From a virus: 34,220 nt of DNA. Positions 1 to 34,220 of this stretch are shown here, piece by piece. The notes beneath the pieces were generated by a model. The model was not told where the DNA came from and made no database searches. It saw nothing but the letters and a program-made list of their open reading frames with translations. Position numbers and translations under genes: made by a program. Position 1 is the first letter of the stretch. Every line of letters starts with the position of its first letter. The stretch covers positions 1-34,220 of IMG/VR virus record IMGVR_UViG_3300030090_000400; one strand, given 5' to 3'.

Positions 1-214
1 CGTCTGGTACGTCAAGTCTGTAATACCCACCGGGTACTACTTCCATCTTTACCTTCTTACCTTTAACTTCAGTGTCACCCATGATAGGTGCATGACTAAT
101 GCGTAATCTAGCTAGGTTGCTTTGAGCAGTCTTAGCACTAGCATCTGCTGTGATGCCCATTGCTTTAGCCATTACTTCATAGTTGTCAGTGTCTATTGTT
201 TCTATCATTGCCAT
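1..214 (-). CDS. Conserved marine-phage hypothetical protein (partial, N-terminal part)
   Basis: The reading frame starts at ATG 214 (minus strand) after a GGAG ribosome binding site and runs off the window edge, so about 71 N-terminal residues are visible (MAMIETIDTDNY... to ...GGYYRLDVPD). The segment SNLARLRISHAPIMG followed by a lysine-rich turn and GGYYRL resembles a conserved protein I have seen next to replication genes in marine phages; its function is not known to me. It follows DNA polymerase and has its own promoter-like site at 253-281, so it may be made at a different level from the polymerase. A role in replication is inferred from position only. Confidence 0.7.
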   Translation of the reverse strand, partial: MAMIETIDTDNYEVMAKAMGITADASAKTAQSNLARLRISHAPIMGDTEVKGKKVKMEVVPGGYYRLDVPD

Positions 215-252
215 GTGTTTTTCTCCTCTACATGTTTTCCAAAAGAGCATAA

Positions 253-281
253 GTTATACTACGTTATGTCTTTCATGTCAA
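253..281 (-). promoter_or_regulatory. Sigma-70-type promoter, leftward
   Basis: On the minus strand TTGACA (281-276) is followed by exactly 17 bases and TATAAC (258-253), with ATG 214 about 40 bases downstream. The -35 box lies in the last codons of the DNA polymerase gene. The same TTGACA and TATAACT hexamers occur in the two rightward promoter candidates at 15,247 and 26,559, which supports function. Confidence 0.6.
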
Positions 282-2352
282 GCCAATTATTACCTATTTT
301 TGCCTCTAATAACAAAGGCACATTGAAATCTACCTCTAACCACTCACGTATTATATCCTTGATATTATCGTTTGTGCTTTGGACTACGTGTATTACCCAA
401 TCCAACTCGTCAGGGTGTACGTCAATAACGATACTATCATGCACAGTATTTACTACACAAGACTTTTTGTTGCGTAACATGTGATCAAATTGCCACAGTG
501 CAACAGGAACTATATCTGCTGTAGCAAATGACTGCACAGGATAGTTTTTTATTTGAGTGAAATGACTCACTCTACCTCTAGGACTACGTACCACATCAGG
601 AAAAGAAAACTCCCTACCTGATGGTGTGCGTATCTTACCAGTGTTTAGTGCTTCTTTGGCAAGAGACTTGTGCCATCTTGCGATGCCCATATACTTCTCA
701 TTAAAGTGTGAGTAATATGTAGCCTCTGCCTCTGACCTGCCATACCCACTAGCACCGTATAGTGGTGCAAAGGTATGTGCCTTTGCTTCCTGTCTACTCA
801 TAGGCTGACCTGCATCAGATATAACTTTAGCAGTATAAGCATGTACATCAAAACCCTCTGTCACTTCTTGTATTGCAATAGGGTCTTGTGACAGGAATGC
901 TGCAACTCTAAATTCTAGTTGAGCAAAGTCAGCTTCAATGATATGCCCACCATCAAAACGTGATACAAACACACGTTTGACAGGGAACGTACCACCTCTA
1001 GGCATGTTCTGCATATTAGGTTCTTTACCACTTAACCTACCTGTAGATGTCATGTGCTGGTTTAACTTAACATGCAACATACCGTCAGCCTTAATATTAT
1101 TCTTTATGCCACCAACAAAAGAAGAAAGATATGTGTCTAGTGCAGACAACCTCTGTACCTTTTCCAAAAACTCAAGAGCCTCTGGCATATCTTTTCTTTT
1201 TGCAGCATTAGCTAGTAACTCAAGATTGCGTTTGTTAGTGGAGAAGCCACTAGCTGTAGCCCACTTAGCATTAGGTGGTATAAACTTTAAACCAGCAACA
1301 GCGTTAGTAGGAATAACGTGATAACCGTTACCACCACACGTGGTACATCTTGTTTCTTTAGCAAACGGACTGCCATCCTTTTTTACCTTTCTTATTTTGC
1401 CTGAACCATAGCAGGTTGTACACTGCTTTAACTTAGACTTATACACAATGTCAGTCTCATCACGAATTAGATCTGTGAAACTTGCATTAGACATATAAGG
1501 TTCGTGTGCGTTCATCCACACTGTTTTATTCTTAGGCTTACGGCTGTAAATCAGAGTAGACAGTTGCTCTGGACTACTCAGATTAATGGGTACATCACCC
1601 ATAAGTTCTCTTACCTTTCCATCTAGATATACTATTATCTCCTTTCTTTCCTCTTCAAATGTGACACGTACTTCTTCTAGTGCGTCACTATCCACTTTAA
1701 ATCCACGTGTATGTATCTTAGATAACTCAACCACCATCATGTTAGTTAGGTATCTAATCTTATTAAGACCTACATCATTAGAACTATTAAACTTTACATT
1801 AAGTTCATGTGCCAGTTGCTGTGTAGCATGTAAGTCTGCACTAAGATACTCAGATAACTCTGCATGGGGTACATCACGCACTGACAAACCTTTCTTTAAG
1901 TATTCTTTCAGAGTGTCCTGCTTCTTAGTATCTAACTCATACCGTTCAGCACATGCCTCAAGGGACAGAGGTTGCTTAATACCACGCTGTGTTATATATT
2001 CCATCATCATAGTATCAAACACAGTACCACTGTACTTAAAGCCTGATTCCCATAACCACACAAGATCGTGGCTAATGTTGTGGCCTATCAGTACAGTAGC
2101 TTTATCCAAAGCATCCTGTACTATCTTGTGTCCATCATTGGTGGGTGATACTTCACTGTGATCAAAGGTAACGATTGTTTCATTACCATAATCATCAAGC
2201 ATACCCACCATTACTAATGTATTGTCAGGTTCAAAGGGGTCAAGATATAACTTACCATTACGCTTTGTTACTGTGTTCTCAACGTCTAAGGTAAGTTTCA
2301 CTGGACCACTAGCCCTCTTGTCCGACAACTGATGCTTTAACTTTTCCATCAT
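259..2352 (-). CDS. polA: DNA polymerase I (family A) with inserted DnaJ-type zinc finger
   Basis: Replicative DNA polymerase with 3'-5' proofreading, about 697 residues. Exo I (LDVENT, about residues 22-27), Exo II (GHNISHDLVW, about 90-99) and Exo III (YLSADLHAT, about 174) keep their acidic residues. Two CxxCxGxG-type knuckles (CTTCYGSG and CTTCGGNG, about 311-342) form a DnaJ-like zinc-finger insert between the exonuclease and polymerase halves. Motif A is DFAQLEFR (about 475), motif B RQEAKAHTFAPLYG (about 520) with Phe at the position equivalent to E. coli 762, and motif C is VHDS (about 637) where HDE is usual. I chose ATG 2352 because GGAG lies 7 bases ahead; in-frame ATGs at 2382 and 2358 are possible. 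It overlaps the end of the upstream oxygenase gene by 44 bases, indicating translational coupling. The insert is the feature I recall from HMO-2011-type phages. Confidence 0.95.
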   Translation of the reverse strand: MMEKLKHQLSDKRASGPVKLTLDVENTVTKRNGKLYLDPFEPDNTLVMVGMLDDYGNETIVTFDHSEVSPTNDGHKIVQDALDKATVLIGHNISHDLVWLWESGFKYSGTVFDTMMMEYITQRGIKQPLSLEACAERYELDTKKQDTLKEYLKKGLSVRDVPHAELSEYLSADLHATQQLAHELNVKFNSSNDVGLNKIRYLTNMMVVELSKIHTRGFKVDSDALEEVRVTFEEERKEIIVYLDGKVRELMGDVPINLSSPEQLSTLIYSRKPKNKTVWMNAHEPYMSNASFTDLIRDETDIVYKSKLKQCTTCYGSGKIRKVKKDGSPFAKETRCTTCGGNGYHVIPTNAVAGLKFIPPNAKWATASGFSTNKRNLELLANAAKRKDMPEALEFLEKVQRLSALDTYLSSFVGGIKNNIKADGMLHVKLNQHMTSTGRLSGKEPNMQNMPRGGTFPVKRVFVSRFDGGHIIEADFAQLEFRVAAFLSQDPIAIQEVTEGFDVHAYTAKVISDAGQPMSRQEAKAHTFAPLYGASGYGRSEAEATYYSHFNEKYMGIARWHKSLAKEALNTGKIRTPSGREFSFPDVVRSPRGRVSHFTQIKNYPVQSFATADIVPVALWQFDHMLRNKKSCVVNTVHDSIVIDVHPDELDWVIHVVQSTNDNIKDIIREWLEVDFNVPLLLEAKIGNNWLDMKDIT

Positions 2353-3031
2353 TTTCATGCTCCGTTTTCTTTGGTATTTCAAGGAAGTTAAAGTTTACAC
2401 TAAAGGATCTACGTTCACCCTTAGTCTTGAATGGATAGACACAGTGAAACAATTCACTGGGAAACAAATAGAAGTCACCCACCTGTGGCTTAACCATAAA
2501 GTTTGTAGCACTATACGTACTGGCAGTGCCATGTACAAACTGTATGTGTCCATGTGAAGGATGATGATCTTTGTAATCTTCCTGCCATTCATCGTCAATG
2601 CCGTCAGGTAGTTTGAGATAGCCAACGCATGACATCCTACATCCTGTATGTAGATGTAATGGATTGTAATCATTCTCAAACTGACGCACTAGCCATCCCG
2701 ATATAAACTGTACAGAATAATTGTTATTCTTTGTGTCTAACATATTCTGTCCATACGAGTTACGTATCGTAGCTGTATTATTATAACTACCTACAAACTG
2801 TTTGATCTCATTTAAAAATGTGTCTCGCATCTCATCAGTAAAAAACAACTCTTGTTTTACCTTACCGACTAGCTGATCAGAGTAGTCTGTCATTGATGCA
2901 AAGTCTTTGTCAAAGAATGCATTCATATCTGATACAAACTTTGCACTTAGTTTCTTATAACCCATAACAGGTCCAAAGGGGTAGAATATCTGCTCCTCTG
3001 CATCTGGTTTGGGTCTAAATATATTTACCAT
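2309..3031 (-). CDS. 2-oxoglutarate/Fe(II)-dependent oxygenase family protein
   Basis: 240 residues. The C-terminal half matches the jelly-roll 2OG-Fe(II) oxygenase family common in marine phages (2OG-FeII_Oxy_5 type): NPLHLHTGCRMSCVGYLKLP (His126, His128), then GDFYLFPSELFHCVYPF (His196) and GERRSFSVNFNF (Arg207/208, the usual 2OG carboxylate-binding region). These would supply the iron-binding histidines and the cosubstrate Arg. Such enzymes hydroxylate proteins, nucleic acids or small molecules; the substrate here is unknown. The gene has a strong AAGGAGG site, sits 11 bases after the helicase gene and overlaps the polymerase start, so it is co-expressed with replication. A DNA or replication-protein substrate is only an inference from that position. 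Confidence 0.8.
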   Translation of the reverse strand: MVNIFRPKPDAEEQIFYPFGPVMGYKKLSAKFVSDMNAFFDKDFASMTDYSDQLVGKVKQELFFTDEMRDTFLNEIKQFVGSYNNTATIRNSYGQNMLDTKNNNYSVQFISGWLVRQFENDYNPLHLHTGCRMSCVGYLKLPDGIDDEWQEDYKDHHPSHGHIQFVHGTASTYSATNFMVKPQVGDFYLFPSELFHCVYPFKTKGERRSFSVNFNFLEIPKKTEHENDGKVKASVVGQEG

Positions 3032-3042
3032 ATGTGTCCTCC

Positions 3043-4269
3043 TTATGCTGTAAATCTTGCTACTTGGTTATCTAGTTCACATGTTACTACACCATGCCAG
3101 CCTGTAATCTTATTCTTACCTATAGTAATGTGCCGTTCTGGATCTTCATCTGTGTCACCTGCTTCCTTGATAGAGTTCCTTGCTAGTAACAATATCAAAT
3201 CTGCTTCAGCTGCCTTGCCTGTCTTAGATCCTTCCATCATGGACTGATCAAGAACAATGCGTCCTTCTGCTTCAGCAGCAAGCTGTGACATGTAGAAGAT
3301 AGCACACTCATGTTGCTTGGCTATCTGTCTAGCGTGTACTGCATTCTGTTTTAGTAACTCATGTGTACTTATTGTTGTAGAAGTTTTAGCGAATTTATCA
3401 CCCATGTCAAGTACTAATACGTCAGGTTTATATCTTTTACATACAGCTTCTACCCAATCCATAGTCTTAGCCGTAGCATCTGTATGTCTCACGTTCTTAG
3501 ACTTCTCTCTGTATACTTTTAGATTGCTGTCTACATCACTGAGTATGTCTTTGCCTGTTCTGCCTGTAGCTGCATTGATGTATCGCATACGTACACGTTG
3601 CACTGACTCTTCATTGCATAGTACAGCTACGTTAGCACCCTGATCTGCAAACCCACCGTCACCCATAACTAAACTTGCATGGAAACTAGTCTTACCTGTG
3701 TTAGATCTAGCACCCACTGTGATAAGGTGGCCCTGACTTATGCCGGGTACTCTACGTGCCAAGGTACGTATGTTAAACTTCCACTGTGGGTCCATGCTGT
3801 TCTGCTTAATCAATGTGACCATATCTGTCTCATCCCAATTAACCTGTATGCTAGGAATAAAATCATCTGCATACGTGTCTAGTAAATTACGCAATGGTTC
3901 TAAGGTGGTAGCATCACCATTAACAAAATCAAAACCTAAGTTAGCTACCTCTTCCCCAACCACCTGTCTAAACAACGTGCTCATAACGTCACGTGCTATA
4001 CCTTTATCCATTAGTGGCTGTTGCTTTAGTTCTGTAAACATATCTGTAAACACAGACTTCTGTGCAGTAGTAAGCGTTGGATTAGCTGATAAAAAAAGTG
4101 CCTCAACTTCTTCTGGTGAGACACTGCGTTCATAGTTTTCCATAGCGTTATCTATTGCATGTTTAATCTTCTGGACATCTTTAGTGAAGAGTTTATCAGG
4201 ACACCTTGTGCCTTTGTTACCATCATAAAAATCTTTGTCCATTAGATTTCTTATTAGAGAAAGTTCCAT
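3043..4269 (-). CDS. Replicative DNA helicase, DnaB/gp4 C-terminal type
   Basis: About 408 residues; a hexameric RecA-fold helicase that unwinds DNA at the phage fork. The N-terminal 150 residues are helical and lack a zinc-binding or TOPRIM primase domain. The Walker A motif GARSNTGKTS is at about residue 187, Walker B (VLVLDMGDKF) at about 284, followed by the DnaB-type H3/H4 region FYMSQLAAEAEGR...SKTGKAAEADLILLLAR and a C-terminal ITIGKNKITG (arginine-finger/sensor region). ATG 4269 is chosen because AAGGAG lies 5 bases ahead; the upstream in-frame extension would need a TTG. The separate primase gene ends 11 bases upstream, so the two halves that are fused in T7 gp4 are split here. Confidence 0.92.
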   Translation of the reverse strand: MELSLIRNLMDKDFYDGNKGTRCPDKLFTKDVQKIKHAIDNAMENYERSVSPEEVEALFLSANPTLTTAQKSVFTDMFTELKQQPLMDKGIARDVMSTLFRQVVGEEVANLGFDFVNGDATTLEPLRNLLDTYADDFIPSIQVNWDETDMVTLIKQNSMDPQWKFNIRTLARRVPGISQGHLITVGARSNTGKTSFHASLVMGDGGFADQGANVAVLCNEESVQRVRMRYINAATGRTGKDILSDVDSNLKVYREKSKNVRHTDATAKTMDWVEAVCKRYKPDVLVLDMGDKFAKTSTTISTHELLKQNAVHARQIAKQHECAIFYMSQLAAEAEGRIVLDQSMMEGSKTGKAAEADLILLLARNSIKEAGDTDEDPERHITIGKNKITGWHGVVTCELDNQVARFTA

Positions 4270-4280
4270 CGTTTCTCCTT

Positions 4281-5036
4281 TCAAGCCATGTTAAGTAATT
4301 CTATATCCCTGTCATTCCCATACTTCAAATCGTCCTTCAACATCAGGACTTTAACTTTCTCTACTACACCCTTTAACTCCTTTGTTATTTGTAGTGCCTT
4401 GCTTATTGCATCTGGATCTAAAGCAATCAATGCTGTAGAGAATTGTGATAGGTACTGCTTTTGTTCATTGGACATTGACGTTCCCATTAATGCTACACCT
4501 GTATGTCGATCGCTTCCAACGAGAGCAGCACTTATACAATCCTCTACAACAACTGCCACCTTACCATAACCGTGAACATATGGCAACCTATTATTTCCAT
4601 ATCGTTTCCACTTAGGTAATCGCTTACCTATTGCTCTGCCTGTAGCGTCTACTGTGACACCACCATGAACAACAGGAAACACAACTCTGTGTTCACGTAT
4701 GTCATACATCAAGCCGTGTTTGTTTGGTGACAAATCCCAACCAGAAGTCCATGCCATTGCGTGTGTATACTCACCACTCAAAGGCACAATGTTTACTGGC
4801 ATACAAAATTCTGTGGTGTGGCTTTCTTCAGCCATGTTTAATCTCCTGTATATAGACTCAGCAGACATGTTCATCTTATGTGTGCCACTTACACTGCACG
4901 ATGCTTTGTAACAGTTCCACAGTAGCTGTCCATTGTTGTTGGTTACTGTGAATGTCTTACGTCCTCTGCACTCAGGGCAATCCATCCTGACTGTTTCAGA
5001 CTCTTGTATGTCTAGGTTTTGGATGAAGTTGTACAT
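4281..5036 (-). CDS. DNA primase (zinc ribbon plus TOPRIM)
   Basis: 251 residues; makes RNA primers for the phage replisome. An N-terminal zinc ribbon is visible as CPEC (Cys20, Cys23) and CYKASC (Cys42, Cys47). The TOPRIM core follows with VAVVVEDCISAALVG (the catalytic Glu, about residue 160) and STALIALDPDA (the DxD motif, about 203). A helicase domain is absent and is supplied by the next gene. It overlaps the end of the HNH gene by 25 bases and has its own AAGGA site inside that gene, suggesting coupling. Confidence 0.9.
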   Translation of the reverse strand: MYNFIQNLDIQESETVRMDCPECRGRKTFTVTNNNGQLLWNCYKASCSVSGTHKMNMSAESIYRRLNMAEESHTTEFCMPVNIVPLSGEYTHAMAWTSGWDLSPNKHGLMYDIREHRVVFPVVHGGVTVDATGRAIGKRLPKWKRYGNNRLPYVHGYGKVAVVVEDCISAALVGSDRHTGVALMGTSMSNEQKQYLSQFSTALIALDPDAISKALQITKELKGVVEKVKVLMLKDDLKYGNDRDIELLNMA

Positions 5037-5440
5037 TCTTTTTCCTTTAAAAGGTTAGTATAAAAACTGCCTAATTTAACTATGTCTTTTACTTCAGCGT
5101 TACTCTTCATTGTGTTAGCACGTTTAGACACTAGTATTATGTTACCTTCACGATAGCCTAGCTCTGGTATTATTCTGTCAACAGACAGGTTCCATTCACT
5201 TAGTTCGCCGAACACAAAAGGTTTTTTAAATACAGGGCATAGCCCATCTTCAGGGTACATAGACTTTATATATTTTGCGGTAATGCTAAAATGTATACCC
5301 TCTTTCTTAGCTCTGTATCTAATTTTTTGAAATTTTTGTAAGTCCCAATTTTTTATGCGTAGCTCTCTACGCCTTTCACTGTACCTCTTGTTATGGTTAT
5401 GTTGATATTCTTTTTGTTTGAGTGGATCTTTATATGGCAT
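5012..5440 (-). CDS. HNH-type endonuclease
   Basis: 142 residues. The C-terminal part reads LCPVFKKPFVFG...LSVDRIIPELGYREGNI...SKRANTMKSNA, the conserved core of a phage HNH nuclease group whose usual form is CPV-G-PL...SLDRIDP-KGYV-GNV...S-RAN-MK-nA. The N-terminus is a basic arm rich in Arg/Lys/Tyr. Only one Cys of the usual zinc pair is present. It lies between integrase and primase, 1 base after the integrase stop in the leftward direction. It could be a free-standing homing nuclease or take part in DNA processing or host DNA breakdown; the sequence does not decide. Confidence 0.8.
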   Translation of the reverse strand: MPYKDPLKQKEYQHNHNKRYSERRRELRIKNWDLQKFQKIRYRAKKEGIHFSITAKYIKSMYPEDGLCPVFKKPFVFGELSEWNLSVDRIIPELGYREGNIILVSKRANTMKSNAEVKDIVKLGSFYTNLLKEKECTTSSKT

Positions 5441-5441
5441 A

Positions 5442-6323
5442 TCATTCCTCCTTAAACTGTTGTCGTGCAGTCAATGCACTGTTAGCACTAAGGTATGTAT
5501 TCTTAATGTACGGTTTCACTGACTGTGGATTGGCATGACCTGTCACCGACATGATCTGTGGCAGTGGCACACCTGCCTCTACCATCTCAGTTGTACCAGT
5601 TCTACGTAGATCCATCAAGCGTAACTCTTCTGGCAGTTCAGCCTGACGCATGATCTTTCTACCTATCTTAGACAACCTCTCCATAGAGAATGGTTTGTAC
5701 TCGCCATCCACAGGTGTAGGCATAGGTGCTACATACTGCTGAAAGTCAAAGTCATTACGCTGTTCTTCCAGCATCTCAAGTAGTCCATCTGATATGGGTA
5801 GATGCACAGATGCACCACGCTTGGACTGCACTAGGTCTAGCCTCTTGTTATCGAAGTCTATACTAGACCACTCAAGCATACGCATGTCACCCACACGTTG
5901 ACACCACTCATATGCCATCTGTACTATCAGTCCTACGTTACGGTAAACAAAGTCACCATATGCTATGTTAAGAAACTCACGCACTTGATCCTCTGTCCAT
6001 GTAACATTACGTGGAATAGGAGTAATCTTTCTGACCAGCGTAAACGGATTGTTCTTCACGTACTCCATGTCTAGCCCATACCTGTATGCTCTACCTGCTA
6101 CGACAGATACATGGTTAGCCAACTGTATGCCACGCTTAACCCATTCTTCATAGGCTAGTCTAGCGTCCTTGCCTGACACAGCATTGGCTGTCTTCTCACC
6201 AAAGGTATCTGTCAATACTTTCAAGAACCTTTTGTAATCTAGTTGTGTTCTATCACGTAGCCGATTAAACTCTGGTGACTGCACATACAAGTTGACTAAT
6301 CGTTTTACAGATATGGGCCTCAT
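5442..6323 (-). CDS. int: Tyrosine recombinase / phage integrase
   Basis: 293 residues. The N-terminal SAM-like core-binding domain (residues about 1-100) is followed by the catalytic domain. Visible catalytic residues are Arg143 (CQRVGDM), Lys168 (QSKRGAS), Arg240 (MDLRRTGTTEM), His263 (VTGHA) and Tyr272 (VKPYIK), with the normal His-to-Tyr spacing of nine. The first His of the HxxR box is Met237 (MDLR instead of HDLR), which is unusual but seen in some phage recombinases. It overlaps the upstream gene by 4 bases (ATGA). I found no tRNA fragment nearby that would mark an attP, and no recognisable repressor gene. It may mediate lysogeny, or be a retained or specialised recombinase. Confidence 0.92.
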   Translation of the reverse strand: MRPISVKRLVNLYVQSPEFNRLRDRTQLDYKRFLKVLTDTFGEKTANAVSGKDARLAYEEWVKRGIQLANHVSVVAGRAYRYGLDMEYVKNNPFTLVRKITPIPRNVTWTEDQVREFLNIAYGDFVYRNVGLIVQMAYEWCQRVGDMRMLEWSSIDFDNKRLDLVQSKRGASVHLPISDGLLEMLEEQRNDFDFQQYVAPMPTPVDGEYKPFSMERLSKIGRKIMRQAELPEELRLMDLRRTGTTEMVEAGVPLPQIMSVTGHANPQSVKPYIKNTYLSANSALTARQQFKEE

Positions 6324-6787
6324 ACTGCTTCCACTTCCTCCTGTTGCATCTCCTTAGTGTACAAACCTATATCAGGATAGTGTACACCCACTGACCGTTT
6401 GGCATTGCCTTGCTTATCATAAGCCATGACTGTGCACTTTCTTATCACACTGTGCTCCCTGTCCTGACCGTATACACTGTCTAGCCACAAGCCAGTACGC
6501 AGATAGAACTTCATGTTATGTATATACATTTCTAGTATATTCATTTCGTTGTTAAGTTTTTTCTGCATAGCCTTGTCTTTTCTACATGACATCTTCAAAG
6601 ATGAAAGCATCTCCTCATTGTGCTTTATCCATGACTTAACTTTGTCCATAGTCACAGGGTGTTCACTGTCTAGATTACGCACACTTTCATGCACACTGAG
6701 GTTGGCAGGTTTACGTTTGGCTGCACGTGCTTTCTCAAGACGTTTAGCTGATGCTTCTCGTTGTTCTTTTGTCATAGGTTTACGCAT
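6320..6787 (-). CDS. Conserved phage hypothetical protein with basic N-terminus
   Basis: 155 residues, unrecognised function. The N-terminus (TKEQREASAKRLEKARAAKRK) is a short basic helix of the kind that binds nucleic acid. A middle coiled-coil-like stretch (about residues 45-90) follows, then a conserved tail CTVMAYDKQGNAKRSVGVHYPDIG that I recognise from other marine phages without an assigned role. The start at 6787 has AAGGAG 7 bases ahead. It overlaps integrase by 4 bases, so it could be a co-expressed partner of the recombinase; this is inference from context. Confidence 0.75.
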   Translation of the reverse strand: MRKPMTKEQREASAKRLEKARAAKRKPANLSVHESVRNLDSEHPVTMDKVKSWIKHNEEMLSSLKMSCRKDKAMQKKLNNEMNILEMYIHNMKFYLRTGLWLDSVYGQDREHSVIRKCTVMAYDKQGNAKRSVGVHYPDIGLYTKEMQQEEVEAV

Positions 6788-6806
6788 AATAAATCTCCTT
6801 CTACAA

Positions 6807-7112
6807 TTATATACAGTCTAAGCAAAAATAACTAGGGTTATTATTTAAGTACAATCTAGTTATACTGGTAGCTAGTGTAGCTAAAGCAAAAGTATTTATA
6901 ACCATTAATGCTCTGTCATTCCACATCATACCTACAATTAACCACCCACCTATACCTACAAAATGAAAAAATAAGTTAGCAGGATACACATTGTTAGCAG
7001 TTAGTATCATACCAAACATAAGCACAAGACTAGCTATCCACTTGATGTACCAATCAAGCGTGTATAGTGGAGTCTTGGTAGTTATGGGTGTACCTTCATG
7101 TTCATCAGCCAT
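6807..7112 (-). CDS. Small membrane protein, three predicted helices (DUF6552/YgjV-like)
   Basis: 101 residues. After a hydrophilic N-terminus (MADEHEGTPITTKTP) there are three hydrophobic stretches at about 21-45, 47-64 and 70-88, with a charged loop MMWNDRALMVINT between the second and third. The W-K-W-I...DRAL-I-N pattern resembles small membrane proteins of marine phages and bacteria (DUF6552 or YgjV-like), from memory. An inner-membrane role is likely; function is unknown. A GGAG site lies 8 bases upstream of ATG 7112. Confidence 0.7.
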   Translation of the reverse strand: MADEHEGTPITTKTPLYTLDWYIKWIASLVLMFGMILTANNVYPANLFFHFVGIGGWLIVGMMWNDRALMVINTFALATLATSITRLYLNNNPSYFCLDCI

Positions 7113-7122
7113 GTACTGTCTC

Positions 7123-7344
7123 CTATTGTTTTATCTTATTACTAATGACATCCCAATTAACACTCTTGGGAGTTCTTTGAGCATGTTGTACTACTTTCAT
7201 AAGCGTAGTTACAGGTATTTTACATATGTCTGCAACAACCTTTGCCCTCTCTATGTCATATGTAGGGTCAGCATGGGCAGCTTTCCATACAAGTTCCATA
7301 ACTAAGTTACTATAACTATTATTTGTAGAGTTTGTCCTTCTCAT
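7123..7344 (-). CDS. Hypothetical protein
   Basis: 73 residues, not recognised. Residues 15-73 look helical, with a pattern (AKVVADICKIPVTTLMKVVQHAQRT) that could be a small helix-turn-helix-like fold, but no clear motif. The start overlaps the upstream secreted-protein gene by 26 bases; an AGGAG lies 12 bases ahead of ATG 7344. The alternative ATG at 7299 has no ribosome binding site. Confidence 0.6.
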   Translation of the reverse strand: MRRTNSTNNSYSNLVMELVWKAAHADPTYDIERAKVVADICKIPVTTLMKVVQHAQRTPKSVNWDVISNKIKQ

Positions 7345-7645
7345 AGTCTAGTAATTCTCCTGTTGTGCCAACATCTACACCGCACATAATGGTGGGATTG
7401 GTAGGTCTTATTATAGTAGCGGTCCATGTTCCCTTCTCCTGATTCAAATGGATAAGTGTTATATGCCCTCTTGAAGATATACCCCTAAAGACAATGTTCT
7501 CTTTGTAGTAGAATTGCAAACGGTCCATAGCTTCTTTCATAGGTTTACATCCGGGTGTTTCCGCATTTACTGCACATGTGAGCACTACCAACAGCACTAC
7601 CAGTGTAAGTGACCCCACAAAAAACTTTATATTGTTAGTGAACAT
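7319..7645 (-). CDS. Small exported protein with signal peptide
   Basis: 108 residues. The N-terminus is a classical Sec signal: positive start, hydrophobic core FVGSLTLVVLLVVLTCAV and cleavage after VNA (before ETPGC). The mature part has Cys residues at its start and near its end (GCKPM...IMCGVDVG) and a central GTWTATIIRP, a pattern shared with small exported proteins of alphaproteobacteria and their phages whose role is unknown. A lipobox is unlikely because Thr precedes the Cys. AAGGAG lies ahead of ATG 7645. An envelope-modifying or superinfection role is possible but unsupported. Confidence 0.7.
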   Translation of the reverse strand: MFTNNIKFFVGSLTLVVLLVVLTCAVNAETPGCKPMKEAMDRLQFYYKENIVFRGISSRGHITLIHLNQEKGTWTATIIRPTNPTIMCGVDVGTTGELLDYEKDKLYK

Positions 7646-7856
7646 ATTGTATCTCCTTTATAAATCCCAAGCTAAGTTCACAACCCGGATGATCTTCACT
7701 TGCATGATGCATAGCATAGTCTACAAGTCTTGGTATATCAAACAAACCTAATGTCTCTGTCATCTGGTGTGATATATCTACCATATATTCCAACTCGTCC
7801 ACCTCTGGATGCTCATCGGGTAACTCAACGTGTATGCATACCTCGTATCTAGGCAT
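7635..7856 (-). CDS. Hypothetical acidic protein
   Basis: 73 residues, strongly acidic with many His (DYAMHHASEDHPGCEL). Starts with a beta-like segment (RYEVCIHVELPDE). Not recognised. Strong AAAGGAG site before ATG 7856; its 3' end overlaps the start of the exported-protein gene by 11 bases, so the two are probably translated together. Confidence 0.65.
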   Translation of the reverse strand: MPRYEVCIHVELPDEHPEVDELEYMVDISHQMTETLGLFDIPRLVDYAMHHASEDHPGCELSLGFIKEIQYVH

Positions 7857-7868
7857 TGCTATTCTCCT

Positions 7869-8027
7869 TTAATAGTTTTTAAATGTTTGTATGTCTTCTT
7901 CTACTTGTTCTTCAAATAAATACTCACCATATTCTATGGCGTCCAAAGTAAACGGTTCGTTATACTTTGATCTTATTTCTTTCTGTATATATCTAGGCAG
8001 TCTATAAAATCTAGGGTAGTAATTCAT
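7869..8027 (-). CDS. Hypothetical small protein (52 aa)
   Basis: Reads MNYYPRFYRLPRYIQKE... and ends ...EEDIQTFKNY, then TAA. The N-terminal half is aromatic and basic, the C-terminal half acidic. AGGAGG lies 5 bases ahead of ATG 8027, one of the better ribosome binding sites in the window, and that site overlaps the end of the upstream 22-codon gene. Its tight placement between neighbours supports it as real. No function recognised. Confidence 0.65.
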   Translation of the reverse strand: MNYYPRFYRLPRYIQKEIRSKYNEPFTLDAIEYGEYLFEEQVEEDIQTFKNY

Positions 8028-8028
8028 G

Positions 8029-8097
8029 CTATCCTCCTGTTGTGTCCAGTATACCTACCACAACCATGAATAATAGATACACTACTTCCCATTCCAT
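8029..8097 (-). CDS. Tiny membrane protein (22 aa)
   Basis: Reads MEWEVVYLLFMVVVGILDTTGG and stops at TAG 8031-8029. It is essentially one hydrophobic helix. AGGAG lies 7 bases before ATG 8097, 1 base separates it from the preceding stop (8099), and its own last codons (ACAGGAGGA) carry the ribosome binding site of the next gene. The packing and site make translation plausible despite the size; function unknown. Confidence 0.5.
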   Translation of the reverse strand: MEWEVVYLLFMVVVGILDTTGG

Positions 8098-8098
8098 G

Positions 8099-8311
8099 TC
8101 AAGTCTCCTTTAAGTCATTCATAAGATCAGCATACAAACCGTCTATCTTTTTCTGTTTGTACTGTGGTGAAAACCAATCAGGTCTAAAGTCAGACATGTG
8201 CTCTAGCTCCTCCATCTTTCTTACATAGGTTATCTCTGGATCAGTTAGGCTTACACCCTCTGCTTTATCTTTGGCTAAACGTATGTAAGTTTCATCCTTA
8301 ATTGTGGTCAT
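8099..8311 (-). CDS. Hypothetical charged helical protein
   Basis: 70 residues, alpha-helical and highly charged (LAKDKAEGVSLTDPEITYVRKMEELEHM). Not recognised. Overlaps the upstream gene by 14 bases and is followed after 1 base by the 22-codon gene, so it is part of a compact co-translated string. Confidence 0.65.
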   Translation of the reverse strand: MTTIKDETYIRLAKDKAEGVSLTDPEITYVRKMEELEHMSDFRPDWFSPQYKQKKIDGLYADLMNDLKET

Positions 8312-8534
8312 GGTCTATGTTGTCCCATCGTTTTTCTAAAGACTGAAATATTAAAGCATATCTTTGCTCCTCACTCATACCAGTGATGTCATTTAATCTG
8401 TCAAACAAATTCCATATGAGTGTATCAACAAGAGCTTCAACTCTCTCGTCAGTCCATCCTTCACCGTAATCTTCACTCCATCCATCAAAAACTCCAAGGT
8501 TAATTGCTTTGCTAAAATCATTCCATGATGTCAT
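8298..8534 (-). CDS. Hypothetical acidic protein, Trp-rich
   Basis: 78 residues with four Trp (WNDF, GWSEDYGEGWTDERV, IWNLFDRL, KRWDNI) and an acidic character. Ends DHDHN. Not recognised. It sits 9 bases after the cell-wall hydrolase gene and overlaps the next gene by 14 bases. Confidence 0.65.
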   Translation of the reverse strand: MTSWNDFSKAINLGVFDGWSEDYGEGWTDERVEALVDTLIWNLFDRLNDITGMSEEQRYALIFQSLEKRWDNIDHDHN

Positions 8535-8543
8535 GTCATTATC

Positions 8544-8984
8544 CTATCTATAAAATATATGATCTTCTATTGTTACTATGTACTCTACATTTCTCCACTC
8601 AGGATCTACGTTAGTGGCATGATAAAATGTAGCACCGTCCACTGTGTTAATTGATAAGCCATAAGAATAGTATACATCCTCTGCAATGGCAATAGCTTTT
8701 GTCCATGCACGTTGATCCTTTGGTTTATCAGACAGGCCATCACAGTACCAACTGAACTGACACTTGTGTTTCACAGGATAGTCCTGCTTCCAGCTATACG
8801 TTGGCCCTTCACGTATCACCTCACACACAGTGTCAGGCCAACGTGGATCATGCACCCTATTCAACACCACCTCTGCCACTGCTCGTTGTCCTATGGTGGG
8901 TTGATCACGTGCCTCAAAGTAAATGTTCTGAGCAAGACACGTGATCGTAGCACCCAATGCAGCTATGGTTTCATTTAACACCAC
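8544..8984 (-). CDS. SleB-family cell wall hydrolase
   Basis: 146 residues, matching the Hydrolase_2 (SleB) catalytic domain along its whole length: CLAQNIYFEARDQPTIGQ with the catalytic Glu24, AVAEVVLNRV, CQFSWYCDG, DQRAWTKAIAIAEDV, and GATFYHATNV-P-W near the end with a final IEDHIFYR. These enzymes cut peptidoglycan glycan strands. No separate binding domain and no clear signal peptide are visible. It lies in the leftward early set, away from the rightward lysis cassette that has its own T4-type lysozyme, so its use in the cycle (entry, release or envelope remodelling) is open. The start overlaps the upstream gene's end by 10 bases. Confidence 0.88.
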   Translation of the reverse strand: MVLNETIAALGATITCLAQNIYFEARDQPTIGQRAVAEVVLNRVHDPRWPDTVCEVIREGPTYSWKQDYPVKHKCQFSWYCDGLSDKPKDQRAWTKAIAIAEDVYYSYGLSINTVDGATFYHATNVDPEWRNVEYIVTIEDHIFYR

Positions 8985-9175
8985 ACATCCCCTCTAGGCT
9001 TCCTGCCTCTGGCACGTTGTAGCTGATCATCTGTGCTTTCTTTCCGTTGAAATATTTTTCTTTTAAACAGAGTCAGTGTAACCACCCCATCATCATCTTC
9101 CTTATATGTACCAGCCCATGTGTCGGGTTTACTGTACCACCATTCAAGTAGATCAGTTATGTCCTTATCTGCCAT
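8975..9175 (-). CDS. Hypothetical protein
   Basis: 66 residues. An acidic N-terminal half (MADKDITDLLEWWYSKPDTW) is followed by a beta-like segment (GVVTLTLFKRKIF) and a basic tail (RARGRKPRGDVWC). Not recognised. The start overlaps the upstream 48-codon gene by 11 bases and the end overlaps the hydrolase start by 10 bases. Confidence 0.6.
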   Translation of the reverse strand: MADKDITDLLEWWYSKPDTWAGTYKEDDDGVVTLTLFKRKIFQRKESTDDQLQRARGRKPRGDVWC

Positions 9176-9311
9176 AGTTTTCCATGCTCCTCTGACTGTG
9201 CTTAAACTTGCGTTGCTTACGCCTCTGTATTTTCCACTCGTTTTTCTTAGGTTTATCCAACGCTGATTTTTTAACTGGTATCTTTTGAAATACTAACTCT
9301 GACCGCATCAT
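9165..9311 (-). CDS. Small highly basic protein (48 aa)
   Basis: Starts at tandem ATGs (9311, 9308) with AAGGA 8 bases ahead and ends at TAA 9167-9165. The sequence is strongly basic (IPVKKSALDKPKKNEWK, then QRRKQRKFKHSQRS), so nucleic-acid binding is plausible. It overlaps the preceding gene by 41 bases in another frame and the next by 11 bases. Unrecognised; small size lowers certainty. Confidence 0.5.
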   Translation of the reverse strand: MMRSELVFQKIPVKKSALDKPKKNEWKIQRRKQRKFKHSQRSMENYGR

Positions 9312-9429
9312 TGTACTTGTCCTTCTTCCTGTTATATGATCCCTTGCCCTTCTTAGGCTTCACCACTTGGGTACGTGGCCTGTTGTACGCCATCTCACGT
9401 GCAACTGGGTTGATTGGTTTAATACGCAC
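9271..9429 (-). CDS. Small basic phage protein, GTG start (52 aa)
   Basis: GGGAGG lies 6 bases ahead of GTG 9429; no ATG is available until residue 13. The protein begins MRIKPINPVAREMAYNRPRT and continues QVVKPKKGKGSYNRKK, a pattern (NPVA...VV-PKKGKGSY-RK) shared by small proteins of many short-tailed phages, from memory; no function is known to me. It is preserved as a short, very basic protein and overlaps the next small basic gene by 41 bases. Confidence 0.65.
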   Translation of the reverse strand: MRIKPINPVAREMAYNRPRTQVVKPKKGKGSYNRKKDKYNDAVRVSISKDTS

Positions 9430-9450
9430 AACAGACCTCCCTTTATATTG

Positions 9451-9729
9451 CTATGCAGATTTATGCTTTGTGTTGTACATGTATCTGGTAGCAGGTTGCA
9501 CCGTGTAGTCACGCTTAGTTGTGGACACTAGCCCCTGCATATTCCAGAACACAACAGGTTGTTTGGAAAGATAGATAGAGAACTTACCAAACTGATAAGA
9601 CTTAAACTCTTTAAGTTCTTTACCAAACTCCCAACGTCTTTTGTGTACTCGCTTCCTAAAGATGAAGTCCTTGTTAAGGATGCGGCCACGTAGTTCTAGT
9701 TGCTTCTGTATTTTATTTGCTGTTGTCAT
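9451..9729 (-). CDS. Hypothetical basic protein
   Basis: 92 residues from ATG 9729, which has AAGGAG 8 bases ahead; the frame is open further up to 9780 but that stretch is the leader containing palindrome copy 1. The protein (MTTANKIQKQLELRGRILNK...) is basic and rich in Arg, Lys and aromatic residues. Not recognised. The palindrome directly upstream suggests independent regulation. Confidence 0.6.
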   Translation of the reverse strand: MTTANKIQKQLELRGRILNKDFIFRKRVHKRRWEFGKELKEFKSYQFGKFSIYLSKQPVVFWNMQGLVSTTKRDYTVQPATRYMYNTKHKSA

Positions 9730-9752
9730 AACAGACTCTCCTTTTTTGTTAG

Positions 9753-9766
9753 GTCCAATGTTGGAC
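9753..9766. repeat. Palindrome copy 1 (GTCCAA-TG-TTGGAC)
   Basis: Perfect 6-bp inverted repeat around two bases. On the minus strand it reads AAGTCCAACATTGGACCTAA and ends a few bases before the AAGGAG site of the gene starting at 9729. Possible operator or leader stem-loop. Confidence 0.75.
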
Positions 9767-9801
9767 TTATTGTTGCACATAAAATTTGTAATGTCAATAA
9801 C

Positions 9802-10005
9802 TTAACATGTTGTGATTTCTACTATATCCTTACGGTAGTTTTCTAAAAGATAATCTACTACCTTTTCCCAAGTATTATATTGTTCTGTGTTTATATCGGC
9901 AACGATTCCATCAAAGTCCTCATCGTCACAACAGACTGAAAAGTTACTGTCTAGTCTGATGTCACCGTAACAGTCTACGTTTTTGTAAACAGTTTCTATA
10001 TACAT
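9802..10005 (-). CDS. Hypothetical acidic protein
   Basis: 67 residues from ATG 10005, chosen because GGAG lies 7 bases ahead; a longer frame to 10032 overlaps the neighbour more and lacks a site. The sequence is acidic with vicinal Cys (SVCCDDEDFDGIVADI). Not recognised. It overlaps the stop of the upstream gene by 10 bases (ATGTATATAG). Confidence 0.6.
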   Translation of the reverse strand: MYIETVYKNVDCYGDIRLDSNFSVCCDDEDFDGIVADINTEQYNTWEKVVDYLLENYRKDIVEITTC

Positions 10006-10286
10006 TTGTCTTCTCCATATTCTTCTAACCATTCCTTGTCAGCAGATACTAGCTTCACTAAGAAGTTATCCTTTATGTCTCTGCAATATGTGTCACCATA
10101 CTCGTAAGATCCTTCATGCATCAGGGGAGATGTAGCTGACACATACCATCGGGCAAACCCATCATTCTTCTCAACAGATGAATGTTTGTAGGTCTTTAAC
10201 ACTCTCCATTCCCACCCTCTATTATCTGAGTAAATAGCATATGGGTTGTCATGGGTTCTCGATTTTCCAAAGTTAGTTCTAGGCAT
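9996..10286 (-). CDS. Conserved phage hypothetical protein
   Basis: 96 residues. MPRTNFGKSRTHDNPYAIY...GWEWRVLKTYK...ARWYVSATSP...YGDTYCRDI follows a pattern I recognise from proteins conserved across marine and alphaproteobacterial phages (NFG--R--DNPYA...GWEWRVLK-Y...ARW-V---SP...GDTY). The function is unknown. It lies in the early operon next to the Mom-like gene. Confidence 0.75.
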   Translation of the reverse strand: MPRTNFGKSRTHDNPYAIYSDNRGWEWRVLKTYKHSSVEKNDGFARWYVSATSPLMHEGSYEYGDTYCRDIKDNFLVKLVSADKEWLEEYGEDKCI

Positions 10287-10300
10287 TTGTTTTCTCCTTG

Positions 10301-10897
10301 TTATGGTTTGGGATAGTCTAATACTGGATAGCGTAATGCTTCACGCAAAACCTTACGCTCCCTCTTACTGCCAATGAAGTAAACATATCTGTGTTTAGCA
10401 GTTCTGGCTACTCTCTTTGTAATATCACCTAGATGATGGCGTGAATGTTTGCCATCCTTCCCGGCTATATCAGTGCGTGGTCGGGTGGTCCCGGTGAATA
10501 AAAAATTGGTAGCTTGATATACAAAACCTGTGTGAAAGTGTCCACCTGCATCGGCATAGGACACCACCACTTTAGGTTTAGGCAATAGCTTTAGTGACCT
10601 AGCCACCAGAAAACTAGCCTCATTTGGCAGGTTGTCCTTGAGCACTAGCCTGTTTAATTCAATAACATCAGACTTGTATTCTTCACCACAGATACCCTTG
10701 CATAAAGACGGTGATGCTGGACTGCCATACGACACCATGCCAACCATCTCATCGTGGCGATACAGACCATAGGCATAGCTAATAGACGGCATACGCTTGG
10801 CATAATGAATGTTAAGTATCCAATCCTTTGTAGCCTCATATGGTATTTGCACCACAGTATAGTCATGGGGCATTTGGTCTGACCATCCTATAAACAT
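10301..10897 (-). CDS. Mom-like DNA adenine modification protein (putative)
   Basis: 198 residues. The layout resembles the phage Mu Mom group, a GNAT-like fold that adds a bulky group to adenine in DNA and shields phage DNA from restriction: YGSPASPSLC, ELNRLVLKD, NEASFLVARSLKLL, VVSYADAGGHFHTGFVYQATNFLFTG and a C-terminal KHRYVYFIG. AAGGAG lies 6 bases before ATG 10897. If correct, its place in the early operon fits modification of newly made DNA. I recognise the family from pattern memory only; a different GNAT-like function is the main alternative. No dedicated restriction partner is visible, as expected for an anti-restriction gene. Confidence 0.7.
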   Translation of the reverse strand: MFIGWSDQMPHDYTVVQIPYEATKDWILNIHYAKRMPSISYAYGLYRHDEMVGMVSYGSPASPSLCKGICGEEYKSDVIELNRLVLKDNLPNEASFLVARSLKLLPKPKVVVSYADAGGHFHTGFVYQATNFLFTGTTRPRTDIAGKDGKHSRHHLGDITKRVARTAKHRYVYFIGSKRERKVLREALRYPVLDYPKP

Positions 10898-10908
10898 TTG
10901 ATTACTCC

Positions 10909-11112
10909 TTATACTAAGATGTCTAAGTTAGTACCACGATTAGTATCTATCGGTGGTGCTGGTCTAGTAGGCACTAGGTTGTCTGCCTTTTTAGCAGATG
11001 GATAGTGGTGTTCTTCCACATGCTTCACGTGTGGTGTAGACTTCCAAGGTACATAGATGTCCCTGCCTATAAAGTCCTGCACCAGTATGTGATATACACT
11101 GTCAATGCTCAT
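10909..11112 (-). CDS. Hypothetical protein
   Basis: 67 residues from ATG 11112; an in-frame ATG at 11127 is possible because a G-rich run lies between the two starts and could serve as ribosome binding site for the shorter form. The N-terminal half looks folded (SIDSVYHILVQDFIGRDIYVPW), the rest is a Pro/Lys-rich tail. Not recognised. It overlaps the end of the upstream gene. Confidence 0.55.
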   Translation of the reverse strand: MSIDSVYHILVQDFIGRDIYVPWKSTPHVKHVEEHHYPSAKKADNLVPTRPAPPIDTNRGTNLDILV

Positions 11113-11290
11113 CTGTACAGCCCCCATTAAAAGAAGCTATGGATTGTTGATACTGAAGAGTATCTAATTCATCCTGTAGTTCTACGTCTGTCATATTATT
11201 AAGTGCGTCCACTACAGACTGATCAGGCTGGTATCCATAGAAATATGTATACTCTTTTTCTACTTCATCTCTTAATGTATCTCTTAACAT
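11102..11290 (-). CDS. Hypothetical acidic helical protein
   Basis: 62 residues, acidic and alpha-helical (DVELQDELDTLQYQQSIASF). Not recognised. Overlaps the upstream gene by 7 bases and the downstream one by about 11, so it is translated as part of a chain. Confidence 0.55.
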   Translation of the reverse strand: MLRDTLRDEVEKEYTYFYGYQPDQSVVDALNNMTDVELQDELDTLQYQQSIASFNGGCTDEH

Positions 11291-11457
11291 GCCAAATCTC
11301 CTTTTTGTCCTAGCCTAATTGCATCCCTGTATGTACCTGTATGGTATCCTAGCACCTCATATGAGGCTGCACCCCATACGTGATCATCGTTATAATCACG
11401 CCACGCCTTTATTTGGCCTGACTTTACGTCTTTAATTACTACCCAGTTTTTAATCAT
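11284..11457 (-). CDS. Hypothetical protein
   Basis: 57 residues from ATG 11457, chosen because GAGGAG lies 8 bases ahead and the start falls one base after the upstream TAA. It begins IKNWVVIKDVKSGQIKAWRDY, beta-rich, and ends in QKGDLAC. Not recognised. Confidence 0.55.
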   Translation of the reverse strand: MIKNWVVIKDVKSGQIKAWRDYNDDHVWGAASYEVLGYHTGTYRDAIRLGQKGDLAC

Positions 11458-11458
11458 A

Positions 11459-11830
11459 TTATTTCTCCTCATAGTATTTAATAAAATATCTTAACACTTG
11501 TATGATACTTCTATCTTTAAACTTGCGTGTATCTCCATTGCGTCCCTGCCATTGCAGAAACTTCATAGCGTCCACTATGTCGTTGGGTATAGTGCCACCT
11601 GTACCTTCCTCCCATAGCTTAACCACATCCCACACAGTGAGGTCACGATTAAGTGCTAAGTCCCTTGTGGGTAGCCTATAGCTTTTACCAGAACCATAGC
11701 TGTTTCTGCTATGCCAATCCTCTACCATCTCATAGGCATCATCGAGTGACATACCTATTTTGATTAGCTCCCTAGCCTGTTGGTCTATGATATTTTCCTG
11801 TTGCATTTCAACTCTGTAATCTGTACTCAT
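11459..11830 (-). CDS. Hypothetical protein
   Basis: 123 residues from ATG 11830, which has a strong AAAGGAGG site; the open frame further upstream to 11890 overlaps the neighbour and has no site. Mostly helical: residues 12-40 (NIIDQQARELIKIGMSLDD) and the C-terminal FKDRSIIQVLRYFIKYYEEK are amphipathic. Not recognised. Confidence 0.65.
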   Translation of the reverse strand: MSTDYRVEMQQENIIDQQARELIKIGMSLDDAYEMVEDWHSRNSYGSGKSYRLPTRDLALNRDLTVWDVVKLWEEGTGGTIPNDIVDAMKFLQWQGRNGDTRKFKDRSIIQVLRYFIKYYEEK

Positions 11831-11843
11831 GTCATGTCCTCCT

Positions 11844-12167
11844 TTAATCCATCCTTGATGTGTAATATGCGGCAATGCCATGCTCACCAAGACATCGAGT
11901 TACACCCATAGCAAATGCCTCTTTAAATAAAAGAGATTGGTTGTACTCCCCTACCCACCAGTGCACACCAGTACGCCACTCATCCTTCTTAAATACAGTG
12001 GTGTGTTCTGTTGCCCACTTTGCAAACTTAGTGTTTGCTTTTGGCAGTGAGATAGTTGCGAACCCACATGGTCCGTAGTCCTCATCTGCACCTTTGGCTC
12101 TGAGTTTATTAACTTCTTTGACACCTTCGGTGACAGCTAATGCAAATAGTCCAGTATAATTAATCAC
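11844..12167 (-). CDS. Conserved phage hypothetical protein
   Basis: 107 residues. The pattern DYGPCGFATISLP...FAKWA...NQSLLFKEAFAMGVTRCLGEHGIAAYYTSRMD is one I know from many phages (PCGFA...FAKW...NQS---KEA...GI-A---SRLD) with no assigned function. Complete with start at 12167 and a natural C-terminus. Confidence 0.75.
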   Translation of the reverse strand: MINYTGLFALAVTEGVKEVNKLRAKGADEDYGPCGFATISLPKANTKFAKWATEHTTVFKKDEWRTGVHWWVGEYNQSLLFKEAFAMGVTRCLGEHGIAAYYTSRMD

Positions 12168-12169
12168 GA

Positions 12170-12415
12170 TTAATCTCCTATCGCTACGTCTAGTTCAGTT
12201 TCAATCCACACTCTAGCCCCACAGGGTAGTGGATTATCAGGGTTGTACACAATGGTAGCTACTACGTCACCATCCTCGCTTAGTATGTGAATACTATCAC
12301 CATAGAGTGTGCCGTTGTCACTTTGTGCTCTTAGTACAGGCAACCTATCCTTCGGCTCCCTGTGTATATTGCTACGTATGTTGCCTTGGTTAACGTGTAG
12401 AATATTCATATTCAA
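12170..12415 (-). CDS. Conserved marine-phage hypothetical protein
   Basis: 81 residues, beta-rich. ILHVNQGNIRSN...PVLRAQ...YGDSIHIL...VVYNPDKP-like IVYNPDNPLPCGARVWIETE resembles a small protein found in many marine phages; function unknown. GGAG lies 6 bases before ATG; palindrome copy 2 lies directly ahead of that site. Confidence 0.75.
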   Translation of the reverse strand: MNMNILHVNQGNIRSNIHREPKDRLPVLRAQSDNGTLYGDSIHILSEDGDVVATIVYNPDNPLPCGARVWIETELDVAIGD

Positions 12416-12428
12416 TCTCCATTGTTAG

Positions 12429-12442
12429 GTCCAATGTTGGAC
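12429..12442. repeat. Palindrome copy 2 (GTCCAA-TG-TTGGAC)
   Basis: Perfect copy in the 26-base gap upstream of the gene starting at 12415; its first base overlaps the TAG stop of the GP88-like gene. Minus-strand flank is again CTAACAATGGAG, shared with copy 4. Confidence 0.75.
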
Positions 12443-13107
12443 TAGTGTGATGATAAGTGAACTGTTACTCTTTTACCTATGGTAGTCTGGCTGAAACATC
12501 CTGCCTTACATATAGCACAATGTCCAGAAAGTTTCTTCCATGTCTTAGGGCATTTAAATGCTTCACCTATTCCTGCATACTTGGTGTCATCACCAAAGTA
12601 CATGATGTTCCAACCATCAGCAATCAAACTGTCTTCCTCGTCCTGTGTGTTGGATGGATCAAGTGACGCATTAAGAGCTATGTTTGGAATAGGGAATAGT
12701 TCAATTTGGATTAGCTCACGCAGTAATGTGTTACGCCATGCACGTGTAGGTATCCACCACGTAGTCTCAGGCGTAGCTAGTGCTATGTCCTTGACACGGT
12801 AGATGTCGGATAGATCCTTGATGGCTTCGCCTCTAGTCATATGTCTAGCCCGTTTAGTCTGTTTCTTCTTGCGAGATAGCCAAGTCTTGACAGCTTCACC
12901 TGTGACTACCTGCCATTCCTTCTCGCATCGCTCGTCACGCTTGCCCATGTTGGGATACATCCTGTACAACTTGACGTTGTAGCAGGTTTCATCACAGAAA
13001 CTAGTCCTGTGGTCACACGATCCCTTCACACCACCAACATCATTGATGGGCCTGTCACTAGCGAACATGCCTATGTCATCACAGTAACGAAACAAATCCT
13101 TAATCAT
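12442..13107 (-). CDS. Cys-rich protein resembling the phage GP88 family
   Basis: 221 residues. Two Cys clusters flank a folded middle: GSCDHRTSFCDETCYNVK near the N-terminus (Cys about 31, 38, 42) and FKCPKTWKKLSGHCAICKAGCF near the C-terminus. The middle segment (DIYRVKDIALATPETTWWIPTRAWRN...NIALNASLDPSN) follows the pattern of GP88/DUF5131-type phage proteins (a TIM-barrel-like region, P--TFWLPTR). The Cys sets suggest a zinc or Fe-S site. Function is unknown. A TAGGAG site formed by the stop of the preceding 30-codon gene precedes ATG 13107. Confidence 0.7.
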   Translation of the reverse strand: MIKDLFRYCDDIGMFASDRPINDVGGVKGSCDHRTSFCDETCYNVKLYRMYPNMGKRDERCEKEWQVVTGEAVKTWLSRKKKQTKRARHMTRGEAIKDLSDIYRVKDIALATPETTWWIPTRAWRNTLLRELIQIELFPIPNIALNASLDPSNTQDEEDSLIADGWNIMYFGDDTKYAGIGEAFKCPKTWKKLSGHCAICKAGCFSQTTIGKRVTVHLSSH

Positions 13108-13116
13108 GGTAATCTC

Positions 13117-13209
13117 CTATAATCTATGATTAGTTGCAAACAATACCCAAAAACCTATTACTACTACAAACCAACATATACCAAGTATATGCAATACGTC
13201 AAGCTCCAT
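13117..13209 (-). CDS. Tiny single-helix membrane protein (30 aa)
   Basis: Reads MELDVLHILGICWF, then a hydrophobic VVVIGFWVLFAT and ends NHRL. A single transmembrane helix. A GGGGGA stretch lies 8-9 bases before ATG 13209, which overlaps the last codons of the upstream gene, and its stop codon TAG forms part of the next gene's GGAG site, as in translational coupling. Function unknown. Confidence 0.5.
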   Translation of the reverse strand: MELDVLHILGICWFVVVIGFWVLFATNHRL

Positions 13210-13384
13210 CGTATTCATCCCCCGATAGATCAACCAATTCATTGACGATAAGCATGTCCTTCACATCGTCAATGCTCATGTATTTAAGGCACATCCTAGC
13301 AAGATCCTCATACGAACATACGTAACCATTATCTGCATATGCCATTGCAAGATCACGATAGTTTACTTCAAATCTTTTAGTCAT
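13199..13384 (-). CDS. Hypothetical acidic protein
   Basis: 61 residues from ATG 13384, which has TGGAG 8 bases ahead; an upstream GTG in frame is less likely. Sequence MTKRFEVNYRDLAMAYADNGY with CSYEDLARMCLKYMSIDDVKDM is helical and acidic. Not recognised. Palindrome copy 3 lies just ahead of the ribosome binding site. Confidence 0.6.
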   Translation of the reverse strand: MTKRFEVNYRDLAMAYADNGYVCSYEDLARMCLKYMSIDDVKDMLIVNELVDLSGDEYDGA

Positions 13385-13406
13385 GTTGTACACTCCAAAA
13401 TGTTAG

Positions 13407-13420
13407 GTCCAAGGTTGGAC
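13407..13420. repeat. Palindrome copy 3 (GTCCAA-GG-TTGGAC)
   Basis: Perfect arms with a different two-base centre (GG on the plus strand), which argues that the arms, not the centre, are conserved. It lies upstream of the gene starting at 13384, in a 61-base gap that also contains an AGATAT/ATATCT stem. Confidence 0.75.
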
Positions 13421-13445
13421 TTAGTTAAGATATACTAAGTAATAT

Positions 13446-13640
13446 CTAAAAGGTTGGCGTTTCTTTGCCATTAGCAAACTCATTCAATGCTGTAGCCAAA
13501 GCTTTAGCTTCCTTTCGTGTCAAGTTAACAGGCTTATTCCATCCCATGCCAACATTAACACAAACACGTTTGGTTTCACCACCCCAAAACCTAGTCAAGG
13601 TAAATGGTGCGTTTCTAGGTGTATTCAATGTAGTAGCCAT
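13446..13640 (-). CDS. Hypothetical basic protein
   Basis: 64 residues from ATG 13640 (GGAG 6 bases ahead); the frame remains open upstream but that part is the overlap with the previous gene. MATTLNTPRNAPFTLTRFWGG, then NLTRKEAKALATALNEFANG, a helix rich in Ala at the C-terminal half. Not recognised. Palindrome copy 4 precedes the ribosome binding site. Confidence 0.65.
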   Translation of the reverse strand: MATTLNTPRNAPFTLTRFWGGETKRVCVNVGMGWNKPVNLTRKEAKALATALNEFANGKETPTF

Positions 13641-13641
13641 T

Positions 13642-13872
13642 TTATTCTCCATTGTTAGGTCCAATGTTGGACTTCATTTGCTTTGCAAGTTGACGCAATT
13701 CATCCCATCTATTCTTTCGCATAGTTCTGGCATAAGTGTCAGCCATCGCCTTTGACTGACCAAACCTATATACTATAGGTTCAGTCACATCAATGTCATT
13801 AGGCACTTCTTTGATCCAGCTAGAACCCAAGGGTTTATGGGTTCCAACTGGGAGGATGTGAAACTTTGCCAT
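13642..13872 (-). CDS. Hypothetical protein carrying palindrome in its last codons
   Basis: 76 residues. An N-terminal beta-like half (MAKFHILPVGTHKPLGSSW) and helical C-terminal half (SKAMADTYARTMRKNRWDELRQLAKQMK). The last codons, SNIGPNNGE, are written by palindrome copy 4 and by the GGAG site of the next gene, so the palindrome doubles as coding sequence. Overlaps the stop of the upstream gene by one base. Not recognised. Confidence 0.6.
   Translation of the reverse strand: MAKFHILPVGTHKPLGSSWIKEVPNDIDVTEPIVYRFGQSKAMADTYARTMRKNRWDELRQLAKQMKSNIGPNNGE
13659..13672. repeat. Palindrome copy 4 (GTCCAA-TG-TTGGAC)
   Basis: Perfect copy lying in the end of the 13642-13872 gene and just upstream of the GGAG site of the gene starting at 13640. 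Flanks match copies 1 and 2. Confidence 0.75.
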
Positions 13873-14480
13873 TAGGCAACTTTCCTTTCTTCCATTGCAA
13901 TCTGGATTGAAGCCACATCATGGTGATATGCTGATGGATCATCAGCAGTTGCGGAGTCAATCAGCAACTCTACAACTTGTTGTAAATCAATGTCGTACTT
14001 TTTAGCAGTAGCTAAGACATTTGCTACAATGCTTTCAGCATTAACAGTTGAAGGTTTACCTTCAGTGTTACCTTCGGTATCACCTTCGGTGCTAGGTCCA
14101 TCGTTGGACTTATCAGCTTTCTTCATTGCCAACTGCAGAGCAGTTAATGATGTGAAACCTTTCTTTGAGGCTTTGTTGAAAGCTGTAGCTTCATCGTAGT
14201 TACGATAGAACCATAGAGCTTCTGCTCTACGTCTTTTGTCGATGTTGGCTATGCCAACTTCAGCAAGTCTTTTAGACTTGATCTTACCACCCTCTGCTTC
14301 AGCAGAGAGGGTATTCAACAGTTTACCTAATCGGTAATCAAACCCATCCAAAGCTGTGCTTTGCTTGAACTTCCTTTTCAAGGAAGCTTGTTCTTTTTTG
14401 TACATTTTAGCTAAAGCTAAACCTTCACTCTCTAGAGTGTCGATTGCAGGGATCACTGTAAGTGCTTTTGAAGTAGTCAT
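13872..14480 (-). CDS. Hypothetical early protein; mRNA tiled with stem-loops
   Basis: 202 residues, second gene of the leftward operon. Residues 1-110 are basic and helical (KMYKKEQASLKRKFK, NIDKRRRAEALWFYRNYDEA). A low-complexity linker with STEGDTEGNTEGK follows, then an acidic helical C-terminus (ESIVANVLATAKKYDIDLQQVVELLIDSA). Function not recognised. The DNA is remarkable: perfect stem-loops of 5-8 bp with 2-5-base loops occur about every 30 bases through the gene, and palindrome copy 5 lies inside it. The start at 14480 has a weak GGAG 8 bases ahead in CGGAGATTTAAC. Confidence 0.65.
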   Translation of the reverse strand: MTTSKALTVIPAIDTLESEGLALAKMYKKEQASLKRKFKQSTALDGFDYRLGKLLNTLSAEAEGGKIKSKRLAEVGIANIDKRRRAEALWFYRNYDEATAFNKASKKGFTSLTALQLAMKKADKSNDGPSTEGDTEGNTEGKPSTVNAESIVANVLATAKKYDIDLQQVVELLIDSATADDPSAYHHDVASIQIAMEERKVA

Positions 14481-14629
14481 GTTAAATCTCCGATTTAAAG
14501 TTAAGTTATTTACTACCGATGATTACTCTGTATCATCGTCAGGACCATCTAGGGTGAAAGCTAATCTAATTAGCTGTTCACTGAATGGATCGTTAAGATC
14601 AAAGTCAGGACCGAAAAGCTCAAGAGCTT
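13929..14629 (-). other. Tract of densely tiled short stem-loops in coding sequence
   Basis: I count about twenty perfect inverted repeats. Plus-strand examples: TGCTGATG-GAT-CATCAGCA (13929), TACAAC-TT-GTTGTA (13971), AACTGC-AGA-GCAGTT (14131), ATCGTA-GT-TACGAT (14193), TAGAGC-TTCT-GCTCTA (14214), GTTGGC-TAT-GCCAAC (14244), CAAGTCT-TTT-AGACTTG (14264), CTCTGCT-TC-AGCAGAG (14292), CAAAGC-TGT-GCTTTG (14349), CTTCCTT-TTC-AAGGAAG (14370), TTTAGC-TAAA-GCTAAA (14406), CACTCT-CT-AGAGTG (14426), AGCTAAT-CTA-ATTAGCT (14559), AAGCTC-AA-GAGCTT (14616). They span two genes and the gap between them. A further strong one, AACCTATA-TAC-TATAGGTT, lies in the 13642-13872 gene. Confidence 0.8.
14096..14109. 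repeat. Palindrome copy 5 (variant, within a gene)
   Basis: GTCCAT-CG-TTGGAC on the plus strand: one arm base differs. It is internal to the 13872-14480 gene (encoding KSNDGP in the linker), where it cannot act as a start-site leader for that gene. Confidence 0.55.
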
Positions 14630-14660
14630 GTTGCTGAATGTTGTCAGGAAGTTTGGTCAT
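14523..14660 (-). CDS. Small acidic protein, first gene of leftward operon (45 aa)
   Basis: Reads MTKLPDNIQQQALELFGPDF, then DLNDPFSEQLIRLAFTLDGPDDDTE, stop TAA 14525-14523. Strongly acidic. It is the promoter-proximal leftward gene, just inside the big inverted repeat; the purine-rich AGAGAGAAAG ahead of ATG 14660 is the only ribosome-binding-like sequence and lies in one arm of that repeat. Unrecognised. A small acidic first-early protein could act on a host factor, but this is only inference. Confidence 0.55.
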   Translation of the reverse strand: MTKLPDNIQQQALELFGPDFDLNDPFSEQLIRLAFTLDGPDDDTE

Positions 14661-14666
14661 GTTCTT

Positions 14667-14755
14667 TCTCTCTCTTTCTAGGTTTACTAAGTGTTATTAC
14701 TTTCACTAAAGTATAAGTAATAACACGTAAGTAAACCGTAAAGAAAGAGGAGAGA
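14667..14755. repeat. Large imperfect inverted repeat upstream of leftward operon
   Basis: Stem segments, from the loop outward: GTGTTATTACTT/AAGTAATAACAC (12 bp), GGTTTACT/AGTAAACC (8 bp), CTCTTTCT/AGAAAGAG (8 bp), then about 5 more bp of CT/GA, separated by small internal loops, with a 12-base loop at 14703-14714. It ends within 10 bases of the first leftward start codon. Confidence 0.8.
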
Positions 14756-14839
14756 GTTGTGGGGTTTGAAGTGCCGACAAAAAGTGTGCCAACTATTCAC
14801 ACGCGAAAGCTACGCTTTTGTCGCGCGATAGTTAGCTAG

Positions 14840-14853
14840 GACCAACATTGGAC
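14840..14853. repeat. Palindrome copy 6 (variant, opposite orientation)
   Basis: Plus strand GACCAA-CA-TTGGAC, one base off a perfect palindrome, with the CATTGGACCT flank now on the plus strand. It sits alone in the control region between the two operons, as an operator might. Confidence 0.6.
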
Positions 14854-15246
14854 CTCATCTTAGGGGGGTGGTATTCTGTGACCATTTGTAGTCCCCCGTA
14901 GGGTATTTTGCACTGTTGCATAATTGCCACATTCGACATCACTCTCTCTTGGCAAGTGATTTGATAACACTTGCATTGTTTGGCTGGATTGCCTCGCATA
15001 TGTAGTGCATTATGACATATACATCACATAATGTAGCGCATTTGCGGATGACACATGGCATATGATGCACGGATGCCACACATCACATGACCCGGGCATG
15101 TGCCACCCCCCGTACCCACGTTACGTATATACGTAGAAACACACAGATTAGGAAAAATCACTGTTAACCAGTACGGCAAGTGACAGTAATATGTGACCTA
15201 TTAGACACACTTATATATATTTTTTTAATATTTTTGTATTTTTTAG

Positions 15247-15275
15247 TTGACAGAGGTTGACGATGTGTGTATAAC
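15247..15275 (+). promoter_or_regulatory. Sigma-70-type promoter for the rightward operon
   Basis: TTGACA (15247-15252), 17 bases, TATAAC (15270-15275), preceded by an AT-rich tract and followed by TATATACATA. The -35 match is perfect. About 110 bases separate it from the first rightward gene. The sequence around the -10 box closely resembles the promoter at 26,559. Confidence 0.75.
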
Positions 15276-15293
15276 TATATACATATAATAGAT

Positions 15294-15386
15294 CACTTAA
15301 AGTGATACACTTAAAACTCCCTTAAATAAAACTTAAAAAAACTCTAAGATATAACACTTAGATGTACACTTATAGTGAGGCACTTA
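15294..15386 (+). repeat. Cluster of CACTTA repeats (iteron-like)
   Basis: CACTTA occurs at 15294, 15308, 15355, 15367 and 15381, plus an outlier at 15208; the first is a palindrome CACTTAAAGTG. Spacings of 14, 47, 12 and 14 are not regular. The set lies between promoter and first gene next to an AT-rich tract, so it may bind a regulator or an initiator. Confidence 0.5.
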
Positions 15387-15387
15387 A

Positions 15388-15555
15388 ATGGACATTAATT
15401 CTATTTCTTTAATAGATGTACTAATACGTGCATGGCCTGTACTGTTAGGTATAATAACATTAATTATCGTGCTGGCTAAAATGCATGGCGATATTGTTGT
15501 ATTAAAAGAGAAAGTTAAAAGTTTATTTGATTTGTGGAACTCTAGATCTAATTAA
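15388..15555 (+). CDS. Small single-helix membrane protein (55 aa)
   Basis: Reads MDINSISLIDVLIRAWPVLL, a transmembrane stretch up to about residue 30, then a charged amphipathic tail VVLKEKVKSLFDLWNSRSN. GAGG lies about 7 bases before ATG 15388, inside the last CACTTA repeat area. Topology resembles small phage membrane proteins of the XhlA/holin-accessory kind, but no family assignment is secure. First gene of the rightward operon, so it is likely made early in the late phase. Confidence 0.6.
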   Translation: MDINSISLIDVLIRAWPVLLGIITLIIVLAKMHGDIVVLKEKVKSLFDLWNSRSN

Positions 15556-15567
15556 AGGAGCACATAT

Positions 15568-15714
15568 ATGAACTACAGGGATATGCTGTCACGTATAGGC
15601 AATAGAATACAGATGATAATGCTGGACAGGGACGCTATGAGATTAGTTATAGCTATATTTGTAATACTTGGATTTGTAGCACTGGCAGTATCATTTGGAG
15701 AGATTACTCTGTGA
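15568..15714 (+). CDS. Small single-helix membrane protein (48 aa)
   Basis: Reads MNYRDMLSRIGNRIQMIMLD, then RDAMRLVIAIFVILGF and VALAVSFGEITL. Basic amphipathic N-terminus and one transmembrane helix. AAGGAG lies about 8 bases before ATG 15568. The stop overlaps the GTG start of the next gene (GTGA), indicating coupling. Function unknown. Confidence 0.6.
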   Translation: MNYRDMLSRIGNRIQMIMLDRDAMRLVIAIFVILGFVALAVSFGEITL

Positions 15715-15902
15715 GACTGCGTACAGATAATATTTTAACAAAGTTTTATGAAGCACTAAAGAATAAAACATTTAGAAACTTACATATACCACACAGTGAC
15801 GTATTCTTTGTACGTGCTGCAATAGAACAGGCAACTGGTATGCGATACAGTTTAGAACACGTAGAGAAAAGCATGTTGCTTGAAGGATGGAAAGATGGGT
15901 AA
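15711..15902 (+). CDS. Conserved small phage protein, GTG start
   Basis: 63 residues; starts at GTG 15711, which overlaps the previous stop by 4 bases, with GGAG 10 bases ahead. MRLRTDNILTKFYEALKNK...LHIPHSDVFFVRAAIEQATGMRYSLEHVEKSMLLEGW follows a pattern I recall from marine phages (LHIPHSDVF-VRAAIE...YSLEHVEKA---EG). Function unknown. Confidence 0.65.
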   Translation: MRLRTDNILTKFYEALKNKTFRNLHIPHSDVFFVRAAIEQATGMRYSLEHVEKSMLLEGWKDG

Positions 15903-15927
15903 GTCATTAAGGAAGTGGAAATGTTAA

Positions 15928-16281
15928 ATGCCATCTAGTTTATTATCGAGTGAAGGAATCCTTGCAGGAGTAGCCAAGGGTATAGATAAGAAGCTACCTA
16001 CCAGAAGCAGGAAACGTAGAGAAGACCCATATGAAAGTTTACGAGATGGGTATATAGCTGAGTATCAAAAATATAAACCCGGTGCATCTTTACAGGATGC
16101 AGTAGACTATGCTGAAGGACGTATAGAAGAACTAAAAGCAAAAAAACGTGAAAAAAGACATATACAAAAGTCCAAAGGCGGTGGAGTTAAGAAACCTGCA
16201 ATGGCTTATGGGGGCATGGCAAATAAAAAGAAACATATGTATACTGCTGGTGGCTTAGTTAAAGATAAAAGAAGAGGATAA
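15928..16281 (+). CDS. Basic protein with AYGGMANKK C-terminal motif (short form)
   Basis: 117 residues. A basic N-terminal third (KKLPTRSRKRRED), a helical middle (YIAEYQKYKPGASLQDAVDYAEGRIEELKAKKREKR), and a C-terminal tail GGGVKKPAMAYGGMANKK followed by HMYTAGGLVKDK. The tail is almost identical to that of the next gene, which is otherwise unrelated. Similar tails occur in marine phage proteins as I recall, role unknown; a virion-association or packaging signal is conceivable. The start is placed at ATG 15928, one of two possible (a preceding 10-codon frame ends at its first base). Confidence 0.65.
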   Translation: MPSSLLSSEGILAGVAKGIDKKLPTRSRKRREDPYESLRDGYIAEYQKYKPGASLQDAVDYAEGRIEELKAKKREKRHIQKSKGGGVKKPAMAYGGMANKKKHMYTAGGLVKDKRRG

Positions 16282-16286
16282 AAGTA

Positions 16287-17318
16287 ATGGGAGTATTATC
16301 AAGAAGAGTAAGTAGATTAGGTAAGCCATCGGGTAAACTAGAAAAAAAGAAACGCCCTGCAAAAATAACGATACCTAAAAATTTAGCAGATAAAACGGAT
16401 GCTGAATTAGACGCACTTATAAAAAAGATTAGATCAAAACCTGCTTCTACAAAAGGCACACTAGAAGCTAGAAAAGCTATGGAAAAGTTAAAAGAAGCTA
16501 AAGCTAAAGCTAGAGCAGATAAAAAGAAGCCTAAAGAAAAAGCATCCACACAAAGAGGCATAGTGGGTGCAGGTGCTAGATCAGCACCGGGTAAGGGTGC
16601 AAAAAATCCAAAAGCAAAAGATGCAGAATCAATGAGAGCAGCTAGTGATGCTAAGATTGCAGATGAGGCTGTAGCTAAAGGACAATTAGGTAAGATTACA
16701 GCAGCTAGAGATTTACCAGCATGGAAAACTCTTCAAACTCCTGCACAAAAAGATCGTGTAAAAAAATATGTAGAACTAATGATAAAGAAAGAAAAACATG
16801 CAAACGGAGATGGACCACCTTTAACAGATGCTGAAAAGCGGTGGCTAAAATCAGATGCAAAGTATGAAGCACAAAGATTAGTAAGAGCAGGTCAGGGAAC
16901 TGGCAATAGAAGAAAAGATGCACCTAAACCGAAAACAGATAGTGCAAAAGGCAGAACACCCGGAGGTTCTAAGAAAAAGAAAACTAAAGCAGAAGCATTA
17001 GCACTAGAACCACCGCAACCAAAGCGAGCACGTGGAGATGACATGGGTGATCCAGAGACAGGTGAATTTACAGGCCGTACTACACGTGAACGACTAGATG
17101 CGTTAGCAAGAAATGCAGAAGTTCGACAAAGAATAGAAAGCGATAACAGAAGAAAAGCTGCAAGTAGAAGACGCAATCTAGGAAGATATGCAGGTGGTGC
17201 TATAACAAAACCTAAGATGGCATATGGTGGTATGGCTAATAAAAAACAGCATATGTACACAGCAGGTGGGTCAGTTAAAGACTACAGACCTATGCAGTCA
17301 TTAAAGAAGAAGTATTAA
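16287..17318 (+). CDS. Large Lys/Ala-rich basic protein with the same C-terminal motif
   Basis: 343 residues, very rich in Lys, Ala and Arg with little hydrophobic sequence, so largely disordered or helical (KAMEKLKEAKAKARADKKKP). The middle has a more ordered part around residues 125-215 (KGQLGKITAARDLPAWKTLQ, VKKYVELMIKKEKHANGDGPPL). It ends KPKMAYGGMANKKQ-HMYTAGGSVKDYRPM. Such composition suits DNA binding or an internal virion protein, but this is inferred; no family recognised. It lies 5 bases after the short-form gene. Confidence 0.65.
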   Translation: MGVLSRRVSRLGKPSGKLEKKKRPAKITIPKNLADKTDAELDALIKKIRSKPASTKGTLEARKAMEKLKEAKAKARADKKKPKEKASTQRGIVGAGARSAPGKGAKNPKAKDAESMRAASDAKIADEAVAKGQLGKITAARDLPAWKTLQTPAQKDRVKKYVELMIKKEKHANGDGPPLTDAEKRWLKSDAKYEAQRLVRAGQGTGNRRKDAPKPKTDSAKGRTPGGSKKKKTKAEALALEPPQPKRARGDDMGDPETGEFTGRTTRERLDALARNAEVRQRIESDNRRKAASRRRNLGRYAGGAITKPKMAYGGMANKKQHMYTAGGSVKDYRPMQSLKKKY

Positions 17319-17330
17319 ACTAAAAAGGCG

Positions 17331-17549
17331 GTGGCTACAAGAGTTGATAGACACATGGGTTACTACAGACAATATTATGAAGGTAGGACTTATAACATGG
17401 CTATGGTCAAGCATACAGGTGGTTCTGGACAGGAAAGTATATGGCTAATGGAAGATAATACATGTAAATGCGACAGTTGTGTAGAATGCAACTGTGATCC
17501 TTGTGTGTGTAAATGTGAATGTCATAAAGTAAATGCTGACGATAACTGA
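17331..17549 (+). CDS. Metallothionein-like Cys-rich protein
   Basis: 72 residues if started at GTG 17331; ATG 17397 preceded by AAGGTAGGA is a serious alternative giving 50 residues. The C-terminal half packs nine Cys into twenty residues in CxC and CxxC spacing (CKCDSCVECNCDPCVCKCEC) followed by His, which is the kind of cluster seen in metallothioneins and likely binds several metal ions. The N-terminal part is Tyr/Arg-rich. It overlaps the next gene, an Fe-S carrier, by 17 bases in another frame, so a joint role in metal or Fe-S handling is suggested. No family assignment is certain. Confidence 0.6.
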   Translation: MATRVDRHMGYYRQYYEGRTYNMAMVKHTGGSGQESIWLMEDNTCKCDSCVECNCDPCVCKCECHKVNADDN

Positions 17550-17859
17550 TGAAGCAAAAGAATATCTGTGCAGTATAACAAAAGATCATAATAAAAATTA
17601 TATTGCATTTGGAGTTAAAGGCGGTGGATGTTCAGGGTTCTCATATATATGGGATTTTTCAGAAGGACCGCTTAAAGAAGATGAAGTAATTGATATAGGA
17701 AGCGGTATATCTTTAATCATAGACGGTATGAGTGTAATGTACACACTAGGAAGTAAAATAGATTACGTTAAGGAATTAGGAGGAACATACTTGAAAGTAT
17801 CTAATCCAATGGCAGACAGTCAGTGTGGCTGCGGTGAGTCTTTTTCGGTAAAAGTATAA
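17533..17859 (+). CDS. A-type Fe-S cluster carrier (IscA/HesB/ErpA-like)
   Basis: 108 residues, the normal length for the family. The three cluster-binding Cys are present at their usual positions: Cys33 in GGGCSGF and Cys98/Cys100 in CGCGESF. Such proteins receive and pass Fe-S clusters to target apoproteins. HesB/IscA-like genes are known in several marine phages as auxiliary metabolic genes. It is translated from an ATG overlapping the end of the Cys-rich gene, so both are co-expressed in the rightward (late) operon just before the lysis genes. Target and benefit to the phage are unknown. Confidence 0.9.
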   Translation: MLTITDEAKEYLCSITKDHNKNYIAFGVKGGGCSGFSYIWDFSEGPLKEDEVIDIGSGISLIIDGMSVMYTLGSKIDYVKELGGTYLKVSNPMADSQCGCGESFSVKV

Positions 17860-17870
17860 CGGAGAACTTA

Positions 17871-18257
17871 ATGTTTGGTTTAGGATCTTTGATAGGACCA
17901 GTGGCTAACTTAGCTGGTACATGGCTGGATGGTCACGTAGCTGAAAAGAAAGCTAAGACAGAAGCTAAGATCGTTACTATTAAATCTGAAGCTAAGATAA
18001 AAGAACGACAGGCTACAGGTGAGATAGATTGGGATATAGCACAGGCTAAAGCAAGTGAGGGTAGCTGGAAAGATGAATGGCTTACTATTTTATTTTCAAT
18101 ACCTTTGGTACTGGCATTTGTTCCCGGTTGTGAAGACATAGTGCAGATAGGTTTTGGTCAGCTACAGCTAATGCCTGATTGGTATAAGTATGCACTTTCT
18201 GTAATTGTAGCTGCATCATTTGGGGTACGCAGTGCCACTAAACTATTTAAAAAATAG
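17871..18257 (+). CDS. Holin-like protein (GTA_holin_3TM type)
   Basis: 128 residues. A Lys/Glu-rich helical middle (HVAEKKAKTEAKIVTIKSEAKIKER) is followed by GSWKDEWLTILFSIPLVLAF, then a second hydrophobic segment MPDWYKYALSVIVAASFGVRSATKLF. The SWKDEW...P...WY...FG layout matches phage/GTA holins with a C-terminal pair of helices. Holins permeabilise the inner membrane so the lysozyme can reach the wall. GGAG precedes ATG 17871; the next holin-like gene and lysozyme follow. Confidence 0.75.
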   Translation: MFGLGSLIGPVANLAGTWLDGHVAEKKAKTEAKIVTIKSEAKIKERQATGEIDWDIAQAKASEGSWKDEWLTILFSIPLVLAFVPGCEDIVQIGFGQLQLMPDWYKYALSVIVAASFGVRSATKLFKK

Positions 18258-18270
18258 GAGATAAATAAAC

Positions 18271-18489
18271 ATGGCAGAAGAAAACGTAATAGTAGACAAA
18301 GTTGCATATCAATCTAACAGACGCTATATGGCATGGACTGCATTAGGCACAATGCTTATTGCAACTACTGCTGTACTAATATGGCCTACTAGGTTTGCAG
18401 AGGCTGACAGTATTCTTATGATGATGTACGGTTCATTATCTGCACTTGTCGGTGCATATTTTGGTTTTGCAATGCCAAAGAAAAAATAA
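18271..18489 (+). CDS. Second holin-like small membrane protein
   Basis: 72 residues with two hydrophobic stretches (WTALGTMLIATTAVLIW and ILMMMYGSLSALVGAYFGF) and a basic C-terminus (PKKK). Size and topology fit a class II holin or an anti-holin. It lies immediately before the lysozyme start with no gap (TAA at 18489, ATG at 18490), so the two are surely coupled. The assignment rests on position and topology. Confidence 0.65.
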   Translation: MAEENVIVDKVAYQSNRRYMAWTALGTMLIATTAVLIWPTRFAEADSILMMMYGSLSALVGAYFGFAMPKKK

Positions 18490-18981
18490 ATGAATTACGA
18501 CAGGGATAAGCTAATTGAAATGCTGATTGTCGATGAAGGCATGAAGCTGCAGGTTTATCAGGACAGCTTAGATATAGATACAATTGGAGTTGGAAGGAAT
18601 TTAGAAGAAAGAGGTTTAACTGTTGCAGAATTGCAACACTTGGGCTTTACTACCATGCAGGAAGTTTACTGTATAGGAATAACAGAAAGTGGTGCTAGAT
18701 ACCTTCTTAGGAACGATATTGATATTGTTGAAAGAGAACTCTCTATTGCTCACCCTTGTATTGAAAATCTAACTGAAGGCAGACAGATTGTATGCTTGAA
18801 TATGGCATTTAACTTAGGTGTACCACGTTTAAAGAAATTTAAAAAGATGTGGGCAGCTGTACATAAAGAAGACTATGGTACTGCTGCAAAAGAAATGTTA
18901 AACTCTAGATGGGCAAAGCAGGTAAAAGGCAGAGCATTAAGATTAAGCAATATTATGAAAACAGGAATATTAAATGGCTAG
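18490..18981 (+). CDS. T4-type lysozyme (endolysin)
   Basis: 163 residues, the same length as T4 lysozyme (164). Catalytic Glu16, Asp25 and Thr31 occur in IVDEGMKL-VYQD-...-TIGVGRNL with the E-9-D-6-T spacing of T4. The C-terminal helical lobe is present, including RQIVCLNMAFNLGVPRLKKF and SRWAKQVKGRALR. No signal peptide, so it needs a holin. It ends the lysis cassette and overlaps the terminase small subunit gene by 8 bases. Confidence 0.93.
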   Translation: MNYDRDKLIEMLIVDEGMKLQVYQDSLDIDTIGVGRNLEERGLTVAELQHLGFTTMQEVYCIGITESGARYLLRNDIDIVERELSIAHPCIENLTEGRQIVCLNMAFNLGVPRLKKFKKMWAAVHKEDYGTAAKEMLNSRWAKQVKGRALRLSNIMKTGILNG

Positions 18982-19348
18982 ACAATACACAGAAAATCAG
19001 TTAAAGTTTCTAGAGGTGCTATTTGATGACGCAAATGGCGATGTAGCAACTGCAAAGAAACTAGCTGGATATGCAGAAGGATCTTCTACAACTAATATAG
19101 TTAAGAGTTTGAAAGAAGAGATACTGGAAGCTACACAGCAGTACATGGCACGTAATGCACCTAAAGCTGCTGTAGCTATGGCAGGTGCACTGTTAGATCC
19201 AACAGAGCTAGGCATACGAGATAAGATGTCAGCAGCTAAAGAACTGTTAGACCGCACAGGTTTGGTGAAGACAGAGAAGATGCAGGTGGAAGCAACAGGT
19301 GGTGTAATGCTGATGCCTCCTAAAGCAAAAGCAGAGGAGGATGATTAA
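18974..19348 (+). CDS. Terminase small subunit (putative)
   Basis: 124 residues. N-terminal HTH-like segment (KFLEVLFDDANGDVATAKKLAGY), a helical middle, and the C-terminal LLDRTGLVKTEKMQVEATGGVMLMPPK, which is typical of terminase small subunits of marine and T7-like podophages as I recall (LLDR-GLVK...). It selects phage DNA and loads the large subunit. It overlaps lysozyme and lies upstream of the large subunit with two genes between. Confidence 0.75.
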   Translation: MARQYTENQLKFLEVLFDDANGDVATAKKLAGYAEGSSTTNIVKSLKEEILEATQQYMARNAPKAAVAMAGALLDPTELGIRDKMSAAKELLDRTGLVKTEKMQVEATGGVMLMPPKAKAEEDD

Positions 19349-19858
19349 ATGGGATCATTTGTAACTAGAAAAACGCTTGAAAAATTAAAACCAGTAATCG
19401 GAATTGCTAATAGAAAATTAAAAAAAAGAGTTCGTAATAAACCATTAAATACTGCACAACAAAGAAATGCAGAAAATGCTATGGAAACATTTGATGATTT
19501 AATGGCAGATAGAAACAGTGGTCTACCGGGAGCTTCAAAACCAAGTGCTCTTATAAGTAATAAGAGGATGAATAACGCTATACAAAGAATAGCCGAAGGT
19601 AAAACACAAACTCAAACAGATGCTGTTAATGCACTATTGCAAGGTGCTGGTGTTGGGTTTCTACTAGGTGCAGATACAGTTGGTGGAAAAAAAATTACTG
19701 CAAAAAATAAAACTAAAGTACCTATACCTAGAAAAAAACCCACTACGAAAAAACCTCCTTTGCCAAGATCAAAGCCTAATAAAAAACCTGTACCAAAAGC
19801 TAACCCTAGAACTAAAAGAGCTAATCGATCTATGATAGTAACATCTAGAAAAAAATAA
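19349..19858 (+). CDS. Basic Lys/Pro-tailed protein between terminase genes
   Basis: 169 residues. The N-terminal half is helical and basic (KTLEKLKPVIGIANRKLKKRVRNK). A hydrophobic turn (AVNALLQGAGVGFLLGADTVGG) follows, then a tail dominated by Lys and Pro (KVPIPRKKPTTKKPP, RSKPNKKPVPKANPR). The extended basic tail suggests nucleic-acid contact or virion association; I do not recognise it. It starts directly after the TerS stop (TAAATG) and its stop overlaps the next start by one base. Confidence 0.6.
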   Translation: MGSFVTRKTLEKLKPVIGIANRKLKKRVRNKPLNTAQQRNAENAMETFDDLMADRNSGLPGASKPSALISNKRMNNAIQRIAEGKTQTQTDAVNALLQGAGVGFLLGADTVGGKKITAKNKTKVPIPRKKPTTKKPPLPRSKPNKKPVPKANPRTKRANRSMIVTSRKK

Positions 19859-20277
19859 TGAACAGAAGTTTAGGCAAATGGAAACTACCGCAACCAACAG
19901 ATATAAAGGAAGAAAATGAGTGGCTACCTGTACCACGTATTGCTAGAACAGTACCGTTCGGATACGAAGTCGATCCAGAAGACGAAGACTTGCTCTTGCC
20001 AATCAAAGAAGAGTTGGACCATCTGGAGAAAGCTAAGATGTATCTTAGACAGTACTCATTGCGTGAAGTTGCAGCGTGGCTAAGTAAAAACACAGGAAGG
20101 TATATATCACATCTTGGACTACAGAAAAGAATAAAGCATGAGCGACAGCGTAAGGACAAAGCTAGAAGCCTCCGCAAATGGGCAGAGTATGCGGAAAAGG
20201 CGATCAAAAAGGCAGAAGAAATCGAAACTAGCAGAGTCGGTGCAAAAAGAATTGGCCCCTCAGAAGCTGGAGTATGA
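19858..20277 (+). CDS. Conserved HTH-containing phage protein upstream of terminase
   Basis: 139 residues. LGKWKLPQPTD...EWLPVPRIARTVPFGYEVDPEDEDLLLPI is a conserved N-terminal segment I recognise from marine phages. It is followed by KMYLRQYSLREVAAWLSKNTGRYISHLGLQKRI, a helix-turn-helix resembling DNA-binding regions of recombinases, and a basic C-terminal coiled coil. It could be a DNA-recognition partner of the terminase; TerS function by this gene rather than the 18974 gene cannot be excluded. Its 3' end overlaps the assigned TerL frame by up to 139 bases. Confidence 0.7.
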   Translation: MNRSLGKWKLPQPTDIKEENEWLPVPRIARTVPFGYEVDPEDEDLLLPIKEELDHLEKAKMYLRQYSLREVAAWLSKNTGRYISHLGLQKRIKHERQRKDKARSLRKWAEYAEKAIKKAEEIETSRVGAKRIGPSEAGV

Positions 20278-21694
20278 CACTACAGAAATAGAACAAGAAC
20301 TTAACGTAGTATTTAAACCGAATGAAGGACCACAGACAGAGTTTTTAGCTGCACCAGAACGAGAGGTATTGTATGGTGGCAGTGCTGGAGGTGGTAAAAG
20401 CTATGCAATGTTAGCTGATCCTACTAGGTATTTTGACCATCCATCTTTTAGTGGGTTGTTACTGCGACACACAACGGAGGAACTAAGAGAACTTATATCT
20501 AAGTCGCAGGAGTTGTACCCAAAAGTATGTCCGGGTATAAAATGGTCAGAAAGAAAAATGCAGTGGACCGCACCATCTGGAGCAAAACTTTGGATGTCAT
20601 ATCTAGATAGAGATGATGACGTAATGCGCTATCAGGGTCTAGCATTTAGCTGGATAGGTTTTGATGAGCTAACGCAATGGTCTAAACCTTTCGCATGGAA
20701 CTATATGCGATCTCGTCTACGTTCCACTGCACCAGAACTAGGTGTATACATGAGAGCTACAACAAACCCCGGAGGGCCGGGACATCAGTGGGTCAAGAAA
20801 ATGTTTATTGATCCTGCTCCGTATAACAAAAGTTTTCCAGCTACTGACATAGAAACAGGAGAAGTATTAAAGTATCCAGCAGGACATGCAAGAGCAGGTA
20901 AGGCATTATTTAGAAGAAAGTTTATACCAGCTAGATTAGCAGATAACCCATACCTAGCTGAAACAGGTGACTACGAGGCAATGCTGTTATCGTTACCTGA
21001 ACATCAAAGAAAACAATTGCTGGAAGGCGATTGGGATATTAAAGAAGGTGCAGCCTTTACTGAGTTTAACAGACACATACATGTAGTTGAGCCTTTTGAT
21101 ATACCGAATAACTGGGTTAAGTTTAGGGCATGTGACTATGGCTATGGTTCTTATAGTGGTGTACTTTGGTTTGCTGTTGCACCAAATGAGCAGATAATAA
21201 TATACAGAGAGTTATACGTATCAAAAGTTCTTGCAGTTGATTTAGCAGAGATGGTACTAGAACTAGAAGAAGGTGACGGTAATATAAAGTATGGTGTACT
21301 GGATAGTTCTCTCTGGCATAAACGAGGTGACACAGGACCGTCACTTGCAGAGCAGATGATACAAAGAGGATGCAGGTGGAGGCCGTCAGACAGAAGTAAA
21401 GGCAGTAGAGTGTCTGGCAAAAACGAAATACACAGAAGACTACAGGTAGATGAATTTACAGAAGAACCAAGACTAGTATTCTTTTCAGGATGTACAAATC
21501 TAATATCACAGCTGCCAGCATTGCCATTAGACAAACGTAATCCTGAAGACATAGATACAAATGCAGAAGACCACTTGTATGACGCATTAAGATATGGTAT
21601 AATGTCAAGACCAAGGTTTAATATATTTGATTATGACCCCAGTAAAAGACCACCTAGCCAAATGCAGGTAGCAGATGCAGTCTTTGGATATTAA
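20138..21694 (+). CDS. terL: Terminase large subunit (packaging ATPase/nuclease)
   Basis: 518 residues from the first start at 20138, though the conserved protein begins near VVFKPNEGPQTEF, about residue 56, and ATG 20189 is another possible start; neither has a good ribosome binding site. ATPase motifs: VLYGGSAGGGKSYAML (Walker A, about residue 80), FSWIGFDELTQW (Walker B, about 170) and RATTNPGGPGHQWVK (motif III). The RNase H-like nuclease domain has FRACDYGYGS (about 325), YGVLDSSLWH (about 385) and DHLYDALRYGI (about 490), supplying the three acidic residues. It cuts concatemers and drives DNA into the prohead. Portal follows 11 bases later. Confidence 0.95.
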   Translation: MSDSVRTKLEASANGQSMRKRRSKRQKKSKLAESVQKELAPQKLEYDTTEIEQELNVVFKPNEGPQTEFLAAPEREVLYGGSAGGGKSYAMLADPTRYFDHPSFSGLLLRHTTEELRELISKSQELYPKVCPGIKWSERKMQWTAPSGAKLWMSYLDRDDDVMRYQGLAFSWIGFDELTQWSKPFAWNYMRSRLRSTAPELGVYMRATTNPGGPGHQWVKKMFIDPAPYNKSFPATDIETGEVLKYPAGHARAGKALFRRKFIPARLADNPYLAETGDYEAMLLSLPEHQRKQLLEGDWDIKEGAAFTEFNRHIHVVEPFDIPNNWVKFRACDYGYGSYSGVLWFAVAPNEQIIIYRELYVSKVLAVDLAEMVLELEEGDGNIKYGVLDSSLWHKRGDTGPSLAEQMIQRGCRWRPSDRSKGSRVSGKNEIHRRLQVDEFTEEPRLVFFSGCTNLISQLPALPLDKRNPEDIDTNAEDHLYDALRYGIMSRPRFNIFDYDPSKRPPSQMQVADAVFGY

Positions 21695-21705
21695 GGAAAA
21701 ATGTA

Positions 21706-23835
21706 ATGACAGATGATTTTATTATAGAAGAAGATGCTATTCATCTTGAAGATGCCGAAGAGTCTATGGATGAAGGTATATCTAATTTAATACCTTATAT
21801 TAGTGAAAGATATAAAAGAGCAGAAGACTATAGGTATCAGGATGAGGAACGCTGGATAAAAGCATATCGTAATTACAGAGGACTGTATGGTTCTGATGTA
21901 CAGTTTACTGAGTCTGAAAGATCTAGAGTATTTATAAAAATAACAAAGACAAAAACACTGGCAGCATACGGACAGATAGTAGATGTACTATTTGCTAATC
22001 ATAAATTTCCACTGAGTATTGATCCAACACAACTGCCTGACGGTGTGGCAGGTGATGTTCATTTTGATCCTAAAGAATCTCCAGAAGTGCGTGACATATT
22101 AAACAGCCCTTATGGATTCTCTGGTGATGGAAAAGATTTAGAACCGGGTGCTACTAGAACATCATTATCAGAAAAACTAGGAGAGTACCAAAATAAGTTA
22201 GGAGATTTAGAAGGTGTTAGAGAAGGAGTGGGTCAAACAGGTTCTGCAATTACAGTTAGCCCTGCGCTGGTTGCAGCAAAACGAATGCAGAAAAAGATAC
22301 ACGATCAGCTAGAAGAATCAGGTGCAAGTAAACATCTAAGAAGCACAGCATTTGAAATGTCTCTTTTTGGTACAGGTGTAATGAAAGGACCGTTTGCTGT
22401 TGACAAAGAGTATCCTAACTGGAATGATGACGGTGAATATGATCCAATGTTTAAAACAGTGCCACAGGTATCGCATGTATCTGTGTGGAACTTTTATCCA
22501 GATCCAGATGCTAACAATATGGATGAAGCACAGTATGTAATAGAACGACATAAGATGTCACGATCACAGCTACGTGCTCTTAAAAAACGCCCATACTTTA
22601 GAGACAGTGTAATTGAAGAAGTGATAGCAGAAGGCGAAAACTATACTAAACTATACTGGGAAGATGATCTGTCAGACTATGCACCAGAGCATGACATAGA
22701 TCGTTTTGAAGTTATGGAGTATTGGGGTACAGTAGATATAAACCTGCTGGAAGAACAGCAAATTGATATACCAAAAGACTTAAAAGATCTAGATGAGTTA
22801 CAGGCAAATGTATGGGTATGTAACGGCAGACTAATACGTGTAGTACTTAATCCATTTAAACCAGCACGTATACCATACGTTGCAGCACCATATGAACTTA
22901 ATCCGTACAGTTTCTTTGGTGTAGGCATTGCAGAGAACATGGACGATACGCAGACGCTGATGAATGGTTTTATGCGTATGGCAGTTGACAATGCGGTACT
23001 GTCAGGCAACTTGCTTATAGAGGTAGACGAAACAAACTTAGTACCCGGACAGGATCTTACAGTTTATCCGGGCAAAGTATTCAGGAGACAGGGTGGTGCA
23101 CCCGGACAGGCATTGTTCGGTACAAAATATCCAAATGTTTCCAGTGAGAACATGATGATGTTTGATAAAGCTAGACAGCTTTCAGATGAGAGCACAGGTT
23201 TTCCATCTTTTGCACATGGACAGACAGGTATAGCAGGTGTAGGCAGAACTGCATCAGGTATATCTATGCTGATGGGTGCAGCAGCAGGTGGTATTAAAAC
23301 AGTAATTAAAAACGTAGATGACTATCTACTTAAACCATTGGGTGAAGGACTATTTCAGTTTAATATGCAGTTTGACTTTGATCCGTCAATTAAAGGTGAT
23401 CTTGAAGTAGTTGCACGTGGTACAGAAAGTTTAATGGCTAACGAAGTACGCAGTCAAAGACTGATGCAATTCTTGGGTGTAACATCTAATCCAGCACTTG
23501 CACCGTTTGCTAAGTTTAATTATATCATTCGTGAGATTGCAAAATCTCTTGATCTTGATCCAGACAAAGTTACAAACAATATGGATGAAGCATCTATACA
23601 GGCTGAGATAATGAAAGGCTTTGCACCAGAACAGCCACCACAGGGAGCAGGTGCACCACCACAACCTCCAGCAGGAGTAAACCCAACAGATACAGCAGGA
23701 ACAGGAGGAGGAACAATTGGAACAGGACAAGCACCAGTACCCGGAGAGCAAGGCTTCAGTGGACCACAACAAGGAGCTGCTCCACAAGCTCAAGCCACTG
23801 GTCAGCAACAACCGCCAATGGCAACACTTCAATAA
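21706..23835 (+). CDS. Portal protein (head-tail connector)
   Basis: 709 residues, in the usual size range for podophage portals, with N-terminal acidic region (MTDDFIIEEDAIHLEDAEES) and the helical ERYKRAEDYRYQDEERWIKAYRNYRG typical of this group. The stem/wing segment SVWNFYPDPDANNMDEAQYVIERHKMSR is also typical. The final 80 residues are Pro/Gln/Gly/Ala-rich (PPQPPAGVNPTDTAGTGGG), which may be because the same bases encode the next gene in another frame. Twelve copies would form the DNA entry ring. AAGGA lies before ATG 21706. Its position after TerL supports the call. Confidence 0.9.
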   Translation: MTDDFIIEEDAIHLEDAEESMDEGISNLIPYISERYKRAEDYRYQDEERWIKAYRNYRGLYGSDVQFTESERSRVFIKITKTKTLAAYGQIVDVLFANHKFPLSIDPTQLPDGVAGDVHFDPKESPEVRDILNSPYGFSGDGKDLEPGATRTSLSEKLGEYQNKLGDLEGVREGVGQTGSAITVSPALVAAKRMQKKIHDQLEESGASKHLRSTAFEMSLFGTGVMKGPFAVDKEYPNWNDDGEYDPMFKTVPQVSHVSVWNFYPDPDANNMDEAQYVIERHKMSRSQLRALKKRPYFRDSVIEEVIAEGENYTKLYWEDDLSDYAPEHDIDRFEVMEYWGTVDINLLEEQQIDIPKDLKDLDELQANVWVCNGRLIRVVLNPFKPARIPYVAAPYELNPYSFFGVGIAENMDDTQTLMNGFMRMAVDNAVLSGNLLIEVDETNLVPGQDLTVYPGKVFRRQGGAPGQALFGTKYPNVSSENMMMFDKARQLSDESTGFPSFAHGQTGIAGVGRTASGISMLMGAAAGGIKTVIKNVDDYLLKPLGEGLFQFNMQFDFDPSIKGDLEVVARGTESLMANEVRSQRLMQFLGVTSNPALAPFAKFNYIIREIAKSLDLDPDKVTNNMDEASIQAEIMKGFAPEQPPQGAGAPPQPPAGVNPTDTAGTGGGTIGTGQAPVPGEQGFSGPQQGAAPQAQATGQQQPPMATLQ

Positions 23836-23986
23836 CTATATAGATATGCTCGTAGAATTAGAATTAAAAATACTGGAACAATCAGATGACATGGTAGCAA
23901 TACATAGAGCACAGGGTGCTAACATGGCATATAATAGGATTAAAAAACTAAGGGAACATGTCAATGCAACAAATGGAAATGTTTAA
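23717..23986 (+). CDS. Conserved helical protein overlapping the portal tail
   Basis: 89 residues if started at TTG 23717, which has a strong AGGAGGAGG just ahead; GTG 23759 (AAGG ahead) is an alternative. The conserved part WQHFNNYIDMLVELELKILEQSDDMVAIHRAQGANMAYNRIKKLRE is helical and resembles a small protein that follows portal in related marine phages. It overlaps the portal gene by 119 bases in a different frame. Function unknown, perhaps a head-assembly factor. Confidence 0.65.
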   Translation: MEQDKHQYPESKASVDHNKELLHKLKPLVSNNRQWQHFNNYIDMLVELELKILEQSDDMVAIHRAQGANMAYNRIKKLREHVNATNGNV

Positions 23987-25631
23987 TATAGGTGGACTAA
24001 AAGATGAGGGTGGATCAAAAGACTCTGTATCAGGAAATGTTGTACCTTCTGGTTCACTTAAAGAAGAAGTCAGAGATGACATTGATGCAAAGTTAAGTCC
24101 GGGTGAGTTTGTTTTTCCTGCTGATGTTGTACGGTATATAGGTTTAGAAAAGCTAATGCTTATGCGTGATAAGGCTAAAAAAGGTTTAAAACGTATGGAA
24201 GCTATGGGTCAGATGGGTAATTCTGAAGAAGCTACACTAGATGATGATGTACCATTTGAACAATCTGATCTACTTATAGTTGCAGGTTCTCCTATGGAAG
24301 AACAGATGAATGCTCTTAATAGGGGTGGTATGCCTATACGTGCAAGTAATGGTGCATTTGCTACATATGGACCTTCAGGCGCACCAACATATTCTACTAC
24401 AGGAACACCTGTAACTGCTCCCGGTTCAGGTTTAGGTGCAGGAAGAGGTGATCAGTTATTAGGATCAAATTTGCAACAATACTTTAATCCTACTACAAAT
24501 GAGATACGCAGTGTTTTAGTATCTAGAGATAATCTAACAGGTGAGTTACAACCAGTGTCACCGCTACCAGAAGGTTTTATACGAGACACACCTGAAAATA
24601 GAACAAATGCTATGCAACCAACAACTACATCAGCTAGCGTAGAAACAACTAGAGTAGATCCAGATGTTCTTAATAGGGCATCTGATATTGGAAATGTACG
24701 TGGTGCACCAGATCCATCAGCTGCTGGAGGTTATCAAACTGGAACTACACTTGCAGATATGGCGAATAACCCTAATCCAAATGCAATGACTTTTGATCAA
24801 ATGGCAGATTATGGTGATGTTCTTTCAGGCAAGGCATATGGAGAGAAAGTTGGTACAGCTACTAGTTTTCTTGGAAAAGGATTAGCTGCAGGAACACGAT
24901 TAGGTTTTACTGATTTAGAAGTTGCGGGTCAGAAGAACTCAATAGCATTGTCTAATTTGAGAGCTAATAATGAAAAAGCGTATGCCGAGCTTCAAGCAAC
25001 ATTTGATAACAATTTAGGAAAAAATGTTGACAAAGCGAAAGATGCACTAGTAGATAGGTTCAGTGATGTGATGTCTATTAGAGATATTGAAGCAACTGCA
25101 AAAAGAGGATATGGAATAACTAATGCACAAGTATTAGCTCATCTATCAAACGTAAGTAATGGTACTGCACCAGTAGGATCACAAGCTAATGCTGTAGGTG
25201 GCTATAGTACAACAGGTGCACAAGGTCATAGTACTAATGCAAATGGTGAGGTTCTAGGTAAAGAAGCAACTCAAGCACTATCAGATATGGATAAATATGG
25301 CATAACACCTACTGATACTGAAAGAGAACAACTTAGTTATGGTACAGTTGATCCAAGCGTTAAAGATAAAATTAGTCAAGCAAAGAGAGATAGAGAAACA
25401 GAAATAGAAAAACAAGAAAAGTTTGCTTTTAGTATGTCAGACGAACCCGAAGGAGCACCTGATGTATCTACTCCAGATACTCCCGGCACAGAAGCACAAG
25501 CGCAAGATCCAGCAGAAACAGGAATTGCTCAAGCAGAAGAAGAAACTTTTACAGCAGTAGGAGGCTTTATACCTAAGAAGAAAAAACAAAAGAAAAAGAT
25601 GAAGCGTGGCGGTCTAGCTTCAAGAAAATAG
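23958..25631 (+). CDS. Conserved virion-associated protein with EFVFPADVVRYIG motif
   Basis: 557 residues. The N-terminal 100 residues carry a widely conserved marine-phage block: MFNIGGLKDEGGSKD, GNVVPSGSLKEEVRDDIDAKL, GEFVFPADVVRYIGLEKLMLMR, then MEAMGQMGNSEEAT. The remaining 400 residues are Ala/Gly/Thr/Asn-rich and poorly conserved in appearance. It ends in a very basic tail (GGFIPKKKKQKKKMKRGG, LASRK). No function is established to my knowledge; position between portal and scaffold suggests a virion or assembly protein. Overlaps the previous gene by 29 bases. Confidence 0.75.
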   Translation: MSMQQMEMFNIGGLKDEGGSKDSVSGNVVPSGSLKEEVRDDIDAKLSPGEFVFPADVVRYIGLEKLMLMRDKAKKGLKRMEAMGQMGNSEEATLDDDVPFEQSDLLIVAGSPMEEQMNALNRGGMPIRASNGAFATYGPSGAPTYSTTGTPVTAPGSGLGAGRGDQLLGSNLQQYFNPTTNEIRSVLVSRDNLTGELQPVSPLPEGFIRDTPENRTNAMQPTTTSASVETTRVDPDVLNRASDIGNVRGAPDPSAAGGYQTGTTLADMANNPNPNAMTFDQMADYGDVLSGKAYGEKVGTATSFLGKGLAAGTRLGFTDLEVAGQKNSIALSNLRANNEKAYAELQATFDNNLGKNVDKAKDALVDRFSDVMSIRDIEATAKRGYGITNAQVLAHLSNVSNGTAPVGSQANAVGGYSTTGAQGHSTNANGEVLGKEATQALSDMDKYGITPTDTEREQLSYGTVDPSVKDKISQAKRDRETEIEKQEKFAFSMSDEPEGAPDVSTPDTPGTEAQAQDPAETGIAQAEEETFTAVGGFIPKKKKQKKKMKRGGLASRK

Positions 25632-25640
25632 ACTGCATGT

Positions 25641-25682
25641 GTTGGCTACCTATGCCCCTAATAAGGCTACCATAGCCCCAAC
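25641..25682. repeat. Hairpin with internal direct repeat upstream of scaffold gene
   Basis: GTTGG (25641) pairs with CCAAC (25678) and CTATG (25650) with CATAG (25671). The two sides are also direct repeats, GGCTACC-TATGCCCC and GGCTACC-ATAGCCCC. It fills the 66-base gap before the scaffold gene; possible RNA processing site or attenuator. Confidence 0.5.
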
Positions 25683-25697
25683 GAAAGGAAATATAAA

Positions 25698-26552
25698 ATG
25701 TCAGACGTAACACAAGTAGAAGTAGAGCCTCAGAAAACAGCGTTTATATCTAGGCCATACTCAAGAGAAGAAAAGTTAAAACAGGAAGAGGAAGAACTGC
25801 AAGAGTTAGTTGAAGAACAAAAGCAAGATGCCTCATCAGAAGAAACAGAAGATGAACCTACAAATGCAGAGGAAAGAACTTTTAAGAAAAGATATTCTGA
25901 TTTGCGTAGGCATCAGCAGAAACAAACAGACGAATTAAAAGCAGAGATTAACACTCTTAAACTTCAGCTAGAGCAGTCAACTAAGAAGCAGATAAAACTT
26001 CCTAAGTCTGACGAAGATATAGAAACATGGGCTAGAGATTATCCTGATGTTGCAGGTATAGTAGAAACAATAGCTATAAAGAAAGCTGCTGAACAACAGG
26101 CTAGTCTAGAAGAAAAAGTAAAAGCACTAAATGATATGCAACAGAGTGTAACAAAGCAACGTGCAGAAACTGAGTTGTTGCAATTACACCCTGACTTTGA
26201 CGATATAAGAAATGATGATGACTTTCATACATGGGCAGAAGAACAGCCTACATGGATACAAAATGCTCTGTACGAAAACGATGACGATGCACATTCGGCT
26301 GCTAGAGCTATTGACTTATATAAAGCAGACAGAAACATAACTGCAAAGAAATCATCATCTAAAGATGCAGCAAGATCTGTATCTACTAAAGGTAAAAGAA
26401 GTAAACCTGCCAGTGACGATAGTGGCAACTCATATAAAGAGTCAGATGTACAGCGTATGTCTGCATCAGAGTATGAGAAGCATTCAGATGACATAATGGA
26501 AGCTATACGTAACGGTAAGTTTATTTATGACGTATCTGGTTCAGCACGATAA
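25698..26552 (+). CDS. Scaffolding / capsid assembly protein
   Basis: 284 residues, highly charged and without a catalytic motif. Acidic Glu/Gln-rich N-terminus (EEKLKQEEEELQELVEEQKQ), long coiled coil (FKKRYSDLRRHQQKQTDELKAEINTLKLQLEQS), a helical core with DYPDVAGIVETIA and LHPDFDDIRND, a Ser/Lys linker (KKSSSKDAARSV), and a helical C-terminus SASEYEKHSDDIMEAIRNGKF that would contact the capsid protein. Composition, size and place right before the capsid gene are those of podophage scaffolds. Confidence 0.8.
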   Translation: MSDVTQVEVEPQKTAFISRPYSREEKLKQEEEELQELVEEQKQDASSEETEDEPTNAEERTFKKRYSDLRRHQQKQTDELKAEINTLKLQLEQSTKKQIKLPKSDEDIETWARDYPDVAGIVETIAIKKAAEQQASLEEKVKALNDMQQSVTKQRAETELLQLHPDFDDIRNDDDFHTWAEEQPTWIQNALYENDDDAHSAARAIDLYKADRNITAKKSSSKDAARSVSTKGKRSKPASDDSGNSYKESDVQRMSASEYEKHSDDIMEAIRNGKFIYDVSGSAR

Positions 26553-26558
26553 AAGGTG

Positions 26559-26586
26559 TTGACAAACAGATAATTGTGTATATAAC
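26559..26586 (+). promoter_or_regulatory. Sigma-70-type promoter for the capsid gene
   Basis: TTGACA (26559-26564), 16 bases, TATAAC (26581-26586). The -10 region GTGTATATAACTATACATA is very close to the equivalent part of the promoter at 15,247. It directs transcription into the capsid gene 200 bases downstream. Confidence 0.7.
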
Positions 26587-26787
26587 TATACATAATTAGT
26601 AGTAACGTGGCCCTTTTCAAAAGACTACCCATATGTACTACACCAAACTTCTAAGATACCCGAATAAAAAGAGCCTATGTGTAGTTGGCCTTACATATAC
26701 TACCTCTTTGTTATCGGCCCTTGTGAAGTAGATAACATAGCGTACATGTTTTAGTACGCATAGGATGTCGTAAAAGGAGAAAATAAA
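26587..26787 (+). promoter_or_regulatory. Structured leader ahead of the major capsid gene
   Basis: About 200 bases without a gene. Stem pairs seen: ACTACAC (26637)/GTGTAGT (26679), GTTATC (26710)/GATAAC (26731) and GCGTAC (26740)/GTACGC (26754). GGCCCTT recurs at about 26609 and 26717. A strong AAGGAG lies just before ATG 26788. The stems could stabilise an abundant capsid message. Confidence 0.55.
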
Positions 26788-27846
26788 ATGGCATTTTCAA
26801 CCGCAACAGGCTACGGCAACCTGCCTAATGGTAATTTCTCACCAGTTATCTACTCTAAGCAGGTACAAGTAGCTTTTCGTAAGGCTTCTATTGTAGAAGC
26901 TATTACAAATAGTGACTACTTTGGCGAGATCGCTAATATGGGCGATAGCGTTAAAGTCATTAAAGAACCAGAGATCACGGTCAAAGAGTATGCACGTGGT
27001 ACTACGATCACTCCACAAGATCTGGATGATGAAGAGTTCTCTCTAACCATTGACAAAGCAAACTATTTTGCATTTAAAGTCGATGACATTGAAGAGGCAC
27101 ACTCTCATGTTAACTTCCAGCAACTTGCTACTGATCGTGCAGCGTACAGACTTGCTGACCAGTTTGACCAAGACGTTCTTGGTTATCTCTCTGGATTTAA
27201 ACAATCAGCGATGCACAGTGCTCCTGATACTGTAAATACCACTGTTAACGGTGCAAAAGCAGTTTCAACTGCTGGTAGTGACGAATTGTTATCCTCGATG
27301 GAAATCATGGCTGACTCATTCGGTGGTTCTTCCAGTAACGCAATGGGTATTCAAGCACGTGCTGGTGGTGCAACTTCTGCTACTCCCGGTTCTGGTAACT
27401 GTCATCCACTACAAATTGTAGCTCGTATGGCTCGTTTGCTAGACCAACAGAATGTTGACACAAACAATCGCTGGTTAGTTGTTGACCCAGTTTTCTGTGA
27501 AGTTTTAAAAGATGAAGATTCTCGTCTTCTGAATGGTGACTTCGGAGGAAGCGGTCTACAAAATGGTTTGATCTTGAACAATGTTCATGGATTCAAAGTT
27601 TACATGTCTAACAACCTACCTTCCGTAGGAACTGGCCCATCCACTACTGGTGGTACTAATGCTAGTAACTATGGTGTAATCGTTGCTGGTCACATGTCTT
27701 CTGTTGCATCTGCTGAACAGATTAACAAGACTGAAACATATCGTGATCCTGATAGCTTCGCTGACATTGTTCGGGGAATGCATTTGTATGGGCGTAAGAT
27801 TCTTCGACCAGAAGCAATCTCAACTGCTCGTTATTGCTTAGTATAA
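26788..27846 (+). CDS. Major capsid protein
   Basis: 352 residues. MAFSTATGYGNLPNGNFSPVIYSKQVQVAF, SDYFGEIANMGDSVKVIKEPEITVKEYARGTTITPQDLDDEEFSLTIDKANYFAFKVDDIEEAH and QLADQF-like ADQFDQDVLGYL are characteristic of capsid proteins of marine podophages with an HK97-type fold. Position directly after scaffold, its own promoter and leader, and a strong AAGGAG fit the most abundant virion protein. No protease or signal region is visible. Confidence 0.93.
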   Translation: MAFSTATGYGNLPNGNFSPVIYSKQVQVAFRKASIVEAITNSDYFGEIANMGDSVKVIKEPEITVKEYARGTTITPQDLDDEEFSLTIDKANYFAFKVDDIEEAHSHVNFQQLATDRAAYRLADQFDQDVLGYLSGFKQSAMHSAPDTVNTTVNGAKAVSTAGSDELLSSMEIMADSFGGSSSNAMGIQARAGGATSATPGSGNCHPLQIVARMARLLDQQNVDTNNRWLVVDPVFCEVLKDEDSRLLNGDFGGSGLQNGLILNNVHGFKVYMSNNLPSVGTGPSTTGGTNASNYGVIVAGHMSSVASAEQINKTETYRDPDSFADIVRGMHLYGRKILRPEAISTARYCLV

Positions 27847-27859
27847 GGGAGACTGAATA

Positions 27860-28354
27860 ATGGCTACAGTAACAACATTATCTTCTGCTGCTAGAGGCAG
27901 TAGCCCTAGAGGTAGAACTCCATATCTTGTACAAAATAGTATCGATTTCGGTGCTGCTGCTACCGCTAAAGGTACAGCACTCGCTGCTGCTGATATTATT
28001 GAAGCAATTACAGTTCCTGCTAATACTATGATTTTAGATGCTGGTTTTGAAGTAACAACAGTTCACGCTGGTACTTCTTCTGACTGTGCTCTTGATCTTG
28101 GTGTAACAGGGGTAGATGTTGATGCATATGTTGACGGTTTCGACTTCGATGCTGCATCAGCAGGTGCTTACAGTGTAGGTGCAGGAAATGGTCCTCTCAC
28201 TGTCGGTGCAACTGCCGATACGCTTGATGTCTTAATTCAAGCACAAACTGGAACTACAACGGCTGGTGTTATTCGTGTCTTTGCATTATTGCTAGACGTT
28301 GATGACATAGGCACTGTAGGTGCAGATGAAGTGGATCGTGATACACTCGCGTAA
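27860..28354 (+). CDS. Probable head decoration or minor head protein
   Basis: 164 residues, Ala/Gly/Thr/Asp-rich and beta-predicted (IEAITVPANTMILDAGFEVTTVHAG, DLGVTGVDVDAYVDGFDFD), very acidic and almost without Lys. Same transcription unit as the capsid gene, 13 bases after it, and followed by a terminator-like hairpin. This is the usual place for a capsid decoration protein; a tail or structural role is possible. Confidence 0.6.
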   Translation: MATVTTLSSAARGSSPRGRTPYLVQNSIDFGAAATAKGTALAAADIIEAITVPANTMILDAGFEVTTVHAGTSSDCALDLGVTGVDVDAYVDGFDFDAASAGAYSVGAGNGPLTVGATADTLDVLIQAQTGTTTAGVIRVFALLLDVDDIGTVGADEVDRDTLA

Positions 28355-28363
28355 CACATGTGG

Positions 28364-28388
28364 AAGGGGTGGGATAAACCTGCCCCTT
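28364..28388 (+). terminator. Terminator-like hairpin after the capsid operon
   Basis: AAGGGGTGGG (28364-28373) pairs with CCTGCCCCTT (28379-28388) through ten base pairs, two of them G-U wobbles, with loop ATAAA. It is followed by TCTACTT rather than a long T run, so termination may be partial, lowering expression of the tail genes relative to capsid. Confidence 0.6.
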
Positions 28389-28406
28389 TCTACTTAGGGA
28401 TATACT

Positions 28407-29156
28407 ATGGCTACAACATTTTTAACATTAGTAAATGATGTAAATAAGAGACTAAATGAAGTGGAGCTTACTAGCTCTAATTTTGGTTCAGCTGCAGGTT
28501 TTTATGCACATGCAAAAGATGCAGTTAATTCAGGTATACGCTATATTAATGAGAGTGAGTACGAGTGGCCTTTTAATCATTCACAAAAAGAACAGACGTT
28601 AGTTGCTGGTACTACACGTTATGCATTTCCAACAGATGCAAAACTAATTGACTTTGAATCTTTTAGAATTAAAGAAAATGCTACCTTAGGAAATGACACT
28701 AGAAAATTAGCAGTAATAACATATGATGAATATTTAGAAAAATATGTAGATCAAGAGTATGCTGCAAGTCAGACACGTGCATTGCCACGTTTTGTTTTTC
28801 ATGGACCTGATTTAAAATACGGTTTAGTAGAACCTCCTGATCAGGCATATACATTAGTGTATGATTACTATGTGTTTCAAGATGACTTATCTGCACATGG
28901 TGACACTATGGTAATACCAGATAGATTTAAACATATTGTTGTAGATGCGGCTATGTTTTACGCTTTAATGTTTAGGGGTAATACACAGGATGCAGTCATA
29001 CTAAAAGAAAGAGCAGATGAAGGTATCAAAGCAATGCGCTCTATGCTTATTAACAGATACCATTACATGAGATCCTATATGATACCTGCAAGCACAGGTG
29101 GACGTAGATTAGGATCTGCACGATCTACAGCAGGGTCTAGCTTGGATGGACTATAA
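28407..29156 (+). CDS. Head-tail adaptor protein (SU10/gp11-like)
   Basis: 249 residues. FLTLVNDVNKRLNEVELTSSNF, a helical region, then SEYEWPFNHSQKEQTLVAGTTRYAFPTDAKLIDFESFRIKE and DRFKHIVVDAAMFYALMFRGN are characteristic of podophage adaptors that dock below the portal. It ends in a Gly/Ser/Arg tail. Position between head genes and the nozzle supports the call. Confidence 0.8.
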   Translation: MATTFLTLVNDVNKRLNEVELTSSNFGSAAGFYAHAKDAVNSGIRYINESEYEWPFNHSQKEQTLVAGTTRYAFPTDAKLIDFESFRIKENATLGNDTRKLAVITYDEYLEKYVDQEYAASQTRALPRFVFHGPDLKYGLVEPPDQAYTLVYDYYVFQDDLSAHGDTMVIPDRFKHIVVDAAMFYALMFRGNTQDAVILKERADEGIKAMRSMLINRYHYMRSYMIPASTGGRRLGSARSTAGSSLDGL

Positions 29157-31183
29157 TGCCTGACGCTTGGGAGACTTTTAGAATAGAGTTTAAGGGTGGG
29201 CTTGTAACTAATCTTAGCCCACTGCAACAGGCTATTAATGCTCCCGGCTCTGCACGTATACTACGTAACTATGAACCGTCTATTGATGGAGGCTACAAAC
29301 GTATACAAGGATATGAAAAGTTTGATAGTGCTATTATAGCTCCGTATGGTAATCCAGTTGTAAATGGTGCATCTCAAACAGGTACATCATTAGCACTTAG
29401 AGCCATACATACTACACCTGCTGTAGGTGACACACTTACAATAGCTGGTGTATCTGGCACATATACAGTAGCTTCAGGTGGTGTTAGTTATACTGCTGCT
29501 AGAGATGAGGTTACTTTAACGCTTACTAGTTCTTTAGATTCAAGCCCTGCTAATGGTGCAGTTGTTACTTTTGCTACAGTTACTACATCTAACTATGCAA
29601 ATGGCATGACGTACTTTAATGGTAAAGCTGTTGTAGCTATGAATAACGATATAGTAGAATCAGCAGGTAGTGGCTATACTAAAATAAATAAACCTAACTA
29701 TGGTACACCATTAATTGACGGTGGCAGTCAGACAGGAACAACACTAGTCGCAGATGGCTTTGACACATTCCCACAAGCAGGTGATGTATTTACAATATCT
29801 AATGCTGATGGTAGTAACTTAGCTGCAATAGATAACGTGTACAGAGTTGAAAATACTGTTTCATCTTATTCTCATTCAGGAACTAAAGAAGTAAACATAA
29901 CTATACATCCTGCACTAGCAAGCAGTCCAGCAGATAATGCAGTTATAACTTTTATATCTAGTGACAGAGAAGGTGCGGTTAATACACGTTTTGATGAGAT
30001 AGATTTCACAGGAACTAAAACACTTGTAATAGTAGATGAAGTAAACGCACCTGCATTATACAACGGCACTACATTTACTGTATTAGATAGTGCACCATCA
30101 GATGTAATAGGTGCAAAGGTTGTTGCTACACATAAGAACCATATATTTTATGGTAAAGGCAGGGTGTTAAGTTTTGGTGCACCTCTTACTACTACAGATT
30201 TTGAAAGTGGCAATGGTGCTGGTAATATTGGACTAGATGCTGACATTGTTGCAATAAAAAGTTTTAGAGATCAGCTTATAGTTTTTACTGACTCATCTAT
30301 TTTTAGATTAAATGGTGATGCACTAGCTACATTTAATCTACAGCCTATAACACGTGACATAGGATGCACACAGACTGACAGTGTACAGGAAATAGGTGGT
30401 GATGTTGTCTTTATGGCTCCTGACGGTCTAAGACTTCTTAGTGCTACAGAACGTATTGGTGACTTTGGTTTAGCACCTATAACTAAAAAGATACAAGGTA
30501 CGTTTAACGAGTTTGTAAAACTCCATACAAACTTTTTTAGCTTAGTTATACGTAATAAATCTCAATATAGATTATTTGGCTGGAATACAAATTATACTAG
30601 ACCTAATGCACAGGGAATATTATTTACACAGTTTGCGTCACCGGGTGAAGCATCTGTAATTGATTTTGCAGAAACTAGGGGTATACAGGTAACAGCATGT
30701 GCAAGTGTATACTCAGGCAGTACAGAGTATGTTATCTTTTCTGGCAAAGAAGGTTTCTTACATAGAATGGAAAATGATACTTCTAGCTTTGATGGTAATA
30801 ATATAGCTACTACATTTGCTACACCATTCTATCCAATCAATGATCCAAGACTTAGAAAGACAATATATAAAGCACAGTTTTATTTAGACCCTGAAGGTAG
30901 AGTTAACTTTGATCTAAACTTAAAGTTTGATTTTGATGAAAGCGGATCTGTAATTATGCCAGCAGTTACATTTACAAATGCTGGTAGTGGAGCTGCACAG
31001 TTCTATGGTACAGGTGTATTTGGTACAGCTACCTATGGAGCTAAACTACAAAAAGTATTTTCTGCACAAACAATAGGATCAGGAAATACAGTATCTGCAC
31101 AATTTGAAGCAGACAATAGTACAGATGTTCCGTATGCGCTTGACGCATTAACACTGGAATATGCTACACACGCAAGAAGGTAA
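29156..31183 (+). CDS. Tail nozzle / tail tubular protein B-like
   Basis: 675 residues, start overlapping the previous stop by one base. The N-terminus FRIEFKGGLVTNLSPLQQ...PGSARILRNYEPSIDGGYKRIQGYEKF is conserved in podophage nozzle proteins. The following sequence is beta-rich, with two Ig-like insert-type stretches (TLTIAGVSGTYTVASG; VFTISNADGSNLAAI), then beta-propeller-like segments. It forms the distal tube with the adaptor. No enzymatic motif seen. Confidence 0.8.
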   Translation: MPDAWETFRIEFKGGLVTNLSPLQQAINAPGSARILRNYEPSIDGGYKRIQGYEKFDSAIIAPYGNPVVNGASQTGTSLALRAIHTTPAVGDTLTIAGVSGTYTVASGGVSYTAARDEVTLTLTSSLDSSPANGAVVTFATVTTSNYANGMTYFNGKAVVAMNNDIVESAGSGYTKINKPNYGTPLIDGGSQTGTTLVADGFDTFPQAGDVFTISNADGSNLAAIDNVYRVENTVSSYSHSGTKEVNITIHPALASSPADNAVITFISSDREGAVNTRFDEIDFTGTKTLVIVDEVNAPALYNGTTFTVLDSAPSDVIGAKVVATHKNHIFYGKGRVLSFGAPLTTTDFESGNGAGNIGLDADIVAIKSFRDQLIVFTDSSIFRLNGDALATFNLQPITRDIGCTQTDSVQEIGGDVVFMAPDGLRLLSATERIGDFGLAPITKKIQGTFNEFVKLHTNFFSLVIRNKSQYRLFGWNTNYTRPNAQGILFTQFASPGEASVIDFAETRGIQVTACASVYSGSTEYVIFSGKEGFLHRMENDTSSFDGNNIATTFATPFYPINDPRLRKTIYKAQFYLDPEGRVNFDLNLKFDFDESGSVIMPAVTFTNAGSGAAQFYGTGVFGTATYGAKLQKVFSAQTIGSGNTVSAQFEADNSTDVPYALDALTLEYATHARR

Positions 31184-31189
31184 TTAAAA

Positions 31190-33982
31190 ATGGGAACAGG
31201 ATATACACGTAACGATACTGCTAATAACATTGCTGATGGCAATATAATTAATGCTTCTGACCTTGATGGAGAGTTTGATGCCATTGTAAGTGCCTTTGGT
31301 ACATCAGGACATACACATGATGGTACTGCTGCTGAAGGCGGTGCTATAACTGTACTAGGACCAGCGCAACAAGTAACTGTCAGTGCAACTGCACTATATC
31401 CAAGTACTGCTAATGCAGTAGCACTAGGTACTACTTCTAATGAATTTAGTGATCTATATATGGCTGACGGTTCTGTAATCTATTTAGGTGCAGATCAGGA
31501 TGTTACATTAACTCATGTAGCAGATACTGGTATCTTATTAAATAGTACTAGGCAATTACAGTTTGGTGATAGTGGCAGTTATATACATCAGTCTGCTGAT
31601 GGTGTATTAGATTTAGTATCAGATAGTGAAATAGAAATAAATGCAACGAATGTAGATATAAACGGTGCTGTTACTATGGACAGTACACTAGCAGTAACAG
31701 GTGTAATTACTGCTGATGCTGGTATAGATATAGATAACTTCAATATTGACGGTACAACTATAGCATTATCTTCTGGTGATATGACATTAGATGGTGCAGG
31801 AGATATTATACTCGATGCAGCAGGTGAAGAAGTTATATTTAAAGATGGAAGTACTAATGTCGGTCATGTCAGTATGGATAGCGACAACCTGACAATCAAA
31901 TCACTTGTAAGCGATAAAGATATAATCTTTCAAGGTAATGACGGTGGATCAGGTATTACTGCATTAACATTGGATATGTCAGAAGCAGGAGCAGCTACAT
32001 TTAATAATAAAATTGTTGCAACTGAATTAGATATTTCTGGTAATGTAGATATTGACGGTACTCTTGAAGCAGATGCTATTACTATAGATGGTACAACACT
32101 TGCTGAAACAATAGCTGATACTGTCGGTGCTATGGTAACTAGTAATACTGAAACAGGTATTTCAGTTACATACGAGGACGGTGATAACACATTAGACTTT
32201 GCTCTTGGTGCAGCACAAACTACCATTACGTCTTTACTCGCAACGGATATAAAAATAGGTGAAGATGATGAAACTAAGATAGATTTTGAAACAGCAGATG
32301 AAATACATTTCTATGCAGCGAATGTTGAGCAGGTTTATTTAGGTGACAATATATTTGGTCCACAGTCTGACAGTGATGTAGACTTAGGTTCTAGTTCTGT
32401 ACGATGGAAAGATGCTTATGTAGACTCTATTACAGTAACTGGTGAAGTTGATGGTGCTAGTTTGGATATTAGCGGTGATGCTGATATTGACGGTACTCTT
32501 GAAGCAGACGCAATAACCGTAGATGGAACAGCTTTAGCAACTTACATTAGAGATACAGTTGGAACTAATATGCTTTCTAGTAATACAGAAAGTGGTATCA
32601 CAGTTACATATGATACATCGAATGATAATATTGACTTTGCAATTGACGCAGCACAAACAACTATAACTTCAGTTTTAGCAACTGATCTAAAGGTTGGAGA
32701 AGACGATCAAACTAAGATAGACTTTGAAGATGCTGATCAAATTAACTTTTATGCGGATAATACAAAACGTGTAACTATAGATTCTACAGGACTAACAGTT
32801 AATTCTGGTAGTATAGAAACTGCAACTATTGACTATACTGATGGTGACAATGCCATGACAATAGCAGACGGTGGTAAAGTAACCTTTGCTGCTGGTTTTG
32901 ATGTAGGTTCAGATGCTTCAGGAGATATTTTATATCATAATGGTACGTCTTATGTAAGATTAGCTAAAGGTACTGACGATCAGGTTTTAACGCTTGCTAG
33001 CGGTGTTCCTGCTTGGGCAGCAGCTAGTGCAGGTGATATTACAGGAGTTACAGCAGGAACTGGTTTAAGCGGTGGTGGTACTTCTGGTGGTGTTACCGTA
33101 AATGTAGAGGCAGCACAGACAGGCATAACTTCTCTTTTAGCTACCGACATAAAAATAGGGGAAGACGATCAAACTAAGATAGACTTTGAAGATGCTGACA
33201 CAATTAACTTTTACGCAGGAAATGAAAAACAGTTAATATTAACAGATGGTGCTTTAACACCGGGTACTAATGCAATTTTAGATTTAGGAACAGATGCTTT
33301 AGAATTTAAAGATGCGTATTTTGATGGAACAGTAGAAGCTGACGCTATAACAATAGGAGGAACTGCAATAGGTTCAATCTATAGTGCTATAGCAGGTAGT
33401 TCTAGTATTGTTACAACAGGAGCATTAGACTCTGGTTCTATAACCTCTGGCTTTGGTGCAATAGATAATGGTACATCTGGTATACGTACTAATACATTTA
33501 CAGCAGAAACATCTATACTGCCAGATGCTGTTGGTGGAGCAGATCTAGGTTCTACAAGTGCAGAATGGGGTGACATATACATTGCTGATGATAAAGCTAT
33601 TAAATTTGGTAATGATCAAGACGTTACGATGGAGTATGATGAAGATGGGACAGATTCTCTTCTTATTTCTGGTAGTGACGTAACTATTGTAGATGATAAG
33701 AAACTTTATTTTGGTACAGGACAAGATGTATATTTAGAGTATGATGAAGATGGAACTGACACACTTATTATAAAAGGTAATACTACCTTTTTAGATGGTA
33801 CATACAATTTTGATATTGCATCACACGATGGTTCTAACGGACTTAAACTAGGTGGTACTTTGGTTACAGCGAGTGCTGCTGAATTAAATTATGTAGATGG
33901 CGTAACTAGTAATATTCAAACGCAATTAAATAGTGCAGCGTCAACAGGCAAAGCCATTGCGATGGCTATGGTATTTGGTTAA
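31190..33982 (+). CDS. Tail fibre with three internal repeats
   Basis: 930 residues, Gly/Thr/Asp/Ala-rich, beta-predicted and fibrous. The N-terminal ADGNIINASDLDGEFDAIVSAF anchor type is followed by GTSGHTHDGTAAEGGA, a His-x-His-Asp motif typical of fibre metal-binding sites. Blocks of about 35 residues starting at about 342, 488 and 642 (AQT-ITS-LATD-K-GEDD-TKIDFE-AD-I-FYA) recur. It ends YVDGVTSNIQTQLNSAASTGKAIAMAMVFG, a common C-terminus of marine phage fibres. It presumably recognises the host surface. Confidence 0.85.
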   Translation: MGTGYTRNDTANNIADGNIINASDLDGEFDAIVSAFGTSGHTHDGTAAEGGAITVLGPAQQVTVSATALYPSTANAVALGTTSNEFSDLYMADGSVIYLGADQDVTLTHVADTGILLNSTRQLQFGDSGSYIHQSADGVLDLVSDSEIEINATNVDINGAVTMDSTLAVTGVITADAGIDIDNFNIDGTTIALSSGDMTLDGAGDIILDAAGEEVIFKDGSTNVGHVSMDSDNLTIKSLVSDKDIIFQGNDGGSGITALTLDMSEAGAATFNNKIVATELDISGNVDIDGTLEADAITIDGTTLAETIADTVGAMVTSNTETGISVTYEDGDNTLDFALGAAQTTITSLLATDIKIGEDDETKIDFETADEIHFYAANVEQVYLGDNIFGPQSDSDVDLGSSSVRWKDAYVDSITVTGEVDGASLDISGDADIDGTLEADAITVDGTALATYIRDTVGTNMLSSNTESGITVTYDTSNDNIDFAIDAAQTTITSVLATDLKVGEDDQTKIDFEDADQINFYADNTKRVTIDSTGLTVNSGSIETATIDYTDGDNAMTIADGGKVTFAAGFDVGSDASGDILYHNGTSYVRLAKGTDDQVLTLASGVPAWAAASAGDITGVTAGTGLSGGGTSGGVTVNVEAAQTGITSLLATDIKIGEDDQTKIDFEDADTINFYAGNEKQLILTDGALTPGTNAILDLGTDALEFKDAYFDGTVEADAITIGGTAIGSIYSAIAGSSSIVTTGALDSGSITSGFGAIDNGTSGIRTNTFTAETSILPDAVGGADLGSTSAEWGDIYIADDKAIKFGNDQDVTMEYDEDGTDSLLISGSDVTIVDDKKLYFGTGQDVYLEYDEDGTDTLIIKGNTTFLDGTYNFDIASHDGSNGLKLGGTLVTASAAELNYVDGVTSNIQTQLNSAASTGKAIAMAMVFG
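32213..33226 (+). repeat. Threefold protein repeat in the tail fibre
   Basis: DNA repeats starting at 32213, 32651 and 33113 encode the 35-residue blocks, 146 and 154 codons apart. The intervening parts also share DGTLEADAI and DGTTLAE/DGTALA segments, so each unit is about 150 residues. Copies 2 and 3 are closest (TKIDFEDAD). Confidence 0.75.
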
Positions 33983-33999
33983 TAGAAAGGATATAGAAA

Positions 34000-34220
34000 A
34001 TGGCAGCACCTAATATTGTCAATGTCGCTACTATTACGGCAAAGACAGATACAGCGTTACTTACAGGAACTTCAGCAGTTAATGCACTAAACAATCCTGC
34101 ATCTTCTGGTAAAGTTATGAAAGTAAATAGTTTAGTAATATCTAACGTAGATGCTTCAGCAGCAGCTACAATAACAATAGGTATCTACCCACAAGATGAC
34201 ATAGGAGGTACAGCAGTTGT
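34000..34220 (+). CDS. Structural/tail protein (partial)
   Basis: Starts at ATG 34000 with GAAAGGA ahead and runs off the window edge, about 73 residues visible (MAAPNIVNVATITAKTDTAL...NVDASAAATITIGIYPQDD). Beta-rich, Ala/Thr/Val-rich and without a catalytic motif; it resembles small marine phage virion proteins. It follows the fibre after an 18-base gap. Confidence 0.65.
   Translation, partial: MAAPNIVNVATITAKTDTALLTGTSAVNALNNPASSGKVMKVNSLVISNVDASAAATITIGIYPQDDIGGTAV

Follow-up and report, generated by a model that had tools for sequence, protein, structure and literature searches.

In RNA viruses, structured coding RNA and genome-scale ordered structure place local stems across coding sequence, where they are kept by covariation and include G-U pairs, stems of varied length, and bulges. 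Perfect palindromes are also found in mitochondrial genes of nematomorphs, where they have arms of up to 284 bp and number only a few per gene. They differ between species through gain and loss and are possibly parasitic; a neutral mutational trace was offered as their explanation (PMC6649704). Inversion of the spacer, or loop, is a known signature of switching between the arms of inverted repeats, and in yeast such inversions were observed only with arms longer than 9 bp (PMC8604942). In phage N4, promoter hairpins with 3-base loops and stems of 5–7 bp are extruded in vivo from duplex DNA (PMC4496689). At the T4 origin oriF, an early promoter and an unwinding element start replication via an R-loop whose non-template strand is left single-stranded (PMC3016281). 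In the literature searched, no described equivalent of the hairpin array reported here was found, the nematomorph coding palindromes being the nearest, and the feature appears to be so far undescribed in HMO-2011-type phages.

The DNA analyzed, referred to throughout as the window, is an IMG/VR virus contig of 34,220 bases. Because its PolA shares 67% identity with the PolA of Puniceispirillum phage HMO-2011 and 64% with those of Roseobacter phages CRP-345 and CRP-1, we assign the window to the HMO-2011-type marine phages, a group described as widespread and dominant in the ocean (PMC9038755). On the minus strand, early and replication genes run leftward from about 14.7 kb, and the structural genes lie to the right on the plus strand. 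Elsewhere in the window, the PolA gene (259–2382, minus strand) encodes a CXXCXGXG-type (DnaJ-like zinc finger) insert of the sort typical of HMO-2011-type phages, a tail-region gene encoding 930 aa has large internal repeats (31996–33230; units of 100–124 nt, about 440–460 apart), and a 97-nt repeat, 74% identical between its copies (16176–16272 and 17192–17288), is common to the ends of two adjoining genes.

A hairpin array at the start of the early operon

The array lies where the early operon begins. Its core (13600–14720, minus strand) contains 20 perfect hairpins with stems of at least 6 bp and loops of 2–4 bases within about 1.1 kb (13.6–14.7 kb), and 26 are found in 13,600–14,660 when the minimum stem is set at 5 bp. 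The earlier note on this DNA had described more than twenty perfect short stem-loops running through the early genes; this observation is correct and conservative, and the three hairpins that it quoted are all present. The spacing of about 30 bases that it gave is approached only when 5-bp stems are counted, the 20 hairpins of the core occurring about once per 50 bases. With stems of at least 6 bp, 13,600–14,660 holds 8 hairpins with a 2-base loop and 10 with a 3-base loop, for each of which 0.35 were expected from the rest of the window. Hairpins with 2–3-base loops are thus about 25-fold enriched relative to the rest of the window, and loops of 0, 1, and 5 or more bases showed no enrichment there.

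Three minus-strand genes lie within the array, and the hairpins are given here as they read on that strand. Upstream of the first gene, TACTTT-AGTG-AAAGTA (14698–14713) forms the tip of a long leader hairpin. The first gene of the early operon, which encodes 45 aa (14523–14660) and was included in the codon-shuffle analysis, holds AAGCTC-TT-GAGCTT (14616–14629) and AGCTAAT-TAG-ATTAGCT (14559–14575), and TTAAATC-GGA-GATTTAA (14482–14498) lies in the gap before the next gene. That gene, encoding a conserved all-alpha protein of 202 aa (13872–14480), is the densest part of the array. Its hairpins are CACTCT-AG-AGAGTG (14426–14439), TTTAGCT-TT-AGCTAAA (14406–14421), CTTCCTT-GAA-AAGGAAG (14370–14386), CAAAGC-ACA-GCTTTG (14349–14363), CTCTGCT-GA-AGCAGAG (14292–14307), CAAGTCT-AAA-AGACTTG (14264–14280), GTTGGC-ATA-GCCAAC (14244–14258), TAGAGC-AGAA-GCTCTA (14214–14229), ATCGTA-AC-TACGAT (14193–14206), AACTGC-TCT-GCAGTT (14131–14145), TGAAGGT-AA-ACCTTCA (14049–14064), AATGCT-GAA-AGCATT (14028–14042), TACAAC-AA-GTTGTA (13971–13984), and TGCTGATG-ATC-CATCAGCA (13929–13947). 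The third gene, encoding 76 aa (13642–13872) and likewise part of the codon-shuffle analysis, holds AACCTATA-GTA-TATAGGTT (13763–13781) and GTCCAA-CA-TTGGAC (13659–13672).

The last of these is also a copy of a dispersed palindrome, GTCCAAYRTTGGAC, which is found in the window at 9753–9766, 12429–12442, 13407–13420, and 13659–13672, with some copies having a GG loop. It often lies at gene junctions or encodes KSN(I/D/V)GP within proteins, and looks like a repeated element entering reading frames. Five copies are present in CRP-1, five in CRP-345, and it also occurs in the leaders of many relatives; CRP-2, CRP-207, CRP-603, CRP-3, CRP-738, and HTVC033P have none.

Chance or base composition as the source of the array was ruled out by shuffling. 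The densest 880-base stretch holds 18 hairpins (stem of at least 6 bp, loop 2–8) versus 1.8 ± 1.3 in dinucleotide shuffles, and the gene for the 202-aa protein holds 14 versus 1.53 expected under codon shuffling, with none of 500 shuffles reaching 14. The genes for PolA, TerL, portal, and coat proteins fell within or near their codon-shuffled range. Outside the core, a milder excess extends to 11.9–13.2 kb and 14.5–15.8 kb; it runs on into further early genes (z of 3–5 at 11.4–13.2 kb), for example at 13199–13393 and 11844–12415.

A repetitive protein was also rejected as the source: the 202-aa protein is not repetitive, and the arms are rewritten between relatives. As had been proposed, the stems are accommodated by codon choice and permissive residues. 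Within genes, loops tend to coincide with whole codons, and the commonest pairing register is 1:3/2:2; this register preference and a compromise between protein and pairing are shared with the nematomorph palindromes. Relatives of the 202-aa protein were found in IMG/VR and, at 27–47% identity, in HMO-2011, CRP-1, and CRP-345. Searches of Pfam and PHROG gave no family match and PDB no fold match, the viral structure library returning S4S2E1 only, so that family and fold searches gave no clue from which a function of the array could be deduced.

The array is present at the homologous place in the isolates HMO-2011, CRP-1, and CRP-345 and in dozens of distinct IMG/VR relatives, over a range of 27–92% protein identity. 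Its occurrence in three cultured isolates and many independent metagenomes rules out an assembly or amplification artefact. Codon shuffling gave a similar picture in the isolates, with 11 hairpins observed versus 1.6 expected in CRP-1 gp01, 9 versus 0.7 in HMO-2011 gp74, and 4 versus 0.7 in CRP-345 gp01. No comparable dense array was found in the HMO-2011-type phages CRP-2, CRP-207, CRP-603, CRP-3, CRP-738, and HTVC033P, and the replication common to the group therefore does not need it.

A density profile along the early region was compiled from 50 non-redundant loci. Upstream, the late genes carry about 0.5 hairpins per kb. In the leader, between −500 and −250, the density jumps to 12.8 per kb; it remains at 11–13 per kb as far as +750 and declines thereafter through 6 and 3 to about 2.5 per kb by +3 kb. 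The onset is thus abrupt and one-sided, some 500 bp ahead of the gene within the noncoding leader; the array fades across 1–3 kb of early genes and is absent from the adjoining late genes. The feature had been described as one of coding sequence; because the array of relatives begins in the noncoding leader, it is not solely a coding feature. Coding and noncoding parts are equally dense.

Pairing is under purifying selection

The hairpins are minimal. Relative to late genes, those with 6- or 7-bp stems and 3-base loops are enriched 25–26-fold, and those with 2-base loops 11-fold (6-bp stems) and 38-fold (7-bp stems). Enrichment is only 1.6-fold for 5-bp stems with 4-base loops, and there is none for 6-bp stems with 1-base loops. 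Among hairpins with 3-base loops, the counts fall from 289 to 76, 10, and 1 as the stem lengthens from 6 to 9 bp, which indicates that six pairs are the target and that longer stems are no more frequent than chance. Spacing between hairpins shows no periodicity or helical phasing, and the half-sites share no sequence; protein binding sites with helical phasing were accordingly ruled out.

At low divergence the arms are strongly conserved. When nearest pairs of relatives at less than 4% divergence were compared, each used once, only 6 of 1008 arm pairs had changed versus about 34 expected from the flanks, and there were no double changes. Loops changed at 0.024 per base (12 of 505 bases) and flanks at 0.017. 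With increasing distance, double changes from one Watson-Crick pair to another accumulate slowly, at 0.014, 0.025, and 0.054 per pair at 8, 11.5, and 19% divergence. When one arm had changed, its partner had also changed in a fraction of 0.53 versus 0.215 in late-gene control hairpins, and 75% of both-changed pairs were Watson-Crick versus 32% in the control. The pair-keeping covariation that marks structured RNA is therefore a property of the array. Whole hairpins are rewritten between relatives and are still perfect. The place of CAAAGC-ACA-GCTTTG is taken by ATCCATC-AA-GATGGAT in one relative and that of TTTAGCT-TT-AGCTAAA by TTCAGCT-TT-AGCTGAA in another, and CTTCTTT-GAA-AAAGAGG and CCTCT-GAAA-AGAGG are found at the place of CTTCCTT-GAA-AAGGAAG.

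Breakage by position shows where the constraint ends. Most of pairs 1–6 counted from the loop were broken in about 3–8% of comparisons, and the outermost of the six, a position biased by the way hairpins were picked, in up to 12% for 2- and 3-base loops; the seventh pair was broken in 11–22% and bases outside in 17%. About six Watson-Crick pairs per hairpin are thus constrained, and the seventh pair and the loop are free. It is the pairing of these minimal hairpins with loops of 2–3 bases, and not their sequence, that is under purifying selection. Since pairing is preserved and sequence is not, some process needs this stretch to fold, as DNA or as RNA. The codon-shuffled controls and the homologous phages, proposed in the earlier note as the places where its observation could fail, both upheld it: stem density is far above the controls, and stems are kept in homologues with covarying arms.

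The earlier note had also raised the idea of hairpin-templated mutation, and template switching does act on these hairpins. Where a loop had changed completely between identical arms, the new loop was the reverse complement of the old one in 5 of 6 two-base, 4 of 11 three-base, and 2 of 2 four-base cases. Examples between orthologues are AGTCCG-ACAG versus -CTGT and AAAGCC-AGA versus -TCT; CTGTCT-AA versus -TT was seen between contigs that are 99% identical, and the AA loop at 13971–13984 is TT in a relative. Such loop inversions, and multi-base changes inside the repeats, are shared with template switching in yeast, unlike which they occur here with arms of 6–8 bp; template switching also leaves the constraint unexplained. 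A neutral trace, in which template switching or arm-to-arm conversion perfects and preserves chance hairpins that have no function, would account for these inversions between identical arms and for the small number of imperfect hairpins. It would also fit the transition share of double changes (0.49), which is nearer to that of single-step copying, or single mutations (0.47), than to that of two independent hits (0.60). Against it, arm copying predicts about 17 double changes in 1008 pairs at 1.7% divergence and none was seen, single changes are suppressed five- to sixfold, stems stop at 6–7 pairs with the seventh unconstrained, one-mismatch hairpins are not depleted, and density does not differ between coding and noncoding parts. 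Spacer inversion is therefore found without the unselected arm-to-arm copying expected of template-switch products. Given the conservation of arms at low divergence and a constraint that ends at pair six, a model of pure conversion was dropped. With purifying selection acting on the arms and about six pairs preserved, the array does not represent a neutral trace, an explanation that is now largely refuted and that we regard as improbable. The nematomorph palindromes, which are likewise perfect inverted repeats in functional genes with few imperfect ones, differ in the same respects: the array has arms of about 6 bp, tiled by the dozen from the noncoding leader onward, with conserved placement and under purifying selection, and long perfect arms, dynamic gain and loss, and unconserved placement are not features of it.

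The leader and the early/late boundary

The noncoding leader upstream of the first early gene (14757–15141, minus strand) is where the array starts in relatives with an HMO-2011-type leader. This part of the array is a conserved noncoding element of about 300–400 nt, with covarying stems and fixed linkers (CAACTGTTATGNNATCAGTTGCC; for example positions 2340–2900 of locus L036 and homologues); the linker pattern is GAGTTT..CGCAC..CTTC[stem-loop]TGCA..GAAACG..GAGGAT. At least 120 viral-contig stretches contain the leader motif and no GTDB genome does; the GTDB genomes therefore offered no link to a host. No known RNA family could be assigned to array or leader, as Rfam gave no match near the gathering score in seven loci, including 12,251–16,129 of the window.

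Between leader and first gene, folding prediction identifies a long imperfect hairpin (14665–14756, minus strand) whose 3' arm holds the ribosome-binding region (GAAAGAGAGAGAAAG). The 140-nt stretch around it has a predicted energy of −43.6 kcal/mol, and at this place relatives keep strong folding on both strands (z about −4.5). Lying over the ribosome-binding region of the first early gene, this hairpin could possibly serve as a translational switch.

At the divergent early/late boundary lies a conserved A+T-rich element, GGTTAACANTNANTTTNCCTRATCTGTG (15142–15168, minus strand), which is present in 145 loci and is a candidate early promoter or origin element. GC and AT skews switch sign around the leader and this element, a change that also coincides with divergent transcription. 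As a separate observation, locus L036 has a perfect sigma-70 consensus (TTGACA-17-TATAAT) at 2222–2250 on the minus strand, pointing away from the early genes.

The folded strand: DNA or RNA

The explanation that we favor, to which we give a probability of roughly 0.4, is that the hairpins would form on the non-template strand where it is displaced, close to an origin or early promoter; a displaced strand and an origin in the leader region are the parts that we infer. An R-loop or the first replication bubble would displace the non-template strand immediately downstream of the A+T-rich element that marks the early/late boundary, and the mini-hairpins would fold this strand into a chain of beads. 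Such a chain would prevent re-annealing, coating, and cutting of the strand and so keep the region open to the phage replisome. A stem of six A+T-rich pairs with a 2–3-base loop would be the minimum that folds stably, which is the reason proposed for selection stopping at six. A polymerase crossing a folded hairpin may sometimes switch template, inverting the loop and rewriting both arms in one step. Tentatively, the array would then be a second, structural code laid over protein-coding DNA: a sequence-independent, length-gauged chain of six-bp DNA mini-hairpins on one strand that keeps the displaced strand folded where replication or transcription begins. The R-loop origins oriF and oriG of T4, where a promoter and an A+T-rich element lead to replication from a displaced non-template strand, are a proposed analogy only; no hairpin array is described there.

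The main competitor is early-mRNA structure, with co-transcriptional folding of the leader and first early messages that is shape- rather than sequence-specific, which may provide RNase protection, prevent RNA-polymerase backtracking or Rho access, or be recognized by a hairpin-binding protein. The earlier note had suggested such a structured message. It is a possible explanation that we rank second, and the single direction in which the array runs along the early transcription unit speaks for it. So do the conserved unpaired motifs between covarying stems of the leader and the long hairpin over the ribosome-binding region, which looks like an RNA regulator and counts against the DNA reading.

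The loops are asymmetric between strands. GAA loops outnumber TTC loops 16 to 2 in the noncoding leader and 27 to 0 in two coding zones, and GGA loops are likewise strand-biased (17 versus 0). The loop-closing pairs are pyrimidine-purine, with C-G at 62 versus G-C at 8, and T-A at 44 versus A-T at 15, in the leader. The cleanest test of mismatches, single defects in otherwise intact orthologous hairpins, gave 43 GU versus 20 AC (p = 0.005), as selection on RNA also predicts. A G-T pair is the milder mismatch in DNA too. We infer from the loop asymmetry and this ratio that the hairpins act on the sense strand, a placement that also fits an early mRNA.

Other observations are not predicted by RNA alone. 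Pairs are almost exclusively Watson-Crick. In static counts, perfect hairpins are 13-fold enriched (5.2 versus 0.40 per kb), and hairpins with a single GU (1.15 versus 0.82 per kb) show no excess over those with a single AC (1.07 versus 0.72 per kb). Among 75 distinct sequences of the leader stem-loop, 2 GU and 1 AC were found in 375 cells, with no GU in the covarying inner helix. Folding z-scores of sense and antisense strands are equal in every zone. Loops of 2 bases can be closed by DNA but not by RNA, and yet the pair next to them is under the same constraint as in hairpins with 3-base loops. RNA-virus structures differ in just these respects, the array consisting almost only of perfect short stems, with both strands equally foldable. 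These points, together with the loop inversions and double changes that are not rich in transitions (0.49 versus 0.60 expected), count for DNA and against the message, and the one-sided gradient, the skew change at the leader, and the conserved A+T-rich element upstream count for the displaced-strand model. The selected form is thus more likely single-stranded DNA than RNA. In combination, the evidence from pairing, folding, loops, and GU defects points to the sense strand, with non-template single-stranded DNA somewhat ahead of mRNA.

A function in duplex DNA was also considered, in which the palindromes extrude as cruciforms, buffer negative supercoiling near the early promoter, or bind a symmetry-recognizing dimer. 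Perfect pairing, strand-symmetric folding, and GNA-like loops like those of the extruding N4 hairpins are what it would predict. There is no shared half-site or helical spacing, though, arms of 6 bp extrude poorly save with special loops and those of the array are varied, and a symmetric duplex role leaves the GAA versus TTC asymmetry unexplained; we therefore consider it unlikely. Promoters of the N4 virion RNA polymerase resemble the array in their short hairpins, GNA loops, and position in the early region of a short-tailed phage. N4, however, has few, sequence-specific promoters and a polymerase of 3,500 residues, and the stems and loops of the array have no common sequence. GAA loops were closed by T-A in 37 cases, C-G in 15, and G-C in 10, and thus mostly not by the C-G pair required by the N4 hairpin, which counts against DNA in this form; conserved loop and stem bases are not found either. 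A giant virion RNA polymerase was sought in six large proteins of CRP-1, CRP-345, and HMO-2011 with no Pfam or PHROG match, and N4-type promoters were rejected.

Whichever applies, few examples show selection on local folding of nucleic acid across protein-coding DNA as clearly as this array. If the DNA reading is true, it would be a sequence design that manages single-stranded DNA at an origin or early promoter; if the RNA reading is true, it would be a minimal, repeated stem code that protects messages. Both are directly testable in cultured HMO-2011, CRP-1, and CRP-345.
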